Program-made: the position numbers and the translations under genes | In this document: piece after piece, positions 1 to 64,000 of the stretch | Layout of the letters: each line of letters opens with the position of its first letter | Position numbering within the stretch: the stretch's first letter is position 1 | From: Deltaproteobacteria bacterium | GTDB lineage: Bacteria > Myxococcota_A > UBA796 > GCA-2862545 | Direction of reading: 5' to 3' | Assembly (NCBI GenBank): GCA_006226595.1 | Contig: SBGP01000029.1 | Span: 1-64,000, forward strand | Length of the DNA stretch: 64,000 bases | The notes under the pieces: generated by a model | What the model was told of the DNA's origin: nothing | What the model saw: the letters and a program-made list of their open reading frames with translations, nothing else | Databases searched by the model: none

Positions 1-109
1 AGGTCCTTTCGCCGACCCTACGGGCCCGACTTTCGGTGAATCGCTGCGCGACCGGCCGAATCCGCGAAACGGCCCTCAGACCACTCGGTCCGACTCTTTC
101 AGCAACCCG
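1..109. other. Non-coding edge, no gene seen
   Basis: This short stretch lies beyond the stop codon of the deacetylase gene on the minus strand. I see no convincing open frame, tRNA-like fold or hairpin followed by a T-run. It may be downstream flank of a gene outside the window. Confidence 0.4.
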
Positions 110-1156
110 CTAGCCGAGGTCTGCGAGCCACTCCGCGTAGGAGGTCGCCGTCCAGCCTCGCCGCTGGCAGCCCGCGAGAAAGCCGTCGAGGGCGCGCTCG
201 GCGGCGGGCGAGAACGACTTGCTGTGGGTGATGAGCACGATGGGCCCCGCGCCTCGCGCCGACACCCACTCCTCCGCGAGGTGCAGCATCGGGCTCGCGT
301 CGAGCACGGCGGGATCGAGGCGCACGTGACGCAGGCGACGCACCGCGTGGAGCGTGGCGCGCCAGTCCCGGTCCGAGCCCACGCTCGGCGCGGCCTCGGC
401 GAGGAAGGCGTGGTCGCCGGTCCACCGATCGCGCAGGGCGCGGCCCACCCGATCGCGCGCGCGTGTCCGGCCGGTGGTGATCGGCATCTCGACGATCGGG
501 GCCTCTTCGGCGGGGACGAGCACGTCCTCGCGGACCCGCCACCACGGAAGCTCGGCAGGAGCCTTGCGGAAGTCGTACCAGCCGAGCTCGGAGCGGTTCG
601 AGGTGCCCGGCGCGACGGTGCTGTCGACGCGAAGCCCCGCCTGCGCGAGACCGTCGAGTACGGCGGCGGAGGGCTGGATGCCCCACGCCCCGGCGCGGAA
701 CGCGACGACCTCGGTGTCGAGCCACCGCTCGAGCCACGCGCGGCCGTCGCGGAGCTGGGTGGCGATCTCGTCGGCCTCGAGGTTCGCGATGCGCCAGCGG
801 GCGACATCGAGGCTGAACTGGCGCGGTCCCTGCTCGCGGTGCTCGTCCCACTGCGGGTGCAGGTGGAGCTCCACGCGGTGACCGCGATCGAGGGCACCGC
901 GCAGCTGCTCGCGGACCCGCTCCACGCCGGCGCCGTGGTCGGGATGCTCGGCGAGCGCGCGCAGCTCGGACACGTCGACGAACAGCGACGCGACGTAGCC
1001 GTGGCGTTCGCAGACCGCGAGCAGGCGGTCGGTGGGAGCGAGCATCGCGCGCTCGAAGTCCACCCAGCCCAGGCCGTCCATCTCATAGTCGACGGTGACC
1101 AGGACCTCGGGCGTTGCTCGCGCATCGCCGCGAGCGTTACGAATGGCGCGCTGCAT
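110..1156 (-). CDS. Polysaccharide deacetylase-like protein (WalW type)
   Basis: This 348-residue protein resembles the NodB-fold polysaccharide deacetylases, in particular the WalW-like group found in exopolysaccharide loci. Visible marks are an N-terminal strand with VDYE (residues 22-25), a metal-ligand-like HLH (98-100), FRAGAWG (153-159) and a C-terminal ITHSKSF strand. The family removes N- or O-acetyl groups from glycans; the substrate here is unknown. There is no signal peptide, so it probably acts in the cytoplasm or at the inner face of the membrane. I chose the ATG at 1156 because the conserved core begins about 15 residues later; the open frame extends further upstream but overlaps the divergent sulfotransferase. 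The two genes are divergent and 45 bp apart, so they likely share a control region. Family assignment is fairly firm; activity is inferred. Confidence 0.78.
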   Translation of the reverse strand: MQRAIRNARGDARATPEVLVTVDYEMDGLGWVDFERAMLAPTDRLLAVCERHGYVASLFVDVSELRALAEHPDHGAGVERVREQLRGALDRGHRVELHLHPQWDEHREQGPRQFSLDVARWRIANLEADEIATQLRDGRAWLERWLDTEVVAFRAGAWGIQPSAAVLDGLAQAGLRVDSTVAPGTSNRSELGWYDFRKAPAELPWWRVREDVLVPAEEAPIVEMPITTGRTRARDRVGRALRDRWTGDHAFLAEAAPSVGSDRDWRATLHAVRRLRHVRLDPAVLDASPMLHLAEEWVSARGAGPIVLITHSKSFSPAAERALDGFLAGCQRRGWTATSYAEWLADLG

Positions 1157-1201
1157 GGGACGTCCCCGTGCGAGCGCACCTAACCCGTTCGCAGGTCGCG
1201 C

Positions 1202-2071
1202 ATGGCTCCCCGGGTTCTGTACGTGATGGGCACGGGCCGTAGCGGCTCGACCGTGCTCGGGGCGCTCCTCGGGGCCGCGCCGGATGCCGTGTTCGCGGGT
1301 GAGCTCACCTGGGCGCCCGCCGAGGTCTTTGGCGAGCATCGGCCGTGCAGCTGCGGAGAGCTCGCATCCGAGTGCAGCCTGTGGGCCGAGGTCGAGGCGC
1401 GACTCGGGTGGAGCGACGCGCGCCGACGCGCGGCCGAGGCGCGATTCCAGCGCTTCGACTGGCACAAGGGCTTCGCGCACCAGCTGGTCGCCTCCGCGGC
1501 GGAGTGGGCGGCCTACGAGCGCGACAACCGCGAGCTCATCGACGCGATCGGCGAGGTCTCGGGCGCCCAGTGGGTCGTCGACAGCTCCAAGTACCCGGCG
1601 CGGGCCGTCGCCCTGTCGCGGGTGATGCCGGACCGCGTGAGCGTGGTGTCGCTGACGCGGAGCCCCGAGGGCCTGCTCCAGGCGTTCTCACGACAGAACG
1701 AGGTCGAGCAGCGGCCGAAGAAGCCGCTCGCCGTCCTGCCCTGGTACGGCGCCAATGCCGCGCAGATCGTGTGGGCCAGGGGGCGCGTCGACCTGAAGGC
1801 CGAGCTTCGCTACGAGGCGTTTCACGCCGACCCCTGCGCCCACCTCGCGAGGTTGGGTGAGGCAACGGGTCTCGATCTCGACGCGGTCATCGCGGCGGTC
1901 GGGTCTGGGGACGAGGTGTCGGTCGGCCACGTGGTCACTGGCAACCGCCTGCGCAAGCGCGGCGAGTTCGTCTTCCAGGCCGGGCCTGATGTCAGACCGA
2001 CGGTGACGGGGCGACGGGCGCGCGCGAGTGCACTGGGGATGCGGGTACTGGGGCGAGTGACGGGGATCTGA
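1202..2071 (+). CDS. PAPS-dependent sulfotransferase
   Basis: The 289-residue product has the two signature cofactor sites of sulfotransferases: the 5'-phosphosulfate loop GTGRSGST (residues 10-17) and a 3'-phosphate-binding strand with an Arg-Ser-Pro step near residue 153. DSSKYP (127-132) and a cysteine cluster (Cys49, Cys51, Cys58) fit the bacterial Sulfotransfer_3-like subgroup. Enzymes of this kind move sulfate from PAPS to a hydroxyl of a sugar or small molecule in the cytoplasm. It sits at the edge of an exopolysaccharide locus, so a glycan or glycan precursor is the likely acceptor. The ATG at 1202 directly precedes the P-loop strand. Its last 80 bp overlap the convergent O-antigen ligase gene. 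A second, dissimilar sulfotransferase lies at 19522-20424. Confidence 0.88.
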   Translation: MAPRVLYVMGTGRSGSTVLGALLGAAPDAVFAGELTWAPAEVFGEHRPCSCGELASECSLWAEVEARLGWSDARRRAAEARFQRFDWHKGFAHQLVASAAEWAAYERDNRELIDAIGEVSGAQWVVDSSKYPARAVALSRVMPDRVSVVSLTRSPEGLLQAFSRQNEVEQRPKKPLAVLPWYGANAAQIVWARGRVDLKAELRYEAFHADPCAHLARLGEATGLDLDAVIAAVGSGDEVSVGHVVTGNRLRKRGEFVFQAGPDVRPTVTGRRARASALGMRVLGRVTGI

Positions 2072-3434
2072 CCTCGGCCGCCGCCGCCACCATCTGCGGG
2101 ATGGCGAGCATGCCGCCGAGCACCGCACCGAAGTACCAGGCGGGGCCCGCGCGGCTGATGAACGCGTTGGTGAGCATCGAGTTCACGAGGCACCCCACGG
2201 CGATGGCGATGAGCAGCGCCGAGAGCTCGCTCACCAGTGGGGCTTCGGAGCGTCGCCCGGCGATGGCGCCGACAAAGGCTCGCGAGAGCGCCCATCCCCA
2301 CGCCACCAGGCCCAACGGGCCGATCTGGTAGAGGATGTGCAGCGCGTCCATGTGTGGGTCGATGTTCAGCGAGTGGCGCGTGTTGCCGCCGAGGCCGCGG
2401 CCGAGCACCAGGTTGAACGGGTCCTCGCGCAGGTACTCGGCGAAGGTGTGACTCCAGATCCAGTAGCGGCCCGAGCCGAGGTCGCGCGCGGTGTCTTCGA
2501 AGCCGGCGGCGCCGACGCTCGAGGTGAGCTCGGAGAAGCGCTCGGAGAACACCGGGCTCTGGAGCGCCAGGCCGCCGAGCAGCGCACTGGCAACGACGAG
2601 CAGGCGCCAGCGGCCGTTGAGTCCGAGCAGGGCCAGCATGCCGAACGCGAGTCCGATGTACGCCGCGCGGGTGTAGGACAGGTACAGGCCGGTGAGTGCC
2701 GCGGCCGTGTAGGCGGCGTAGATGGCGCGTTCCCGCATGCGCTCGGCGCGGAACGCGAAGAACACGCCGATCATCACGAACAGGAACATGGTCGAGGCGT
2801 GCTCGGTGACCGAGAGGTAGCCGCCGAGCAGGCGGTCCACGTGCGCGACGCGTGCGAAGCGGCGACCCGTGAGGCCGAAGGCGAAGCTGATGGCGACGGC
2901 GGGCAGCGATGCGAAGAACATCAAGCGCAGGAGCAGCAGCAGTCGCTGGGGCGTGCGGACCAGCACCGGCACGATGAGCATCAGCGTCCACGGCGCGACG
3001 AGCTTGAGAGCGCGCGACACGCCGTCGATGCCCGGGTCCCGGACGAAGGCCACGGCGACGAGGGTGGTGAGGATCACGGCGGGCACCGCGACCTCGCTCG
3101 CGCCGACGCGGCGCAGGTGCATGAGGCACAACAGGGCCACGCCGACGACGGCGGCGCCGGTGTAGGCCTCCATCGCGTTGAGGGGACCGACCTGGATCTT
3201 CCAGGTCAGATCGACGATGCAGCGAAGCGCCACGGCCGCGAGAATCGCCTGCTCGGGGCGGATGAACAGGGCTCCCGCCACGCTCGCGGCGACGACGGGA
3301 ACCAGGACCGCGATGGGGGGCAGCGCGAGGATGCTGCCCGACGCCACGGCGAGCAGGCCGGCAGCGGCGACCAGCGTGAGGAACTCGGAGTTCCCGAACG
3401 CGCGGGATGTTGACGCTGGCCAGAGTGGTCCCAC
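1992..3434 (-). CDS. O-antigen ligase / Wzy-type polymerase (copy 1)
   Basis: A polytopic membrane protein of about 480 residues with roughly 12 hydrophobic segments and a long periplasmic loop before the last helices. The loop carries the O-antigen ligase/Wzy_C pattern: GSGRYWIW, then LGRGLGGN, then HMDALHILYQIGPLGL. Such proteins polymerise repeat units or ligate glycan to a carrier at the periplasmic face. The frame is open from a GTG at 3470, which would leave no gap to the divergent wzc-like gene. I prefer the GTG at 3434, preceded by GAGG, which leaves 36 bp for divergent promoters; the choice is uncertain. The C-terminus overlaps the sulfotransferase gene by 80 bp. It is one of three such proteins in the locus; which one polymerises cannot be told from sequence. 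Confidence 0.82.
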   Translation of the reverse strand: MGPLWPASTSRAFGNSEFLTLVAAAGLLAVASGSILALPPIAVLVPVVAASVAGALFIRPEQAILAAVALRCIVDLTWKIQVGPLNAMEAYTGAAVVGVALLCLMHLRRVGASEVAVPAVILTTLVAVAFVRDPGIDGVSRALKLVAPWTLMLIVPVLVRTPQRLLLLLRLMFFASLPAVAISFAFGLTGRRFARVAHVDRLLGGYLSVTEHASTMFLFVMIGVFFAFRAERMRERAIYAAYTAAALTGLYLSYTRAAYIGLAFGMLALLGLNGRWRLLVVASALLGGLALQSPVFSERFSELTSSVGAAGFEDTARDLGSGRYWIWSHTFAEYLREDPFNLVLGRGLGGNTRHSLNIDPHMDALHILYQIGPLGLVAWGWALSRAFVGAIAGRRSEAPLVSELSALLIAIAVGCLVNSMLTNAFISRAGPAWYFGAVLGGMLAIPQMVAAAAEVRSPSLAPVPASPVHSRAPVAPSPSV

Positions 3435-3470
3435 GAACCCTCGTGTAATAGGGCAGGGGTTGGAGGGCAC

Positions 3471-5618
3471 GTGGCGAAGCCGGCCTCACCCGAGATCCAC
3501 CTCGTCGACTACTGGAACATCCTCGTGCGCCGCCGGCGCACGATTGCGCTGTTCACGGTCGCGCTGATGGTGGTGGTTCTCGTGGGCACGGCGCTGATGC
3601 CACGCGAGTACACCGCAAGCGCCACCGTCCAGATCGACCCCAAGGCCCCGCGCGTGTACAACTCCGGCGCCTCGGTGACCGAGAGCGTGCCGGTCTCCGC
3701 CTGGGGTGCCAGCCTCCAGCTGTACTACACCACGCAGTACCGGCTGATGGAGAGCCTGCCCGTGCTCGAAGAGGCGGTGCGCAAGCTCCGCGAAGAGCAC
3801 GCCGTCTCGGACTTCGACGAGGCCGAGAACCCGGCCAAGCTCCTCCGCAACATGATGACGGTGAAGCCGGATCCCGAGACCCAGCTCGTCCACGTGATGG
3901 TGACCACCGACGACCCCGACAAGTCGGCGCTGTTCGCGGATGCCATCGCTCAGGCCTACCTCGACAAGAAGGTCGAGCGGACCTTCGAGGACAGCCGCCT
4001 CGCGGTCGAGTGGCTCTCCGAGCAGCTCGCCATCTACCGGGACAAGAAGGTCCGGTCCGACGAAGAGGTCGAGCGCTACCGCTTCGAGCACTCGCTCGTC
4101 GGCGTCGAGGACAACTCCCACGTGAGCATGGGCACCCTCGAGAAGCTGCAGTCCGACTGGACGGCGGCGCACTCGCGCAGGGTCGCCGCCGAGGCCGCGT
4201 ACGAGGGCCTTCGCGACCTCGTCCGCACCCAGTCCTCGATCGTCGTCGCCGCCCACCTCGCCGATCAGGAGCCGCTGCTCCGCGACTCGCTCGACCGACG
4301 CGCCGAGCTTCTCCGCGAGAAGGGCCGCCTCGAGGCGCGCTACAAGTCCAAGCACCCCGAGGTCGTCGAAGTCTCCGCGGAGCTCGCGAAGGTCGAGGAG
4401 GGCATCAAGGAGTTCATCGGCGAGATCCTCGCGGCGCGCAAGGCGAAGCTCGCCCTGTCGACGACCGAAGAAGAGACCATTGCCAGGGCCATCGAAGAGG
4501 CGCAGCAGAGCCTCCAGTCGATGACCGATCACCTCATCGCGCTCAAGCTGCTCGAGAGCCAGGCCGACCGTGACGAGCGCTTCTACCGCGACCTCGACAC
4601 CCGCCTCACGGAGGTCGGCATCAGTCAGTTCTTGCAGGCGAGCAACGCGCGCCTCATCGAGAACGCGGTGCCGCCCCAGGCGCCGGCGAGCCCGCGCCCG
4701 CTGCTCAACTTCCTGATGTCCATCGTGCTCGGACTGGTCGGCGGCTCCGCCCTGGCGCTGATCCAGGAGTACTTCGACTTCGCGATTCGCTCGGTCGAGG
4801 ACGTCGCGGCCTACCTCGATGCGCCCTTCCTCGGCATGGTGCCCAAGGTCGAGTCCGCGCAGATCGAAGAGCTGCAGACGGCGGATGGCCAGCTGCTCTA
4901 CGTCCAGGCTCGGCCCCGCTCGGCGGTCTCCGAGGCCCTGCGCTCGATCCGCACCCATCCCTTCTTCCGGATGGCTGGCGGACGCTCCCGTCGCCTGCTG
5001 GTGACGAGCTCGATTCCTCGCGAAGGCAAGTCCTTCGTGAGCGCGAACCTGTCGGGCATCCTCGCGCAGTCGAACCTCAAGGTCCTGCTGATCGACGCCG
5101 ACATGCGCAAGCCCACCGTGCACAAGCTGTTCGGCATCCCGAACGACGCGGGTCTCGTCGACGTCGTCGGCGGCACCGCCGAGCTCTCCGAGGTCGTCAA
5201 GCACACCTCCGCCGGCGTGCACGTGCTCTCCGCGGGCATCGCGGGCGAGAACCCCGCGGACTTCGTCGGGCACGAGACCATCGAGCGGGTGCTCGCAGAG
5301 GCCGAGACGATGTACGACGTGGTCGTGCTCGACTCGCCGCCGATCTCGGCGGTGGCCGATGCCGCCGTGTTCGCCGCGGCGTGTGACGGCTTCATCTTCG
5401 TCGTCGACGGCTCGCGGACCAGCCGGGCCATCGCGCGCCCGAGCATCGACCGCCTGCGCGAGGCGAATACGAACCTGCTCGGCGTCGTGATCAACAAGGT
5501 CGGCACCGGGGCCGCGGGCTACGGGTACGGCTACGGCTACGGCTACGGCTACGGCTATGGCTACGGCTACGGCGAGCAGGAAGAGGGGCGTCCGGCGTCG
5601 TCCGGCGGCCGGCGCTAG
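3471..5618 (+). CDS. Wzc-like chain-length regulator fused to BY-kinase
   Basis: This 715-residue protein joins a Wzz domain to a bacterial tyrosine kinase. Two membrane helices (about 23-44 and 410-430) bracket a periplasmic coiled-coil region. The cytoplasmic kinase has Walker A (513-521, SSIPREGKS), Walker A' (538-544, VLLIDAD) and Walker B (about 617-624, ending DSPP). The tail is a run of nine Gly-Tyr pairs, in place of the usual scattered tyrosine cluster that is autophosphorylated in this family. Such proteins form the inner-membrane octamer that couples polymerisation to export through Wza. The start is a GTG with GGAGGG four bases upstream. It heads an apparent operon running to the flippase gene at 9266. 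Confidence 0.93.
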   Translation: MAKPASPEIHLVDYWNILVRRRRTIALFTVALMVVVLVGTALMPREYTASATVQIDPKAPRVYNSGASVTESVPVSAWGASLQLYYTTQYRLMESLPVLEEAVRKLREEHAVSDFDEAENPAKLLRNMMTVKPDPETQLVHVMVTTDDPDKSALFADAIAQAYLDKKVERTFEDSRLAVEWLSEQLAIYRDKKVRSDEEVERYRFEHSLVGVEDNSHVSMGTLEKLQSDWTAAHSRRVAAEAAYEGLRDLVRTQSSIVVAAHLADQEPLLRDSLDRRAELLREKGRLEARYKSKHPEVVEVSAELAKVEEGIKEFIGEILAARKAKLALSTTEEETIARAIEEAQQSLQSMTDHLIALKLLESQADRDERFYRDLDTRLTEVGISQFLQASNARLIENAVPPQAPASPRPLLNFLMSIVLGLVGGSALALIQEYFDFAIRSVEDVAAYLDAPFLGMVPKVESAQIEELQTADGQLLYVQARPRSAVSEALRSIRTHPFFRMAGGRSRRLLVTSSIPREGKSFVSANLSGILAQSNLKVLLIDADMRKPTVHKLFGIPNDAGLVDVVGGTAELSEVVKHTSAGVHVLSAGIAGENPADFVGHETIERVLAEAETMYDVVVLDSPPISAVADAAVFAAACDGFIFVVDGSRTSRAIARPSIDRLREANTNLLGVVINKVGTGAAGYGYGYGYGYGYGYGYGYGEQEEGRPASSGGRR
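5517..5573 (+). repeat. (GGC TAC)n tract encoding nine Gly-Tyr pairs
   Basis: A hexanucleotide tandem repeat, nine near-perfect units with two synonymous changes (GGG and TAT), encodes the tyrosine-rich tail of the BY-kinase. Short tandem repeats of this kind can gain or lose whole units by slippage without shifting the frame, which would change the number of phosphorylatable tyrosines. The repeat is seen directly; length variation is inferred. Confidence 0.9.
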
Positions 5619-5622
5619 CGCC

Positions 5623-6375
5623 ATGAGCGAGCTTCCCGAACCCGTGGACATCATGGGCGCGCCCGTCGCGCCGTGGACGATGTCGCAGACGGTCGGCTTC
5701 ATCGAACGAGCCATCGACGAGGGTCGCTTCCTCCAGCACGTCGTGGTCAACGCGACCAAGCTGGCCAACATGCGCACCGACCCGGGACTGCGCGAGGCGG
5801 TACTCGGCGCCGAGCTGATCAACGCCGATGGCATGGGCGTGCTGCTCGCGGGACGCGTGCTGGGTCGCCCGATTCCCGAGCGCGTCACCGGCATCGACCT
5901 GTTCGGAGAGCTGCTCGCGCTCGCCGAGCGCCGCGGGTGGGGCGTGTACCTGCTCGGAGCCAAGCCCGAGGTCATCGAGGTCTGCGCGGCCAAGGTCCGC
6001 GAGAAGTACCCCGACCTCGAGGTGCACTTCCACGACGGCTACTTCTGGGACGAGGAGGAGGCGCAGGTCGAGCGCGTGCGGGCGTCTGGAGCGAAGCTGC
6101 TGTTCGTGGGCATTTCCTCGCCGATGAAGGAGCAGTTCATCGATCGCTGGGGCGAGACCATGGGCGTGGCCTTCGCCATGGGAGTGGGCGGCACCTTCGA
6201 CGTGTGGGCGGGTAAGGTGCGTCGCGCCCCCGAAGGCTGGCAGCGGGCGGGCATGGAGTGGGCCTGGCGCGTGCGCGAGGAGCCTCGCCGCATGGCCAAG
6301 CGCGCGCTGACTACCAATACGCGCTTCTTGATGGCGCTCGCGCGAACCTGGGTGTCGGAGCGTCTTCATGTTTGA
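5623..6375 (+). CDS. WecG/TagA/CpsF-family glycosyltransferase
   Basis: A 250-residue protein of the WecG/TagA/CpsF family (GT26), which adds a sugar, classically N-acetylmannosamine, to undecaprenyl-diphosphate-linked GlcNAc at the cytoplasmic membrane. The family hallmarks are VVNATKLAN near the N-terminus, followed by INADGMGV around residues 64-72 with the catalytic-type Asp-Gly, and later GGTFDVWAGKVRRAP. I start it at the ATG at 5623, four bases after the wzc stop, because the family core begins just downstream; an upstream in-frame extension lies inside wzc. It overlaps the next gene by 8 bp, so the three genes are probably translated from one message. It likely adds the second sugar of the repeat unit. 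Confidence 0.88.
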   Translation: MSELPEPVDIMGAPVAPWTMSQTVGFIERAIDEGRFLQHVVVNATKLANMRTDPGLREAVLGAELINADGMGVLLAGRVLGRPIPERVTGIDLFGELLALAERRGWGVYLLGAKPEVIEVCAAKVREKYPDLEVHFHDGYFWDEEEAQVERVRASGAKLLFVGISSPMKEQFIDRWGETMGVAFAMGVGGTFDVWAGKVRRAPEGWQRAGMEWAWRVREEPRRMAKRALTTNTRFLMALARTWVSERLHV

Positions 6376-7756
6376 GCGCCGTGCGACCAGCTTCCGGCTG
6401 ATCTTCCTGTCCCTCGACCTGATCGCCTGGGCACTCGCGTTCGCCGCGGCCTGGCGTATTCGTCAGTCGCCGTACTTCGCTTCTCAGGGCGAGATTGCGC
6501 CGCTGGTCGAGTACCTGCCGTTCCTCGCCGTGGCCCTCTCCGCGCTGGTCCTCGGCGCGCTCGCCGGCTCCCGCGTCCGTCGCGGTGTCGCCGTGCTCGA
6601 CGAGGTCGGCGACGTCGCTCGGGGCACCGGGGCCGTGTTCATCGCGATGTTCGTCGTGCTCTTCGCCCTTCGCGTCGACTACTCGCGAATCATGTTCGGC
6701 TTGTGGGCCGTGCTCGCCGTCGTGCTCGTCGTCGCCCTGCGTCGGATGGCGCGCTCGGTGGCGTCGAACATGGACGGCTACCACCGACGCGTCGCCATTG
6801 TCGGCGACGGCCAGCTGCCGCACGAGCTCGCCAAGGCCCTACAGGTCCAGGGTGGGCTCGGCATCGAGTACGCGGGCGCGGTGCCGATCCACACGGACGG
6901 CAAGACGCCGATGCCGTGCCTGGGCACGCTCTCCGACATCCGGCGCATCATCCAGGAGAACGTGATCGACGAGGTGCTGTTCGTGGTCGGGCACGCGAAC
7001 CTCGCCGACATCGAGGTCGCGTTCATGACCTGCGAGGAGATGGGCGTCGAGACGCGGCTGGTCCTCGACTTCTTCCCGCACAAGCACTCGCGCATCCACC
7101 TGGACCACGTCGACGGCTACCCGGCGCTGTCCTTCGATGCGGCTGCGGGCGACGATCTGGGGCGTCTGCTCAAGCGCGTGTTCGATATCCTCGTCTCGCT
7201 GTGCTTCCTGGTGCTGGGCTCGCCGGTGTACGCCCTGGTCGCCCTCGCCGTGAAGCTCGACAGCAAGGGCCCGGTGTTCTTCTCGCAGGAGCGAGTCGGA
7301 CGTCACGGGCGGCCGTTCAAGGTGCACAAGTTCCGGTCGATGGTCACCGACGCCGAAGAGCTCAAGGCGGCGCTGATGGCGCAGAACGAGCGCGACGGCC
7401 CGGCGTTCAAGATGAAGGACGACCCACGGGTGACGCGCGTCGGCAAGCTCATCCGCAAGACCTCGCTCGATGAGATCCCGCAGTTCTACAACGTGCTCGT
7501 CGGCGAGATGAGCATCGTCGGGCCTCGGCCTCCGCTTCCCAACGAGGTGGCCCAGTACGACCACTGGCAGCGGCGCCGCTTGTCCGTGCGTCCTGGGATC
7601 ACCTGTCTGTGGCAGGTCTCCGGGCGTGGAGACGTGGACTTCGAGACCTGGATGCGCCTCGACCTGCAGTACATCGACAACTGGTCGCTGTGGCTGGATC
7701 TGAAGATCTTCCTGATGACCATCCCCGCCGTGCTCCTGCAGAAGGGCTCGAGTTGA
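6368..7756 (+). CDS. WcaJ-like initiating phosphoglycosyltransferase
   Basis: The 462-residue product is a polyprenyl glycosylphosphotransferase that starts the lipid-linked repeat unit by moving sugar-1-phosphate onto undecaprenyl phosphate. It has four N-terminal membrane helices, a soluble CoA-binding-like Rossmann region (about 130-250), a re-entrant helix near 265-290 and the C-terminal bacterial-sugar-transferase domain. That domain shows VHKFRSMVTDAE, KTSLDEIPQF and SIVGPRPPLPNE, the classic motifs with the Asp-Glu pair needed for catalysis. The gene overlaps the WecG-family gene by 8 bp and precedes the flippase by 31 bp. The first sugar cannot be read from sequence; glucose- and galactose-type enzymes look alike. 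Confidence 0.93.
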   Translation: MFERRATSFRLIFLSLDLIAWALAFAAAWRIRQSPYFASQGEIAPLVEYLPFLAVALSALVLGALAGSRVRRGVAVLDEVGDVARGTGAVFIAMFVVLFALRVDYSRIMFGLWAVLAVVLVVALRRMARSVASNMDGYHRRVAIVGDGQLPHELAKALQVQGGLGIEYAGAVPIHTDGKTPMPCLGTLSDIRRIIQENVIDEVLFVVGHANLADIEVAFMTCEEMGVETRLVLDFFPHKHSRIHLDHVDGYPALSFDAAAGDDLGRLLKRVFDILVSLCFLVLGSPVYALVALAVKLDSKGPVFFSQERVGRHGRPFKVHKFRSMVTDAEELKAALMAQNERDGPAFKMKDDPRVTRVGKLIRKTSLDEIPQFYNVLVGEMSIVGPRPPLPNEVAQYDHWQRRRLSVRPGITCLWQVSGRGDVDFETWMRLDLQYIDNWSLWLDLKIFLMTIPAVLLQKGSS

Positions 7757-7787
7757 CGAGCGCGCTCGGGCTCCGTTCGGGGAACGC

Positions 7788-9266
7788 GTGAGTCAGGCGA
7801 AGACAGACTCGGCCAAGGACGCCGCGTCGGTCGCGGCTGGATCCAGCTGGGTCTTCGTCGCCACCCTCGGCGCGCACCTGCTTCGCTTCGTGACGACGCG
7901 GGTGCTGTCTCAGCTGTTCGGACCCGCCGTCTACGGCATCTACACCTCCGCGCTGACGATGGTGAACCTCGCCGGCACGGTGGCCGCCGTCGGACTCGAC
8001 TACGGCGTCGTGTACTTCGGCAGCCGGCACCGCGAGGCCCGCGACGACGCTCGGCTCAAGGGCCTGCTGGTCACGGTGCTCGTGCTCCCGGCGATTGCGG
8101 GCGCGGTGCTGTGCGCGGCCCTGTACCTGCGCGCGGGCACCGACGAGCTCGGGGTGGCGGTGCGTGCGGTCGCGCCGGTGGTCTTCGCTCTCGCACTCCT
8201 GCAGGTCGGGCGCGGCATCCTGCAGCTGTCCAAGGACATGAAGGCCTACGCGGCCGTGGTGCAGTTCGGCTACCCGGCGCTGCTCACCGCGTTCACCGTC
8301 GGGGTCGCGCTGTGGACGCGCGCCCTGGTGCCGACCCTATACGCGTATGTTGCCGCGGGTACGGTGGCGATGGTGCTCGCGCTGGCCACGGGGCTTCGGC
8401 GCTTTCCCATCCTGCGGCAGCCCGAGATCCGCGCCCAGCTCGCGCTCCCAGAAGTGGTCCGCTTCTCGCTGCCGCAGACGCTGGCGACCATGGTGCGGGA
8501 CCTCAACCAATGGGCTGACCTGCTCATGCTCACGTGGCTGGCTGCGAGCACCGAGGTCGCGATCTACCGGGTCGCCCTGGCGCTGGCGATGGTCGGGCGG
8601 GTGCCGCTCGCCGCGGTCCAGGCCGCGTTTCGGCCGATGGTCGCCTCGGTGCTCGCCATGGGTGACACCGACCGCCTGCAGGAGCTGCTGTGGACGGTGA
8701 CGCGCTGGCTCGTGCTGTCTTGCGCCCCGTTGCTGCTCGCGATGTACCTGCTGCCGGAGGCGCCGCTGTGGCTGTTCGACGCGCGCTACGCGGACGGTGC
8801 GGACGTGCTCTCGTGGCTCGTCGTCGCCGAGGCGTGCGTGGTGGCCTCGGCGCCGGCCATCCCCGTGATCGTCATGTCCGGTCGCGCGACGCTCAACCTC
8901 GCAAACGGCGCGCTGGCCCTGTCGATCAACGTGGCACTCAACTACTGGCTGATCCCGCAGTACGGCGCGGCGGGTGCGGCCGCGGCCAACCTGGTCGCGC
9001 TTGCGCTGTGGTCCTTCCTCTTCGCGGTACAGGCGCGCATGCTCGTCGGCGTGTCGACGTGGAGTCGCCCCACGCTGCTGCTCGTGGCGCCCACGCTGGT
9101 CGCCGCGGCGATCGGAAGCCAGGTCGATGGGCTGGTCCCGCGCGCCGGGGTGGTGCTCGGTGCATGGGCTGTGCACCTGGGCATCGCCTGGGCTCAGGGG
9201 CTCTCCGAGGCCGACCGGGCGTTCCTCGACAAGATCCAGGCGAAGTTCGGCCGCCGGCGGGGCTGA
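7788..9266 (+). CDS. Wzx-like polysaccharide flippase
   Basis: This 492-residue protein has 12 to 14 hydrophobic helices and the pattern of the oligosaccharide flippase/MATE-like (MOP) superfamily. The N-terminal GSSWVFVATLGAHLLRFVTTRVLS and AVYGIYTSALTM stretches are typical of helix 1 and loop 1 in polysaccharide-biosynthesis flippases. It would turn the lipid-linked repeat unit across the inner membrane. The start is a GTG at 7788, 31 bp after the phosphoglycosyltransferase stop. The gene ends the plus-strand run; the next genes run the other way with their stop three bases on. Confidence 0.9.
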   Translation: MSQAKTDSAKDAASVAAGSSWVFVATLGAHLLRFVTTRVLSQLFGPAVYGIYTSALTMVNLAGTVAAVGLDYGVVYFGSRHREARDDARLKGLLVTVLVLPAIAGAVLCAALYLRAGTDELGVAVRAVAPVVFALALLQVGRGILQLSKDMKAYAAVVQFGYPALLTAFTVGVALWTRALVPTLYAYVAAGTVAMVLALATGLRRFPILRQPEIRAQLALPEVVRFSLPQTLATMVRDLNQWADLLMLTWLAASTEVAIYRVALALAMVGRVPLAAVQAAFRPMVASVLAMGDTDRLQELLWTVTRWLVLSCAPLLLAMYLLPEAPLWLFDARYADGADVLSWLVVAEACVVASAPAIPVIVMSGRATLNLANGALALSINVALNYWLIPQYGAAGAAAANLVALALWSFLFAVQARMLVGVSTWSRPTLLLVAPTLVAAAIGSQVDGLVPRAGVVLGAWAVHLGIAWAQGLSEADRAFLDKIQAKFGRRRG

Positions 9267-9269
9267 CCG

Positions 9270-10349
9270 CTAGACGGGCAAGCTCGCTTCGATGCGCTCA
9301 CCCACGGCGTCGACGCCGAATCGGGCGAGGGCCTGGCGACGGGCTTGTTGTCCCCGTCGCTGCCGTTCGTCGACGTCGCGCGCAGCGAGCAGGGCGTCGG
9401 TGAGGTCGCGTACGGCGTGGTCGCCGCAGGGCACGAGCCATCCGGTCTCGCCGTCGAGCACGGTGTCGGGAATGGCGCCCCAGTGCAGGCCGATCGAGGG
9501 GAGCCCGAAGCAGGCGGACTCGACGAAGCCCATGCCGAACGAGTCGTAGGTGGAGGGAAGCACGAACACGTCGGCGTCGCGCAGCACCTCGCGCTTGCGG
9601 GCATCGTCGACCCAGCCGACGAAGCGCACGCGATGGGACACGCCCAGCGAGCCCGCGAGCTGCTCGAGGGACGCGCGCAGCTCCCCGTCGCCCGCAACGA
9701 CGAGCTCCACGTCCGCGGGGCAGGCGGCCACCGCCCGGATGGCGAGGTCCACGCCCTTGCCGTCCACGAGCCGCGTCATGGTGAGGGCGCGCAGCCCGGA
9801 CCGCGCGGCCCGGGGCATCGGTGGGAGACGCGCTTCGGCCTCGATCAGCGGGGGCAGGGGATTGGGCACGACCGCGACCTTGCCCGGATGATGGCGCTGC
9901 ACCAGCTCCTGCCAGTACGGCGCGAGCACGCACACGACGTCGACGTCGCGCAGTGCACGCAGCAACAGGGGGCGCTGCACGGGCGAGGCGAGGACCTGCT
10001 CGACGTGCAGGCTGTGCAGCTGGATCATCGTCTTCGCGCCGAAGCGTCGCGCGAGCCGCAGCAGCGAGGTCTCGCGAAGCATCGACAGCCCCGCGCCCGC
10101 GTGGGCGTAGACGATGGGCGTGTCACCGCGAAGCTGCACCCGCCGGATCGCGCGCACGAGCTCGGGCACGCGCGACACGGCCATCCACAGGTGCCGGTCC
10201 CGTCGGTCGGGCCGGTAGGTGACGACCTGGGTCTCGAACAAGCCCACGCGCTGCATGGCCTGCAGGTAGCCGGACATGGCGACGCCGATGCCCCCACGTG
10301 GACGCGAGGGATCGGTGCCGGTGACGATGATGCGCGGGCGACCTGTCAG
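9270..10349 (-). CDS. GT4-family glycosyltransferase, apparent CTG start
   Basis: A GT-B glycosyltransferase of family GT4. The C-terminal half has the nucleotide-sugar site (MTRLVDGKGVDLAIRA, then SFGMGFVESACFGLPSIG). The first ATG (10277) would give 335 residues but lose the first strand and the N-terminal GG loop. Reading upstream gives RPRIIVTGTD followed by RPRGGIG, the expected family N-terminus. The only plausible start upstream of that and downstream of the in-frame TAG (10350-10352) is CTG at 10349; there is no ATG, GTG or TTG. That gives 359 residues and a start four bases after the preceding gene's stop, so reinitiation is likely. It probably adds a later sugar of the repeat unit. 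Confidence 0.85.
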   Translation of the reverse strand: MTGRPRIIVTGTDPSRPRGGIGVAMSGYLQAMQRVGLFETQVVTYRPDRRDRHLWMAVSRVPELVRAIRRVQLRGDTPIVYAHAGAGLSMLRETSLLRLARRFGAKTMIQLHSLHVEQVLASPVQRPLLLRALRDVDVVCVLAPYWQELVQRHHPGKVAVVPNPLPPLIEAEARLPPMPRAARSGLRALTMTRLVDGKGVDLAIRAVAACPADVELVVAGDGELRASLEQLAGSLGVSHRVRFVGWVDDARKREVLRDADVFVLPSTYDSFGMGFVESACFGLPSIGLHWGAIPDTVLDGETGWLVPCGDHAVRDLTDALLAARDVDERQRRGQQARRQALARFGVDAVGERIEASLPV

Positions 10350-10353
10350 CTAG

Positions 10354-11304
10354 CTACCGGAGCTTGACCGGGGCCGACGGGCGGGCCGCGGTGTTCACCG
10401 GGCGGCGGGTCTCGCCGTCGCCGCACCAGCCGTGGTCGACGTACACGCCGCCGTTGTTCTCGTCGAGCTCGACCTCGAAGCTGTCGATGCTGCGGAAGTT
10501 CGTGCCCTTGTAGGGCGCGGCGTCGTGGGCGGCGTTGTTCGCGACGATGCTCACGCGCTCGGAGGGCGCGGCGCCGTCCTGGTAGTAGCCGAGGTTCGAG
10601 ACCGAGGCCCAGTAGTACTTGCCGCCGCCGACCGCGAAGTTGTTCTCGGCGATCACGCAGTCCTTGCAGCCGGCGAGCACGATGCCGCCGGTCGTGAACT
10701 TGGGCGTGTCCTGGACCCAGCCGCTGAACGTGTTGTTGTACACGTCGTTGCTCGACACGTTGAACATGTACACGCCGATGCCGCCCACGAAAGAGCCGGT
10801 GTCGGTGTGGGTCGAGAAGCCGCGGAAGTCGTTGCCCTGGACCGTCCAGTACTTGCCGCCGTCGACGTCGCCGGACTCGCACTCCTCGGTGCGGGAGCCC
10901 GTGTTGGTCACGCCCTGCACGCAGGAGAGGAACGTGTTGTTCGACACGTTGACCTCGTCCGGCGCGCCGCCCATGTGCTGGACGGACGCGTACACGCCGA
11001 GGTCGAGCTTCTTCGAGGTGCAGTCGAAGGTGAAGCCGACGATCTCGGAGCCGCTCGCGCTCTCCTTCATCGGGAAGGCGATGGCGGCGCCGCGCTTGCG
11101 CGTGCCCGAGACGATGACCGCGTCCTTGCCCTGGATGGACACCGGGCGGTCCACGGTCGCACCGGCCCATTGTCCCGGACCGACGACGATCACGGACGCA
11201 GTGCCGTGGTCCACGGCATCTTGAATCGTGGCGAAGTCCTCGGGCACGCGATCGACATCGGCGGCGAGGGCAGAACCTACGAGAAGGGCGGTAAGAGTGA
11301 GCAT
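10354..11304 (-). CDS. Secreted right-handed beta-helix protein
   Basis: The 316-residue protein has an N-terminal signal peptide (MLTLTALLVGSALA) and then short repeated strands rich in Asn and Val-x-x-N-N-T-F steps, such as VSNNTFLSC, VYNNTFSG and IAENNFAVGG. This is the pattern of parallel beta-helix (NosD/pectate-lyase-like) proteins. The first part, PEDFATIQDAVDHG, matches the usual opening of such folds. The family binds or cleaves polysaccharides, or serves as epimerase or adhesin. It lies between the GT4 gene and the heparinase-like gene on the same strand, fitting glycan handling outside the cell. No catalytic residues can be named. Eight cysteines suggest disulfides. Confidence 0.75.
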   Translation of the reverse strand: MLTLTALLVGSALAADVDRVPEDFATIQDAVDHGTASVIVVGPGQWAGATVDRPVSIQGKDAVIVSGTRKRGAAIAFPMKESASGSEIVGFTFDCTSKKLDLGVYASVQHMGGAPDEVNVSNNTFLSCVQGVTNTGSRTEECESGDVDGGKYWTVQGNDFRGFSTHTDTGSFVGGIGVYMFNVSSNDVYNNTFSGWVQDTPKFTTGGIVLAGCKDCVIAENNFAVGGGKYYWASVSNLGYYQDGAAPSERVSIVANNAAHDAAPYKGTNFRSIDSFEVELDENNGGVYVDHGWCGDGETRRPVNTAARPSAPVKLR

Positions 11305-11332
11305 GGCGTACTCCGGCTGCAGACAAGCATAA

Positions 11333-11351
11333 CCAACGTTCGCACCGTTGG
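11333..11351. promoter_or_regulatory. Inverted repeat in leader of the beta-helix gene
   Basis: A perfect 6-bp dyad, CCAACG and CGTTGG, separated by seven bases, sits about 30 bp upstream of the beta-helix start codon at 11304. It lacks a T-run, so an operator is more likely than a terminator. No regulator gene lies nearby. Low-confidence site. Confidence 0.25.
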
Positions 11352-11415
11352 CAGGGTCTACCTCATCCGTCTTTCGCGTTGTTGCGGGTCTATCGACAAA
11401 CCGACACCTGTTGCC

Positions 11416-13299
11416 TCATTCGCGCGTCCGCGGGGACGCTCCGACCGTCGGCGCGATCGTGTGCTCGAAGCTGTGCCCCCCCTGGTAGCGAGCCTGCACG
11501 CGGATCGACGTCGTCGGAACCAGGGTGTTGTACGCGGGTGAAGCCCAGCCGGGACCGTGCGCGGCGCCGCCGCGAAACAGCGTGGGTGTGGCGCCGTCGG
11601 GAACGGTGAGTGTCCACGTGGCGTCGCCGACGGCGAGGTGGACGCGTCGTCCGTCGGCTTCCGCGCGCACGGCGGGGTGCAGGTGGAACCACCACGTCGC
11701 GGTGTGCGTCCCGGCGCCGTCCAGGCGGTCGACGACCGTGAGGGTCGCGTCGGAGAGCGTGATCCGGCGGGCAACGCGCAGTCCCCGGTGCGACTGCTCG
11801 GCCTCGGCCCACCCGGCGCCGGGATTCGAGGCGACCAGTCGGCACTCGCCGGTCCGGTTCCACGTGAACCCCCCGCTCGGCTCCGAGGCGGCCTGCCCGT
11901 CGACGACGACGGTGTTGTGGGCGCGAGAGCTGCGCTGGAACTCGCGCCACGCGTCGTCGGCGTACTGGTAGGTGCCGAGCCCCCACAGGAGAGGCTGCCC
12001 GTCGACGGTCGCCCACACCGCGAGCTGATCGGCATGCCCGTGCGCGCAGAGTGGAGCGAGGCCCACGGGCCCATGGTCTAGCCACGCGGTGAATCGGGCC
12101 GAACGGAGCACGGTGAGGCCGGCGTCGACGAAGGTGCACGGCGGGCGCGGCGGGCCGAGCGCGAGTGCGCCTCCGCCAAGGACGAGGCTTCGCAGCGATT
12201 CCGGACTGGGAGGCGCGAGCTCCGGTCGTCCCAGTGCGCTGGCGACAGCGTGCACGACGCTGCTCGGGTACTGCTCACGGCCTTCGCCGTCCTCGACGAC
12301 CACCGAGCCGTCGTCGTCGCCGATGGGCGGCCACAGCCCGCTGTCGTCTAGGACATGGGCGAGGAACGCGGCGCTGCGCGCGAGGATGTCGTCCAGTTGC
12401 GGGGCCCAGTCGAGGCCGGTGGTGACGCCGCGGGCGACCAGCAGCCACTCGGTGGCGGCCGCCTGGTAGGTGAGGGTCTGCTCGACGTAGCCGCCGTCCT
12501 GGTGCCACAGCTTCTCGGCGAGCTCGCGCAGCTCTGCCGCCGCCGCACGCCACTCCTCGGCCTCGGGATGCGCCGGGAGGCATGCCGAACAGGCGACGAG
12601 GCCGACGAGCTCCGCGAGCCTGTGGTTGTTCGCCGACGAGTACAGCGAGGGGTAGCGCGCGAGCCACCGGCCGTGCGCGACGAGCTGCTGGCCGAGCCGG
12701 GCCTCCACCTCGGGTGGAAGGTCGAGGCAAGCGCGCACCACCAGCAGGCTGACGACGCGCTGCGCACACTCGATACCGCTCGCCCACGCCATGCCGAGGT
12801 AGGGCGGTCGCGCCAGCCAGCTTCGGAGCTCGGACAGCGCCAGATCGCGTGCACCGGGGACGCCACCGAGACGCGCTCCCAGGGCGAGCACCTGAAGGTG
12901 ACGCAGGCGGTGGAGCTCCCACACCAGGTTCGGGTCGACGCCCGGCTCGCGATACGAGATGGCGTGCCCGTGGGCCGTCGAGGGCCAGCGATGGCCGCTG
13001 ATCGGGTCGACATCCCAGTCTACGGGGCCCTCCGGCCAGCGAACGCCAAGCAGGGTGAGCTCCCCGGCCACGATGCGCCTGGCCGCCTCGCGCAGCGCGT
13101 CGCTCGCCGCCCAGGATGGCTCGATTCGCGGCCAGGCCGCCGCAATCGGACACGCGGCCGGCTCCGGGAGCGGACGCAGGCCATCGGCCAGCTTCTGGCC
13201 AGCCTGTTGCACGCGGTACGGCAACTCTTCGGGACTGATGGCTCGTGCCCGTCGCCGCAGCCATCGAAGGCGCTCGGCCGGTGAGCTGCCTTGGCTCAT
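11416..13299 (-). CDS. Heparinase II/III-family polysaccharide lyase
   Basis: A 627-residue protein of the heparinase II/III (alginate-lyase-like) group. The N-terminal part is helical (an alpha/alpha toroid), with PEELPYRVQQ near residue 25 and a barrel motif SSANNHRLAE around 220-230. The C-terminal beta-sandwich region has the conserved run AHGHADQLAVW, LLWGLGTYQY and SSRAHNTVVVDG. In the family these histidines and tyrosines take part in beta-elimination or metal binding. Members lie in many exopolysaccharide loci, where they trim or release polymer. No signal peptide is evident, which is common for the exopolysaccharide-linked group. It is divergent from the next gene with 31 bp between starts. 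Confidence 0.87.
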   Translation of the reverse strand: MSQGSSPAERLRWLRRRARAISPEELPYRVQQAGQKLADGLRPLPEPAACPIAAAWPRIEPSWAASDALREAARRIVAGELTLLGVRWPEGPVDWDVDPISGHRWPSTAHGHAISYREPGVDPNLVWELHRLRHLQVLALGARLGGVPGARDLALSELRSWLARPPYLGMAWASGIECAQRVVSLLVVRACLDLPPEVEARLGQQLVAHGRWLARYPSLYSSANNHRLAELVGLVACSACLPAHPEAEEWRAAAAELRELAEKLWHQDGGYVEQTLTYQAAATEWLLVARGVTTGLDWAPQLDDILARSAAFLAHVLDDSGLWPPIGDDDGSVVVEDGEGREQYPSSVVHAVASALGRPELAPPSPESLRSLVLGGGALALGPPRPPCTFVDAGLTVLRSARFTAWLDHGPVGLAPLCAHGHADQLAVWATVDGQPLLWGLGTYQYADDAWREFQRSSRAHNTVVVDGQAASEPSGGFTWNRTGECRLVASNPGAGWAEAEQSHRGLRVARRITLSDATLTVVDRLDGAGTHTATWWFHLHPAVRAEADGRRVHLAVGDATWTLTVPDGATPTLFRGGAAHGPGWASPAYNTLVPTTSIRVQARYQGGHSFEHTIAPTVGASPRTRE

Positions 13300-13330
13300 C
13301 GCGTCACTCCAGGTGGCATACTAGCAGGCC

Positions 13331-15571
13331 ATGGCTCCTGGCTCTTCCCGTTCCCGTCGTCGTCGCGGACCGCCTGACGGACTGCTGAGTGCTACGGCGT
13401 GGGGACCCATGGTCCTGACCCTCGGCGCCACGCTCGCGCTCGGAGGGGTGCATGCGCCGGTTCGAGCGGCGCTCTGCGTCGCGATTGCCGGCTGGTCGCT
13501 GTTCGTGCTCCGCTACCGGCGGCACATGCCGCAGCAGCCCGATCTGGTTCGTCTGTACCAGGCTCTCGCGGCGGCCCTCGTGCTCGGCCTGCTGGTGCTG
13601 GTGCCCCTGCCGATGGGGCTGCGGGCGATGCTGTCTCCGCAGCTGACTGCGATCGAGGCCGTGGTGGGGGCCGACGGCTGGCGGCCACTGGCCCCGGACC
13701 CGGGCGCGGCGCTGCGCGGTCTCGCTGTGCTCACGACGCTGTGGCTCGCGATGCAGGCGGCGGTGCACCGGCAGGTCAGGCCGCGCCACCTGGTGCTGGC
13801 GGTGACGGCCGCGGGGGCCGTGACGGCGGGGCTGGGCATCGCGTCGATGGCCGTGGGGCTCGCCTCCCCACTCGGCCTGGGGCGCGGAGTCGGCGTCACC
13901 TGGTTCGGCACCTTCATCAGCGCGAACCACGCGGGTGCGCTGCTCGCCGCGGGCGGCGCCACCGCGACCTTTGCGGCGGTGTCGGACAAGCGCTGGCGGC
14001 CGCTGTGGGTGAGCCTGGCGGTGCTGTGCGCGGTGGGCGCAGTGTTGTCGCGGTCTCGGGGTGCTCCGATGCACCTGCTCATCGGTCTCGCGCTCGGGCT
14101 CGCGGCCCAGGAGCGAGGCCCGCTGCGCGTGCTCGGTCTGGGCGTCGCGGTCGCGGTTCCGCTGGCGGTCGTGTCCATGCCCGAGGCCTGGCTCGAAGCC
14201 TACTCCCAGCGCATCGACCCCGGACACCTCAACAACGACGTGTTTGGCGGACGCGGTGCGTTCTACCGCGATGCGGCGGCGCTCTCCGGCGTCTCTCCGT
14301 TGCTGGGCCTCGGCGCGGGTGGGTTTGCCGTCGCGTTCCGGAGCCTCTTCGACACGCCTCGGTACGTCGACTTCCAGCACGCCCACAACGAGTGGTTGCA
14401 GCTGCCCGTCGAGCAGGGGGCGTTCGGGGTGTTCCTCGTGGCCGTCGCCATCGCGTTGTGGCTGCGCAGCCTGCGTGGAGAGCCCGCTCACGACTTCGTG
14501 GGGGCGAGCGTCGCCGGGCTCGGCGCCCTCGCCTCGGCCGCGACGATCGACTTTCCGGCCCGCTCGCTGGCGCTGGCCCTGGTCGCGACCTGGCTGTTCA
14601 TCCTGCCGTTCAAGCGCTCGACCGAGCGGGCGCCTCGGGTTCGGTTCCCCGTGTTCGCGGTTCTCGGGGCCGCGGCGGTGCTCGCCTTCGCGGTCGGAGG
14701 CCCCTACGGCCGCGCCTCCGCGGCCATGGACCTCGCACAGGCGGAGTTCGACGCCGGAGACCTCGTCGCTGCCGAGGAGCAGGTCGAGCAGGCCCTCGCG
14801 CGGCGGCCGCTCGACGCCAGGGCCTGGGGTCTGAGGGCGCGCATCGCGCAGCGCGGTGGCGACCTCGAGGCTGCGAAGGCACACCTCGAAGCGTCGATTG
14901 CGGTCGCCCCGCACCTGCCGGGCCCGTGGATCGGACTCGCTCGCCTGCGCCGAGCCACCGGAGATGCGGCCGGCGCGGATGCGGCGTACGGCGCATTGCT
15001 CGAGCTGGAGCTTCCGGCTGGGAGCGAGAAGGCGCTGATTGCCGAGGTCATCGAGCAGGGCCCCGATGCCACGGTGCGGGCGCTGCAGATGTGGCCCACC
15101 CGTCCGGATCGGCAGTGTCAGATGGCCATCGATCTCGCGCGGCGGGGGGCCATCGACGACGGCGCACTGCTCATGACCGAGGAGGCACGCGAGCTGTGCC
15201 GGCAGCCCTGGGCCGAGTGGTTGGTGGCGAACAAGCAGTACCAGGCGGCGCTCGACGAGCTCGGCGAGCTGCGTGGCTGCGTCGCCGATCGCACGGCGGG
15301 ACGCGCGCTGTTGGCCCTGGAACGGCCGGAGGCGCTGGGACGGCTCGAGGAGGCCATGCTCGCGTGCGAGGACAAGCCGCTGACCCTGCGGGTCGCCCTC
15401 GGACAAGCCAAGCTGCGCGCCGGAGACCGTGACGGACTCGGCGTGCTCGAGGGGGCGGTCCGCGATCACCCCGACGCGACCTGGGCCCGTCAGGTGCTCG
15501 TGCGCGAGCTCACCGAGCTGGGGCTGGCGGAGCGGGCGGCCGAGCATCGCCGCTGGCTGGAGAAGCCGTAA
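13331..15571 (+). CDS. O-antigen ligase-like membrane protein with TPR tail (copy 2)
   Basis: This 746-residue protein has an N-terminal block of 12 or so membrane helices with the O-antigen ligase signature (SRSRGAP around 240, GGRGAFYRDA around 305, LGLGAGGF, then FQHAHNEWLQLPVEQG around 350). A soluble C-terminal part of about 280 residues has the alternating Ala/Leu/Glu pattern of tetratricopeptide repeats, for example DLVAAEEQVEQALARRPLDA. The architecture matches ligases that carry periplasmic TPRs for partner binding. The ATG at 13331 is the first start and is followed by an Arg-rich stretch. The last 62 bp overlap the convergent third ligase gene. It may be the polymerase, the ligase or a glycosylation enzyme. 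Confidence 0.85.
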   Translation: MAPGSSRSRRRRGPPDGLLSATAWGPMVLTLGATLALGGVHAPVRAALCVAIAGWSLFVLRYRRHMPQQPDLVRLYQALAAALVLGLLVLVPLPMGLRAMLSPQLTAIEAVVGADGWRPLAPDPGAALRGLAVLTTLWLAMQAAVHRQVRPRHLVLAVTAAGAVTAGLGIASMAVGLASPLGLGRGVGVTWFGTFISANHAGALLAAGGATATFAAVSDKRWRPLWVSLAVLCAVGAVLSRSRGAPMHLLIGLALGLAAQERGPLRVLGLGVAVAVPLAVVSMPEAWLEAYSQRIDPGHLNNDVFGGRGAFYRDAAALSGVSPLLGLGAGGFAVAFRSLFDTPRYVDFQHAHNEWLQLPVEQGAFGVFLVAVAIALWLRSLRGEPAHDFVGASVAGLGALASAATIDFPARSLALALVATWLFILPFKRSTERAPRVRFPVFAVLGAAAVLAFAVGGPYGRASAAMDLAQAEFDAGDLVAAEEQVEQALARRPLDARAWGLRARIAQRGGDLEAAKAHLEASIAVAPHLPGPWIGLARLRRATGDAAGADAAYGALLELELPAGSEKALIAEVIEQGPDATVRALQMWPTRPDRQCQMAIDLARRGAIDDGALLMTEEARELCRQPWAEWLVANKQYQAALDELGELRGCVADRTAGRALLALERPEALGRLEEAMLACEDKPLTLRVALGQAKLRAGDRDGLGVLEGAVRDHPDATWARQVLVRELTELGLAERAAEHRRWLEKP

Positions 15572-16697
15572 ACGCGATGGCGAGCCAGATCGCGAACACC
15601 CAGCTCGGCGTGATGCGGCTCATCGTGCTGTCGGTCACCGCCGCGACGAGCACGCACGCGAGCAGCGCCGCGCGAGCCTGCGCACCGTAGGGTCCCGACG
15701 AGGCCGCCAGTCGGCGGGAGGCGGCGACGAGGGTCGCTAGCGCGAGTCCGAGCCCGAGTGCGCCGAACTGGTAGGTGAGGTTGAGGAACTCGTTCGCGGG
15801 GTTCTTCGGCTTCCAGAAGGTCTGGGCGCCGCGGATGCCGCTCCCGAGCACCCAGTCGACCGGGCCTTGCTCGACGAACGCGGCGAGCGAGGTCGTCCAC
15901 ATGCGAATGCGGCCGGTGCCGAGCTCGAGCCATGCCTCGGAGTCGCTGGAGCCGAGTGGGGCGAGCAGGGCGCCGAAGCGGGCCCGAGCCGCCGGGTCGG
16001 TGGCGATGAGCAGTGCCGCCCCGACCGCCCCGACTCCGAGCAGTCGCCGCGCGGTCTTCATGCCGATCAACCCGAGCAGGGAGACTGCGAAGAAGATCCA
16101 CGAGCTTCGGGTGTAGGTCGCGTAGAGCGTGGGGACCGTGATCACGACCGCGATCAGGGCGAGACGATCCCCGCGGGACACCCGGTACAGGGCCATCGAC
16201 GCGCCCATCGCCATGACCAGCGAGAGGTTGTGGATGTTGTGGTACACACCGCGAAGTCGCCAGGTCTCGTGCAGCCACACCCACGCGTCTGGCCAGGCGG
16301 CGGCGGCGACGAGCGACAGGAGCCCGGTGGCGGCAAAGCCTGCGACGAGCGTGCGCTCGAGTGCGTCGAAGTGCTCGCCGATCCGGGCTTCGCGGGCGAC
16401 GGCGAACAGCAGCACCGGACTCGCCAGCCGCAAGGCCTCAGCGAGATCGACGATGTGGTGCGTCGAGCGGGCGAGGCCGAGCGCGAGCAGCCCCAGGGCC
16501 ACGAGCTCCGGCCAGCGCCAGCCCCGCGCGCGGGTGAGGGTCGCGGCGAGAGCCACGAGCAGCGCGACCGTGCCGACCCGCAGCAGGTTGATGCCCGGAG
16601 CGAACGCCGGCAGCCACCACAGCACGTCCAGCGCGATGCGGGTGCCGACGAAGAGAGGCAGTACCCTCCGGCACTGGCTGGCGCTGTCAGGATTCAT
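15510..16697 (-). CDS. O-antigen ligase / Wzy-type membrane protein (copy 3)
   Basis: A 395-residue polytopic protein with about ten hydrophobic helices. It shares with copies 1 and 2 the order of features: a Tyr-Thr-Arg-Ser step (ATYTRSSW) after the central helices, TGRIRMW, a loop with LGSGIRGA and a closing NEFLNLTYQFGALGLGLAL. The YTRSS and GSG elements fit the Wzy_C superfamily. It differs strongly in sequence from the other two, so this is not a recent duplication. The gene starts 105 bp from the divergent exporter gene and ends inside the 3' end of copy 2. Confidence 0.78.
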   Translation of the reverse strand: MNPDSASQCRRVLPLFVGTRIALDVLWWLPAFAPGINLLRVGTVALLVALAATLTRARGWRWPELVALGLLALGLARSTHHIVDLAEALRLASPVLLFAVAREARIGEHFDALERTLVAGFAATGLLSLVAAAAWPDAWVWLHETWRLRGVYHNIHNLSLVMAMGASMALYRVSRGDRLALIAVVITVPTLYATYTRSSWIFFAVSLLGLIGMKTARRLLGVGAVGAALLIATDPAARARFGALLAPLGSSDSEAWLELGTGRIRMWTTSLAAFVEQGPVDWVLGSGIRGAQTFWKPKNPANEFLNLTYQFGALGLGLALATLVAASRRLAASSGPYGAQARAALLACVLVAAVTDSTMSRITPSWVFAIWLAIAFTASPASGDARPPAPPAPAR

Positions 16698-16802
16698 GCG
16701 GTGGGCGGTGGGGGAGTCCTGGAGCCCGCAACAGGCGGCCTGAGACGGGCGATGACACGCGGGGGACTAGTCAACCCCGACGGTGGTGGATACCAAACAA
16801 CC

Positions 16803-17603
16803 ATGCGCTACGCACTCCTCATTGCTCTCTTCCTCCCCTCGATGTCGCTCGCGACCGAGGTCGGCCTGGCGCCCGTCGCCGAGGTCGATGCGTACAAGGT
16901 CGGTGAGGGCGACGTGCTCACCGTCCGCGTGCACGGCGAGCCCGAGTTCGGCGGAAACGTGATCATCGGCAGCGGCGGCGCGGGCGACTTCCCGTACGTC
17001 GGCAGCATCTCGGTGCAGGGCATGACCACCCAGCAGGTGACCGAGAAGGTGCGCGAGGCGCTCGAGGCCGACTACCTCGTCGACCCCAAGGTCAGCGTGT
17101 GGGTCGAGAAGTACGGCAGCCAGGAAGTGCGCGTGCTCGGCGCGGTCAAGAACCCGGGCGTGTACTTCCTCCGCAAGCCGACGCGGATCACCGAGATCCT
17201 CGCCGAAGCCGGCGGCGTGCTCGAGAACGAGAACGTGACCGAGATCCAGTACCGGACGGGCGAGGGGCAGGCGATCCTGCCGGTCCAGGGCCTGCTCGAG
17301 CGCGGCGACGGTGATGCGGTCGTGGCTCGCGGCGACGTGATCTACGTGCCGCGCGGCGAGGTCGTGTACCTCTCCGGCCAGGTCGAGAAGCCGGGCGCGG
17401 TGCCGATGGAGAAGGGCCTGACCCTGCTCCAGGCGATCACCAAGGCGGGCGGTCCGAGCGAGACGGCGCGGCTCACCGGCGCCTACATCCTGCGCGATGG
17501 CGAGCGGATCTCCGTGAACGTCCGCCGGATCCTCAACGGTCGCGAGGCGGACATCCAGCTCCTGCCGGGCGACCAGGTCGTGCTCCGCCAGAGCGTGTTC
17601 TAG
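16803..17603 (+). CDS. Wza/GumB-like polysaccharide exporter
   Basis: The 266-residue product is an outer-membrane polysaccharide export protein. It has a signal peptide (to about residue 18, SMSLA), the Poly_export domain (about 28-110, starting YKVGEGDVLTV) and two SLBB domains (about 115-170 and 195-250, with VRVLGAVKNPGVY and VYLSGQVEKPGAVPM). There is no cysteine in the whole chain, so it is not a lipoprotein, and it lacks the C-terminal amphipathic helix of Escherichia coli Wza. This places it with the short GumB/VpsN-like exporters that may need a separate outer-membrane channel. I use the ATG at 16803; the long upstream open frame is antisense to the ligase gene. It pairs functionally with the Wzc-like protein. 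Confidence 0.92.
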   Translation: MRYALLIALFLPSMSLATEVGLAPVAEVDAYKVGEGDVLTVRVHGEPEFGGNVIIGSGGAGDFPYVGSISVQGMTTQQVTEKVREALEADYLVDPKVSVWVEKYGSQEVRVLGAVKNPGVYFLRKPTRITEILAEAGGVLENENVTEIQYRTGEGQAILPVQGLLERGDGDAVVARGDVIYVPRGEVVYLSGQVEKPGAVPMEKGLTLLQAITKAGGPSETARLTGAYILRDGERISVNVRRILNGREADIQLLPGDQVVLRQSVF

Positions 17604-17610
17604 GGCCTTC

Positions 17611-17627
17611 CCGCCGCTTTTCGGCGG
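17611..17627 (+). terminator. Small GC hairpin between exporter and amidotransferase genes
   Basis: CCGCCG, a CTTTT loop and CGGCGG form a 6-bp stem just after the exporter stop codon. No T-run follows, so it may only attenuate transcription or stabilise the upstream message. A weak call. Confidence 0.3.
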
Positions 17628-17653
17628 CGTCGGATCGTTCGAGGGAGAGCCCG

Positions 17654-19513
17654 ATGTGCGGCATCGTCGGATGGGTCGCGGACCGACCGGAGGCCTCGGC
17701 CATGCCGGCGGCGCTGGCGGGTATCGCGCATCGCGGGCCGGACAGCGATGGGCACGTGGTCCTCGCCGCGGGCGGAAAGCACGTCCACCTCGGCCACACG
17801 CGGCTCGCCATCCTCGACCTCTCGCCAGCGGGCGCGCAGCCCATGGTGTCGGCGGACGGCCGGTGGTGGGTGAGCTTCAACGGCGAGCTCTACAACCACC
17901 AGCTGCTTCGCGACCCGGCGCATCCCTGGCGAAGCACCTCGGACACCGAGACCCTCGTCGAGCTGCTGGCCTCGCGAGGACTGGACGCCACGCTCGAGGC
18001 CATCGACGGCATGTTCGCCTTCGCCGCCCTCGACCTCGAGCGCGGTGAGCTGCACGTCGCCCGCGACCGCTTCGGCATCAAGCCGGTGTACTTCACCGCC
18101 GAGGGACCCCTCGCCTTTGCCTCGGAGATCCGCTCCCTGCGCGCGCTCGGACGGGCAGGGGACGCGGTCGATGCCGACGAGCTCCAGGCCTTCCTCGCGC
18201 TTCGATACGTCCCGGCTCCCGGCACCATCTGGCGCGGGGTGCACCGCCTTCCCGCGGGACACGTGATCTCCGTCGACCTGGCTTCTGGCCGGCGGCGCAT
18301 GCGCTGGTTCGACAGCGCCACCACCGAGCGCTTCGCCGGCAGCTTCGACGAGGCGGTGGCCCAGTGGCGCGACGTGCTCTTCGGCGCGGTCCAACGCCAG
18401 CTGCTCTCGGACGTGCCCGTCGGCGTGCTGCTCTCCGGTGGCATCGACTCGGCGGTGGTCGCGGCCATGGCCCGCGAAGCCACGGGCAAGCCGTTCCCCA
18501 CGTTCACCGTCGGCTTCGGCGATGGCTCGGCGGCGTGCGAGCTCGACGACGCCGCCGAGACCGCGGCGATGTTGGACCTGCCGCACCGACGCATCGAGGT
18601 CGATGCCGACGCGCTGATCGACGACTTCGACGCCATCGTGCGCGCGGTCGAGGAGCCGCTCGGCACCACGAGCTCGCTCGCGTACTGGCAGCTCACCCGG
18701 CGTGCCCGCGAGGAAGTCACCGTCGCACTCACCGGACAGGGGGCCGACGAACCCCTCGGCGGCTACCCTCGCTACCAGTTCGAGCTCCAGTACGGGCGAC
18801 TCCGCGGCCGTCGACTGCTCGCGCCACTCGCGCGTGGCGCCCGCCCGCTGCTCGGCGCCGGCAGCTCCGGCCGCGAGCGCTCCGTGTGGGCACTCGGCGA
18901 GCGACGGGCAGAGCGGCGCATGGTGGCGGCGGGGGCGCTGTTCCTGCCTGCCGAGCTGCGTCGACTCACCGGGCGTGCGGATGCGGGCCCGGCCGAGGGA
19001 CGCCTCGCCGCCTGGCTCGAGCGGCTGGGCGTGGCAGACTCCGCCGTGGAGCGGGCGATGGCCGTCGACACCCGCGCTCAGCTCGCCGACGACCTGCTCC
19101 TCTACGGAGACAAGGTGAGCATGGACTGCGCGCTCGAGGTGCGCGTGCCGATCCTCGACCTCGAGGCCGTGCGCTTCCTCGAGTCCCTGCCTCAGGGCTA
19201 CAAGCTTCGGTTTCGCGAGGGCAAGCGCGTGCACAAGGCCATGGCCGAGGCCTACCTGCCGTCCCGCATCGTCCATCGCCCGAAGCGAGGCTTCAAGGTT
19301 CCCTATGACGAGTGGGTCCGCGGTCGCTGGAAGCAGGCCATGGCCGACCGTCTGCTCGGTTCGGACTCGCCGCTGCGCGATCACCTCGATGCTGCCGCGG
19401 TCGAGGCGCTGTGGCGGGACCACCAGGCGGGTCGGCGGGATGCCACCCGCGAGATCTTCGCGCTGGCGAGCCTGTCGGTGCTCTTGCGGGAGCGTGCGCC
19501 CGCCAGCGGTTAG
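17654..19513 (+). CDS. asnB: Asparagine synthase (glutamine-hydrolysing)-like amidotransferase
   Basis: A 619-residue class II amidotransferase. The N-terminal Ntn glutaminase begins MCGIVGW, with Cys2 as the nucleophile once Met is removed, and has SFNGELYN near residue 76. The C-terminal synthase domain has the ATP pyrophosphatase loop LLSGGIDSA (residues 259-267) and, later, ALTGQGADEPLGGYPRY. All key residues are present, so it should use glutamine as ammonia donor. In polysaccharide loci such proteins are thought to amidate uronic acids or other glycan acids rather than make asparagine; that role is inferred here from context. GAGGGAGAG precedes the ATG. The next gene starts nine bases after its stop, so the two are co-translated. 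Confidence 0.9.
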   Translation: MCGIVGWVADRPEASAMPAALAGIAHRGPDSDGHVVLAAGGKHVHLGHTRLAILDLSPAGAQPMVSADGRWWVSFNGELYNHQLLRDPAHPWRSTSDTETLVELLASRGLDATLEAIDGMFAFAALDLERGELHVARDRFGIKPVYFTAEGPLAFASEIRSLRALGRAGDAVDADELQAFLALRYVPAPGTIWRGVHRLPAGHVISVDLASGRRRMRWFDSATTERFAGSFDEAVAQWRDVLFGAVQRQLLSDVPVGVLLSGGIDSAVVAAMAREATGKPFPTFTVGFGDGSAACELDDAAETAAMLDLPHRRIEVDADALIDDFDAIVRAVEEPLGTTSSLAYWQLTRRAREEVTVALTGQGADEPLGGYPRYQFELQYGRLRGRRLLAPLARGARPLLGAGSSGRERSVWALGERRAERRMVAAGALFLPAELRRLTGRADAGPAEGRLAAWLERLGVADSAVERAMAVDTRAQLADDLLLYGDKVSMDCALEVRVPILDLEAVRFLESLPQGYKLRFREGKRVHKAMAEAYLPSRIVHRPKRGFKVPYDEWVRGRWKQAMADRLLGSDSPLRDHLDAAAVEALWRDHQAGRRDATREIFALASLSVLLRERAPASG

Positions 19514-19521
19514 GAGCGCGC

Positions 19522-20424
19522 ATGCGACGCGTGAACGTACAGATCATCGGTGCGCAGAAGTGCGGCACCACCACGGTGTTCGACTGGCTCGACCAGCACC
19601 CGGACGTGTACGTCCCGGACACCAAGGAAATCCACTTCTTCGCGCGTGAGGAGTTCTGGAAGCAGGGCCCGGGCTACCTCGCGAACTTCTACGCGGGCTT
19701 GGGGGACGAGGCCGCGATCGCCGGCGCGTACGTGCACACGATGTACTTCCCCGAGTCCGTCGCGCGCATGCACAGCTACAACCCGTCCATGAAGCTGATC
19801 GCAGTGCTCCGCGACCCGGTGTCGCGGGCCTACTCCGCGTACTGGTACGCCCGCAAGAACGGGTGGGAGACGCTGCCTACCTTCGAGCTCGCCCTCGAGG
19901 CGGAGGACGCGCGCGCCCGTGGCTCTCGCCAGGAGCAGGCCGAGCTCACCTACCTGCGGCACGGCTACTACGCCGAGCAGCTGCGCCCGTGGCGGGACAC
20001 CTTCGGTGCCGAGCAGCTTCGCGTCATCGAGACCGGCGCCATTCGCTCGCGGCCCGCTGAGGTACTCGCGGACCTGTGCGCATGGATCGGCGTCGACGAG
20101 CGCTTCGCCTTCGATACCTCCGAGCGCTCGAACACCTCGGCCATGCCGCGCTTTCCGCGCATCCACCGGGCGCTGCTGTCCGACAACGCGTTCAAGCGCG
20201 CGGTCCGTCGCTACACCAGCCCCCGCCTGCGGCTCGCGATCCAGCGCAAGGTGATCAGCCGCATCCTCAAGCGCAACCAACGGCCGTTCACCTACCCGCC
20301 CATCCTGCCCGAGACGCGCGAGCGGCTCGCCGAGCACTTCGCGCCGCACAACGCCGCGCTCGCCGACGAGTTCGGGGTCGACGTGTCGCGCTGGGCTCAG
20401 CCTGGCGTGGCCAGCGCCACGTAG
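19522..20424 (+). CDS. Sulfotransferase domain protein (second)
   Basis: This 300-residue protein is a heparan-sulfotransferase-like enzyme. The PAPS 5'-phosphosulfate loop is GAQKCGTT (residues 10-17), followed by the family's DTKEIHFF (33-40). The 3'-phosphate site is AVLRDPVSRAYSAYW (94-108). The C-terminal RPFTYPPILPETRERLAEHF matches the acceptor-side region of bacterial glycan sulfotransferases. It should transfer sulfate to a sugar hydroxyl. The start ATG is nine bases after the amidotransferase stop; that TAG is part of the TAGGAG that serves as its ribosome site. The 3' end overlaps the convergent methyltransferase by 28 bp. It is only distantly like the sulfotransferase at 1202. Confidence 0.9.
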   Translation: MRRVNVQIIGAQKCGTTTVFDWLDQHPDVYVPDTKEIHFFAREEFWKQGPGYLANFYAGLGDEAAIAGAYVHTMYFPESVARMHSYNPSMKLIAVLRDPVSRAYSAYWYARKNGWETLPTFELALEAEDARARGSRQEQAELTYLRHGYYAEQLRPWRDTFGAEQLRVIETGAIRSRPAEVLADLCAWIGVDERFAFDTSERSNTSAMPRFPRIHRALLSDNAFKRAVRRYTSPRLRLAIQRKVISRILKRNQRPFTYPPILPETRERLAEHFAPHNAALADEFGVDVSRWAQPGVASAT

Positions 20425-21224
20425 CACTCGGGCATCGCCCAGCGACCGGGCGAGGGGACAAAGGCGGCCAGGCCCTGGTGGTCCCACGTCGCGTCGAGCG
20501 CAAAGCCCGCCTCGGCGAAGAAGGCCTCGGCGTCCTCGGGGCGTACCCCGAAGGTGATCGGCTCACCAAACAGGGCCAGTGCGCTCGCGCTCGCCCGGCG
20601 CCAGGTGGCGAAGAGTCGCGGATCGTCGAGGTAGAACCACAAGTCCATGCCGAGCGACGAGCCCGGCGCCGACAGGCTCCGGATGGTAGCGAGGCTGTCG
20701 AGCACCGCGGTCCGGGTGAGGTACATGCTCACACCTTCCCACACCCAGAAGGTCGGGCGGCTCGGGTCGAAGCCCTCGTCGAGCAGTCGCTGGCGAAGGT
20801 TCTGGCGCTCGAAGTCCACGGGGACCACGCGGCGGGGGACCTCAGGCAGTCGCGCGGCGGCACGGGACTTCGCGGCCGCGGTGGCCGGGTGGTCCACCTC
20901 CCACACGACACGCTCGCCCAACGCCTCGCGTAGGCGCCAGGCGCGGCTGTCGTAGCCGGCCCCGAGCAGCACCACCTGCTCCGCGCCGGTCTCGACGAGC
21001 GCGGCATCGAGGCAGGCGTGGCGCGCGAGCACGTAGGTGGCGAGGCCCACGGCACTCGGCGGCCGGCTACTCCCCCAGAGCCGCGACACCAGCCGCAGCC
21101 CCGGAGGGAGGAATCGGACGGCGTGCGGGTCGTCGACGATACGCTGGCTTGCGGGCCTCGCGCGTTCGGCGGCTCGGAACAGGCACACGGCCTGGGCGGT
21201 GCGACTTGGACGGGTCTGGCGCAT
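20397..21224 (-). CDS. Class I SAM methyltransferase (LCM/TIGR00027-like)
   Basis: A 275-residue SAM-dependent methyltransferase similar to the leucine-carboxyl-methyltransferase-like TIGR00027 group. Hallmarks are VVLLGAGYDSRAWRL (SAM motif I, about residues 85-99), VWEVDHPATAAAKS (the acidic loop after strand 2) and FWVWEGVSMYLT (the post-motif specific to this family). The group includes enzymes making methyl esters or ethers of secondary metabolites; the substrate here is unknown. The ATG at 21224 is chosen because upstream sequence in the same frame is antisense to the sulfatase-like gene. It is convergent with the sulfotransferase and divergent from the next gene. Confidence 0.87.
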   Translation of the reverse strand: MRQTRPSRTAQAVCLFRAAERARPASQRIVDDPHAVRFLPPGLRLVSRLWGSSRPPSAVGLATYVLARHACLDAALVETGAEQVVLLGAGYDSRAWRLREALGERVVWEVDHPATAAAKSRAAARLPEVPRRVVPVDFERQNLRQRLLDEGFDPSRPTFWVWEGVSMYLTRTAVLDSLATIRSLSAPGSSLGMDLWFYLDDPRLFATWRRASASALALFGEPITFGVRPEDAEAFFAEAGFALDATWDHQGLAAFVPSPGRWAMPECYVALATPG

Positions 21225-21269
21225 GCCGATCGCTAACCTCGCTTGCTCCCCCGGGATAGGCTGCGAGGG

Positions 21270-23120
21270 ATGCCCGAGACCTCCCCAGCACCTGGCGTGG
21301 TCCGCGACGAGTGGCCTGGGGCCGCGCGCGCCGCGGCGTTGCTGTACCTGGCGCGACTCGCCCTCGGGTGGGGAGAACCGCTCGGCGCGGAAGAGCTCGT
21401 GCTCGACGCGGCGATCTGGTGGGTGCTGTTCCTGCTTGGGCTCGCGATTCTCCCCGCGCGTCCGGACATCTGGGTCCGCGTGTTCGCCTCGGGCGCGGTC
21501 ACCGTCGCCGCCTTCCTGTCGTTCGCGGGCTTCTCGCTCAAGGAAGCCGCCCTCGTCAGCGTGCTCACCCTGGCGGTCACGCTCGTCGGGCTCGGTCGGC
21601 ACGTGGGGCCGCCGCAGACCGGCGCGATCACCCTGACCCTCGCGGTACCCGTGGGCTTCGTGCTCCTGCTTCGGGGACCTCCGGAGGCGATGCCGGGCAT
21701 CGCGTTCCTCGCGCTGCTGGTGCTGCTCGTCGGTCATCGCGACCTCCGGTGGGCCAGCGTGCTCGCGATCGGCGCGAGTCTGGTGGGGATGCCGCATCGT
21801 CCGCCCACGTGGCGCACCACCGCCGAGGTGCCCGAGGGACCCGACATCGTGCTCGTCGTCGCCGACACGCTCCGCGCCGACTCCGCGGCGGAGATGCAGA
21901 CCGTGCGTCGGCTGGTCGCGGGGGGTGGCCACGAGTTCGAGGCGGTCGCGCCCTCCCCGTGGACGCTGCCGAGCATGGCGACGCTGATGACCGGGGTGGC
22001 GCCCGACGTCCACGGCGCGGGTCTTCGGGACGATGGCGTCGCGCGCATCGCCCCCGGCTATCCGACCCTTGCCCGCCAGCTCCACGAGCGTGGCTACGAC
22101 ACGGCGGCTGTGCTCGCCGAGAACGGCTACCTCTCGCGGCGCTTCGGGTTGATGGACGGGCTCGCCGAGGTCCGCGGTGGCATCGGTCGTGGCTCCGAGC
22201 TCGTGTTCCGCCTCGATGACCGCGGGCGGCGCGTGCTCTCGCGCGCACTGCGCGACCTCGGCGTGCCGGTGGGGCTGTGGGGCCGCGCCTGGGGCGTCGA
22301 GGACGCCGTGGCCGACGTGGACCGCGTGCTCGCCGGGCGGCGCAATCGCCCGCTGTTCCTGTGGGTGCACCTCATGGAGGCGCACATGCCGTGGGAGCAC
22401 GCGAGCAGCCCGGAGTCGCACCTGCGTCGCGAGCGGGTGCTCGCGGACCCCGCGTACGCGCGGAATCCGAAGCCGCTGCGCGAGGCGCACGCCGTGCAGA
22501 TGCACGCCCTCGACGAGGGGCTCTCCGATCTGGTCGCGGTCCTCGGGCCTCCCCCGCCGCGGGGCCGCGTGCTGGTGCTCGTCTCGGATCACGGCGAGGA
22601 GCTGTTCGAGCACGGCGGCTTCGAGCACGGACACGCCTTCTGGCAGGAGCTGCTCTCCGTGCCCCTGGTCGTGCAAGGCATCACCCCGCACCCGACCGCG
22701 GCCATCCATCGCCTCGGACTCGCGGACGTCAACGCGACGCTGCTCGTCGCCGCCGGCATCGAGCCGGAGGGCCCGGGCCGTCCGATTCAGCGCATGGTCG
22801 GACCCAGCGTGCTCCGCGCCCAGGGAGCGCTCTATGGAGACCCTGGCTACGCCGTGTACCGCGGGCGCTACAAGCTCGTGGCTCAGGGCGCCGAGCGGCA
22901 GCTCTTCGACCTCGAGGAGGACCCGGGGGAGCAGCACGACCTCGCGGCCGAGAAGCCGGAGCTCGTCCAGCGCCTGGTGGCGTTCGCCCCGGGGGAGGGT
23001 GCGTTCGGGCCTGCTGTCGGGCTCTCGGACGACGAGCGAGCCCGGCTCGAGGCTCTCGGCTACCACGTGCCCGACGGTGCGGCGCCAGCGCCAGCCCCTC
23101 ACGCCGACGGACACCACTGA
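21270..23120 (+). CDS. Membrane-anchored sulfatase-superfamily hydrolase or transferase
   Basis: The 616-residue product has about five or six N-terminal membrane helices (to about 185) and then an alkaline-phosphatase/sulfatase-fold domain. Metal-site strands are seen at DIVLVVADTLRAD (about 193-205) and VLVLVSDHGEELFEHGGFEHGH (about 430-450). The position of the formylglycine Cys in C-x-P-S-R is taken by Thr232 in WTLPSMATLMTG. Thr is the nucleophile in phosphoethanolamine and related transferases, so this is more likely a phosphotransferase or phosphodiesterase than a true sulfatase. The ATG at 21270 is preferred over an upstream TTG. Its stop overlaps the galE start by one base (TGATG), indicating coupled translation. 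Confidence 0.82.
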   Translation: MPETSPAPGVVRDEWPGAARAAALLYLARLALGWGEPLGAEELVLDAAIWWVLFLLGLAILPARPDIWVRVFASGAVTVAAFLSFAGFSLKEAALVSVLTLAVTLVGLGRHVGPPQTGAITLTLAVPVGFVLLLRGPPEAMPGIAFLALLVLLVGHRDLRWASVLAIGASLVGMPHRPPTWRTTAEVPEGPDIVLVVADTLRADSAAEMQTVRRLVAGGGHEFEAVAPSPWTLPSMATLMTGVAPDVHGAGLRDDGVARIAPGYPTLARQLHERGYDTAAVLAENGYLSRRFGLMDGLAEVRGGIGRGSELVFRLDDRGRRVLSRALRDLGVPVGLWGRAWGVEDAVADVDRVLAGRRNRPLFLWVHLMEAHMPWEHASSPESHLRRERVLADPAYARNPKPLREAHAVQMHALDEGLSDLVAVLGPPPPRGRVLVLVSDHGEELFEHGGFEHGHAFWQELLSVPLVVQGITPHPTAAIHRLGLADVNATLLVAAGIEPEGPGRPIQRMVGPSVLRAQGALYGDPGYAVYRGRYKLVAQGAERQLFDLEEDPGEQHDLAAEKPELVQRLVAFAPGEGAFGPAVGLSDDERARLEALGYHVPDGAAPAPAPHADGHH

Positions 23121-24082
23121 TGCGCCTGCTCGTCACCGGAGGTGCCGGCTACGTGGGATCCCACGCGGCCTGGGCGGCGGTCGATGCGGGACACGAGGTG
23201 GTCGTCGTCGACAACCTGTCCACCGGGCACCGCGACCTGCCGCCTCCCGTGGAGCTGGTGGAGCTCGATCTGCTCGATGCCGAAGGCCTCTCCGCGCTGC
23301 TTGCCCGCGTTCGACCCGATGCGGTCCTGCACTTCGCCGCCCGTGCCCAGGTCGGGGAGTCCGTCGCCCACCCGGACCGCTACTTCCGCACGAACGTGGT
23401 GGGCAGCCTGAACCTGCTCGAGGCGATGCGCGATGCCGAGTGCGGGCGTCTGGTGTTCAGCTCCACCGCGGCGGTGTACGGAGAACCCGAATCGACGCCG
23501 ATCCGCGAGGACGCGGCGATGCGGCCGACCAACCCGTACGGGCGCAGCAAGCGCATGGTCGAGGAGCTGCTCGAGGCGTGGTCCGACCGAGGCTGGGTGC
23601 ACAGCATCGCGCTCCGCTACTTCAACGCCGCGGGGGCGGATGCGGCAGGGCGGACGGGTGAGCGCCACGATCCGGAGACCCACCTCATCCCCAACGCGCT
23701 CCTCGCGGCCGCCGGCAAGCGCTCACGCCTGAAGCTCTTCGGCACGGACTATCCGACGCGCGACGGCACCTGCGTGCGCGACTACGTGCATGTCAGCGAC
23801 CTGGCGGATGCGCACCTGCGGGCGATCGACTGGCTCGAGGACGGGACCGGTGCCGCGGCGATCAACCTCGGTACGGGCACGGGCTACACCGTGCGCGAGG
23901 TCCTCACCGAGGCGGCGGCGGTGGTGGGCGCACCCCTCGTGTTCGACGAGGTCGCCCGGCGTCCCGGTGATCCAGCGGTGCTCGTGGCCAGCTTCGAGCG
24001 GGCGACCGAGATCCTCGGGTGGTCGCCGCAGCGAGATCTTCGGGAGATCCTGGCTTCTGCATGGGAGTGGCATCGGCGGTAG
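23120..24082 (+). CDS. galE: UDP-glucose 4-epimerase-like
   Basis: A 320-residue extended short-chain dehydrogenase. It has the NAD-binding TGGAGYVGSH at the N-terminus, LSTGHRD at the second strand, the catalytic Ser in SSTAAVYGE (about 111-119), the Tyr-x-x-x-Lys pair in NPYGRSK (about 138-144) and the family's RYFNAAGADAAG. These match GalE, which interconverts UDP-glucose and UDP-galactose or their N-acetyl forms. It would supply a nucleotide sugar to the locus. The ATG shares its A with the upstream TGA. Length is slightly below the usual 330-340 residues but no motif is missing. Confidence 0.9.
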   Translation: MRLLVTGGAGYVGSHAAWAAVDAGHEVVVVDNLSTGHRDLPPPVELVELDLLDAEGLSALLARVRPDAVLHFAARAQVGESVAHPDRYFRTNVVGSLNLLEAMRDAECGRLVFSSTAAVYGEPESTPIREDAAMRPTNPYGRSKRMVEELLEAWSDRGWVHSIALRYFNAAGADAAGRTGERHDPETHLIPNALLAAAGKRSRLKLFGTDYPTRDGTCVRDYVHVSDLADAHLRAIDWLEDGTGAAAINLGTGTGYTVREVLTEAAAVVGAPLVFDEVARRPGDPAVLVASFERATEILGWSPQRDLREILASAWEWHRR

Positions 24083-24126
24083 CGCTTGTCGGGGGGAGCG
24101 GTGTCCAACCTGACACGGAGGCTCCG

Positions 24127-24759
24127 ATGATTCCCCTGACGCTCGCTCTCTCCCTTGCCCACGCCACGCCCGACGCCGAGGAGGCGCCCGAGGCTTGCGT
24201 GGAGGTCCACGTCGAACAGGACGCCGAGGAGTCTCGCCGCAAGGACCGCGAGGACAAGGATGGCTACAGCTCCGCGCGCGGCCTGCACGCCGGTCTCGCG
24301 ACCCAGTTCATGCCCCAGGCCCCGGCGCAGTTCGTGTACGGCCAGCTCGTCGGCAAGAAGGATGCGTTCTTCAACGGCGAGGCCCGGCTGGACCCTCGCG
24401 GCTTCTGGGTCGGGCGCGTCGGTGCGGGTCTCGATCTGCTGGGCGCCGGCAAGCTCGATCTCACGGTGGGCCTGTTCCTCGGCACCGCCGGCGAGTACGC
24501 GGAGGGCGGATATGTCCGCCCCATTGCCGGCACCCAGGTGGCGTTCGGTGGGCACTGGGAGAAGCTGTCGATGCGCTACCGCTGGCTCGCGGGTCTCGGT
24601 GGTGGTCCGCTCGACTCGCTGCTCTCGGAGCAGGAGCTGAGGGTCGGCTACAAGGTGATCGAGCCGCTTCATGTGGTCGGCAGCTGGACGCTGGTCGACC
24701 CGCGCGGCGCGGAAGGTGCGCGTGGCGGGGTGGGACTCGGCGTCGAGGTTCGGCTCTAG
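24127..24759 (+). CDS. Predicted outer-membrane beta-barrel-like protein, function unknown
   Basis: A 210-residue protein with a short signal-peptide-like start (MIPLTLALSLAHA). An acidic and then Lys/Arg-rich segment (about 20-45) follows, and then alternating hydrophobic strands ending in RGGVGLGVEVRL, which closes on an aromatic-free Leu. The strand pattern suits a small beta-barrel or an outer-membrane assembly partner. I do not recognise a family. GGAG lies about eight bases before the ATG at 24127; the longer frame upstream overlaps galE. Its neighbour upstream is galE, but there is no firm link in function. Confidence 0.6.
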   Translation: MIPLTLALSLAHATPDAEEAPEACVEVHVEQDAEESRRKDREDKDGYSSARGLHAGLATQFMPQAPAQFVYGQLVGKKDAFFNGEARLDPRGFWVGRVGAGLDLLGAGKLDLTVGLFLGTAGEYAEGGYVRPIAGTQVAFGGHWEKLSMRYRWLAGLGGGPLDSLLSEQELRVGYKVIEPLHVVGSWTLVDPRGAEGARGGVGLGVEVRL

Positions 24760-24820
24760 GCCTCGGCGCCAGTCGACCGCCGGCGATTGTCCGGATAGCC
24801 CCTGGAAGGGGAGGTGTGGG

Positions 24821-25651
24821 CTGGCTGGACCGAAGCTGTCGGGACTGGTGGATGCGCTGTCGAGTCTTCGGGGGCCGCTCGAGTTCGAGCCAGCCGCTCC
24901 GGCCCATGTCGGGCTGCCCTACGCGCCGCGCGAGCGTCGTCGCTACAGCGCGCCTCGCGCGGACGTGTTCCTGCCCGAGGGCTCCGGGCCACACCCCGGC
25001 GTGTTGCTCGTCCACGGCGGCGGCTTCCTCATCGGCTCGCGCGACATGAAGCCCATGCAGCGGCTGACAACGGCGCTGGTCGACGCGGGCTACGCGGTCG
25101 CCTCCATCGACTACCGCAAGATCTTCCGCGGCGGTTCGCGGCTCGGTGGCGTCGAGGACGCGCACGCGGCGATGGAGTGGTGGTTCGACCAGGCGCCGCG
25201 TTTCGGGGTGGATCCGCGCCGGATCGGTACCGTTGGCCTCTCTGCGGGCGCGACCCTGATGCTGCTGGCCTCGGAGCGGCCCGGAGGGACGCGCCTCGCC
25301 TCGCGGGTGTCCCTGTTCGGTCTGTACGACCTCGACAACCTCGGTGGGCCGCTGGGTCGCGGTCTCCGCGCCCTGTTGCTTCGAGGAGGGGACGCGCGCC
25401 CCGTGTCGCCGCGCTGGGTGGTGCGCAACGAGGTCCCCCTCACGCTGCTCCACGGCACCGAAGACGCGCTGGTGCCGGTGGAGCAGGCCCATCAGCTCGC
25501 CCTCGCGCGTCGCGCCGCCGGGGTTCCGGTCGAGGTGCACATCCTCGATGGCGCACCGCACGGCTTCCTCAACGTGGCGGGCGAGCACGCGGATCGCGGG
25601 GTGTCGCTGGTGCTCGAGGCCCTCGAGCGCGATCTGGGGCCCGCGGCCTAG
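24821..25651 (+). CDS. Alpha/beta hydrolase (esterase/lipase type), CTG start likely
   Basis: The product is an alpha/beta hydrolase of the acetyl-esterase/HSL-like group. It shows the oxyanion motif LLVHGGGFLIG, the nucleophile elbow GLSAGAT, an acid in LLHGTEDALVP and the histidine in GAPHGF. The longest frame begins at 24671, inside the previous gene, and has no homologous look before residue 50. A near-ideal ribosome site (AAGGGGAGG, 24807-24814) lies six bases upstream of CTG at 24821, giving 276 residues. The next in-frame GTG (24848) is too far from that site. There is no signal peptide. Substrate is unknown; deacetylation of a glycan or ester is possible. Confidence 0.85.
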   Translation: MAGPKLSGLVDALSSLRGPLEFEPAAPAHVGLPYAPRERRRYSAPRADVFLPEGSGPHPGVLLVHGGGFLIGSRDMKPMQRLTTALVDAGYAVASIDYRKIFRGGSRLGGVEDAHAAMEWWFDQAPRFGVDPRRIGTVGLSAGATLMLLASERPGGTRLASRVSLFGLYDLDNLGGPLGRGLRALLLRGGDARPVSPRWVVRNEVPLTLLHGTEDALVPVEQAHQLALARRAAGVPVEVHILDGAPHGFLNVAGEHADRGVSLVLEALERDLGPAA

Positions 25652-25662
25652 CTCACCGTCAC

Positions 25663-26010
25663 CTACATCGCGGTGAGGCTGATCTTCGCCGCGCCTTCGT
25701 GAGGCATGCCGACTGCGTGGGTCGCGAGGCACGCGGCGAAGGCCGGGTCGGCGCTGCTCGCGTCGCTCACCGTGGCCGTCGCGATGCGGCCGTCGGTGGT
25801 GGTCACGTCGAGCGTCACCCGTCCGGTGGTGGCGTGCTCGGCGAGGCAGCGTGCGAGCAGCTCGGCCTTGCCAGCGACGGCGTCGCCGGGAGCGGGCATC
25901 GGCACGGCACTCGGCGGCGCTGCGGGCGCCTCGGGCGCGGCCGGACCTTGCGGCGGCTCGGTGGCACCGCACGCGACGAGGACGAGGAACATGGCTGAGA
26001 GACGAATCAC
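25663..26010 (-). CDS. Small lipoprotein with AgmX/PglI-like C-terminal domain
   Basis: This 115-residue protein has a lipoprotein signal (MIRLSAMFLVLVACG, Cys14), a Pro/Ala-rich linker (about 19-45) and a compact C-terminal domain. The domain has RVTLDVTTTDGRI, FAACLATHAV and a last strand AAKISL. That layout resembles the TonB-like AgmX/PglI C-terminal domain found in many myxobacterial envelope proteins; the match is by eye. It is probably anchored in the outer membrane. It is divergent from the next small gene by 90 bp and converges on the hydrolase gene, with 11 bp between stops. Confidence 0.65.
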   Translation of the reverse strand: MIRLSAMFLVLVACGATEPPQGPAAPEAPAAPPSAVPMPAPGDAVAGKAELLARCLAEHATTGRVTLDVTTTDGRIATATVSDASSADPAFAACLATHAVGMPHEGAAKISLTAM

Positions 26011-26100
26011 GGCGTGTGTATATCCACGCGCGCGCGCTCCGTCTTCTCATGGAACCGCAAGGCAGCGTTGCGGTCCGGTGGGAGAGTCCCGGAGGCACTC

Positions 26101-26337
26101 ATGCGTTTTCTCGTTCTCTTCCTGATCCTCGTTCCGGCGCTGTCCATGGCGGAGCCCCGCGCGGAGATTCCCGCCGTCACCGAGATCGATTTCGGCACCG
26201 TGGACGTCAAGGCGGACGTCGTCGGACCGGATGGCCAGATCGTTCACGAGCCTCGCCGCCCGAAGTTCAATCCACTGATCCGCCTGCGCACCAACTTCGA
26301 CGACGAGATCGCCCGGTCGATCGCCGAAATTCGGTGA
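26101..26337 (+). CDS. Small secreted protein, function unknown
   Basis: A 78-residue protein with a clear signal peptide (MRFLVLFLILVPALSMA) and a mature part of about 60 residues. Two short blocks look conserved in style: DFGTVDVKADVVGPDGQ and RPKFNPLIRLRTNF. I cannot name a family, though similar short proteins occur near envelope and gliding genes of myxobacteria as far as I recall. GGGAGAG and GGAGG precede the ATG. It stands alone between a divergent lipoprotein gene and the response-regulator operon, which starts 67 bp later. Confidence 0.55.
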   Translation: MRFLVLFLILVPALSMAEPRAEIPAVTEIDFGTVDVKADVVGPDGQIVHEPRRPKFNPLIRLRTNFDDEIARSIAEIR

Positions 26338-26404
26338 GGTGCCAGGCAGTCGCCACTGAGGGGCGGTCGAACTTGCGCTAGTCTGGATTAGGACGAGGCC
26401 CTGG

Positions 26405-27907
26405 ATGACCGACCCTCTCGAAACACTGCGCCGGACCTATCGCGAGCGACTCGTGCTCCAGGTCGAGGCCCTGAAGGCTGTGCGGGAGTCGCTGCAGCAG
26501 CAGCAGACGCGAGCCGGGGCGGAGCGATCTGCGCGGCGACTCGCGCATCGCCTGCGTGGCAGTGGCGGAACGCTCGGCTTCCCTGGCATCAGCAAGGCCG
26601 CCGCACACGCCGAGGAGGCGCCGACCGGCGCGCTGTCGATCGCGATCGACTCGCTGCTCGACGAGGTGCGCCGGGCGATCCGCGACCAGCGGGGTGCGCG
26701 TCCGCGAGGCGCGGCGCTCGTCATCGACGACGATCCTTCCGTGGTCAACATTCTTCGCCTCACCCTCGCGCCCTACTCGGACGAGGTCATTGCCGCGCCG
26801 ACCATCGACGAGGCGAGAGCCGTACTCGCTGCCAAGCCTTGCGCGCTGATCGTGGTCGACCTCGGGCTGCCGGACGGTGATGCCCGCGATCTGATCAGCC
26901 AGATCGGCAGCGATCCGAGCCTGTCCCAGGTGCCGGTCGTCGTGCTCTCCGGGAGCATCGACGAGGGCGTGCGGCAGGAGTGCCTGGCGCTCGGCGCGAC
27001 CGAGGTGCACGCCAAGCCCATGGACCCGGTGGCCATGGCGGCCAGCGTGCGCGCGCTACTCGGCTACGAGGGACGCTCGCAGGTCGAGCTCGCTGGCGAC
27101 GGCACGACGGGTCTTCCCGGTCCGGGCACCTTGTTCCATGCGGGCCTCGGTGCACGCCGCCAGCACGCGCGCAACGGCGCCCCGTGGTCCGTGGCCTTCA
27201 TTCGCGTTCCGGAGGACGAGAAGGTGATGGCCGGCGTGGCCGAGGTGCTTCGCGTCGCCACGCCTCGTGCGGGCACCCTGGTGCGCTGGGACGCGCGCAC
27301 GTTCGCGCTACTCGTCGCCGAGTCCGGCGCGGACGACCTCAAGAGTCTGTGTGAGGCCCAGCTGCCGAAGATCCGGCGCGTACTCACGGCTCAGGCGGTG
27401 CGTGGGTTCGTCGCTGGCGGGGTGATGGAAGCCACGTCCAGCCACCCGAACAACGTCTTCAAGCTGTGCCGGCGCCTGGTCGAGCTCGCCGCGCTCGCGG
27501 GCGGCGATCAGTTCGTTGCCAGCATCGTTGGCGAGGAGCGTCGCCGGGGCCGGGTCCTGCTCGCCGAGGACGACCCGGACGTCGCGCAGGCGATCACCGT
27601 GATCCTCGACGGGGAGCTCGACCTCGAGGTCCACCACGTGCCGGACGGCGCCGACGCCATCGCCCTGGCGCAGGACGCTGCCTTCGACCTGTTCGTACTC
27701 GACATCGAGATGCCCGGCGCCGATGGGCTCGCGGTGCTGCGCTACCTGCGGAGCACCCGCCGCTACACCAAGACTCCGGTGGTCATGGTCACCGCGCTCG
27801 ACAGCGATCGCCAGATGATCGAGGGCCTCGAGTCCGGCGCCAACGACTATGTCGCCAAGCCCTTCTCTCCGTCGGTCCTCGCGGCCCGCATCCGGAGGCT
27901 CCTGTGA
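26405..27907 (+). CDS. Hpt-REC-degenerate GGDEF-REC signalling protein
   Basis: A 500-residue cytoplasmic signalling protein with no membrane helix. Domains in order are an Hpt-like bundle (about 5-90) with the phosphorylatable His in AHRLRGSGGT; a first receiver (about 100-220, acid pocket IDDD, phospho-Asp in IVVDLGLPDG, Lys in HAKPMDP); a GGDEF-like domain (about 230-375); and a second receiver (about 382-500, AEDDPDVA, FVLDIEMPGADG, VAKPF). The middle domain keeps TGLP at its start but has RWDARTF where the GGDEF signature should be, so it should not make cyclic di-GMP. The stop overlaps the next gene's GTG (GTGA), so the two are coupled. Confidence 0.85.
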   Translation: MTDPLETLRRTYRERLVLQVEALKAVRESLQQQQTRAGAERSARRLAHRLRGSGGTLGFPGISKAAAHAEEAPTGALSIAIDSLLDEVRRAIRDQRGARPRGAALVIDDDPSVVNILRLTLAPYSDEVIAAPTIDEARAVLAAKPCALIVVDLGLPDGDARDLISQIGSDPSLSQVPVVVLSGSIDEGVRQECLALGATEVHAKPMDPVAMAASVRALLGYEGRSQVELAGDGTTGLPGPGTLFHAGLGARRQHARNGAPWSVAFIRVPEDEKVMAGVAEVLRVATPRAGTLVRWDARTFALLVAESGADDLKSLCEAQLPKIRRVLTAQAVRGFVAGGVMEATSSHPNNVFKLCRRLVELAALAGGDQFVASIVGEERRRGRVLLAEDDPDVAQAITVILDGELDLEVHHVPDGADAIALAQDAAFDLFVLDIEMPGADGLAVLRYLRSTRRYTKTPVVMVTALDSDRQMIEGLESGANDYVAKPFSPSVLAARIRRLL

Positions 27908-28272
27908 CGGTGCGTGCTCTTCTCGTCGAGGATGACGTCGACATTCGCGCAGTGGGTGAGGTCGCGCTGGCCGCGGTTGGCGGGTGGACCGTGACGACGG
28001 CCGAGTCGGGCTTTCGCGCGCTCGAGCTCGCACCGCGCGTGCTGCCGGACGTCATCCTCATGGACATGATGATGCCGGGCATGGACGGGGTCACCTGCTT
28101 CAAGAAGCTCCGCGAGATCCCCGAGCTGTCCGCGATCCCCATCGTGTTCCTCACCGCCAAGGTGCAGCGCAACGAGGTCGAGGACTACAAGGCTCTCGGG
28201 GCGGCTGGGGTGATCCACAAGCCCTTCGACCCGATGACGCTGGCCGAAGAAGTGCTCACCCTCATTCGCTGA
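27904..28272 (+). CDS. Single-domain response regulator (CheY-like)
   Basis: A 122-residue stand-alone receiver. It has the acidic pair in LLVEDDVD, the phospho-acceptor Asp in VILMDMMMPGMDG, Thr in VFLTAKVQ and the conserved Lys in IHKPFDP. There is no output domain, so it likely passes phosphate or binds a partner, perhaps the Hpt domain of the upstream protein, with which it is translationally coupled through a GTGA overlap. No histidine kinase gene lies in the window; the partner must be elsewhere. Confidence 0.9.
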   Translation: MTVRALLVEDDVDIRAVGEVALAAVGGWTVTTAESGFRALELAPRVLPDVILMDMMMPGMDGVTCFKKLREIPELSAIPIVFLTAKVQRNEVEDYKALGAAGVIHKPFDPMTLAEEVLTLIR

Positions 28273-28289
28273 GGGGCGCGGCGAGCGTC

Positions 28290-31200
28290 CTAGCGGTCGA
28301 AGCCCGGCGCGAGGATGTTCGCGATGCGGTCGGCGTGCACGACCTCTTCGCGCTCGACCCAACGCTCGGCGGCGATCTGCTCCTTCAGGCCATCGTTGCC
28401 TTGGAGCATCGTGCCGAGGCGGTAGCGACACATGTTCGCGTGCAGGTCCATCTCGAGCGACTCGTAGCTGCCGAGGGCCTCGAGCATGGCGTCCTGCGCC
28501 TGCTCGCTCTTGCCCTGGACGTTGAGCAGGCCGGCGCGGATCGCGGCGCCGTGGGCCATGCCGAGGGCGAGGGGGGACTTGGCGAGCGTGCGCGCACAGC
28601 GCTCCGCTTCCTTGGCCAGCGCCTTGTCGCCCTTCGCGGCCCCCTGGACCGCGGCGAGTCCACGCAGCCAGGTGTAGGTCGCGAAGTTGATCTGCAGGTC
28701 CGCGAGGCCGCTCTCGTGGAACGCCTTCTCGCGACGGGTGCACTCCTCCCACGCGTCGCGGTAGCGGCCGTCGTAGAGGTGCAGGTAGACCTGGCCCTGC
28801 ATCGCGAAGAAGCGCGGGTAGTCGAGGCCAGGCCGCTGCCACTGGGCGAGCACGCGGTCGACCTCGAGCCTCGCCTGGTCCGCCTTGCCTCGGGTGAGCA
28901 GCAGCAGCGGGAAGATGTCGAGGCGCAGGTTCGCGGAGATCAACAGGTTGCCGTTGGCCTCGGCCTCGGCGAGCTGGATCGCGCGTTCTTCGTGGGCGGC
29001 GCGCAGCTGACCGCGCCAGGCCATGGCCTTGGCCGCGAACAGGCGGGCAGCGGCGAGCTCGAAGTGGGCGCCCGCCACGTGCTCGGCGAAGGTTCGCTCG
29101 GCGCGACGGCAGGCGCGGTAGGCGCTGTCCCAGGTTCCGCCGACGTAGCTGGCGATGCCTTCGCCAAGGGCGACGAGGCCTCGAGCCTTGGCCTTGCCGA
29201 GCTTCGAGGACAGCTCGCGGGCACGACGCTGCACGCGGCTGCCGTGCACCTGGCTCTTCGGGGTCGGGTCCATCGCGGCAGCCACGAGCTCGAGCGAGAA
29301 CGCCCGCGTGATGCGGAAGGGCTCACCGGCCTTCAGGGACAGCCGCATGTTTTGCTCGTGGAAGTACCGCCCCTGGAGCGGGTCGACGAGCATCAGGCCC
29401 ATGGCGAGGAACCAGGCTGCATCGATGCGCTGGAGGTCGATCTCGGCGAGCTCGGACTCCTTGTGGTGGACCACGTCGAGGCCGATCGAGCGGATGCACA
29501 GCCGGTTGATGAACGTGCCGACGCGCGCCCGAGTCGGCGTCGACGCGAGCGACAGGTTCACCGCCTTGAGCACCTCCTGGAACAGCTCGAGGCCCTCGTC
29601 CACGTGTCCGCTGACGAGCAGCTGTTCGCCGGCCTTTCGGCGGAGTTCGATGGCCTTGAGCTTGCCCGCCTGCTTCGCGGCTTCGAGGTAGGCGTTCGCC
29701 GCCTCGCGACCTCGGCCGGCGTAGACGAGCACGTCACCGAGCTCGATCTGAAGCTGCTCCTTCTCGTCCCACGGCCACTCGCGCAGGCCCAGCGCGGTGC
29801 GATACAGCTCGGCGGCGCGGTCGAACGCGAGTCCGTCGGCGGAGGCCTTTGCGGCGGCGGCGGCGAGCTCGGCGGCGCGGTCCTGCTGCCCACCGTTGAA
29901 CATGTGCGTGAACAGCGCTTCCGGGTCGTTCCAGCCGTAGTGCTCCATCGCGCGCGCGATGCGCAGGTGCAGCTTGCCCTTTGCGTCCAGCGGCAGGGAT
30001 CCGGCGATCGAGCTGGAGATGCGGCCGTGGTACGGCTCGACGATCTCGCCGAGGGGTCCCGATGCGGAGCGTACGAACCGGCTGTTGCGGAGTTCGACGA
30101 GCGCGCCGAGCTCGTCGCTCTCGATACCGGCGGCGCGGGCGACCACCTTCAGGGGCAGGGGACGCCCGGTGAGCGCCACCACGCGGGCCAGGCGCTGAGC
30201 GCGGTCCGAGAGGCCGGAGAGGCGGTTGCGGAACAGGTCGTCGAGGGTGAGGTCGGCGATGTCCGCCACGTCCTCGCCCGCCTCGGCGGCCGACATCAGG
30301 TGGCGTGCGAGCTCCGAGAGCAGGAACGGGTTGCCGCCGGACTCCTCGGCGACCCACACGGCAGCCTTGGCGGCGTCGGGCAGCGGCTCGCCGAGCAGGC
30401 CGCGAGCCACGGCAACGGCCTGCATCGTCGACAGCTCGGAGAGCACGAGCTCGGAGTAGGGGAGCTCGCGCAGCACCGGGTCGTTGCGCAGGTGCAGCAG
30501 GAAGGCCGAGGTCTCGGCGTCCTCGGAGCGGTAGGTGAGCACCCACAGCACGCGGTAGCCGCGCAGCTCACGGAGCAGGTTCGTGAGCAGGCGGGCGCTG
30601 TCGAGGTCGCCCCAGTGCACGTCGTCGATGGCGATGAGCAGGGGCCGCTGCTTCGAGAGCTTGCGGAGCAGGTCGCGGAACGCGCGGAAGGCTCGGTTGC
30701 GGTCGTCGCCGATGTCGCCGACCTCGAGCGAGTCCGTACCGGGGTCGCCGAACTCCGACAGCGACGGGAAGGCCTTGGTCAGGGCCCCCATGTCCTCGGG
30801 CAGCAGGCGGTCGAGCGCGTCGTCGTCGAGCTTGGTGAGGCGTCGCCGGATGCCGTCGACGAGATGGTCGAAGGCCTTGTACGGCACGGTCTCGCGCTCG
30901 TAGCACCGTCCGCGGAGGACCATCGCGTCCTCGTGCTTGCGGATCTCGGCGAGGAAGTTGCGCACGAAGCTCGACTTGCCGACGCCGGAGGCACCGTGCA
31001 CCAGCGCGAGGGCGCCGTTGCGGCGCTTGGCCTTCGCCCACAGCTCCTCGAGGCCCTGACGCTCGTGCTCGCGTCCCTCGAACCGCGCCGAAGGCCCGTC
31101 GCCGGACCCGGTGGCGCCGTGGCCGAGCACCTCGAGCACGTCACGGGCCGACGGGCGCTTTTCTGGGTCGCGCGCCATGAGCCGCGCCGTGAGCTCGTCG

Positions 31201-32036
31201 AGGTCAGCGGGGACGTTCGGGACCAGCGCGCTCGGCCGCGGGGGCGTCTCCTCCTGCTTGGCGACGAGGATGCGCATCATGTTGCCCTCGAAGGGCAGGC
31301 GGCCGGTGAGGCCCTGGAAGAGCATCACGCCGATCGCGTACAGATCCGAGGCGGGCGAAGGCTGCTCGCCGCGGGCCTGCTCCGGCGGCATGAACGCTGC
31401 GGTGCCGACCACCGTGTCGATGCGGGAGAGCTCGCTGACCTCGCGGTCCGCGTCCCAGATCAGGCCGAAGTCGACGAGCACCGCGCGGCCATCGGGCCGC
31501 ACGATCACGTTGGTCGGCTTCACGTCGCGGTGCAACTTGCCGTGATCGTGCAGGGCGCTGACGCCACGCACCACCTGGGCGATGCCGTCCTTGAGCCGCT
31601 CGAGGTCGTCGGGAAGCGACGGTGGTGGCAAGCTGGGCTCGTCGAGCGCGCGGGTGAGCGTGTCGGCGATGGGGATCTCGTCGGTGACCGCGGTGATCCA
31701 CTCGCTCGCATAGGTCTCGGACGGCGTGCCGCGGACCCAGGCGAGGAAGTCTTCGCCCTGGACCAGCTCCATGACGATGAACCAGGAGTCCTCGGCGCCG
31801 ACGAGCTCGTACAGGTTGACGAGGTTCGGGTGCGAGATCTCCGACAGCGCGCGGAACTCCTGCTTGAGCCGGTAGATCGCGTCGTTGTTGTACGAGCGCA
31901 GGAGCTTGAGGGCGACCGGGCTGTTCCGCTTGCGGTCCCACGCCTCGTACACGAGGCCCATGGCGCCGCCGCCGATGTGGCGGCGGATCTGGTACCGATC
32001 CGTTCCGAGGATCTGGGCGGTCTCGATCTGGCTCAT
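28290..32036 (-). CDS. Ser/Thr protein kinase fused to AAA-type ATPase and TPR-like repeats
   Basis: The 1,248-residue product begins with a Hanks-type kinase (about 14-305): a Gly-rich loop GGGAMG, Lys44 in VALKLL, catalytic HRDVKPTN (169-176) and DFG (189-191). It is followed by a STAND/AAA-like ATPase with Walker A GASGVGKS (348-355) and Walker B ending IDDVHWGD (470-477). The last 600 or so residues are helical and repeat-like, as in TPR sensor regions. There is no membrane helix. This architecture (kinase-predicted ATPase-TPR) is common and expanded in myxobacteria. It would phosphorylate Ser/Thr of partners when the C-terminal region is engaged. It is divergent from the PDZ gene. Confidence 0.93.
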   Translation of the reverse strand: MSQIETAQILGTDRYQIRRHIGGGAMGLVYEAWDRKRNSPVALKLLRSYNNDAIYRLKQEFRALSEISHPNLVNLYELVGAEDSWFIVMELVQGEDFLAWVRGTPSETYASEWITAVTDEIPIADTLTRALDEPSLPPPSLPDDLERLKDGIAQVVRGVSALHDHGKLHRDVKPTNVIVRPDGRAVLVDFGLIWDADREVSELSRIDTVVGTAAFMPPEQARGEQPSPASDLYAIGVMLFQGLTGRLPFEGNMMRILVAKQEETPPRPSALVPNVPADLDELTARLMARDPEKRPSARDVLEVLGHGATGSGDGPSARFEGREHERQGLEELWAKAKRRNGALALVHGASGVGKSSFVRNFLAEIRKHEDAMVLRGRCYERETVPYKAFDHLVDGIRRRLTKLDDDALDRLLPEDMGALTKAFPSLSEFGDPGTDSLEVGDIGDDRNRAFRAFRDLLRKLSKQRPLLIAIDDVHWGDLDSARLLTNLLRELRGYRVLWVLTYRSEDAETSAFLLHLRNDPVLRELPYSELVLSELSTMQAVAVARGLLGEPLPDAAKAAVWVAEESGGNPFLLSELARHLMSAAEAGEDVADIADLTLDDLFRNRLSGLSDRAQRLARVVALTGRPLPLKVVARAAGIESDELGALVELRNSRFVRSASGPLGEIVEPYHGRISSSIAGSLPLDAKGKLHLRIARAMEHYGWNDPEALFTHMFNGGQQDRAAELAAAAAKASADGLAFDRAAELYRTALGLREWPWDEKEQLQIELGDVLVYAGRGREAANAYLEAAKQAGKLKAIELRRKAGEQLLVSGHVDEGLELFQEVLKAVNLSLASTPTRARVGTFINRLCIRSIGLDVVHHKESELAEIDLQRIDAAWFLAMGLMLVDPLQGRYFHEQNMRLSLKAGEPFRITRAFSLELVAAAMDPTPKSQVHGSRVQRRARELSSKLGKAKARGLVALGEGIASYVGGTWDSAYRACRRAERTFAEHVAGAHFELAAARLFAAKAMAWRGQLRAAHEERAIQLAEAEANGNLLISANLRLDIFPLLLLTRGKADQARLEVDRVLAQWQRPGLDYPRFFAMQGQVYLHLYDGRYRDAWEECTRREKAFHESGLADLQINFATYTWLRGLAAVQGAAKGDKALAKEAERCARTLAKSPLALGMAHGAAIRAGLLNVQGKSEQAQDAMLEALGSYESLEMDLHANMCRYRLGTMLQGNDGLKEQIAAERWVEREEVVHADRIANILAPGFDR

Positions 32037-32056
32037 GCGCGCGTGGTGTCCCTGGC

Positions 32057-32070
32057 TGGCAATAGTGCCA
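32057..32070. promoter_or_regulatory. Dyad TGGCA-N4-TGCCA between divergent genes
   Basis: A perfect 5-bp inverted repeat lies in the 72-bp gap between the kinase start (32036, minus) and the PDZ gene start (32109, plus). Its position suits an operator for one or both genes. The spacing does not fit a sigma-54 promoter. The protein that would bind is unknown. Confidence 0.3.
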
Positions 32071-32108
32071 CGTCCGGCGTCGTAGATGCAGGCGAACCCG
32101 GAGGAGTG

Positions 32109-32738
32109 ATGACGCGCCTGATGCTCGGACTGCTGCTAACCGTGCTTGGAACCTCGACTGCGCTGGCTGTGGAGGGGGAGCCCGAAAACCTTGGTGTGGC
32201 GCTCGGAGTCGGCGTCGTCGACTCGATCGAGGCTCGCCAGTTGGGCTTCGCGGGGGGCGTGCGGGTCGAGCGCATCGACAAGGGAGGGCCTGCCGATCGC
32301 GCCGGGCTCCGCGAGGGAGACGTGCTGGTGCAGATCGGTGATGCGCCGGTGGGCTCGGTGAACCAGCTCCGCCGAACCCTGGCCGGCGGCCTGGTCGGCG
32401 AGGACATGGACCTCGTGGTGCTCCGCGGCGATCGCGTGAAGCGGCTCACCGCGACGCCGATGGCCGCCGGCGTGACCACCGCCGCGGGACCGACCCGGGC
32501 CGAGCTCGCCGAGAAGGAGCTCGAGCTCGCGCTCACCGAGGCGCTGAACGAGGGCAGCATCAGCTGGTCCGTGCCCAGCGGCTCACTCGTCGCGAAGCTC
32601 GACGGTGGGCGCGACTTCTCGGTCCGGGTGGACGAGGTCGGCGACGAGCAGCGCCTGGTGATCCAGATCGACGGCGAGGTCGTCTTCGACACGCTGTCCT
32701 CCGACGGCGACTTCGTCATCGACCTCGATCTGGACTGA
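32109..32738 (+). CDS. Secreted PDZ-domain protein
   Basis: A 209-residue protein with a signal peptide (ending TSTALA) and one PDZ domain (about 50-115). The PDZ shows VRVERIDKGGPADRAGLREGDVL and the following VGSVNQLRRTL helix, as in HtrA/DegP-type PDZs. No protease domain is attached. The last 100 residues are acidic and end in a strand-rich VFDTLSSDGDFVIDLDLD. It may bind C-termini of misfolded or surface proteins in the periplasm. GGAGGAG precedes the ATG. Its stop codon TGA abuts the convergent gene's stop, forming TGATCA with no gap. Confidence 0.8.
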   Translation: MTRLMLGLLLTVLGTSTALAVEGEPENLGVALGVGVVDSIEARQLGFAGGVRVERIDKGGPADRAGLREGDVLVQIGDAPVGSVNQLRRTLAGGLVGEDMDLVVLRGDRVKRLTATPMAAGVTTAAGPTRAELAEKELELALTEALNEGSISWSVPSGSLVAKLDGGRDFSVRVDEVGDEQRLVIQIDGEVVFDTLSSDGDFVIDLDLD

Positions 32739-33257
32739 TCACACGAAGATGATGTCGGCGCCGTGGGTGCGCTCGAAGAAGTCGGTGGCGGTGATCACGT
32801 CGGCGACCTCCGGAAGCAGGTCCTCCTTCGTGCGCTCGAACATCTTCATCGCGAGCTCGCAGGCGTACAGGTCGCAGCCCGACTCGGACAGCATGTGCAC
32901 CATCTCGCGGGGGCGCGGGATGTCGAGCTCGTCGATCTTCTTCTGCATGAAGCTGGTGCCGAGCGCTTCCATGCCCGGCAGGCCCGCGATCATGTTCGGC
33001 ATCGGGCTCATCGGGTTGCCGAGGAAGTTGACGTGCAGGTGATCGACCCGGCTGTCGGTGATCACGTCGAGCCCATAGAACGTGAAGAACACGCTGCACT
33101 CGATGCCGGTCATGCGGGCGGCGTTGGCCATGATCAGCACGGGCAGGCACTCGTCGAGACCGCCCTTGGCGCACACGAGCGCGATCTTTCGGGTGCCGGC
33201 GGGCGCGGGGCTGCCGTCGGCGGTCGGGGTCTTCGGGTTGGCGAAGGGAAAGCTCAT
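32739..33257 (-). CDS. DsrE/DrsE_2-family sulfur-carrier protein
   Basis: This 172-residue protein belongs to the DsrE/F-like (DrsE_2) family, which carries or transfers persulfide sulfur. It shows KIALVCAKGGLDECLPVLIMAN near the N-terminus and the conserved cysteines in SGCDLYACELAMKMF (about 128-142). Cys in YAC is the usual active-site position. It is soluble and cytoplasmic. It is the last of a three-gene set read from the minus strand, with a flavoprotein and a DUF1641-DsrC fusion; the gap to the fusion gene is seven bases. The set is consistent with moving sulfane sulfur from sulfide oxidation to carriers. Confidence 0.88.
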   Translation of the reverse strand: MSFPFANPKTPTADGSPAPAGTRKIALVCAKGGLDECLPVLIMANAARMTGIECSVFFTFYGLDVITDSRVDHLHVNFLGNPMSPMPNMIAGLPGMEALGTSFMQKKIDELDIPRPREMVHMLSESGCDLYACELAMKMFERTKEDLLPEVADVITATDFFERTHGADIIFV

Positions 33258-33264
33258 CGGGACC

Positions 33265-34158
33265 TCACACGCAGCCAGCGGGCTTGGGGATGCCGGCGAC
33301 CATCGCGGCGGACTTGCCGGGGGTCTTGGGGAACAGCTCGTACATGCGGCGGATGCCGACGCCCGAGCCAGAGGCGATGCGGCGCACGTTGGGGCTCGAG
33401 CCCGTCGCCAGGTAGTCCTGGCGGGCGTACTTCAGGACCTGCCAGTGCTCGCCGGTGAGCTCGAGACCGAGACCGCCCGCCATCTTGGCGGCGAGCTCCT
33501 CGTTCCACGCGCTGGGGTCGAGCAGGAAGCCCTCCCCGTTGAACCGGTGCCCTTCCCACTCGACGATCTCGTCTGCGGGAGGCGTGGGAGCGGGCGTGGG
33601 CACGGGGCACACCGCGGGCACGTCGTCCTCGGACATCGGTGCGGCCGAGGCCTGGGCCTTGGGAGCCGGGCGGCGCACCTCTGGACGGGCCTTGCTGCCC
33701 TGCGCGCGACCGAGGTGGCGCAGCAGCTCGAGCGCCACGCCCATACCGCGCTGCACGTCGGCGTCACGGGCCGCGGACATCGCCGAGAACGGACCGACCG
33801 GCTTCACGTTCTCCGCGTCGTGCAGCACGTCTCCCGCCTCGTTCGCGAGCTCGAGCATGTCGGGCTGGGTCAGGTTGCGGGCCGTGTCGAGGATCGCGAC
33901 GATGCTGCCGGAGAGCTCGTGCACGTCCTCGGGACCGTAGGCCTCGGAGAGCTTGTCGAGCAGACCGCCCAGCTCCCCGGCGATGGCGAAGTATCCGCGC
34001 TCCTCCCAGGTCGAGAGCTTCGCGGCCATCGCGTTCATCGCCTCGCGGGCCACCGGCGTCATCTCGCGGATGAAGTCCTCGGTGTACTCCTGGCGAGCGA
34101 CGATGTAGTCGAGCTTGGCGTCGATCGCGTCGAGCCGTGCCTTGAGTTCGGCGTCCAT
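33265..34158 (-). CDS. DUF1641-DsrC/TusE fusion protein
   Basis: A 297-residue fusion. Residues about 55-150 match DUF1641, with the LDTARNLTQPDMLELANEAG and DVQRGMGVALELLRHLG helices. A Pro/Ala linker (151-195) leads to a full DsrC/TusE domain (196-297) with EWEGHRFNGEGFLLDPSAWNE, TGEHWQVLKYARQDYL and a C-terminal arm ending in PKPAGCV. Cys296, the penultimate residue, is the reactive DsrC/TusE cysteine. The second DsrC cysteine, about ten residues upstream, is replaced by Ala, so this is TusE-like rather than a DsrC able to form the intramolecular trisulfide. Its start overlaps the flavoprotein stop (TGATG). The fusion suggests direct delivery of sulfur from the flavoprotein complex to a carrier arm. 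Confidence 0.87.
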   Translation of the reverse strand: MDAELKARLDAIDAKLDYIVARQEYTEDFIREMTPVAREAMNAMAAKLSTWEERGYFAIAGELGGLLDKLSEAYGPEDVHELSGSIVAILDTARNLTQPDMLELANEAGDVLHDAENVKPVGPFSAMSAARDADVQRGMGVALELLRHLGRAQGSKARPEVRRPAPKAQASAAPMSEDDVPAVCPVPTPAPTPPADEIVEWEGHRFNGEGFLLDPSAWNEELAAKMAGGLGLELTGEHWQVLKYARQDYLATGSSPNVRRIASGSGVGIRRMYELFPKTPGKSAAMVAGIPKPAGCV

Positions 34159-35387
34159 CACGCGCTCCTCTTGCCGTACATCAGCATGCGGTGGTCCATG
34201 GGCAGGTCGTCGCCGCGGACGAGCACGTTCCAGTACGCCCACTTGAAGGCGAGCTTGCCCCAGTGGTTGAGCTCCGACTCGGCGAGCAGGGTGAACGGGC
34301 CGATGCCCGGCAGTGGGAACTTCCCGGGCAGTGGCTCGGTCTCGTAGTTGAAGTCGATGAGCATGGCCTTGCCGTGCCCGGTCTCGATGAAGCAGTTCGC
34401 GTGGCCGTCGTACCCGGCCCACAGCGGGCGCTCCTCGATCCACCGCATCACGTTGTCGTGGAGCACGTCACCCTGGAAGTGCGCCACGGCCCCCGCTTTG
34501 CTGATCGGCAGGTCGGTCGCGTCGCCGATGGCGAAGATGTGGTCGTAGTCGCGGCTCTGCAGCGTGTGCTTGTCCGTGGGCAGAAAGCCCATGTCGTCGC
34601 CGATGCCGCTGTCGTGGACCGCCGAGGAGCCGCCGTGCAGCGGCACGCTGACCAGGAGGTCGAAGTCCACCTTGCGGCCGTCGTAGCTCTGGATGGCCTT
34701 CTCGTCCTCGAGGACGTCCGAGAGCGAGAAGTTGGTCACCGTGTGGATGCCGCGCTGCTCGAGCATGCCGCCGAGGGCCCGCGAGGCGACGGGCTTGGTG
34801 AACGCGCCGTCGAGCGGGGTCACGAACACGAGCTCGGTCTTGTCGCGCAGCCCGCGCTTCTGCAGGTAGGCGTCGGCGAGGAAGGCGAACTCCAGCGGTG
34901 CGACGGGGCACTTGATCGGCATGTCCGCGACGTCGACGACGAGGCGGCCGCCGGTGAAGCCCTCGAGGCGGTGGGCCAGCGCGGTGGCGCCCTCGAGCGT
35001 GTAGAACTCGTGCACGTCCTGACGCCAGTAGCGGCCGGTCATGCCCGGGGTCTGATCGGGGCGCACGCGGGTGCCGGTCGACACGATGAGCAGGTCCCAG
35101 GTCAGCTGGGTGCCGTCGTCGAGAGCGACGACCTTGTTCTCGGGGTCGATGCGGTCGATGCCGGCGAGCACGACGCGCACACTCGGGTCGAGCAGCTTGC
35201 GCCGCGGACGCACCAGGTCCTCGGGACGCAGATCCCCGAAGGGCAGGAACAGGAGTCCCGGCTGGTAGATGTGCTTGTCGTCGCGGTCGACGACGGTGAC
35301 GCGCCAGCCGTCCGGCAGGCTCCGGACCAGCTTGTTGGCGATCAGCGAGCCACCGGTGCCCGCGCCGAGGATGAGCAGTTCTTTCAT
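34158..35387 (-). CDS. sqr: Sulfide:quinone oxidoreductase-like flavoprotein
   Basis: This 409-residue protein is a two-dinucleotide-binding FAD oxidoreductase of the sulfide:quinone oxidoreductase type. It shows the N-terminal FAD site LILGAGTGGS (5-14), KHIYQPGLLFLPFG (38-51, typical of the family), Cys160 in PIKCPVAP and a C-terminal FAD site HIFAIGDATDLP (283-294). A second cysteine, Cys332, could complete the active-site pair. The enzyme oxidises sulfide to sulfane sulfur and reduces quinone at the inner membrane. DUF1641 proteins often accompany such flavoproteins as a helper subunit, which matches the coupled next gene. The ATG at 35387 is the first residue before the Rossmann strand; the upstream frame shows no homology. 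Confidence 0.85.
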   Translation of the reverse strand: MKELLILGAGTGGSLIANKLVRSLPDGWRVTVVDRDDKHIYQPGLLFLPFGDLRPEDLVRPRRKLLDPSVRVVLAGIDRIDPENKVVALDDGTQLTWDLLIVSTGTRVRPDQTPGMTGRYWRQDVHEFYTLEGATALAHRLEGFTGGRLVVDVADMPIKCPVAPLEFAFLADAYLQKRGLRDKTELVFVTPLDGAFTKPVASRALGGMLEQRGIHTVTNFSLSDVLEDEKAIQSYDGRKVDFDLLVSVPLHGGSSAVHDSGIGDDMGFLPTDKHTLQSRDYDHIFAIGDATDLPISKAGAVAHFQGDVLHDNVMRWIEERPLWAGYDGHANCFIETGHGKAMLIDFNYETEPLPGKFPLPGIGPFTLLAESELNHWGKLAFKWAYWNVLVRGDDLPMDHRMLMYGKRSA

Positions 35388-35429
35388 TCCGCCTCCGGAC
35401 GAGAGGCGATGCAAGCGGGGGGCCAGCGC

Positions 35430-35444
35430 GCAAGTGCCGCTTGC
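35430..35444. promoter_or_regulatory. Dyad GCAAG-N5-CTTGC upstream of the sulfur operon
   Basis: A perfect 5-bp inverted repeat lies 43 bp upstream of the flavoprotein start, within the 139-bp gap before the spermidine-synthase-like gene. A third copy of GCAAGC lies nearby at about 35411-35416. This could be an operator for a sulfide- or persulfide-responsive regulator, but no such gene is in the window. Confidence 0.3.
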
Positions 35445-35526
35445 AGGCGCATCGTTGCGTGGGTGCGGGCCAACGGGTGGGTGAGAGCACACAGGGGAGT
35501 GGGCGCTCGCACACCCAGGCTCTCGG

Positions 35527-38094
35527 CTAGGGCCAGCTGGCGGCGAGGTCTGCGATGAGAGGGTCGAACGGCGCCTGCCGTGCGGCGAGGTCGAGCGCGG
35601 CGCGCGCTTCCGCGAGGCGACCCCGGTCGTGCAGCCACAGCGCCCGCTCGGTGAGCGAGGCGGGCGCGTACAGCCATGCCCCGAACGACGGATGACGCCA
35701 CAGCAGGTCGACGACATCACCTTCACCCGCCCACGGCACCTGGTGCGTCGTCGTGGGCCGTCGCAGGTTCGAGTACGCGAGGAAGGGCTCGGTGGTGACG
35801 ACCTCGGCGGAGAGTGCGAGCAGGTCGTGCAGCGCCGGGTCGTCGCAGTCGCCGCACCACGTGTCGATGGCGGTGGGCGCGAACAGGTCGCTGGGAAGCC
35901 GCGTCTCCATCACGTGCGACACCTGGCTGTACTCGAGGCTCGGGTGGTCGTCGGTGAGGGGAGGGGCCGTCGCCGTCGCGGGTCCGAGGAAGGTGGCGGC
36001 GAGGGCCGTGGCGTCGGGGAGCTCGAAGGCGTCGAGATCGGCGGCGACCGCGGGGCGGGCGTCGAGGCGTCGAGACACGGCATCGAGGGAGAAGGCGGGA
36101 CCGGCTACGAGCAGCATCTCCCGCCCGGATCCGGTGAGCACCACGCCCTCGGGGAACACGGTGGCGAAGGCTGCGACCAGTGCGCGCACCTCGTCCTCGG
36201 GCACCTGATACGCCGGCAGCCACTGGCTGATCGCACCGCCGGGTCGCAAGCGGGCCCGTGCCGCCTCGTAGAACTCGACGCTGTACAGCGCGGCGATGCC
36301 CGCGTGCGCCATGGGCGGAGGCTCGAGCGTGATCAGGTCGTAGGCGGGGCCCGGTCGTCGCAGGTGATGGCGCCCGTCGTCGACGAACACCGTCAACCGC
36401 GGGTCCTCGAGGATGCCGTGGTTGGCGTGGGCGAAGAGATCGCCGTGGGCGAGGACGTCGCCGGACAGGTCGATGGCGTGCAGCTCGCGCACGGAGGGGT
36501 GCAGTCCAGCCGCGGAGAGGGTGTTGCCGACGCCGAAGCAGATCACCGCGACGCGCTCGGGCTCGTCCTGGAGCAGCAGCGGCAGGTGCGCCATGAGGCG
36601 CATGTAGCGCTGGGCGTGGTGAGTGGTGCTCGTCATCGGGTGTCCGCCGGTCCACAGCCGCGCGGGGCCCTCGGGACGGCCGGTGATCGCGAGGACGGTG
36701 TCGCGCCCCTCGTGGATGGCGAGGACTTCGTCCGGGTCCACGCGGTTCGCGGGGAAGGTCTTCCAGAACAGGATGTGGGGAGGCTGCAGCAGCACGACCC
36801 CCGCCGCGGCGAGGCCCACGCTGCCGAAGGCGCCTCGGCGACCGAGACACAGGGGAGCGAGCGCAGCGAGGGCCGCAAGCAACGCCGTCGTCGCCTGCAT
36901 GCCGAGCAACGGCAGCCACACGAAGCCCGTCGACAGTGCGCCGAGCACGTTGCCCGAGGTGGTCGCGAGGTACAGCACGCCGGCCCGTGCCCCGACCTCG
37001 CCCTGGCGCTGCGCGAGTGCGTTGCCAAGCGGGAAGCTGGCTCCCAGGCACACCGAGGGCACGAAGAGCACCGCGGCGATGCGGCCGAGGTTCGCGACGA
37101 GCAGAGCCCGGTGCAGGGGCTCGCTGTCCGCGGCCGCGAGCTGGGCTCGTACCAGGGCTTCCGGGTCGTAGGCGAGCAGTCCGCCGACGAGGCTGATCGC
37201 GAAGCCTGCCTGGGCAAGCGCGAACCAGCGCGCGGGATGGGGCCAGCGCCGCGTGAGCTCCCCCGCGAGCAGCGCACCCAGGCACAGACCGAGGAGCATC
37301 ACCGCCAGCAGCCCTGAGAACACGGCCCGATACGGGCCGAGCGCTGCGGACAGGAAGCGCAGCCAGAGCATCTCTGCGCCCATGGCCGCGAAGCCGGCGA
37401 GTGCGAGGGCTGCGGCGGTCGGGACGAGGTGGCCCTCCGCGACATGGCCCTCGGTCGGGCGCGTCTCGCCGCGCGCGGGCAGCGCCATCGCGACGACGCC
37501 GGCGAGCAGGTTGAGGGCCGCTGCGGCGAACAGCGTGCGGAGCAGTCCCAGCTGCGGCACGAGCCACGCGTCGGTGAACAGGGCGCCGGCGGCCGCGCCC
37601 AGGGTGTTCACGCCGTACAGCCACCCAACCCGCACGCCCGCGAGCGACGCGGGCACCACGGCGCGCACGAGCAGGGTGAGGGTGCTGCCCATGACCAGCG
37701 CGCTCGGTCCGAGCAGCGCGACGACCATCACCCCCCGAAGCAGCACGGCGCCCGGTGCGAGCACCTGCCAGCCGCGAGCGTCGGGCACGGTCCACGTGAG
37801 GCTGGCTTCGGTCGCGAGCAGGGGCAGGGCGAGGGCGATGGCGACGCCGAAGACCGCGAGCAGGACCTCGGCCAGCGCGTACGCGCGCAGGCTGGCGCGA
37901 GAGCTCCGTTTGTCGGCCCAGCGCCCGGCGAACCACCCGCCGAGTCCGAGTCCACCGAGCACGACCGCGGTCACCAGCGATGCGGACTGCAGGGTGCTGC
38001 CGAAGGCGAGCGACACCTGGCGGACCCACACCACCTGGCCGATGAGCCCGGCGGCGCCGGACACGAAGAACACGAGCAGGAGGAGGGGATGCAC
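35527..38094 (-). CDS. Fused MFS-like / spermidine-synthase-like protein
   Basis: The 855-residue protein has an N-terminal membrane part of about 12 to 14 helices (to about 450) with major-facilitator-like loops (LGGWFAGRWADKRSS). It is followed by a Rossmann domain of the polyamine-synthase family (about 480-700: FGVGNTLSAAG, LHAIDLSGDV, VDDGRHHLRR, YDLITLEPPPMAHAG). The usual Asp of the spermidine-synthase catalytic loop is replaced within LEPPP, so aminopropyl transfer is doubtful. A short helical, TPR-like end follows (about 800-855). Such fused-MFS/spermidine-synthase proteins are widespread in Myxococcota and have no settled function. It starts 12 bp before the OmpA-family gene's stop. 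Confidence 0.87.
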   Translation of the reverse strand: MHPLLLLVFFVSGAAGLIGQVVWVRQVSLAFGSTLQSASLVTAVVLGGLGLGGWFAGRWADKRSSRASLRAYALAEVLLAVFGVAIALALPLLATEASLTWTVPDARGWQVLAPGAVLLRGVMVVALLGPSALVMGSTLTLLVRAVVPASLAGVRVGWLYGVNTLGAAAGALFTDAWLVPQLGLLRTLFAAAALNLLAGVVAMALPARGETRPTEGHVAEGHLVPTAAALALAGFAAMGAEMLWLRFLSAALGPYRAVFSGLLAVMLLGLCLGALLAGELTRRWPHPARWFALAQAGFAISLVGGLLAYDPEALVRAQLAAADSEPLHRALLVANLGRIAAVLFVPSVCLGASFPLGNALAQRQGEVGARAGVLYLATTSGNVLGALSTGFVWLPLLGMQATTALLAALAALAPLCLGRRGAFGSVGLAAAGVVLLQPPHILFWKTFPANRVDPDEVLAIHEGRDTVLAITGRPEGPARLWTGGHPMTSTTHHAQRYMRLMAHLPLLLQDEPERVAVICFGVGNTLSAAGLHPSVRELHAIDLSGDVLAHGDLFAHANHGILEDPRLTVFVDDGRHHLRRPGPAYDLITLEPPPMAHAGIAALYSVEFYEAARARLRPGGAISQWLPAYQVPEDEVRALVAAFATVFPEGVVLTGSGREMLLVAGPAFSLDAVSRRLDARPAVAADLDAFELPDATALAATFLGPATATAPPLTDDHPSLEYSQVSHVMETRLPSDLFAPTAIDTWCGDCDDPALHDLLALSAEVVTTEPFLAYSNLRRPTTTHQVPWAGEGDVVDLLWRHPSFGAWLYAPASLTERALWLHDRGRLAEARAALDLAARQAPFDPLIADLAASWP

Positions 38095-38106
38095 CCCGGC
38101 AGTCTG

Positions 38107-39096
38107 CTACAGCGCGCGCCAGCCCACGGAGGGCACGCCCGATCCGGGAGGCGGCGGGTTGGCACCGACCATGTACAGGGCACGCCGATTACGGGCCTCG
38201 TCCACGCCATCTCCGGTCTTCACCTTGAGCAGCTTCTCGCCGAAGCCCCAGTAGAAGATTGGCGCGGAGAAGCCGTGACTGCGGAGCCACGCAGCGATCG
38301 CCCGCGCGCGCTCGAGCGAGAGCGTCTCGTTGTGCGCGGCGTCGCCCACGGTGTCGGTGCACCCGGCGATGTAGAGCTTCACCGGCACGACCTCACCGTA
38401 CTTGTCGAGCACCTCTCGAAGCTCGGTGAGGGTGGCTTCGAGCTTGGGCTCCTCCTCGGGGCGGATGACCGCCTGGTTGCTCTCGAAGAGCACGTCCTCG
38501 TGCGGGATGTCGAGGAACCACGGCGAGTAGGTGAATCCGGCCCACGCGCCGTCCGGTGCGTGCAGCTTCACATCGAGGAGCACGACCTCGCTCGCGGCGC
38601 CGACCCAGGGCACCTCGACCTTGCCGGGGCCGCCCGAGACGTCGGTGGTCTTGCTGTCGAGGACCTTCTTGTGTGCGCCATACGCGATCACTTCGGCCCG
38701 GGCGACCGGCGCGGTGACGTCGACGGTGAGGGTGCGCGACTTCACGTCCGCGGAGGCGTGGGTCAGGTCCACGGACAGGGGCGCGGCATAGCTCCACGAG
38801 ATGGGCACCACCAGCTCTTCGCGGGCGCTGTCCTCGAAGTCCGCGATCACGGTGCACTTCGCCTCGGTCACCGACTCGTCCCGCGGCAGCTCGAAGCGCG
38901 CGCTGGTGTCCGCGAGCAGGCCTCGCTGCTCGAAGCTGTGCGTGTCGCCGCCGGCCTCGCAGTCCACCCACAGGTTCGCCACGGGGCGCAGCGGCGTCAC
39001 GATGAATGCGGGATTCTCGTCGGGTCCGGGCGAGGGCACGAGACCGAAGGAGAGATCGCCGGCGTGCGCGGCGAGGGCGATCAGGAGCGGGAGCAT
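38107..39096 (-). CDS. OmpA-family protein with N-terminal strand-rich domain
   Basis: A 329-residue protein with a signal peptide (MLPLLIALAAHA), a strand-rich region of about 190 residues and a C-terminal OmpA domain (about 205-315). The OmpA part has VLFESNQAVI, KLYIAGCTDTVGDAAHNETLSLERARAIAAW and the late NRRALYMV, with the Asp and Arg that bind the peptidoglycan diaminopimelate. It would tether an envelope complex to the cell wall. The first region lacks a clear beta-barrel pattern. It lies upstream of the MFS/synthase gene on the same strand and is divergent from the first giant gene. Confidence 0.85.
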   Translation of the reverse strand: MLPLLIALAAHAGDLSFGLVPSPGPDENPAFIVTPLRPVANLWVDCEAGGDTHSFEQRGLLADTSARFELPRDESVTEAKCTVIADFEDSAREELVVPISWSYAAPLSVDLTHASADVKSRTLTVDVTAPVARAEVIAYGAHKKVLDSKTTDVSGGPGKVEVPWVGAASEVVLLDVKLHAPDGAWAGFTYSPWFLDIPHEDVLFESNQAVIRPEEEPKLEATLTELREVLDKYGEVVPVKLYIAGCTDTVGDAAHNETLSLERARAIAAWLRSHGFSAPIFYWGFGEKLLKVKTGDGVDEARNRRALYMVGANPPPPGSGVPSVGWRAL

Positions 39097-39267
39097 GAGA
39101 CCTCCGGGGCGCAGCCTACAACGCCTGGAACGGCTGTGGCCGTCCGTTCGTGGCGAAGGACGAGGTGCGAAGCGAGGCAGGTGTCACGAAACCTCTGCGA
39201 ACGAGGGGTGCAGATCACGCAGTGGATCGGCTACTCTCGGCGGCTCGCGCTTCGGCACGGAGAGGCC
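39097..39267. promoter_or_regulatory. Divergent intergenic region before the first giant gene
   Basis: This 171-bp gap separates divergent start codons of the OmpA-family gene and the first giant repeat gene, so it must hold promoters for both. GGAGAGG at the right edge is the ribosome site of the giant gene. I cannot point to a convincing -10/-35 pair or operator. Confidence 0.4.
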
Positions 39268-42200
39268 ATGACCGTCCGCTTTCTCGTCGCTTCCACCCTT
39301 CTCGCGCTCTCGAGCGTCGCTTCGGCCACCGAGCCGATGACGCAGCGCGGTGCGTGGGAGGGCAATGTCGACTTCTTCATGACCGGCGCCGCGATCGCGG
39401 TGGACAGCTCGGACAGCGGCACCAACGCCGACGAGGTCGCGGACCCGGCCACCTTCGACGTGCAGGCCAGCGACCTGTCCTCCGGGGCGACGCTCACCGC
39501 GGCCTACCTGTACTGGGGCGGCGACCACAAGAACACCGACTGCGCCTCGCTGCCGACCTACACCATCGACACGGTCGACTACGACTCGGACACGATCACG
39601 CTGACCACCCCGGGCGGCACCGAGACCGCGCTTACCGCCGACGTCTCGTACTGCCAGACCGGCGCGAGCAGCTACGACATCTGGGTGCACCGCAAGGACG
39701 TGACCTCGCTGATCTCGTCGATGACCGGCACCTACTCGATCACCGACTACATCGGCCCGACGCCGAACAACGGCTCGATCGACAACGCCTCGGCCGCCCT
39801 GCTGCTCGTGTACGAGGACAGCGTGCTCCCGCCGCGGCGGGTCGTCTGGTACGACGGAAACATCGAGCTCATCAACAACTCCGAGACCATCACCCTCGGC
39901 GGCTTCGACGTCGACAGCACGCCGGATGCGACGCTCACCTGGTACGTGCTCGAGGGCGACGTCCACACGACCGGGACGAGCGAGTACGTCGAGGTCGACG
40001 GGCGTCCCGGCAACACCAACGGCCCGATCCTGCTCTCCGACGGCGACGTGAACAGCGACCCGTACGAGGTGATGAACGGCACGATCAACACGACCTCGCC
40101 GACCCAGTCGGACCTCGCGGGCGTGGACATCGATCAGTTCGACATCTCCGCGGGCCTCGACGCGCGCGACACCTCGATCGACGTGACCTACGCGGCCGGC
40201 GGCGAGAAGTGGTGGCTCACCGTCAACGTGGTCTCCGTCAAGCTCTACGAGCCCTTCCTCGGCGAGAAGTCCGAGAAGACCTGGGTCCTGTGGGACGACG
40301 CGGACGGCGATGGCGAGCCCACCGCGGGCGACACCATTCGCTACACGATCTACCTGGAGAACACCGGCAACGAGACGGCCACCGTCGACGTGACCGACCC
40401 GATCCCCGCCCAGGCCGCGTCGTGGACGCTGATCGACGACGGCGGTGCGGGCCAGGACCGCAGCCGAGCCGCGCTGCTCGACCTTCGCAACGTGGTGATC
40501 CCCGCCGGGAGCAGCGAGACCATCGTCTTCGACGTCGTGCTCGACGACGTGCCAGACGAGACGCTGATGTCGAACACGGCGAGCTGGAGCGCGCCTGACG
40601 AGGGCGGCGACCCGGGCGACGTGACCGCGACCGACGTCGTCATCCGTCTCGATACCGACGCGGACTCCTGGTACGACAACGACGACAACTGCCCGGAGAT
40701 CCCGAACGCGGATCAGGCCGATGGCGACGGCAACGGCGTCGGCGATGCGTGCGAGGCGCCCGAGATCTGCGACGGCTTCGACAACGACGGCAACGGCCAG
40801 GTCGACGAAGGCTTCGCGGACACGGACGGCGATGGCACCAAGGACTGCGTCGACACCTGCACCGACAGCGACGACGACGGCTTCGGCGACCCGGGCTTCA
40901 CCGCCAACACCTGCCCCGACGACAACTGCCCGAGCGTCGCGAACGCGGATCAGGCCGACGACGACGGCGATGGGGTCGGCGACGTCTGCGACACCTGCAC
41001 CGACAGCGACGGCGATGGCTTCGGCGACCCGGGCTATCCGGCGAACACCTGCGGCGACGACAACTGCCCGACCATCGCGAATGCCGACCAGGACGACACC
41101 GACGGCGACGGCACCGGCGACGCCTGCGACACCGAGCTCTGCGACGGCCTCGACAACGACGGCAACGGCAACGTCGACGAGGGCTTCACCGACACCGACG
41201 GCGACGGCACCAAGGACTGCGTCGACACCTGCGTCGACACCGACGACGACGGCTACGGCAACCCGGGCTACGGCAACACCTGCGCCAACGACAACTGCCC
41301 GACCGTCGCCAACGCGGACCAGGCGAACGCGGACGGCGATGCGTTCGGTGATGCTTGCGACACCTGCACCGATACCGACAACGATGGCTTCGGTGACCCC
41401 GGGTACGCGGCGAACACCTGCGACGAGGACAACTGCCCGAGCATCAGCAACGCGAGCCAGAGCGACAGTGATGGCGACGGTGCCGGCGACGCCTGCGACT
41501 CCGAGGAGTGTGACGGTCAGGACAACGATGGCGACGGCCGCATCGACGAGACCTTCGCGGACGCCGACAGCGACGGCACCAAGGACTGCGTCGACACCTG
41601 CACCGACGTCGACGGCGATGGCTACGGCGACCCCGGGTACGCGGCGAACACCTGTGCCGAGGACAACTGCCCCAGCACCTACAACCCGCCCCAGGGCGAC
41701 GCCGACGGCGACGGGCGCGGCGACGTGTGCGACACGTGCACCGACACCGACGGCGATGGCTACGGCAACCCCGGCTACGCGGCGAACACCTGCCCCGCGG
41801 ACAACTGCCCGACGACCAGCAACCCGCTGCAGACGGATACCGACGGCGATGGCGACGGCGACGTCTGCGACGACTGCGTCGACACCGACGGCGACGGCTT
41901 CGGCGACCCCGGCTACGGCAACACCTGTGCGGACGACAACTGCCCGAGCGTGAGCAACCCGGCCCAGCTCGACGGCGACGGCGACGGGCTCGGCAACGTC
42001 TGCGACACGTGCACCGACAGCGACGACGACGGCTTCGGTGACCCGGGCTACGCGGCGAACACGTGCCCCGAGGACAACTGCCCGTCCGTGGCGAACGCCG
42101 ACCAGGCGAACGCGGATGGCGACTCGAGCGGCGACGCGTGTGACACGTGCACCGACACCGACACCGATGGCTTCGGCGACCCGGGCTACGCGGCGAACAC

Positions 42201-45200
42201 GTGCCCCGAGGACAACTGCCCCGACGACGTGAACCCGTTCCAGCAGGATGCCGACGCCGATGGCCTCGGCGATGTCTGCGACAGCTGCACCGACACCGAC
42301 GACGACGGCTACGGCAACCCCGGCTACGCGGCGAACACCTGCGCCGACGACAACTGCCCGAGTGTCGCCAACCCCGGCCAGGAAGACAGCGACGGGGATG
42401 GCTCGGGCGACGTGTGCGACGGCGAGGACTGCGACGGCGCCGACAACGACGGTGACGGCCGGGTGGACGAGTTCTTCCCGAACGCGGATGGCGACGACGA
42501 CGCGGACTGCGTCGACACCTGCACCGACACCGACGGCGACGGCTTCGGCGACCCCGGCTACCCGAACAACACCTGTGCCGAGGACAACTGCCCGACAGTG
42601 AGCAACCCGGGCCAGGACGACGCCGACGGTGATGGGCTCGGCGACGCCTGTGACACCTGCACCGACGTCGACAGCGACGGCATCGGCGACGACAGCTACC
42701 CGGCGAACACCTGCGGCGACGACAACTGCCCGAACGTGGCCAACGCGAACCAGCTCGACGCCGACACCGACGGCCTCGGCGATGTCTGCGACACGTGCAC
42801 CGACACCGACGACGATGGCTTCGGCGATCTCGGCTACCCGGCGAACACTTGTGCCGCCGACAACTGCCCGGAGACCGCGAACCCGGGCCAGGAAGACGCC
42901 GATACCGACGGCCTCGGCGATGTCTGCGACACGTGCACCGACGGCGATGGCGACGGCTTCGGCGACCCGGCCTTCGCGGCGACGAACACGTGCCCGGATG
43001 ACAACTGCCCGACCACCGCCAACCCCGGCCAGGAAGACGTGGACGCGGATGGCGTGGGTGATGTGTGCGACACGTGCACCGACACGGACGACGACGGCTT
43101 CGGCAACCCCGGCTACGCGGCGAACACCTGTGCCGACGACAACTGCCCGGACGCGGCGAACCCCGCACAGGCGGACGCGGACAGCGACGGACTCGGAGAC
43201 GTGTGCGACACGTGCACCGACACCGACGGGGATGGTGTGGGCGACCCTGGCTTCCCGGCGAGCACCTGCGGCGAGGACAACTGCCCGTCCGTGGTCAACG
43301 CTGGTCAGGAGGACGCCGACAACGACGGCCTCGGCGACGTGTGCGACACGTGCACCGACACCGACGTCGACGGCTTCGGCGACCCCGGCTTCGCGCTCAA
43401 CACCTGTCCGGAGGACAACTGCCCGACCGTGAGCAACGCCGCTCAGGCGGACGCGGACACCGACGGGCTCGGCGATGCCTGCGACACGTGCACCGACACC
43501 GACGGGGATGGCTTCGGCGACCCTGGCTTCCTCGCGAACACCTGCACCGAGGACAACTGCCCGGACGTGGTCAACGCCGGCCAGGAGGATGCGGACGCGG
43601 ACGGGGCAGGGGACGTGTGTGACACGTGCACCGACACCGACGGCGATGGCTTCGGCAATCCCGGCTACGGCAACACGACCTGCACCGACGACAACTGCCC
43701 GAGCGTGAGCAACGCGGACCAGGCCGATACCGACACCGACGGTCTCGGCGACGTCTGCGACAGCGAGGACTGCGACGGCATCGACAACGACGGCAACGGA
43801 AACGTCGACGAGGGCTTCCCCGACACGGACCTCGACGGCATCGCCGACTGCCAGGACGTCGAGGAGTGCGACGGGCTCGACAACGACGGCAACGGCAGCG
43901 TGGACGAGGGCTACGACGTCGACACCGACGGCATCGCCGACTGCTTCGACGTCGAGGAGTGCGACGGTGTCGACAACGACGGCGACGGGCTCGTGGACGA
44001 CGAAGACCCCGACCTCGACACGTCGACGGGTACGACCTGGTACGCCGACGCGGACGGCGACGGCTACGGCAACAACGCCGACCGCCTGCGCGCCTGCGAG
44101 CAGCCCGACGGCTACGTGCCCGGACCCGGCGACTGCGATGACAACTACGCCGAGCGCCACCCCGGCGCGGCCGAGATCTGCGACGGCATCGACAACGACT
44201 GCGACCTGCGCGTCGACGAAGACACCGAGTGCAGCGACGACGACGGTGACGGCTTCACCGAGCTGGGCGGCGACTGCGACGACGCCGATCCGGACGTCTC
44301 GCCCGCCGCGAGCGACGTGTGCAACGAGGTCGACGACGACTGCGACGGCACGACCGACGAGGCGTCGCGGTGCACCGACGACGACGGCGACGGCTCGTGC
44401 GAAGGCGTGGACCTCGACTTCGACGGCGTGCTCGACTGCGTCGACGGCTCGACCCCCGGCGACTGCAACGACGGCGACGACACGGTGAGCAGCGAGCTCG
44501 CGGAGCTCCCCGGCAACGGCGTCGACGACAACTGCGACGGCGTGGTCGACGATGCGGCCTCCGACGAGGATGGCGACGGCTACCTCGCCGAGGGCGGCGA
44601 CTGTGCGACTGGCGACAGCGACAGCTACCCGGGTGCTCCCGAGTTCGCCGACGGCTTCGACAACGACTGCGACGGCACCATCGACGAGGGGACCACGGTC
44701 ACCGACGACGACGGCGACGGCTCGTGCGAGGGCGCGGACCTCGACGGCGACGGGGTCGACGAGTGCTCGGACGGCAGCGTGCCCGGCGACTGCGTCGACA
44801 GCGACGCGAGCGTGGGCGCGACCATCGCCGAGATCGCGGACAACGCCATCGACGACGACTGTGACGGCCTCATCGACGAGAACGGCGACTGGTTCGACGC
44901 CGACGGCGACGGCTACTCGCCGGCCGAGGGCGACTGTGACGACACGAACGTCGACATCTACCCGGGTGCCGAAGAGGCGCTGAACGGCGTGGACGACGAC
45001 TGCGACGGCTTCGCGGACGAGAACCTCACCGACGACGATGGCGACGGATGGACCGTGGCCGACGGCGACTGCGACGACGGCAACGGGTGGGTGAACCCCG
45101 GGCTCGACGAGATCTGCGACGACGGGATCGACAACAACTGCGATGGCGGCATCGACGACGTGTGCGAAGAGGTCGTGACGCCGCCCGTGGATGACGGCAC

Positions 45201-45282
45201 CTGCGGCTGCCGGACGGGATCGGGATCCCTCTGGTGGTGGGCCCCGGCGATCGTCGCGTTTGCGCGGCGTCGCCGGCGCTGA
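39268..45282 (+). CDS. Giant TSP3/MopE repeat surface protein 1, MYXO-CTERM
   Basis: The 2,004-residue protein has a signal peptide (to about residue 20, ASA). An N-terminal domain (about 21-330) begins with an AAYLYWGGDH-type strand, and a DUF11-like domain follows (about 337-465, IRYTIYLENTGNETATVDVTDPIP). About 20 thrombospondin type 3-like repeats come next (about 468-1498, each near 46 residues with DTDGDGFGDPGY and DNCPSVSNADQ), then MopE-like repeats (about 1500-1965, GDCDD and DDDCDG). It ends in a MYXO-CTERM-like tail: CGC, a Trp-rich hydrophobic stretch and five Arg. The Asp-rich loops should bind many calcium ions. It is likely exported and anchored or processed by a myxosortase not seen here. 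GGAGAGG precedes the ATG. Confidence 0.93.
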   Translation: MTVRFLVASTLLALSSVASATEPMTQRGAWEGNVDFFMTGAAIAVDSSDSGTNADEVADPATFDVQASDLSSGATLTAAYLYWGGDHKNTDCASLPTYTIDTVDYDSDTITLTTPGGTETALTADVSYCQTGASSYDIWVHRKDVTSLISSMTGTYSITDYIGPTPNNGSIDNASAALLLVYEDSVLPPRRVVWYDGNIELINNSETITLGGFDVDSTPDATLTWYVLEGDVHTTGTSEYVEVDGRPGNTNGPILLSDGDVNSDPYEVMNGTINTTSPTQSDLAGVDIDQFDISAGLDARDTSIDVTYAAGGEKWWLTVNVVSVKLYEPFLGEKSEKTWVLWDDADGDGEPTAGDTIRYTIYLENTGNETATVDVTDPIPAQAASWTLIDDGGAGQDRSRAALLDLRNVVIPAGSSETIVFDVVLDDVPDETLMSNTASWSAPDEGGDPGDVTATDVVIRLDTDADSWYDNDDNCPEIPNADQADGDGNGVGDACEAPEICDGFDNDGNGQVDEGFADTDGDGTKDCVDTCTDSDDDGFGDPGFTANTCPDDNCPSVANADQADDDGDGVGDVCDTCTDSDGDGFGDPGYPANTCGDDNCPTIANADQDDTDGDGTGDACDTELCDGLDNDGNGNVDEGFTDTDGDGTKDCVDTCVDTDDDGYGNPGYGNTCANDNCPTVANADQANADGDAFGDACDTCTDTDNDGFGDPGYAANTCDEDNCPSISNASQSDSDGDGAGDACDSEECDGQDNDGDGRIDETFADADSDGTKDCVDTCTDVDGDGYGDPGYAANTCAEDNCPSTYNPPQGDADGDGRGDVCDTCTDTDGDGYGNPGYAANTCPADNCPTTSNPLQTDTDGDGDGDVCDDCVDTDGDGFGDPGYGNTCADDNCPSVSNPAQLDGDGDGLGNVCDTCTDSDDDGFGDPGYAANTCPEDNCPSVANADQANADGDSSGDACDTCTDTDTDGFGDPGYAANTCPEDNCPDDVNPFQQDADADGLGDVCDSCTDTDDDGYGNPGYAANTCADDNCPSVANPGQEDSDGDGSGDVCDGEDCDGADNDGDGRVDEFFPNADGDDDADCVDTCTDTDGDGFGDPGYPNNTCAEDNCPTVSNPGQDDADGDGLGDACDTCTDVDSDGIGDDSYPANTCGDDNCPNVANANQLDADTDGLGDVCDTCTDTDDDGFGDLGYPANTCAADNCPETANPGQEDADTDGLGDVCDTCTDGDGDGFGDPAFAATNTCPDDNCPTTANPGQEDVDADGVGDVCDTCTDTDDDGFGNPGYAANTCADDNCPDAANPAQADADSDGLGDVCDTCTDTDGDGVGDPGFPASTCGEDNCPSVVNAGQEDADNDGLGDVCDTCTDTDVDGFGDPGFALNTCPEDNCPTVSNAAQADADTDGLGDACDTCTDTDGDGFGDPGFLANTCTEDNCPDVVNAGQEDADADGAGDVCDTCTDTDGDGFGNPGYGNTTCTDDNCPSVSNADQADTDTDGLGDVCDSEDCDGIDNDGNGNVDEGFPDTDLDGIADCQDVEECDGLDNDGNGSVDEGYDVDTDGIADCFDVEECDGVDNDGDGLVDDEDPDLDTSTGTTWYADADGDGYGNNADRLRACEQPDGYVPGPGDCDDNYAERHPGAAEICDGIDNDCDLRVDEDTECSDDDGDGFTELGGDCDDADPDVSPAASDVCNEVDDDCDGTTDEASRCTDDDGDGSCEGVDLDFDGVLDCVDGSTPGDCNDGDDTVSSELAELPGNGVDDNCDGVVDDAASDEDGDGYLAEGGDCATGDSDSYPGAPEFADGFDNDCDGTIDEGTTVTDDDGDGSCEGADLDGDGVDECSDGSVPGDCVDSDASVGATIAEIADNAIDDDCDGLIDENGDWFDADGDGYSPAEGDCDDTNVDIYPGAEEALNGVDDDCDGFADENLTDDDGDGWTVADGDCDDGNGWVNPGLDEICDDGIDNNCDGGIDDVCEEVVTPPVDDGTCGCRTGSGSLWWWAPAIVAFARRRRR
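40670..43762 (+). repeat. TSP3-like tandem repeat array of giant protein 1
   Basis: About 138-bp in-frame direct repeats, 20 of them marked by a D-N-C-P codon run, encode calcium-type Asp loops. Some units are broken by inserts with an E/D-C-D-G-x-D-N-D-G pattern. Units differ in detail, so the array is old, not a fresh expansion. Assembly of such tracts from short reads can collapse units. Confidence 0.9.
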
Positions 45283-45398
45283 GCCATTTTCGGGCGGGGC
45301 CTGTCCAAAACGTGTAAGATGCGCCGGAACGCGTGTCCGGTGCCTGCTTTCCTTCTGTGGGTACCGGTGGCTCGAGCCCTCACATCAGGGAAGCCTGC

Positions 45399-48300
45399 AT
45401 GTCCAGCTGGACCCCCCACCTCAAGAACGCCGCGCTCATCGCGGTCTCCCTCGCTGCCATGGGAGCCGCCCCCACGGCCTCCGCGCAGTCCTGTTCCGAA
45501 GATGCCGTCGCTTCCTGCGGCGAGATCTGGAACTTCCGCACCGGAACCGGCGGAAGCCTCGACAGCACGACGTGCGGCGGCGGCTACACCGGCAACGAGC
45601 TGATCTGGGAGTTCACTCCCCCGGCCGGGCAGGACGTCGTCCTCTGGGCTGAGATGATCAACTTCACGGGTCCGAGCCGGAACACGATGATGGCCGTCAT
45701 CGAGGATGCGTGCAGCTCGACCGCGGCATGCGTCGAGTTCGACACCGGCTCGTCGACCGGCGAGGACCTGTCGCTGTACTTCACCGCGGACGGCGGCACG
45801 TACTACATCCTCATGGATGGCGACGACCCGAGCCGCACCATCGGCTCGGACTACTTCCAGTTCGGCTGTCCGACCGAGGGCTGTGACATCGGTGGCGCGA
45901 CCCCCGACGTCATCACCTGCTCCACGGACATCGCGGGAACGACGGCCACCGGCACCACGGACGTGCTGGACTTCTACTACTGCGGCGATCCCTACCCGCG
46001 CCTGAACCAGGACAAGCCCGAGAAGGTCTACCAGTTCACGCCGCAGGCGACGGGCTCGGTCACGTTCACGCTCTCCGCGCTCTCCGCGGACCACGACCTG
46101 TACGTGCTCCTCAACTCCTGCGAGCAGGAGGGCTGCATCGCGAGCTCCGTGGTCGCGCGCACGGGCACCGACTCGGTGACCTTCGACGCGGTCGCGGGCA
46201 ACACCTACTACATCGTCGTCGAGACCTACTCCGGCATCACCGGTACCTTCAACCTCTCGTTCGAAGACAACACCGGCGGCTGTAACGAGGACTGCAACGA
46301 CGGCGTCGACAACGACTTCGACGGCGACATCGACTGCGACGACACCGACTGCGCCGGCGAGCCGGAGTGCGAGAACGCCGAGCTCTGCAATGGCGTCGAC
46401 GACGACAGCGACACCTTCGTCGACGAGGGCTACCCCGACGATGACGGCGACGGCACCAAGAACTGCGTCGACACCGAGACCTGCGACGGTGTGAACAACG
46501 ACCTCGACGGCCTGGTCGACGAGGGCTTCACCGACACCGACGGCGACGGCATCAAGGACTGCGTCGATACCTGCGTCGACACCGACGGCGACGGCTACGG
46601 CAACCCCGGCTACGGCAACACCTGCGCCAACGACAACTGCCCGACGGTGAGCAACCCCGGCCAGGCGGACGCGGACGGCGACGGCATCGGTGATGCCTGT
46701 GACACCTGCACCGACACCGATGGCGACGGCTACGGCAACCCGGGCTACGCGGCGAACACCTGCGCCACCGACAACTGCCCGAGCGTGTCGAACCCGACCC
46801 AGGCGAACGCCGATGGCGACGGCCTCGGTGATGCGTGCGACACCTGCACCGACACCGACGGCGACGGCTACGGCAACCCCGGCTACGCGGCGAACACCTG
46901 TGCCGAGGACAACTGCCCGACCATCTCGAACTCGAGCCAGGCCGACGCGGACTCCGATGGCCTCGGCAACGTCTGTGACGACTGCACCGACACCGACGGC
47001 GACGGCTACGGCAACCCCGGCTACACCGCCAACACCTGCACCAACGACAACTGCCCGACGGTGAGCAACCCGAGCCAGACCGACACCGACGGTGACGGCT
47101 TCGGCGACGTGTGCGACATCGAGACCTGTGACGGCGTCGACAACAACGGCAACGGCCAGGTCGACGAGGGCTTCGCCGATACCGATGGCGACGGCATCAA
47201 GGACTGTGTCGACACCTGCACCGACACCGACGGCGATGGCTACGGCAACGCGGGCTACGGCAACACCACCTGTGCCAACGACAACTGCCCGACGGTGAGC
47301 AACCCGAGCCAGGCCAACGCCGATGGCGACGCCCTGGGCGATGCGTGCGACACCTGCACCGACACCGACGGCGATGGCTACGGCAACCCCGGCTACCCCG
47401 AGAACACCTGCCCCGACGACAACTGCCCCAGCGTGTCCAACGCCTCGCAGGCCGACACCGACACCGATGGTATCGGCGATGCCTGTGACACCGAAGAGTG
47501 CGACGGTCGCGACAACAACGGCAACGGGCAGATCGACGAGGGCTACCCCGACACCGATGGCGACGGCACCAAGGACTGTGTCGACACGTGTACCGACACG
47601 GACGCGGACGGCTTCGGCAACCCCGGGTACACCGCCAACGTCTGCGCGAACGACAACTGCCCGAACACCTACAACCCGCTCCAGGGCAACGCCGATGGTG
47701 ACTCGCTCGGTGACGCGTGCGACACCTGTACCGACACCGACGGCGACGGCTACGGCAACCCCGGCTACGCGGCGAACACCTGCCCGTCCGACAACTGCCC
47801 GACGACGAGCAACCCGACCCAGACGGACACCGACTCGGACGGCACGGGCGACGCCTGTGACGACTGCGTCGACACCGATGGCGACGGCTACGGCAACCCG
47901 GGCTACGGCAACACCTGCGCCGACGACAACTGCCCGGTGACCAGCAACCCGGCCCAGGGCGACGTCGATGGCGACGGCACCGGTGACGTGTGCGACACCT
48001 GCACCGACACCGACGGCGACGGCTACGGCAACCCGGGCTACGCGGCGAACACCTGCCCCGACGACAACTGCCCGTCGGTGAGCAACGCCGATCAGGCCAA
48101 CGCCGATGGCGACGGCGCCGGCGACGTGTGCGACAACTGCACCGACACCGATGCGGACGGCTACGGCAACCCGGGCTACGCGGCCAACACCTGCCCCGAC
48201 GACAACTGCCCGACCATCAGCAACCCGTTCCAGCAGGACGCCGACTCCGACGGCACCGGCGACGTGTGCGACACCTGCACCGACACCGATGGCGACACCT

Positions 48301-51272
48301 TCGGCAACCCCGGCTACGGCAACACCACCTGCACCGACGACAACTGCCCGAGCATCGCCAACCCCGGCCAGGAAGACGGCGACGGCGACGGCCAGGGCGA
48401 CGTCTGTGACGGCGAGGACTGCGACGGCGTCGACAACGACGGCGACGGCGGCGTGGACGAGTTCTTCCCCAACGCCGACGGCGACGAGTTCGCGGACTGC
48501 GTCGACACCTGCACCGACACCGACGGGGACGGCTTCGGCGACCCGGGCTACGCGGGCAACACCTGCGCGCAGGACAACTGCCCGGGCGTGAGCAACCCCG
48601 GTCAGGAAGACGCGGACGGTGACGGCATCGGCGATGCCTGTGACACCTGTACCGACGTCGACAACGACGGCATCGGCGACGACAGCTACCCGGCGAACAC
48701 CTGCGGCGACGACAACTGCCTCACGGTGGCCAACGCCAACCAGCTCGACACCGACACCGACGGTATCGGCGACGTCTGTGACACCTGCACCGACACCGAC
48801 GGCGACGGCTTCGGCGACGCGGGCTACCCGGCGAACACCTGTGCGCAGGACAACTGCGTGGACGTGTCCAACCCGGGCCAGGACGACGAGGACGGCGACG
48901 GTCTCGGCGACGTGTGCGACACCTGCACCGACTCCGACGGCGACGGCTTCGGCGACACGGCGTTCTCCGCCAGCAACAGCTGCCCGGACGACAACTGCGA
49001 CGCCATCGCCAACCCGGGTCAGGAAGACGCGGACGCCGATGGCATCGGCAACGTCTGTGACGACTGCACCGACACCGACGACGACGGCTTCGGCAACCCG
49101 GGCTACCCGGCCAACACCTGTGTCGAGGACAACTGCCCGGTCGACTCGAACCCGGGCCAGGCCGACACCGACAGCGACGGCCTCGGCGACGTCTGCGACA
49201 CCTGCACCGACAGCGATGGCGACGGCGTGGGCGACCCGGGCTTCCCGACCAACACCTGTGGCGAGGACAACTGCCCGAGCATCGTCAACGCCGGCCAGGA
49301 AGACGCGGATGGCGACGGCACTGGCGACGTCTGTGACACCTGCACCGACGGCGACGGCGACGGCTTCGGCGACCCCGGCTACGCGCTGAACACCTGCCCC
49401 GAGGACAACTGCCCGGCCATCAGCAATGCTGGTCAGGAGGACGCGGACAGCGACGGTCTCGGCGACGTGTGCGACACCTGCACCGACACCGACACCGACG
49501 GCTTCGGAGACCCGGGCTACCTGGCGAACACCTGTACGCCGGACAACTGCCCGAGCATCAGCAACGCCGGTCAGGAGGACGCCGACAGCGACGGCCTCGG
49601 CGATGTCTGCGACGAGTGCACCGACACCGACGCCGACGGCTACGGCAACCCCGGCTACGGCAACACGAGCTGCACCGACGACAACTGCCCGTCCGTGTAC
49701 AACGCCGACCAGGCCGACAACGACGCGGACGGCCTCGGCAACGTCTGCGACAGCGAGTCCTGCGACGGCATCGACAACGACGGCGACAGCCGCGTGGACG
49801 AGACCTTCCCGGACACCGACGGTGACACCATCGCGGACTGCATGGACACCGAGGAGTGTGACGAGCTCGACAACGACGGCGACGGCAACGTCGACGAAGG
49901 CTTCGACGTCGACGGCGATGGCATCGCCGACTGCGTCGACACCGAGGAGTGCGACGGCGTCGACAACGACGGCGACGGCCTCGTCGACGACGACGACCCG
50001 TCCGTGGATGCGACCACCGGCAGCCTCTGGTTCGAGGACGCCGATGGCGACGGCTACGGTGATGTCGGCAGCAGCGTCTACGCCTGCGAGCAGCCCGATG
50101 GCTACGTGGCGAACTCCGAGGACTGCGACGACGTGCATGCGACGCGCAACCCCGGTGGCGCCGAGACCTGTGACGGCGTCGACAACGACTGCGACTACTA
50201 CGTCGACGAGGGTACCGAGTGCTCCGACGACGACGGCGACGGCCTGACCGAGCTCGGCGGCGACTGCGACGACACCGACGCGGCGGTTCGCCCAGGTGCG
50301 GTCGAGACCGCCAATGGCACCGACGACGACTGCGACACCATCACCGACGAAGAGACCGCGCTCACCGACGACGACAACGACGGTTACTGCGAGGGCTTTG
50401 ACCTGAACGCCGACGGCACCCCCGAGTGCTCGGACGGCTCGACGGTCGGTGACTGCAGCGACGGCGATCCGAACGTGAACCCGGCCGAGGGCGAGTTCGT
50501 CGGCAACGGCATCGACGACAACTGTGATGGCGTGGTCGACGACGACGTCGCCGACAACGACGGCGACGGCTACACCACCGGCGGCGGCGACTGTGACGAC
50601 ACCTCGTACACCACCCGTCCGGGCGGCAACGAGCTCCCGAACGACGTGGACGACGACTGTGACGGCGTGGTCGACGAGGGCACCCTGGTCACCGACGACG
50701 ACGGCGACGGCTTCTGCGAGGGCGTCGACATCGACCGCGACGGCACCCCGGACTGCACCGACGGCTCGACCCCCGGCGACTGCAACGACACCAGCACCGC
50801 TCAGGACCCGAGCGAGACCGAGGTCGCGAACGGCGCCGACGACGACTGTGACGGCCTTGTCGACGAGGGCAGCGACGTCTTCGACGACGACGGCGACGGC
50901 TTCTCCGAGACCGCGGGCGACTGCGACGACAGCAACCCGAACATCTACCCGGGTGCGGAGGAGATCCAGAACGGTCTCGACGACGACTGTGACGGTCGTG
51001 CCGACGAGAACAGCGAGGACCTCGACCGCGACGGCTACACCTCGGCGGACGGCGACTGCGACGACGAGAACGGCTGGGTCAACCCGGGTCTGGACGAGAT
51101 CTGCGACGACGGCATCGACAACGACTGCGATGACGAGGTCGACGAGGGCTGCGACACCGATGTGGTGGTGCCCGACGACGGCAAGTGTGGCTGTCAGTCC
51201 ACCACGCCGCTGACCGGCATCTGGCCGCTCGTCGGCCTGCTCGCCCTGCTCCGGCGTCGCCGCGCGGCCTAG
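45399..51272 (+). CDS. Giant TSP3/MopE repeat surface protein 2, MYXO-CTERM
   Basis: A 1,957-residue tandem paralogue of the preceding protein in its last 1,600 residues. The N-terminus is unrelated: a signal peptide (to about 31, ASA), two strand-rich PPC-like (pre-peptidase C-terminal) domains (about 33-165 and 170-300; TYYIVVETYSG is typical), then DCNDGVDNDFDGDIDC. The array has 21 TSP3-like units (about 390-1450), of which three have DNCL, DNCV or DNCD. MopE-like repeats follow, and a tail of CGCQ, a hydrophobic stretch and RRRR. I use the ATG at 45399, from which the signal peptide is well formed; 22 residues upstream in frame are not needed. The gap to the first gene is 116 bp. Confidence 0.93.
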   Translation: MSSWTPHLKNAALIAVSLAAMGAAPTASAQSCSEDAVASCGEIWNFRTGTGGSLDSTTCGGGYTGNELIWEFTPPAGQDVVLWAEMINFTGPSRNTMMAVIEDACSSTAACVEFDTGSSTGEDLSLYFTADGGTYYILMDGDDPSRTIGSDYFQFGCPTEGCDIGGATPDVITCSTDIAGTTATGTTDVLDFYYCGDPYPRLNQDKPEKVYQFTPQATGSVTFTLSALSADHDLYVLLNSCEQEGCIASSVVARTGTDSVTFDAVAGNTYYIVVETYSGITGTFNLSFEDNTGGCNEDCNDGVDNDFDGDIDCDDTDCAGEPECENAELCNGVDDDSDTFVDEGYPDDDGDGTKNCVDTETCDGVNNDLDGLVDEGFTDTDGDGIKDCVDTCVDTDGDGYGNPGYGNTCANDNCPTVSNPGQADADGDGIGDACDTCTDTDGDGYGNPGYAANTCATDNCPSVSNPTQANADGDGLGDACDTCTDTDGDGYGNPGYAANTCAEDNCPTISNSSQADADSDGLGNVCDDCTDTDGDGYGNPGYTANTCTNDNCPTVSNPSQTDTDGDGFGDVCDIETCDGVDNNGNGQVDEGFADTDGDGIKDCVDTCTDTDGDGYGNAGYGNTTCANDNCPTVSNPSQANADGDALGDACDTCTDTDGDGYGNPGYPENTCPDDNCPSVSNASQADTDTDGIGDACDTEECDGRDNNGNGQIDEGYPDTDGDGTKDCVDTCTDTDADGFGNPGYTANVCANDNCPNTYNPLQGNADGDSLGDACDTCTDTDGDGYGNPGYAANTCPSDNCPTTSNPTQTDTDSDGTGDACDDCVDTDGDGYGNPGYGNTCADDNCPVTSNPAQGDVDGDGTGDVCDTCTDTDGDGYGNPGYAANTCPDDNCPSVSNADQANADGDGAGDVCDNCTDTDADGYGNPGYAANTCPDDNCPTISNPFQQDADSDGTGDVCDTCTDTDGDTFGNPGYGNTTCTDDNCPSIANPGQEDGDGDGQGDVCDGEDCDGVDNDGDGGVDEFFPNADGDEFADCVDTCTDTDGDGFGDPGYAGNTCAQDNCPGVSNPGQEDADGDGIGDACDTCTDVDNDGIGDDSYPANTCGDDNCLTVANANQLDTDTDGIGDVCDTCTDTDGDGFGDAGYPANTCAQDNCVDVSNPGQDDEDGDGLGDVCDTCTDSDGDGFGDTAFSASNSCPDDNCDAIANPGQEDADADGIGNVCDDCTDTDDDGFGNPGYPANTCVEDNCPVDSNPGQADTDSDGLGDVCDTCTDSDGDGVGDPGFPTNTCGEDNCPSIVNAGQEDADGDGTGDVCDTCTDGDGDGFGDPGYALNTCPEDNCPAISNAGQEDADSDGLGDVCDTCTDTDTDGFGDPGYLANTCTPDNCPSISNAGQEDADSDGLGDVCDECTDTDADGYGNPGYGNTSCTDDNCPSVYNADQADNDADGLGNVCDSESCDGIDNDGDSRVDETFPDTDGDTIADCMDTEECDELDNDGDGNVDEGFDVDGDGIADCVDTEECDGVDNDGDGLVDDDDPSVDATTGSLWFEDADGDGYGDVGSSVYACEQPDGYVANSEDCDDVHATRNPGGAETCDGVDNDCDYYVDEGTECSDDDGDGLTELGGDCDDTDAAVRPGAVETANGTDDDCDTITDEETALTDDDNDGYCEGFDLNADGTPECSDGSTVGDCSDGDPNVNPAEGEFVGNGIDDNCDGVVDDDVADNDGDGYTTGGGDCDDTSYTTRPGGNELPNDVDDDCDGVVDEGTLVTDDDGDGFCEGVDIDRDGTPDCTDGSTPGDCNDTSTAQDPSETEVANGADDDCDGLVDEGSDVFDDDGDGFSETAGDCDDSNPNIYPGAEEIQNGLDDDCDGRADENSEDLDRDGYTSADGDCDDENGWVNPGLDEICDDGIDNDCDDEVDEGCDTDVVVPDDGKCGCQSTTPLTGIWPLVGLLALLRRRRAA
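46561..49757 (+). repeat. TSP3-like tandem repeat array of giant protein 2
   Basis: Twenty-one in-frame direct repeats of about 138 bp, related to those at 40670-43762 and in the same order of variant units. Long direct repeats of this kind, twice in 9 kb, could recombine to delete or fuse the two genes. Confidence 0.9.
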
Positions 51273-51293
51273 CCCGCACAAGGCGCTTGCCGA

Positions 51294-51335
51294 AGAGGCG
51301 GTGGTGTCGTGAGACACCACCGCTTCTGTCGTTTT
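51294..51335 (+). terminator. Strong intrinsic terminator after the giant genes
   Basis: A 15-bp stem (11 perfect pairs GCGGTGGTGTC/GACACCACCGC, extended by AGAG/TTCT with one G-U) with a GTGA loop, followed by a T-rich stretch ending GTTTT. It sits 21 bp after the stop of the second giant gene and should end its transcript. It is one of the few clear terminators in this compact window. Confidence 0.85.
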
Positions 51336-51394
51336 GGGCCAGGACGTGGCGGTTCGCGCCCGTTGCCGGTACCCTCTCGCTCGGGAGGTGGAGG

Positions 51395-52798
51395 TTGGCC
51401 CGACCGAATCGCCGCGAACTCTTGCTGGGGGGCGCAGCCGTGCTCGTGACCGGCTGTCAGACCGGGGCCGTGCTCGGCGACGACGAGACGGGATTTCCCG
51501 ACACCGGGGAGCCCGGGCCGGTCGTCCCCGAGCTCGCGTTCTCAGCCGACGACCTGGAGCAGGACGACACCCGCTTTCCGCTGGCGGTGCAGGCGGGCGC
51601 GATGCGTCCGAACTCGGTGTTGCTCACGACCTGGACCCCGCAGACCGGCCAGGTGCTCCTCCGTGTGTGGCAGCCCCTCGACGACGGGGTCGTCGCGCTG
51701 TGGGCGGAGCAGCTCCTCGAGCCCGACGCCGACGGCTTCCTGCGTGTGGACGTCACCGGGCTCGCGGCCGGCGAGTGGTATCAGTACGCGTTCATGCCGG
51801 TCGACAGCGACGGCGCGCCCGTGTCGCGCAGCCTCGTCGGTCGGGTGCGCACCGCCCTGGACGAGGACGCGCTCGAGCCGCTGACGGTGGCCCTCTCCGC
51901 GTGCAACGGCGCGAGCAACCGGCCGTGGCCGGCGCTGCTTGCCACCGCCGAGCTCGACGCAGACCTGTTCTGCCACCTCGGAGACATGGCGTACAACGAC
52001 GGGGCCCAGACGCTGGCCGAGTACCGCGAGAGCTGGCGCGACTACCTCTCCGGCGAGGGCTTTCGGCAGGCCTACGCCCGATGCGGGCTGTACGCCGTGT
52101 GGGACGACCACGAGTTCGACAACGACTGGAACCCCGAGACCCTGGACGCCGCGCAGATCGATGCCGCCAAGCAGGCCTACTTCGAGCACGTGGCGGCCGA
52201 GCGGGCATCGGATGGCACGGTGTGGCGCAGCTATCGCTGGGGGCGCACCGCCGAGTTCTTCCTCCTCGACTGCCGCAGCGAGCGCAAGCCGTCCACGCGG
52301 ACCTCGGACGAGGCCGAGTACGTGAGCCACGCGCAGCTACAGTGGCTCCTCGAAGCACTCGAGGCGAGCCCCTGCCACTTCAAGGTGATCCTCAACAGCG
52401 TGCCGATCACGGACATGCCGCTGATCTGGGACGCGGCTGCCTATGACCGCTGGGAGGGCTACCGGGCGCAGCGCGACGCGCTCGTCGAGGCCCTGGAGCA
52501 GGTCGACAATGTGTGGTTCTTCTCGGGCGACTTCCACGTGTGCTTCGTGTCCACGCTCGCCCGCTCCCCGTCGACCAAGGCGGGCGCCATCCACGAGATC
52601 GCGGTGACCGGCGGCCACAACAACGTTCTCGGGGACTCGCTCACCATCGGTAGCGACCAGTTCGCCTACGCGACGAGCCGAGCGCGGGCGGTGACGGTGC
52701 GCTTCGATCCCGAGGCAGACGAGGTCGAGGTGAGCTTCGTCGACCCCGCGGACGGGTCTGTCGACTGGGCCCAGACCCTGTCCTACTCGAACCGATAG
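51395..52798 (+). CDS. phoD: PhoD-type phosphatase/phosphodiesterase, Tat lipoprotein
   Basis: The 467-residue product is a calcium/iron-type alkaline phosphatase D-like enzyme. The N-terminus has a twin-arginine signal (NRRELLLGG) ending in a lipobox (VTGC, Cys21), so it is likely exported folded and lipidated. The catalytic domain shows CHLGDMAYND, VWDDHEFDNDWN, a VILNSVPIT strand and FFSGDFHVCF, which carry metal ligands. The family releases phosphate from phosphomono- or diesters such as teichoic acids. I use TTG at 51395, six bases after a GGAGG; the longer frame upstream crosses the terminator. It ends 16 bp inside the convergent VWA gene. Confidence 0.87.
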   Translation: MARPNRRELLLGGAAVLVTGCQTGAVLGDDETGFPDTGEPGPVVPELAFSADDLEQDDTRFPLAVQAGAMRPNSVLLTTWTPQTGQVLLRVWQPLDDGVVALWAEQLLEPDADGFLRVDVTGLAAGEWYQYAFMPVDSDGAPVSRSLVGRVRTALDEDALEPLTVALSACNGASNRPWPALLATAELDADLFCHLGDMAYNDGAQTLAEYRESWRDYLSGEGFRQAYARCGLYAVWDDHEFDNDWNPETLDAAQIDAAKQAYFEHVAAERASDGTVWRSYRWGRTAEFFLLDCRSERKPSTRTSDEAEYVSHAQLQWLLEALEASPCHFKVILNSVPITDMPLIWDAAAYDRWEGYRAQRDALVEALEQVDNVWFFSGDFHVCFVSTLARSPSTKAGAIHEIAVTGGHNNVLGDSLTIGSDQFAYATSRARAVTVRFDPEADEVEVSFVDPADGSVDWAQTLSYSNR

Positions 52799-53886
52799 AG
52801 GACTTCGACCTCGCGTAGCTGCTCGGGCATCTTCTCGAGCTCGATGCGGCGACCTTCGACCCGGTACGGCATGGGCTCGCCATCGACGTGCACGTCGAGG
52901 ATCTCGGCGGGGGGCCGCTCGAGCGGAATCATCGGGCGGGTCGCGACCACGCCCGAGGTCGCGATGGCATCGAGGAGCGGGCGGTAGTCCTCGGCGGTGC
53001 AGATGTCGATGTCGACGCCGCCGGTGGCCGCGGCGGCCTCGGAGTACACCGGACCGATCGCGGTCCAGTCCTCGCCGGTGCACACCGAGTGCGGGGCGAT
53101 GGCGTGGATGCGGAAGGCGCTCGCGCCGTAGCGCTTGAACACGGTGTCGCGAAGGGCCTCGACCTCGGGTCGCTCGTCGACGAGCGCGCGAGTGAAGGCA
53201 TCGCGGTCCGGCCGGACGCCCGGGTCGTGGGTGTCGCTGACGAAGATCACATTGACGGCGGCACCCTCGCGGAACGCGAAGTCCTCCGTGTCGAGCAGCT
53301 GCGCGAAGGCGGTGAGACCCGCCTCGACGCCCGTGCCCTGCAGACCGACCTGGGTGTGTGCCTCGAGGCAGTACACGCCGGTGCGCGACTTCTCGTCCGG
53401 CGTGAACCAGCCATCCTCACAGCCGCGAAGCCCGAACCGGTGCTTGTGCCGCTGGGGCAGCAGCTGCTTGTAGTCGGCAATGCGTCGCTGGGTGACGAGC
53501 CCGCCGAAGCCGGGGTCGAACTCGAGTCCTTCGCGGGAGGCCACCGCCGGATGCAGGGCGCCCGGAAACTCGGGGTCGGCGGGGAGCGTGGTGATCACGC
53601 CGATGCGCGCTCGCTTGCCGAAGGCCTCTGGAGACTCGACGAGCGCGGAGAAACCCGCTCGCAGCTTCGGGAGGATGGCCCGCATCGAGACCGAGTTGTC
53701 GACGACGAACAGGTAGTCGACGAGGGGAGTCTCGGCGCGACCGCCGATCTCGAAGCGCTCGGAGCGCACGCGGGCAGTGGCGTCCTCGGCGGCCGCGATG
53801 GCGGCGCCCTCGGGCGTCACCTCGGCGAGCTCGTACTCGGGACCACAAGCGAACAGAGCGAGAAGGGGAAGCAGGCGCATCGGCAC
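52783..53886 (-). CDS. VWA-domain lipoprotein
   Basis: A 367-residue lipoprotein: signal LLPLLALFACG with Cys14, an Ala/Glu-rich stretch, then a von Willebrand A domain (about 50-300). The MIDAS motif DNSVSM (about 63-68) and NVIFVSDTHDPG mark the metal-binding face. Several cysteines (RGCEDGW, VYCLEAH, DICTAED) may form disulfides. MPM at the start gives two ATG choices six bases apart. Such VWA lipoproteins with the DNSVSM form are numerous in Myxococcota; partners are unknown. It is 45 bp downstream of the AKR-kinase-HAD fusion gene on the same strand, so the two may share a message. Confidence 0.82.
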   Translation of the reverse strand: MPMRLLPLLALFACGPEYELAEVTPEGAAIAAAEDATARVRSERFEIGGRAETPLVDYLFVVDNSVSMRAILPKLRAGFSALVESPEAFGKRARIGVITTLPADPEFPGALHPAVASREGLEFDPGFGGLVTQRRIADYKQLLPQRHKHRFGLRGCEDGWFTPDEKSRTGVYCLEAHTQVGLQGTGVEAGLTAFAQLLDTEDFAFREGAAVNVIFVSDTHDPGVRPDRDAFTRALVDERPEVEALRDTVFKRYGASAFRIHAIAPHSVCTGEDWTAIGPVYSEAAAATGGVDIDICTAEDYRPLLDAIATSGVVATRPMIPLERPPAEILDVHVDGEPMPYRVEGRRIELEKMPEQLREVEVLYRFE

Positions 53887-53931
53887 TCCGATGGATGGAT
53901 CCTAGCTTCTTTCGTCGTTCCCCGGCGCGGT

Positions 53932-56301
53932 CTACTTCGATGCCGCGGCGAAGAAGTCCGCCTGGTCCCGGTAGGGCATGCCCAGTCGCCGCGCGAAGGA
54001 CTCGTCGCTGTCCCGGTCCCCGACCATCAGGCAGTTCGCGGGATCGAGCTCGTAGCGGAGCAGGAACTGGAGAGCCATGCCGGGGAGGGGCTTGCGGCAC
54101 CAGCAGCCGACCGGCCGATGGGGATGGGGGCAGTAGGCGATCTCGATGGGCAGACCCAGCAGCTCGACAGTGCGCTCCGCGGCCTCCTCGACGCCGTCGA
54201 TCGACACCTGGCCGAGCGCGACCCCCGCCTGGTTGGAGACGCCGAACAGGCGCCACCCGGCGTTCGCATACTGCTCGAGGACCTCCTTCCGATGCGGCAT
54301 CAGGTGCACCTCGCCGGCGTTGCGCGGGAACGGGGGCCCGCCGCGGGTCTCACGCACGGTGCCGTCGAGGTCGAGGAACAGGCCGCGGCCGCCGCCGTCC
54401 TTCCACACGCGCTGGAACGGAATGCGGGAGATGCGCGAGAAGCCCTCTCGACTCGTCGGCGGCTCGAAGCTCGCGTACCAGCGGCTGAGCGCGGCTGGCG
54501 GGAAGCAGTTGGCCACGGTCTTGCCCTGCTCGACGATCTCGCTGGGCGACAGGTTGCGGCCGTTGCGTTCGATCAGCCGCTTTGCCGCGTTGATCGCGGC
54601 CTCGTGCTCGGGCACGTCGAGCCACACCAGGTCCACGCCCGCCCCATGCTGCCGCGCGACGTCGACCACGCCGCGTCGACTCTTCTCGGTCGGGTAGGTG
54701 TTGTCGAGCACGACGCGCTCACCGGCGGCCAGCCTGGTCGCGAGCTTCGGGAGGAGGTCGTCGAGTCGGCCACCCTCGTCGTCGCGGTTCAGGCGCGACC
54801 AGCCCTGGTCGAGCAGTGGCTTCACGCTGCTGGTCTTCCCGGCTGCAGGCGGACCCATGACGATGCGTACCGATGCTTCTGGCCACACCCGGGCCGAGCC
54901 GTGGCCAAAGGCGGCGTCGAGTGTGCCCAGCTGCGGTCCGGTGAGCGCGACGGTGCGTGCGGTCGCGCTCGCCGTGATGCTCTCGGGTCGGGTGGCTCCG
55001 GGGATGGCCACGATGTGCGGCCCGAGCGACAGCGTCCACGCCACGGCCAGGGTGTGTGGGTCGACGGCGAGCTCGCGACCGACCTCGACGAGCACGTCGT
55101 GCGCCGCGGTTCGTGCGCTCTTGCGGTATCCGCCGGCGGGTGAGTGGGCGATGACCCCGAGGCCGAGCTCTGCCGTACGGGCGAGCAGGCCCTGCTGCAC
55201 CGCCGCGCGGTCGAAGGGACTGATGCGGAGCTGCACGACCTCCACGGGGGCCACGCCCAGGGCGAGGTCGAGCTGCTCGGCGTCGACGTTGCACACGCCG
55301 AGGTGGCGAACCTTGCCCTCGTCCACGAGCCGTGCGAGCTCACCCATGCTCTCCTCGATGGGGACGCGCGGGTCGACGGCGTGCAGCTGAAGCAGGTCGA
55401 GGGCTTCGACGTCGAGCGCGCGCAGCGAGCCTTCCACGGCCTCGCGCAGGTGGTCCGGGTGGCCGTTCGGCAGCCAGCGTCCGTTGGGGCGAACCAGGCC
55501 ACACTTGGTCGCGACGATGGTGTCGTCGCGCTTCGCGATCTCCCGGAGCAGGCGCTCGTTGTGGTGCGCGTCCTCGTTGCTCTGGCAGTAGGCGTCTGCC
55601 GTGTCGAACAGCGTCACGCCGGCATCGAGGGCCGCGGCGAGTACCGCCCGCGCCTGTGCCTCGTCCGGTCGATCCGCGGTGCTGAGCCGCATGCAGCCGA
55701 GCCCCACGGGGCTCACCTCGAAGGGGCCGAGCGATCGCGTCTGTCCCGCCGCCGCCATGGGCAGCGAGGGGGGGGGCGCGGCGCGAGGCCGGTCGTCGAC
55801 GGTCGGGGCCGGCGGGGTCGCCGGGACCGTCTCGCGCGTTGGCGTGGGGACCGCGTGGTCCGAGAACAGGTCCCACGCCGCCGCGTCTTCGAGGTCCTCG
55901 GAAGCCTCGGCCACCGACCTCCCCGCCAGGTTGACCACGGTGTGGCCGCCCAGGCGCGCGACCTCGACGGGCTGGCAGATCACGACCGGGCGTCGCCCCC
56001 CACCCGCAGGCACCGGCCCTACGGCGACGAACACATCGCCTGCCACGATGCGATCGAGTACCAGCTGCTCCATCGACTCGGGCACGGCCCATCGCGAGCG
56101 CGGCGACCCCGACACCCAGCGCCCCACGGCCGTCACCGGCACACCCAGACCCAGCGCGAGCTCGCCGTTGGACAGGGGAGGCTCGAACGCGTTCTGGATG
56201 CGTTGGACGACCTCGATGAGCGCGGCCTTGCGCTGCTTGACCTGCTCGGCCAGCGCGGCTTCGGCGGCCTTCTTGGCGGCGGGAGTCAGGGGCATGGGCA
56301 C
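53932..56301 (-). CDS. HTH-aldo/keto reductase-P-loop kinase-HAD phosphatase fusion
   Basis: This protein of about 789 residues joins four parts (numbered from the inner ATG at 56295). Residues 40-80 hold an XRE-like helix-turn-helix (LSNGELALGLGVPVTAVGRW). Residues about 188-465 are an aldo/keto reductase with an intact Asp231, Tyr236, Lys264, His305 tetrad. Residues about 476-605 are a P-loop kinase like polynucleotide kinase (GPPAAGKT 481-488, RLNRDDEGG, DNTYPTEKSRR). Residues about 636-787 are a HAD-IIIA phosphatase (DLDGT 642-646, GVSNQAGV, a GmhB/HisB-like zinc loop with Cys722, Cys731, Cys733, GDRDSD 759-764). No site is degenerate. The GTG at 56301 has better ribosome-site spacing (GGGGG, six bases) than the ATG. 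Function is unknown; nucleic-acid end or sugar-phosphate repair is possible. Confidence 0.88.
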   Translation of the reverse strand: MPMPLTPAAKKAAEAALAEQVKQRKAALIEVVQRIQNAFEPPLSNGELALGLGVPVTAVGRWVSGSPRSRWAVPESMEQLVLDRIVAGDVFVAVGPVPAGGGRRPVVICQPVEVARLGGHTVVNLAGRSVAEASEDLEDAAAWDLFSDHAVPTPTRETVPATPPAPTVDDRPRAAPPPSLPMAAAGQTRSLGPFEVSPVGLGCMRLSTADRPDEAQARAVLAAALDAGVTLFDTADAYCQSNEDAHHNERLLREIAKRDDTIVATKCGLVRPNGRWLPNGHPDHLREAVEGSLRALDVEALDLLQLHAVDPRVPIEESMGELARLVDEGKVRHLGVCNVDAEQLDLALGVAPVEVVQLRISPFDRAAVQQGLLARTAELGLGVIAHSPAGGYRKSARTAAHDVLVEVGRELAVDPHTLAVAWTLSLGPHIVAIPGATRPESITASATARTVALTGPQLGTLDAAFGHGSARVWPEASVRIVMGPPAAGKTSSVKPLLDQGWSRLNRDDEGGRLDDLLPKLATRLAAGERVVLDNTYPTEKSRRGVVDVARQHGAGVDLVWLDVPEHEAAINAAKRLIERNGRNLSPSEIVEQGKTVANCFPPAALSRWYASFEPPTSREGFSRISRIPFQRVWKDGGGRGLFLDLDGTVRETRGGPPFPRNAGEVHLMPHRKEVLEQYANAGWRLFGVSNQAGVALGQVSIDGVEEAAERTVELLGLPIEIAYCPHPHRPVGCWCRKPLPGMALQFLLRYELDPANCLMVGDRDSDESFARRLGMPYRDQADFFAAASK

Positions 56302-56347
56302 ATCGTACCCCCAGGAGCGCGCTATTCTCCCGGGCGGGGGAGAGGTC

Positions 56348-57706
56348 ATGGCGAAGAGCCGCAAGCTGCGCACCGCCGACGTGCTCGTGATCGGGGCCGG
56401 ACTCGCGGGGTTGCGCACCGCGGACATCCTGGCGCGCGCGGGCAAGGAGGTGTTCGTCGTCGAGGCGCGCGACCGCGTCGGTGGACGCACCCTCACGCGC
56501 GAGATCCGTGGCGAACAGGTCGACCTCGGCGCCCAATGGCTCGGGCCCACACAGCACCGCGCCCGTACCCTCGCCGAAGAGCTCGGCCTCGCGCTGTTTC
56601 CGACGCCGGCCATCGGGCGCACGCTGATGGAGCTCGGCGAGCACCGCGGCACCTTCGAGGGCACCATCCCCGCGCTCCCGTTCCTGTCGCTCCTCGACCT
56701 GCAGCAGGCGCTGTGGCGGATCGAACGTCGCATCGGACGGGTGCCGACGCGTGCGCCGTGGTCCGATGCCCAGGCGCTCGAGCTCGACGCACAGACCGTG
56801 GAGTCGCTCAAGCAGCACTACGCGAAGACCGACGGCGTGAAGGCCGCGCTCGACGTGATGGTGCGCGTGGTCTTCGGCGCCGAGCCCTCCGAGATCTCGG
56901 CGTTGTTCTTCCTTCACTACCTCGCGACCGGCGGGGGACTGCAGGCCGAGGTCGAAGTGGAGGGCGGGGCCCAGCAGGACCGCATCGTCGGAGGCGCACA
57001 GCAGCTGTCCGAGGGGCTCGCCGCCCGCCTCGGCGACCGGGTGGTCCTCGATGCGGCGGTCCACGCGGTCCAGTGGGGAGAGGAGGGGGTTCGCCTCGAC
57101 ACGGCCGCCGGGCCGTTCCGTGGCACCCAGCTCGTCGTCGCCGTGCCGCCCACCCTCGCTGGACGCATTCGCTGGGAGCCGAAGCTCCCCCCGGATCGCG
57201 ATCACCTGCACATGCGCATGCCCATGGGCTCGACGACGAAGTGCTTCGCGTTCTACGAGCGCCCGTTCTGGCGCGCCCGGGGGCTCTCCGGCGAGGCAAT
57301 GGCCGATCAGGGGCCACTGTCCTACGTGGTCGACAACTCCCAGTCCGACGGCTCGGCGCCGGCCCTGCTCGGATTCATGGTGGGCGGACCCTCGCGCCGC
57401 TGGCAGCGCCGCAGCGAGGCCGAGCGCCGCGATGCCGTGCTCGCGCAGCTCGCGCGCATGTTCGGCGAGCCAGCTCTGGCCCCCGTGCACTACGAAGAGA
57501 TGCGTTGGGACGACGAGGGCTGGACGGGTGGCTGTCCGATCGGGCTCATGGCGCCGGGCGTGCTCACGCAGCTCGGCCCAGCCCTCACGCGACCGGTCGG
57601 TCCGATTCATTGGGCGGGAACGGAAACCGCAACGGAGTGGGCGGGTCACATGGAGGGTGCGCTCGAGAGTGCCGAGCGCGTCGTGCAGGAGGTCCTGTCG
57701 CTCTGA
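56348..57706 (+). CDS. Flavin monoamine oxidase-like protein
   Basis: A 452-residue FAD amine oxidase. The N-terminal FAD site is VLVIGAGLAGL, followed by VVEARDRVGGRTLT and DLGAQWLG, as in monoamine and polyamine oxidases. The C-terminal FAD contact is IHWAGTETATEWAGHMEGALESAERV. These enzymes oxidise amines to imines in the cytosol, releasing peroxide. No signal peptide or tail anchor is seen. GAGAGG precedes the ATG. It is divergent from the fusion gene by 46 bp. Its stop TGA overlaps the next gene's likely CTG start, so the two may be coupled. Confidence 0.9.
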   Translation: MAKSRKLRTADVLVIGAGLAGLRTADILARAGKEVFVVEARDRVGGRTLTREIRGEQVDLGAQWLGPTQHRARTLAEELGLALFPTPAIGRTLMELGEHRGTFEGTIPALPFLSLLDLQQALWRIERRIGRVPTRAPWSDAQALELDAQTVESLKQHYAKTDGVKAALDVMVRVVFGAEPSEISALFFLHYLATGGGLQAEVEVEGGAQQDRIVGGAQQLSEGLAARLGDRVVLDAAVHAVQWGEEGVRLDTAAGPFRGTQLVVAVPPTLAGRIRWEPKLPPDRDHLHMRMPMGSTTKCFAFYERPFWRARGLSGEAMADQGPLSYVVDNSQSDGSAPALLGFMVGGPSRRWQRRSEAERRDAVLAQLARMFGEPALAPVHYEEMRWDDEGWTGGCPIGLMAPGVLTQLGPALTRPVGPIHWAGTETATEWAGHMEGALESAERVVQEVLSL

Positions 57707-59235
57707 TCGGCCCGGTGCTGTTTCTCGTCGCGTGGATGGCCGCGCTCGTCGCCGTCCGGCGAGGCCGCGTCGCGGATGCGCGGGTCGTGCCGGTGCTCGT
57801 GGCGCTGACGGGCATCGCGCTCCACGGCACCTGGGTCGTCGACGACGCGGGCATCGCCTGGGCCTATGCGCGCAACATCGCGGACGGTCGTGGGGCGGTC
57901 CCGTATCCGGGCGGTCCCGTGGGCGAGGGCTTCTCGGACCCGCTGTGGGTGTTCCTGCTCGCGGCCGCCGAGTGGGTGGGCCTGCGCGCCGATCTGTTCG
58001 CGAAGACCCTGGGACTGCTGTGCGGAGTGGGAGCCGTGGTGCTCGCGCCGCTGCTCGTGCGCGACGAGGACGAGGTCGACGAGCTGTTCGTCGCGACGGC
58101 GGTCGCGACCAGCGCCAGCTGGCTGTTGTGGTCCGCCTCCGGGCTGGAGACCGCGCTGTGCGGCGTACTCCTGCTGGCGACCACACTCTCGGCCCGGGTG
58201 GGGCAGCCGGCCGTCGCCGGACTGTTCGGCGCGCTGCTCGCGATCACGCGACCCGAGGGCCCGCTGCTCGCGGTCGCGGCGCTGATCGCCGGCCGGGGGA
58301 GCCCGTGGTCGCTCCTCGGCCCGCTGCTCGCCACCGGCGGCTGGTGGGCGGTGCGTGTGCAGAGCTTCGGGCTGTGGATGTCGCTGCCGGCCTACGTCAA
58401 GCTCTCGCCGAGCCCCGCCGCCGTGCGCCTCGGTCTCGAGTACCTCGTCGGGGCCCTGGCTCCGGTCGCTGCGCTGCTCGGACTCGCGGCGTGGGCGACG
58501 CCCCGCGCTCGCCGCACCGAGGCGCTGCTCGATCTCGCCCCGCTGTGGGTGGTGATCGCGCTGTGTCTGCTCAGCGGCGGCGACTGGATGCGTCACGGGC
58601 GCTTCGTCGCGCCCGCGTTGCCCTTCGTGTTCGCGGTCGGGGTCCCCGCCGTGCGCGCGTGGCTCCGAGCGCCGCGGACGGACGGCGTGCCCGACGCGCT
58701 GTGGCTGTGTGCGGTGCTTCTCGCGCCTCAGGCGGTGGAGGGCATCGGCACCCGGGTGGCGCCGCCGCTGCCGATGAGTGTCCAGGCGAACCAGGGCGAG
58801 GTGCTGTACCGGGCGGCTCGTAGCGCGTGCGGAGACAGCTTCCCGTTCGTGGCGACGCCCGACGTGGGGGGCGTGCTTTGGGAGTACCCGCACCTGAAGG
58901 TCGCCGACCTCGGCGGGCTCACCGAGCCCGATCTCGTCGGGCGGGTACCTGGCGCCTACTGGCCCGAGCGGCTGCGCGAGCGCCCGGTGCACGCCGTGTA
59001 CCTGCACTCCAACTGGAGCCGCGCCACCGGACTCACCGACGAGGCCATGCGCCACGCCGGCTACCAGCGGGTGTGTCGCCGTGGCGAGGACGCGAAGGCG
59101 CCGACCCTGTGGCTCCACCGCCGCTGTGATCTCGGGCTTTCCGGGACGGATCTCGAGCTTGTGGAACACTGGTGTCGCTTCGGCGCACGTGGCGGTCTGG
59201 TGCCACCGGCCGCCTCGGCTCGACCAGCGGAATAA
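57703..59235 (+). CDS. Polytopic membrane protein, GT-C-like, CTG start likely
   Basis: A protein of about 510 residues with roughly ten membrane helices in the first 380 and a soluble C-terminal part. WVVDDAGIAWAYARNIADGRG (about 47-67) resembles the first periplasmic loop of GT-C mannosyl- or arabinosyltransferase-like proteins, which hold an acidic pair there (Asp-Asp). GEGFSDPLWV follows, also typical of such uncharacterised proteins. The first helix begins at once, and CTG at 57703 overlaps the amine oxidase TGA (CTGA) ten bases after a perfect AGGAGGT. The alternative is GTG at 57715, which lies too far from that site. It could use a lipid-linked sugar. Function is inferred only from the loop. 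Confidence 0.78.
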   Translation: MIGPVLFLVAWMAALVAVRRGRVADARVVPVLVALTGIALHGTWVVDDAGIAWAYARNIADGRGAVPYPGGPVGEGFSDPLWVFLLAAAEWVGLRADLFAKTLGLLCGVGAVVLAPLLVRDEDEVDELFVATAVATSASWLLWSASGLETALCGVLLLATTLSARVGQPAVAGLFGALLAITRPEGPLLAVAALIAGRGSPWSLLGPLLATGGWWAVRVQSFGLWMSLPAYVKLSPSPAAVRLGLEYLVGALAPVAALLGLAAWATPRARRTEALLDLAPLWVVIALCLLSGGDWMRHGRFVAPALPFVFAVGVPAVRAWLRAPRTDGVPDALWLCAVLLAPQAVEGIGTRVAPPLPMSVQANQGEVLYRAARSACGDSFPFVATPDVGGVLWEYPHLKVADLGGLTEPDLVGRVPGAYWPERLRERPVHAVYLHSNWSRATGLTDEAMRHAGYQRVCRRGEDAKAPTLWLHRRCDLGLSGTDLELVEHWCRFGARGGLVPPAASARPAE

Positions 59236-59245
59236 GGGCCAGGGC

Positions 59246-60577
59246 ATGGCGCGTGATCGAAAGGGCTCTCGACTGGGAAGGCTCGCCCGACTGGGTGGGC
59301 TCACCGGACGTGTGGGCACGAGCTACGTCGGGCAGAAGGTCAAGGAGGTCTTCCTCGACGGCGAGTCGCGGGACAAGGCCCGTCAGCGGCTTCATCTCGA
59401 CAACGCCCGCGAGATCGTGTCGACCCTCGGGCGCCTGAAGGGCGCGGCGATGAAGGTCGGCCAGCAGGTGGCACTGCTCTCGGATCAGCTCGACCTGCCG
59501 CCCGAGGTCGCGAACATGCTCGGGCGGCTGCACAACAAGGCCGAGGCCGTGCCGTTCCCGACGATCCGCGAGGACATCGAGGCCGAGCTCGAGATGCCCC
59601 TCTCCGAGGCCTTCTCGTGGTTCGACCCGCTCCCGCTGGGCACCGCGAGCCTCGGACAGGCGCATGCCGCGCGGCTTCCCGATGGCACGGACGTGGTGGT
59701 GAAGGTGCTGCACCGCGGCGTCGACATCTCCGTGGACACCGACCTGCTCGCGCTGAAGACACTGCTCCTCGGCTCCGTGGCCTTCCGCCGCGACCGCGCG
59801 GAGATCGACGCGCTCTTCGACGAGATCGCCGAGCGCCTCAAGGAAGAGCTCGACTACCTTCAGGAGGCCGCGAACATCGCCGCCTTCAACCGGGCTTTCG
59901 GCGACGACCCACGCATCCGTCTTCCGCAGGTCTACGGCAGCCACAGCACCGAGCGCGTGCTCACCATGAGCCGCCTGCACGGCAAGCCCCTCGACGAGTT
60001 CCTCGAGACCGCCGACGAGGCCGCTCGCCAGCGCGCCGGCGTCAACCTCGCCGAGCTGTACTACGAGATGGTGTTCGTGCACCGCATGCTCCACGCGGAC
60101 CCGCACCCCGGCAACTATCTGTACGAGCCAGACGGTCGCGTGGGCTTCATCGACTTCGGCTGTGTGAAGCGCTTCGACGAGTTCTGGATCGCCCACTACG
60201 GCAAGGCCGCTCTCGCCGCCCTCGAGGGGGACAAGCCGACCGTGCTCGCCGAGTGCCGCGAGATCGGCGGCTGGCATGGCGACACCCCCGAGGCGGGCGA
60301 AGCACTGTGGTCCTTCTGCGACATGCTCGCCGAGCCGTTCCGCGAGGATGCCTACGTGCTCGGGGGACACAAGGACTCGATCCTCGACCGCATCCAGGGG
60401 CCGGTGCGCGACATCATGCGCTACCCCGAGGTGCGCATGCCGCGGGACCTCATCTTCCTGCATCGCAGCCTGGCGGGGCTGTACTCGATGGCTCGCCGCC
60501 TGCAGGTGCGTGCGGACTTCGGCGCCATCCTCACCCGGAACGCGACGATTGCCATCCAGCGCGCCGAGGGTGCCTAG
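59246..60577 (+). CDS. AarF/UbiB (ABC1) kinase-like protein
   Basis: A 443-residue member of the ABC1/AarF/UbiB atypical kinase family. The N-terminal KxGQ motif is KVGQQVALLSDQL (about 71-83). The Ala-rich loop is LGTASLGQAHAARL, followed by the lysine strand VVVKVLHRGV, and then HADPHPGNYLYEP and FIDFGCVKRF for catalysis and metal. The family is tied to quinone biosynthesis and lipid handling. There is no C-terminal membrane anchor, unlike many UbiB proteins. It follows the membrane protein by ten bases and probably ends that operon. Its TAG abuts the convergent TadE-like gene's stop (TAGCTA). Confidence 0.9.
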   Translation: MARDRKGSRLGRLARLGGLTGRVGTSYVGQKVKEVFLDGESRDKARQRLHLDNAREIVSTLGRLKGAAMKVGQQVALLSDQLDLPPEVANMLGRLHNKAEAVPFPTIREDIEAELEMPLSEAFSWFDPLPLGTASLGQAHAARLPDGTDVVVKVLHRGVDISVDTDLLALKTLLLGSVAFRRDRAEIDALFDEIAERLKEELDYLQEAANIAAFNRAFGDDPRIRLPQVYGSHSTERVLTMSRLHGKPLDEFLETADEAARQRAGVNLAELYYEMVFVHRMLHADPHPGNYLYEPDGRVGFIDFGCVKRFDEFWIAHYGKAALAALEGDKPTVLAECREIGGWHGDTPEAGEALWSFCDMLAEPFREDAYVLGGHKDSILDRIQGPVRDIMRYPEVRMPRDLIFLHRSLAGLYSMARRLQVRADFGAILTRNATIAIQRAEGA

Positions 60578-61003
60578 CTAGCAGTCGTCGACGTGCAGCA
60601 GGGGCGCGTTCACGGAGAACGCGTGGCGGTCGGGCATCGGCACGAGACCCACGAGGCGCTTGTGCGACACCTCGACGTCGAGGACCAGCGCGCAGGTGCC
60701 CTGGATCTTCTCGATGTTCGGCGTGACCTCGCGAAGCTCCGCCTCGAGACCGAGGTTGTCGAGCGCCGACTTGGCGTGCAGGGCCACCGCCGAGCGGCAG
60801 CTGGCGCACTCGCCGCGAAGGTCGTTGCCGTCGGGCTTCACGTGGGTGCCGGCGAACATGGCGCCGCTGAGCGCGGTCATCGCCTGCGACTGGAGCGCGA
60901 AGTAGTGCCCGTAGTCGACGATGCCGCCGACGATGACCATGAAGATCGGGAGGATGAGCGCGAACTCGACGGCGCTGGCGCCGCGGCGGGACAGGCGGGT
61001 CAT
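60578..61003 (-). CDS. TadE-like pseudopilin with conserved cysteines
   Basis: A 141-residue protein of the TadE/TadF type. It opens with RRGASAVEFALILPIFMVIVGGIVDYGHYF, a short positively charged leader and one helix, with the conserved Glu-Phe pair. The periplasmic part has CASC (residues about 64-67), CALVL and a penultimate-region Cys at the C-terminus, matching the paralogue at 62169. It is likely a minor pseudopilin of a Flp/Tad-like machine; the platform and ATPase genes are not in the window. It starts 14 bases after the TadG-like gene's stop. Confidence 0.82.
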   Translation of the reverse strand: MTRLSRRGASAVEFALILPIFMVIVGGIVDYGHYFALQSQAMTALSGAMFAGTHVKPDGNDLRGECASCRSAVALHAKSALDNLGLEAELREVTPNIEKIQGTCALVLDVEVSHKRLVGLVPMPDRHAFSVNAPLLHVDDC

Positions 61004-61017
61004 GGCGGTCTCCGGAC

Positions 61018-62178
61018 CTAGAAGATCAGCGTGGCGTCGCCACGGGTGTACTCGAGGCAGACGTCGGTGAAGGCGTCGGCGATCTCGCTCGACACGAGGG
61101 CCTCGTGGTGCGAGCCGCCGCCGGCGCGCACGCTGTCCTCGAGGAAGGCCGAGCCACGCCAGTTGCGGCCATAGAACACGGTGTACGTGTCGACGGCGCG
61201 GTCCTCGGCGGTGTCGCGGGCGCGCTCGGCCCAGTCGACGAGCGTGCTGTAGCGGATGGTCCGGCCCCCGCGGGTCTCGGCGCAGCGGTCCACCAGCGGG
61301 AAGAGGATGTTGCCGCGGGCGTAGTCGCGCATGAAGCTGCGGTTGCAGATCGCCGGCTCGGGCGTGGGCTCGCCATCCGACATGAGCATGATCACCTGGC
61401 CGACGTCCTCGGGGGTGTCCGCGTCCTCGAGCACCTTGAGCGCCGCTTCGTACCCGGAGGACGGGTTCGTGCGGGAGCAGGCGGGAGCGCCCCAGTTGCC
61501 GCAGCCCGAGATGTTGCGGGCCTTGGTGACCAGGCTGTTGTAGCCGTTGCCGATCTCGGTCATCGGCGCCTGGACGTGGTCCACACCGGTGAAGGTGACG
61601 ATGGCGGCGCGCGACTCGGGGGCGGCGCGCTCGTACAGGCAGTCGAGCAGGGCCTCGGCGGCCTCGCGCTCGGCGCGGACCTCGCTCGTGCTCATCGAGC
61701 TGGTCACGTCGAGGACCATCACGAGGTCGGGAGCGCGTACCGGCAGCGCCAGCCCGGCGCCGGCGACACCCGTGACCTTGACCTCGTGCATGCCGAAGAG
61801 CTGCGTGAAGTACAGGGGCACGGTCGCCTCGGTCTCGACGCGCACGGCGTTCGGGCGCACGTTGGTCGCGCGGAAGCGTTCCTGGTCGGCGTCCCACTCA
61901 CCGGTCTGCACCGAGGTGACGGTCGGGGTGATGCCGTTCATCGCGACCTTGGCCGCATACGACTCGGCGCGCTGGCGCGCGGTGCCCGGCTGCTCGAGCG
62001 CGGTGCTCGCGGCCATCGCGGCGGTGTCGGCGGCGGCCTGGACCTGGATGCGGGCCACGGCCACGGCACCCCAGTCCACACCCATCGCGGTGAACCCGAG
62101 GAGTACGGGAAGCACGAGGGCGAAGGTGAACGCGTAGTTGCCGCGGCGGTGCTGACGGCGGATCGAGGTCAGTCGCAT
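61018..62178 (-). CDS. TadG-like protein with VWA domain
   Basis: The 386-residue product has a TadG-type leader (RRGNYAFTFALVLPVLLGFTAMGVDWG, one helix) and then an Ala-rich stretch as in Flp-pilus assembly TadG (AAADTAAMAASTAL). A von Willebrand A domain follows (about 155-385) with the MIDAS motif DVTSSMS (about 162-168) and later MLMSDGEPTPEP. It should be inserted with the large domain outside the inner membrane. It overlaps the TadE-like gene upstream by ten bases. With its two neighbours it forms a three-gene unit. Confidence 0.86.
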   Translation of the reverse strand: MRLTSIRRQHRRGNYAFTFALVLPVLLGFTAMGVDWGAVAVARIQVQAAADTAAMAASTALEQPGTARQRAESYAAKVAMNGITPTVTSVQTGEWDADQERFRATNVRPNAVRVETEATVPLYFTQLFGMHEVKVTGVAGAGLALPVRAPDLVMVLDVTSSMSTSEVRAEREAAEALLDCLYERAAPESRAAIVTFTGVDHVQAPMTEIGNGYNSLVTKARNISGCGNWGAPACSRTNPSSGYEAALKVLEDADTPEDVGQVIMLMSDGEPTPEPAICNRSFMRDYARGNILFPLVDRCAETRGGRTIRYSTLVDWAERARDTAEDRAVDTYTVFYGRNWRGSAFLEDSVRAGGGSHHEALVSSEIADAFTDVCLEYTRGDATLIF

Positions 62179-62669
62179 AGGGTCACCTGCTGCGCGGGGG
62201 TGGAAGTGCGGACCACGTAGGTCTCGGGCGTCGAGAACAGGCCCACGAGCGGCGTGTGCGGAATCGCCGCCTCGAGCACCAGGGAGCAGTGGCCGTCCAT
62301 CTGGACGAGGGTCGTCTCGATGTCCGTACGCTCGAGGTCGATGCCCAGCGCCTCGAGGGTGTCCTCGGCGTCCGCGTCGGCCTGCTGGAGACACGCACTG
62401 CAGCCCCCGACCTCGCGCTCACGGTCACTCGGCGTCTGCAGCGAGCCCCAGCGCAGCGAGTGGTGCAGCTCCGCGTTCACCTGGAACTGCGTGAAGAAGA
62501 GCATGCCGTAGTCGAACGTGCCGGCGAGCAGCGTCACGAACACCGGAAACACGAGCGCGAACTCGACCGCTTCGGCACCGCGACGATGGCGGCGGGAGCG
62601 CGCACGCATCCACGCCTGGGCGGCGGCCCGGCGCATAGGCGCGAGGGCCCCGTCAGAGGGGAGAGACAT
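62169..62669 (-). CDS. TadE-like pseudopilin, paralogue of the 60578 gene
   Basis: A 166-residue TadE-like protein. RRGAEAVEFALVFPVFVTLLAGTFDYGMLFF is the leader and helix; the following part has CSAC (about 95-98), HCSLVL and a C-terminal TLCD. The spacing and the order of these cysteines match the 141-residue protein two genes on, so the pair arose by duplication and likely forms the same disulfides. The first ATG (62669) gives about 30 residues before the helix; ATG 12 residues later is an alternative. It is the first gene of the trio. Confidence 0.84.
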   Translation of the reverse strand: MSLPSDGALAPMRRAAAQAWMRARSRRHRRGAEAVEFALVFPVFVTLLAGTFDYGMLFFTQFQVNAELHHSLRWGSLQTPSDREREVGGCSACLQQADADAEDTLEALGIDLERTDIETTLVQMDGHCSLVLEAAIPHTPLVGLFSTPETYVVRTSTPAQQVTLCD

Positions 62670-62701
62670 AGAGACACCCGAAAGAAAGAGTGGGTGACGC
62701 G

Positions 62702-62710
62702 GATATAGCA
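62702..62710 (-). promoter_or_regulatory. Likely extended -10 promoter of the tad-like trio
   Basis: Read on the minus strand, TGCTATATC fits an extended -10 element (TGn plus a TATAAT-like hexamer) about 33 bp before the start codon. Immediately upstream lies the palindrome GGAAACTTTTCC (62711-62722), and then GACGG and CCGTC flanking an AAATTT core (62725-62745), which could be operators. It is the only AT-rich patch in the area. Confidence 0.45.
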
Positions 62711-62801
62711 GGAAACTTTTCCAAGACGGGAGAAAAATTTCCGTCGGATGGTCTGAGTCCGCTCATGTGGCGGATTCGCCAAGTTGGAAAACGGTTGTCT
62801 C

Positions 62802-62843
62802 AAAAAGCGATCCCCGCGGCGCCGGGGTGGCGCGCGCGGGGAT
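62802..62843 (-). terminator. Intrinsic terminator of the beta-helix gene
   Basis: A stem with nine perfect GC-rich pairs (ATCCCCGCG) plus further pairs past a one-base bulge, and a five-base loop. On the minus strand it is followed by CGCTTTTTG. It lies about 20 bp past the stop of the beta-helix gene and would end its transcript. Confidence 0.8.
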
Positions 62844-62862
62844 TTCGTCGTCGAGAGGGGAG

Positions 62863-64000
62863 CTACGGGCAGCTATCGGCCGCCACGCAGCTGGTCGCAT
62901 CGCAGGTCGTCGCCAGGTTGTTGGTGCTGTCGTACCAGTCCCGCGTGCCGTTCGAGAACATCACCGTGCCACGTCCGGTGTCGCTGCAGGCCATCGGCCC
63001 GCCCTGGGCGTGCGACTCGTCAGGGACGTTGGTCATGTCGGTCGCGGTGAACGACACGGTGCCGCCAGTACCCATGCGCACGGCGTAGCGCGCGCTGTCC
63101 TGGAAGCTCGTGTTGGTGACGGTCAGCTCGCCGAGCGTGTGCACGCCGATGCCCGAGTGGCCGCGCGGTCGGATCTGTGAGTAGCTGATCGACGCCGTTC
63201 CCTCGTTGTAGATGGATGCCGTCCACGGGAGTCGGACTGCGTCGGCGAGCGACACGCGGCTCTGCATGTCCGAGGCATTCACCGTCAGGTCACCGTTCGG
63301 ACCAATCCACAGGTCGCTGCCCGTGGTCTCGATCCCGCTACCGCTGGGAAGGTAGGCGGTGAGCCCGTTGTCGTAGATCAGGCCGTAGTCGATGATCAGC
63401 ACGCCGTCGGTGTAGATGGCGCCACCGTTGAGCACGATGGCGTTCACGCCGTCGATGGTCCGCGTGTTGTTGTTGTTGTTCATCTGGGCGTTGAACATCG
63501 TGATCTTCGACCCGGTGGCTCCCTCGATCACGCCGCCGTTGGTGTTGTTGTCCAGGGTGTGGCTCGTCGGGTTGTTGCCCGTGGCGGTGAGCGAGTCGAG
63601 GTAGACCTCGCCCTCCACGTACAGCGGGGTGGGACCGGCTGTGTCGCGGATGGTCATGTACGAGCCGCTCATGTAGCCGCTGGTGCCGACCTCGATGCGC
63701 GGATGGCGCGTGGGGCCCCCGTCGGGGACGGTCATCGCGAGGTCCACCGAGTACGCCGTCCAGCTGCCGTCGACGATCGCGCGGCCCTGGAGCTCGAGCT
63801 GGTTCGGGGTGGTCACCACCGAGCCGCTCTCGAGGGTGAGTGTGCCTCCGAGGGCGAGGTTGTCGAGCACGCCCCCGGTGCGGTTCGCCTTCCAGGTGAG
63901 GTCGCCGAGGTCGTTCTCGGCCATCCCGTTGACCGCGTGCACTGTCACGTCGTCACTGTCGATGATGGCGCTCGCACGCTCGTCCGAACACCAGCGCAGC
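62863..64000 (-). CDS. Right-handed beta-helix surface protein (5' end outside window)
   Basis: The last 379 or so residues of a protein whose frame stays open to the window edge. It is rich in Asn, Thr, Gly and short strands such as GGTLTLESGSVV, NNNNTRTIDGVNAI, GGAIYTDGVL and VTNTSFQDSARYAV. This is the pattern of parallel beta-helix or polymorphic outer-membrane-type passenger domains. It ends in a cysteine pair region (TTCDATSCVAADSCP) with no membrane anchor or sorting tail. Likely secreted or surface bound. The start, signal and any N-terminal domain are not visible. A strong terminator follows. Confidence 0.75.
   Translation of the reverse strand, partial: LRWCSDERASAIIDSDDVTVHAVNGMAENDLGDLTWKANRTGGVLDNLALGGTLTLESGSVVTTPNQLELQGRAIVDGSWTAYSVDLAMTVPDGGPTRHPRIEVGTSGYMSGSYMTIRDTAGPTPLYVEGEVYLDSLTATGNNPTSHTLDNNTNGGVIEGATGSKITMFNAQMNNNNNTRTIDGVNAIVLNGGAIYTDGVLIIDYGLIYDNGLTAYLPSGSGIETTGSDLWIGPNGDLTVNASDMQSRVSLADAVRLPWTASIYNEGTASISYSQIRPRGHSGIGVHTLGELTVTNTSFQDSARYAVRMGTGGTVSFTATDMTNVPDESHAQGGPMACSDTGRGTVMFSNGTRDWYDSTNNLATTCDATSCVAADSCP

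Follow-up and report, generated by a model that had tools for sequence, protein, structure and literature searches.

How did two neighbouring genes of an uncultured myxobacterium come to carry long, closely similar arrays of repeats behind N-terminal heads that are unrelated? Gene A (39268..45282, 2004 aa) and gene B (45399..51272, 1957 aa) lie in tandem on the + strand, 116 bases apart, in the window, which is the whole 64,000-nucleotide stretch of contig SBGP01000029.1 that was analysed. The initial annotation interpreted them as a long tail duplicated as a block, on which the heads had been swapped. The answer depends on which of three parts, head, stalk or tail, has kept company with which.

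Domain architecture of the two genes

The reading frames of A and B are open at these coordinates, the ATG at 45399 being the best start of B, and all features of A and B given below are on the + strand. Each protein consists of a signal-peptide-like N-terminus (judged by eye), a beta-rich head, a long TSP3-like stalk with many Cys and Asp residues, a MopE-type tail and a MYXO-CTERM anchor. The head of A (39331..40632, residues 22-455) contains a DUF3344-like domain followed by DUF11 at about residues 349-447. PF11824 was matched by one of seven relatives (E 3e-5), and the DUF11 part scored 21.2-23 bits with Pfam PF01345, below the cut-off of 24.6, and 29.9-32 bits with TIGR01451, above the cut-off of 24. 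The structural model of this head was beta-rich, with no class other than beta and a mean pLDDT of 76, and a Foldseek search with it gave only weak, generic matches to beta-rich structures, including the adhesins 4igb and 5wtb, at TM-scores of 0.3 or less. DUF11 is described in the available part of PMC9210967 as resembling a collagen-binding domain, and in that of PMC10952558 as one of the stalk repeats of CshA-type fibrillar adhesins. The head of B (45462..46298, residues 22-300) contains a PPC domain (PF04151, 29.5 bits, above the cut-off of 25.9), and its model was poor (mean pLDDT 68). These domain matches agree with the initial annotation, according to which the N-terminal parts differ wholly, with a DUF11-bearing head in A and a PPC head in B.

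The tails of A (43960..45279) and B (49950..51269) are 440 aa each and contain MopE metal-binding motifs, with PF11617 scores of 108.7 bits for A and 108 bits for B against a cut-off of 27. MYXO-CTERM sorting signals are located at 45193..45279 in A and 51177..51263 in B; when the last 59 aa were scanned with TIGR03901, the scores were 22.6 and 26.6 bits, both above the cut-off of 20, and with whole proteins B scored 20.3 bits and A was not among the matches. Upstream of A, a divergent gene on the - strand (38107..39096) encodes an OmpA-domain protein, which is a possible envelope partner of A. This protein showed a weak similarity to the OmpA part of TraB (17.7 bits, far under the cut-off).

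Register of the stalk repeats

The stalk of A (40858..43761) consists of 19 long units of 44-46 aa with three internal joint units, and a further, shorter TSP3 unit adjoining the head brings the count to 20; the stalk of B (46572..49751) consists of 21 units. Every long stalk unit, in A and B alike, contains four cysteines. These numbers bear out the initial annotation, which had counted 20 and 21 TSP3-like units. The word "TSP3-like" is the right one, since the whole-protein scores for the thrombospondin type 3 repeat (PF02412) were 19.1 bits in A and 23.3 bits in B, under the cut-off of 25, although one stretch of B scored 25.9 bits when taken with its neighbours. With the DxDxDG loops seen in their units, the disulphide-rich stalks are probably calcium-binding.

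The order of the idiosyncratic units had also been claimed to be equal in the two genes, and all four were found at a single offset of two: YNP-x-Q in A5 and B7, NPFQQD in A9 and B11, the DEFFPNADGD linker in A10 and B12, and DGIGDDSYPANTCGDDNC in A12 and B14. The linkers, which follow units 2, 4, 10 and 19 in A and units 4, 6, 12 and 21 in B, showed the same offset. Mean identity between each A unit and the B unit two places further on was 0.794, against 0.723 for the next best offset and a mean of 0.684 off register, and none of 100,000 random pairings reached the in-register value. For 13 of the 19 A units (A6-A9 and A11-A19) the register partner was the best among the 21 B units, and for A10 it ranked third. 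The partners of A1-A5 ranked only 16, 5, 2, 5 and 11, so that the securely paired units number about 14. The secure block is thus A6-A19 (41737..43761), which corresponds to B8-B21 (47727..49751), and the pairing of A1-A5 is ambiguous.

The unit-by-unit tree that had been proposed as a check was poorly resolved, with 45 columns and 40 of the 41 parsed rows, the dropped row being a false unit inside the tail of A. It nevertheless gave strong support to the cross-gene pairs A12/B14, A14/B16, A6/B8 and A19/B21, and the grouping of all A units together was rejected (p-AU 0.0007). A common origin of the repeat blocks of A and B, in register, is thereby supported. A separate expansion in each gene, with functional constraint as the sole cause of the likeness between units, would fit the 68-70% identity of the units even off register and the lack of a clear pairing for A1-A5, but it is barely credible as a whole and is ruled out for A6-A19/B8-B21 by the single offset of odd units and four linkers, by the permutations, and by the rejection of grouping by gene.

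Other arrays were compared with these stalks. Derivation of the A/B stalk from G1 or G63, two giant genes elsewhere in the genome, was rejected, as no register was found (best offsets 0.59-0.62, means 0.57-0.60). G1 (G000:C1:202500-214000, L014) and G63 (G000:C63:23500-35500, L015) are MYXO-CTERM-like frames of 2677 and 2693 aa that are in-register paralogues over their whole length, including the heads; one such gene is present on contig C18 of G001, a genome of the same genus. A protein from another genus (G008 C164, head missing) has the 45-aa unit type and a tail of like class, with no clear register with A or B, so stalks of this type did not first arise in the lineage of the window.

Tails, and a same-genus relative with another stalk

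Along A, the identity to B was about 80% in the stalk and dropped sharply to 50-70% (60-aa windows) at about residue 1580, at the start of the tail. The tails of A and B were 60.7% identical to each other, and their mean identity to the tails of four paralogues of the same genome (C11, C40, C1b and C52) was 59-60%; the excess of the A-B pair was +0.012 (95% CI -0.016 to +0.048). Tail trees were built from 14 of 23 proteins (in 8 no tail start was recognised by pattern, and G009C109, of 127 aa, was omitted), or from 15 with G008C164. A clade of the A and B tails was rejected in both (p-AU 0.0024 and 0.0015), and the tail of A was joined to that of the gene on contig C45 of G001 with support of 100/99. 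Since the tails are no closer than to other paralogues and the A+B clade is rejected, duplication of the long tail as a block is unsupported. Of the block claimed by the initial annotation, the repeat part thus stood, with its common origin and register, and the C-terminal tail fell outside it.

Among the 38 genomes searched as relatives (own genome included), the head of A was found in five, and G001 is the only other genome of the same genus. Its C45 gene is the orthologue of A and adjoins the same OmpA gene (75%). Compared with this orthologue, A is 73.7% identical in the head and 75.8% in the tail, and only 43.8-51% in the stalk, while compared with B it is 29% identical in the head, 61% in the tail and 73-82% in the stalk. 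The stalk of the orthologue contains 17 CGCG motifs, in 33-aa units, and zero 45-aa units; two CGCG motifs occur in C11, a distant paralogue in the genome of the window with the A type of head. Head swapping on a shared stalk, as first proposed, is therefore not supported for A: its head and tail are both orthologous to a single G001 gene (74% and 76%), so the head was not moved onto the stalk and tail of B, and the stalk between them is the odd part.

For B, no orthologue was found in G001, where the best head match was 41% and the best tail match 63%. G001 is a draft metagenome-assembled genome whose contig stops 131 bases past the orthologue of A, so that the site of B is unreadable there; its PhoD gene, the downstream neighbour, is located on another contig, and the ORFs listed for the roughly 10 kb before that gene include no Asp-rich repeat ORF. 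By head as well as tail, B is nearest to C40 of the same genome, a protein with a stalk of 33-aa joint units, neither placement being well supported. A and B thus each have a relative with like head and tail and a different stalk, which suggests that the exchanged part was the stalk, and that head and anchor end stayed with each protein. C40 itself has a likely orthologue on contig C157 of G001, with 78.5% identity in the stalk, 73.5% in the tail and only 40% in the aligned head region; in this pair the fastest-changed part appears to be the head, not the stalk.

A wider survey of A-type heads was also carried out. A genome-wide scan with the head of A alone gave no matches, and one with an alignment of five heads gave 25 loci, 11 at E 4e-79 or better and 14 at E 3e-20 or worse. 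Four of the 11 close loci (L091, L092, L094 and L099) were G001C45, G012C687, G009C109 and G012C605, and the seven new ones, added to seven from the own genome and relatives, made a set of 14 proteins. The C-terminal Cys-helix-Arg anchor was recognised by eye in 13 of them, the remaining one, G012C687, running off its contig. The region behind the head ranged from about 104 to 1558 residues and was labelled as CGCG (2 proteins), 45-aa units (1), short TSP3 (1), "PGFDD" (3), MopE only (1), mixed (1) or almost without repeats (5); motif counts served only for the 45-aa and CGCG units, and "PGFDD" was assigned by eye. On the head tree, whose 14 rows include a partial head (far_L100) and a short, distant one (G010C7), at least seven label changes were needed, with a minimum possible of six, and with many labels spread over a small number of rows this count is weak evidence. 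The strong case is the pair of A and G001C45.

Further giant frames were noticed during the survey. Locus L061 (G004:C17:38000-57900) contains two tandem PPC-headed giants, frames of 1585 and 1884 aa, whose tails are sisters. A small, related gene with MopE-like motifs, about 495 aa long, follows each giant, and a similar small gene is present near C40, G001 C157 and G011 C534. In the genome of the window, L021 (G000:C112:43500-55500) contains adjacent MopE-rich frames of 1843 and 1734 aa, and within about 9 kb G001 C109 contains several such frames, 1671-2249 aa long.

Origin and function of the shared stalk

The edges of the stalk point to a possible route of exchange. A 33-aa joint unit (ECDG-DNDG-VDEGF-DTDGDG-ADC type) is present at both stalk edges in A, B and G001C45, as well as within the stalks of A and B, and it is the main stalk component of C40, C1b and C52. 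At the 5' edge of A it lies with the head-proximal TSP3 unit at 40633..40857, and the joint units at the 3' edges are located at 43762..43959 in A and 49752..49949 in B. Over its initial third the first joint of A resembled G001 (94% of bases), and over the rest it resembled B (83% and 91%), all within a length of only 96 bases, a mosaic that is suggestive of a trace of recombination.

In the reading that we consider the probable one, A and B are surface proteins of the MYXO-CTERM kind, most probably adhesins, which have separate heads and tails but carry copies of one stalk cassette. The earlier stalk of one of the two was lost to this cassette of 45-aa TSP3-like units. In the simplest version, a copy of the stalk of B would have replaced the CGCG-type stalk of A by homologous recombination or gene conversion, with the 33-aa joint units at both stalk edges as the likely crossovers. 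The direction of transfer and the recombination at the joints, like calcium binding and adhesion, we infer from the sequences.

The age of the shared stalk could be estimated from proteins only. Four-fold synonymous sites were identical at 70.0% in register and 73.1% off register; they are saturated and useless for dating. Since register brings no gain in identity at these sites, the transfer was not a recent event, and no date can be read from the DNA. The excess of in-register identity between the stalks of A and B was 0.35, or 0.44 for A6-A19, and the tails showed none, so stalk and tail are of different age. As a yardstick, the similar stalks of G1, G63 and G001C18 gave excesses of 0.22 and 0.31 for comparisons across the two species and 0.51 for the pair inside one genome, and the C-terminal PPC modules of these giants were 62-77% identical. 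The sharing of the stalk by A and B would thus date from about the time of the species split or from later.

A different history would start from one old tandem duplication of stalk and tail before the species split, with the head replaced in A or B, gene conversion keeping the stalks alike, and G001 later swapping the stalk of A and losing B; it amounts to the model of the initial annotation moved to an earlier time. The clade of A, G001C45 and B is compatible with the tail trees (p-AU 0.35 and 0.20) and leaves room for such a duplication, which would also fit the tandem arrangement on one strand and the register of the units. We nevertheless hold it to be unlikely, since the A and B tails show no greater similarity than those of other paralogues beside a stalk excess of 35-44%, C11 combines the head of A with CGCG units, and more events would be required, a stalk swap in G001 still among them.

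An assembly artefact, in which a chimeric contig would have given A the repeats of B, or G001 C45 its CGCG repeats, appears quite improbable. Both genomes are drafts, and the G001 contigs C150 (L087) and C160 (L086) break within arrays of nearly identical repeats, which calls for caution with assemblies of genes like these. However, the stalk DNA of A and B is 80-83% identical and has no exact match longer than 56 bases, and the stalks are thus too different for collapse; moreover, the frames are open across all junctions and CGCG units are present in C11 too. About equally improbable is the block duplication with a head swap after the species split, as the initial annotation had it: in-register repeats behind unlike heads would be expected from it, but the A+B tail clade is rejected and the head and tail of A are orthologous to one G001 gene. 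A recent head swap on a duplicated stalk and tail is ruled out by the tail tree and the tail identities.

Under the stalk-replacement reading, A and B would be exported by Sec, lipidated, cleaved at the MYXO-CTERM signal by a myxosortase and carried to the surface by type II secretion, by analogy with relatives. There the disulphide-rich, probably Ca2+-binding stalk would keep the head far from the outer membrane and bring it into contact with cells or matrix. Judging from their sequences, both proteins are most probably adhesins of the MYXO-CTERM class, lipid-anchored at the cell surface. In Myxococcus xanthus, according to the consulted part of PMC11980579, a myxosortase acts on the MYXO-CTERM tag and sorts these proteins, which are mostly predicted to be surface adhesins or hydrolases. 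In the genome of the window there were eight matches to PF02517 (Rce1-like), a family also present in 11 of 14 control genomes.

The architecture resembles several known systems. TraA probably displays its head on a stalk rich in cysteines, and the TSP3 repeats of TraB are predicted to bind calcium (PMC12045341, in the part available). In architecture A and B are like TraA as described in the accessible parts of PMC12045341 and PMC11980579, with a signal-peptide-like start, a variable head, a cysteine-rich stalk that likely presents it, and MYXO-CTERM; unlike TraA, they have TSP3/MopE stalks and other heads. With MtsC, a MYXO-CTERM protein of cell-cell cohesion (NCBIfam NF047638), they share TSP3-type repeats and the anchor, but their scores of 304.7 (A) and 282.8 bits (B) were below the curated cut-off of 350, and the best-matched stretches were the repeats. 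Fibrillar adhesins of the CshA/B NR2 type (Barringer et al. 2023, PMC10952558) likewise combine one head type with many types of stalk repeat and a constant C-terminal surface anchor. That study, to the extent of the text available, concerns proteins across phyla with other anchors, whereas here orthologous heads and tails flank differing stalks within one genus and the stalk of A matches that of a neighbouring gene unit by unit. In periscope proteins (PMC8201768, part available), the tandem-repeat stalk similarly sets the projection distance of an N-terminal functional domain; there the number of highly similar repeats varies, whereas here the kind of repeat changes and the units are about 65-70% alike.

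It is already known that adhesins are modular and that one head type occurs on many stalks with a constant kind of anchor. The present comparison adds a same-genus orthologous pair whose stalk was changed in situ, together with a match of that stalk, unit by unit, to the adjoining gene; a literature search limited to open papers found no report of stalk exchange among MYXO-CTERM proteins. A bolder view, which we put forward as a rather unlikely one, is that in this group of myxobacteria the stalks are cassettes exchanged through a common pool, with the shared 33-aa joint as their boundary. Recombination at the joints would let dozens of paralogues acquire stalks from each other while head and anchor stay in place, and would so reset the reach and stiffness of the surface layer and leave its specificity unchanged. 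Whole-protein gene trees of such repeat proteins mix three histories. The orthologous pair from the two sister genomes, in which a single type of head and of tail goes with two stalks, provides a natural experiment on the role of the stalk type, and if stalks swap as cassettes, then reach, stiffness and calcium response would evolve apart from binding specificity.

Follow-up and report, generated by a model that had tools for sequence, protein, structure and literature searches.

The gene and its domains

The window analysed here is a stretch of 64,000 nucleotides from contig SBGP01000029.1 of a deltaproteobacterial genome, and it contains a gene that encodes a protein of four parts (Table 1). 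The frame is uninterrupted from 56301 to the stop codon at 53932-53934. The alternative start is a GTG at 56301, from which the residue numbers below are counted. All 12 homologous N-termini share the methionine at 56295, and therefore the ATG at 56295 is the likely start codon, giving a protein of 787 amino acids. Behind the N-terminal domain, the Pfam and NCBIfam results give the order aldo/keto reductase (AKR), kinase, and HAD phosphatase in one chain.

Table 1. Positions of the four-part gene and its domains in the window.
Feature	Position	Strand	Evidence
Whole four-part gene	53932..56295	-	787 aa from conserved ATG; open frame
Private N-terminal domain, ~148 aa, without known family	55852..56295	-	Profile of the domain; no Pfam or PDB match
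AKR domain with Asp-Tyr-Lys-His tetrad	54913..55743	-	PF00248, E 1.7e-50; tetrad; AKR fold in model
PNKP-type P-loop kinase domain (GKT, NRD, DNT)	54394..54888	-	AAA_33 (PF13671), E 5e-12; PNKP is the profile's best solved match
HAD-IIIA phosphatase domain, live, zinc loop CPH...CWC	53935..54390	-	TIGR01662 and PNK3P above cut-off; motifs

The three enzymatic domains have the identities that a sequence-only reading had given them. The AKR domain scores 172 bits against a Pfam cut-off of 24, which places it in the aldo/keto reductase superfamily, and Foldseek confirmed the fold on the predicted model. Its tetrad consists of D233, Y238, K266, and H307. AKR13-type and related enzymes, such as AKR13B2 (8hnq), perakine reductase (3v0s), and the pyridoxal reductase PdxI, share the fold, the tetrad, and about 27-30% identity, but unlike the fusion they are stand-alone enzymes acting on small carbonyls. 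The kinase match to AAA_33 is above the Pfam cut-off. With its P-loop GK[ST], an NRD containing the general-base Asp, and PNKP as nearest solved relative, the domain belongs by sequence to the PNKP/Pnk 5'-kinases in the broad sense. The phosphatase domain scores 72.1 bits against the cut-off of 44.6 for TIGR01662 (NCBIfam) and has the DxDGT and GD motifs of HAD-IIIA phosphatases; it also matches PNK3P (PF08645, E 1.3e-6), while PNK-3'Pase in NCBIfam is below cut-off (3.8e-17). In the window copy the HAD motifs DLDGT, SN, and GD are present along with the kinase motifs and the zinc ligands.

The protein does not belong to the narrower families that were compared. It scores 61.9 bits against the PNKP equivalog TIGR01663, for which the curated cut-off is 502.8, and its HAD domain scores 37.7 bits against GmhB TIGR00213, for which the cut-off is 149.6. 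There was no match among the known anti-phage defence proteins in PADLOC-DB. In the predicted model the kinase and HAD domains are good (pLDDT about 90), the AKR is of fair quality, and the N-terminal domain is poor; the pTM is 0.48, and the arrangement of the AKR relative to the kinase is not reliable.

A neighbouring gene on the plus strand (45390-51272) encodes a 1960-aa protein with many thrombospondin type-3-like calcium repeats and a MYXO-CTERM tail. It resembles the myxobacterial cell-cohesion protein MtsC, below cut-off, and together with the tail this makes Myxococcota the probable phylum of the window.

Recurrence and two forms of the fusion

The fusion is real, old, and selected. 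A search of 379 genomes of the window's phylum with a kinase-HAD profile, followed by reading of the frames, gave 34 AKR-kinase-HAD fusions including the window's, from 29 of these genomes and one Dormibacterota MAG. The carriers within the phylum are spread over many families, and in three more genomes a contig edge cuts the kinase-HAD end. Among the contig matches listed, at least one fused relative, that of the Dormibacterota MAG, lies beyond the phylum; it could be due to transfer or mis-binning. Another copy, of three parts, is present in the genome of the window (G000:C117:150362-152134; L026:8354-10147); its HAD is dead and its zinc loop intact. In none of the 34 proteins has the AKR tetrad, the P-loop, or the catalytic Asp of the kinase been lost. 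The recurrence across genomes and the second copy therefore show that the fusion is old and selected and is no assembly join. An assembly or annotation artefact is next to impossible: the draft assembly of the window's genome has 117 contigs, but the same one-frame order in 29 of the 379 genomes, including assemblies of one and two contigs (G205, G356), and in the second copy refutes it. The sequence-only reading had described a one-frame fusion of four parts and had proposed looking for the AKR-kinase-HAD order elsewhere; it held that homologues confined to separate genes, or an assembly join, would count against it. The open frame and the 34 fused proteins answer these points in its favour.

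No fusion was found on plasmids or phages, where the matches are mostly separate HADs and the stand-alone form of the kinase-HAD unit, respectively. When the flanks of the bacterial fusions were clustered all against all with heuristic gene calls, no neighbour family was tied to the fusion, and no conserved repair gene or operon was found.

The fusions occur in two forms that differ in the HAD domain. Form 1 comprises 14 proteins including that of the window, with an intact HAD and usually the N-terminal domain. Form 2 comprises 20 proteins including the second copy in the window's genome, and in every member DxDGT, motif II, and the GD motif are gone; the zinc Cys-His-Cys-Cys is retained in all 20. 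Form 2 is a single clade in the kinase tree (support 93/79). Live and dead forms are found together in the window's genome, in G061, and in G250. The claim that the window copy has three intact catalytic sites under selection agrees with its motifs and with dN/dS values of 0.10-0.28, indicating purifying selection, across all segments of a close pair. When close form 2 pairs are compared, the HAD core appears relaxed (0.43-0.66), while their AKR, kinase, and zinc end are under stronger constraint (0.08-0.35); the HAD core of form 1 is constrained (0.10 and 0.26). Since the pairs are few and the segments short, this contrast is only indicative.

The constant partnership is that of AKR and kinase, with the phosphatase optional. 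The HAD is dead in 20 of the 34 fusions while the AKR and kinase are intact, so the phosphatase is no obligatory third step. The joint three-step pathway proposed earlier needs revision in this respect, the AKR and kinase being paired in all 34 proteins. In form 2 the zinc end must serve some other purpose. Two live-HAD fusions (L025 and L071) are the opposite of the dead-HAD clade, keeping the catalytic motifs without the zinc ligands. The window's genome also has a 1305-aa frame (L032:9364-13278; G000:C51) with a weakly similar HAD-IIIA domain at its end.

The N-terminal region is evidently a real conserved domain that is private to the fusion. Its profile (A5) has matches in 14 of the 379 genomes, all of which have a live-HAD fusion, and none was found outside the fusion in these genomes. 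The domain always lies in the form 1 gene, except in G040, G052, and G250, where it and the cut kinase-HAD end are on different short contigs, as a single gene split between them would be. No form 2 protein has the domain, and two of form 1 (L024, L068) lack it as well. An XRE-like helix-turn-helix had been proposed for this region, and that identity is rejected. For the first 148 residues of the window protein and 11 homologues there was no sensible Pfam match and no HTH at E<=1; there was no sequence match among the solved structures of the PDB, and the models were unconfident both in the full chain and with the domain folded alone. The domain may bind nucleic acid.

Relatives of the kinase-HAD unit

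The kinase-HAD unit is closest among solved structures to mammalian PNKP. When its profile was compared with all of them, PNKP ranked first in both domains (E ~3.5e-41), followed by GmhB/HisB phosphatases, and bacterial Pnkp1 and T4 Pnk were far behind. PNKP (FHA-phosphatase-kinase; PDB 1yj5, 3zvl, 3u7e) shares the P-loop, NRD, DNT, the EGF..IPF tail, and a DxDGT phosphatase, but the fusion has the kinase before the phosphatase, a zinc loop in the HAD, and an AKR in front. With this order and no FHA match in Pfam, it does not have the architecture of eukaryotic PNKP. The kinase-HAD order is that of phage and bacterial end-healing enzymes (T4 Pnk, jumbo-phage PNK-HAD, and bacterial Pnkp1). The phage PNK-HAD forms, however, lack the AKR and the N-terminal domain, and the sequences of T4 Pnk and Pnkp1 are far more remote. 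The HAD-IIIA phosphatases of the GmhB/HisB-N type share the HAD core with its four-ligand zinc loop, but the fusion's HAD falls well short of the cut-offs for GmhB and HisB, and in its family it is always joined to the kinase.

Without the AKR, the unit is found as a stand-alone gene of about 315 amino acids in very large phages, with roughly 35-46% identity per domain. There are 25 such loci in IMG/VR, on contigs of up to 481 kb, in addition to records of 595 and 462 kb. In several phages an RNA ligase is encoded no more than 5 kb from the gene, and 16 of 20 phage records with the unit encode a PF09414 RNA ligase. An AKR is found in only two of the 20 records, unlinked to the kinase-HAD gene, and a phage AKR linkage is not supported; viral contigs scanned for AKRs yielded none or distant ones, two of which misaligned and were left out of the structure prediction. 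In some large phages (L099:7270-8556; L106:3793-4989 and 6259-7236; L108) PNK-HAD is near a WGR-PARP gene, a NAPRTase, and a PRPP-synthetase-like gene, which suggests a cluster for NAD salvage and end repair. At two other phage loci (L114:4980-5929 and L115) the kinase and HAD halves are in two overlapping frames (4980-5417, 5390-5929), either a split gene or a frameshift.

In the kinase tree the phages form one side (96/93); the bacterial stand-alone genes come next, and all of the fusions follow (89/89, not fully secure). In a quick tree the fused AKRs split from seven sampled stand-alone AKRs with support of 100. The simplest history would be one fusion event and then one loss of HAD catalysis. 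One bacterial kinase-HAD protein without an AKR (L074; G221:C6:7747-8679) is the reverse of the dead-HAD clade, with altered kinase motifs (DRD, ANG) and an intact HAD.

End healing is the well-supported, and best-supported, reading of the kinase-HAD half, because PNKP is the top match and because the PNK-HAD proteins of a jumbo-phage survey were described as RNA end-healing enzymes (PMC7824862). The earlier comparison of the pair with enzymes of polynucleotide end repair is supported by the PNKP match in both domains. As to the target, the sequence leans to DNA, as in PNKP, and the phage context to RNA. A PF09414 ligase is found in 15 of 32 fusion genomes and in 49 of 344 others (p 3.5e-5, uncorrected for genome size or ancestry). 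The other 17 fusion genomes, that of the window included, have no PF09414 match, and an obligatory Rnl partner is not supported. RtcB is present in the window's genome.

Possible functions of the fused protein

The best explanation, tentative and with somewhat less than an even chance, is that the protein is a polynucleotide end-healing enzyme, in which a PNKP-type 5'-hydroxyl kinase and, in the window's form, an active 3'-phosphatase are fused to an NAD(P)H-dependent AKR for carbonyl-blocked ends. Radical attack at C5' of the sugar produces a break in which one end carries a 5'-aldehyde and the other a phosphate. In the simplest chemistry, the AKR would reduce the aldehyde to a 5'-OH, which is the substrate of polynucleotide kinase, and the kinase would phosphorylate it. 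The HAD would take off the 3'-phosphate, giving a ligatable break. Breaks with a 5'-aldehyde and a 3'-phosphate or phosphoglycolate are made by neocarzinostatin and calicheamicin (PMC3825254). In RNA attacked by hydroxyl radicals the 5'-aldehyde is the main product, and borohydride converts it to a 5'-OH (PMC4227780).

The dead-HAD clade bears on this order of steps. The AKR and kinase are kept and the phosphatase silenced in the whole clade, suggesting that reduction and then phosphorylation occur on the same end. A pathway of AKR and kinase for 5'-aldehydes would explain why both persisted after the death of the phosphatase. With the phosphatase dead in 20 of the 34 fusions, complete end healing is excluded as a general function. 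The fuller proposal is a one-chain enzyme for radical-damaged ends that carries out all three steps, and whose phosphatase turned into a non-catalytic zinc module in the second lineage; it is rather doubtful. We infer the nucleic-acid activity of the fusion protein, and likewise the substrate of its AKR and DNA or RNA as its target. Against end healing are the resemblance of the AKR to small-carbonyl reductases, the lack of a conserved repair neighbour, and the lack of a PF09414 match in the window's genome.

It is rather unlikely that the substrate of the three domains is a metabolite (a sugar, an aldehyde, or a nucleotide) and not a nucleic-acid end. The closest relatives of the AKR and the lack of conserved repair neighbours would fit such an enzyme, as would the GmhB/HisB likeness of the HAD and the diversity of AAA_33 kinases, but the kinase matches mammalian PNKP far above any metabolite kinase, EGF..IPF tail included. 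The genomes of the phage relatives are rich in RNA ligase, and a kinase and a phosphatase working on one metabolite would be futile.

In Kv-beta AKR subunits, redox sensing by the bound cofactor has been proposed. A similar role here, with the state of bound NAD(P)(H) gating the activity or localisation of an end-healing kinase-phosphatase and turning repair on under oxidative stress, is unlikely. It would account for the fusion without a shared substrate, and Kv_beta is among the weak matches of the AKR (1.3e-11, below the NCBIfam cut-off). The tetrad is conserved in 34 of 34 proteins, as in Kv-beta, though full conservation exceeds the strict need of sensing, and there is no sign of coupling between the domains.

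Repair specific to RNA is very doubtful. The protein would heal tRNA or rRNA ends cut by ribotoxins, with the AKR treating a modified or oxidised RNA end before an Rnl-type ligase seals it. The ligases of the phage relatives, the greater frequency of PF09414 in fusion genomes, and the mainly 5'-aldehyde ends of radical RNA cleavage (PMC4227780) are consistent with this, but the ligase association is uncorrected, 17 of the 32 fusion genomes lack a match, and the nearest kinase is the DNA-acting mammalian PNKP.

The literature searched contained no fusion of a redox enzyme with a PNKP-type kinase. The healing of carbonyl-blocked ends by such a fusion, if true, would mean that an enzyme resolves 5'-aldehyde ends directly. 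The resolution of these ends in enediyne breaks has been termed 'essentially unknown' in a review (PMC3825254), and the fusion protein offers a concrete handle on it. The analysis also connects an end-healing family of large phages with genes on bacterial chromosomes and describes a private domain that is new.
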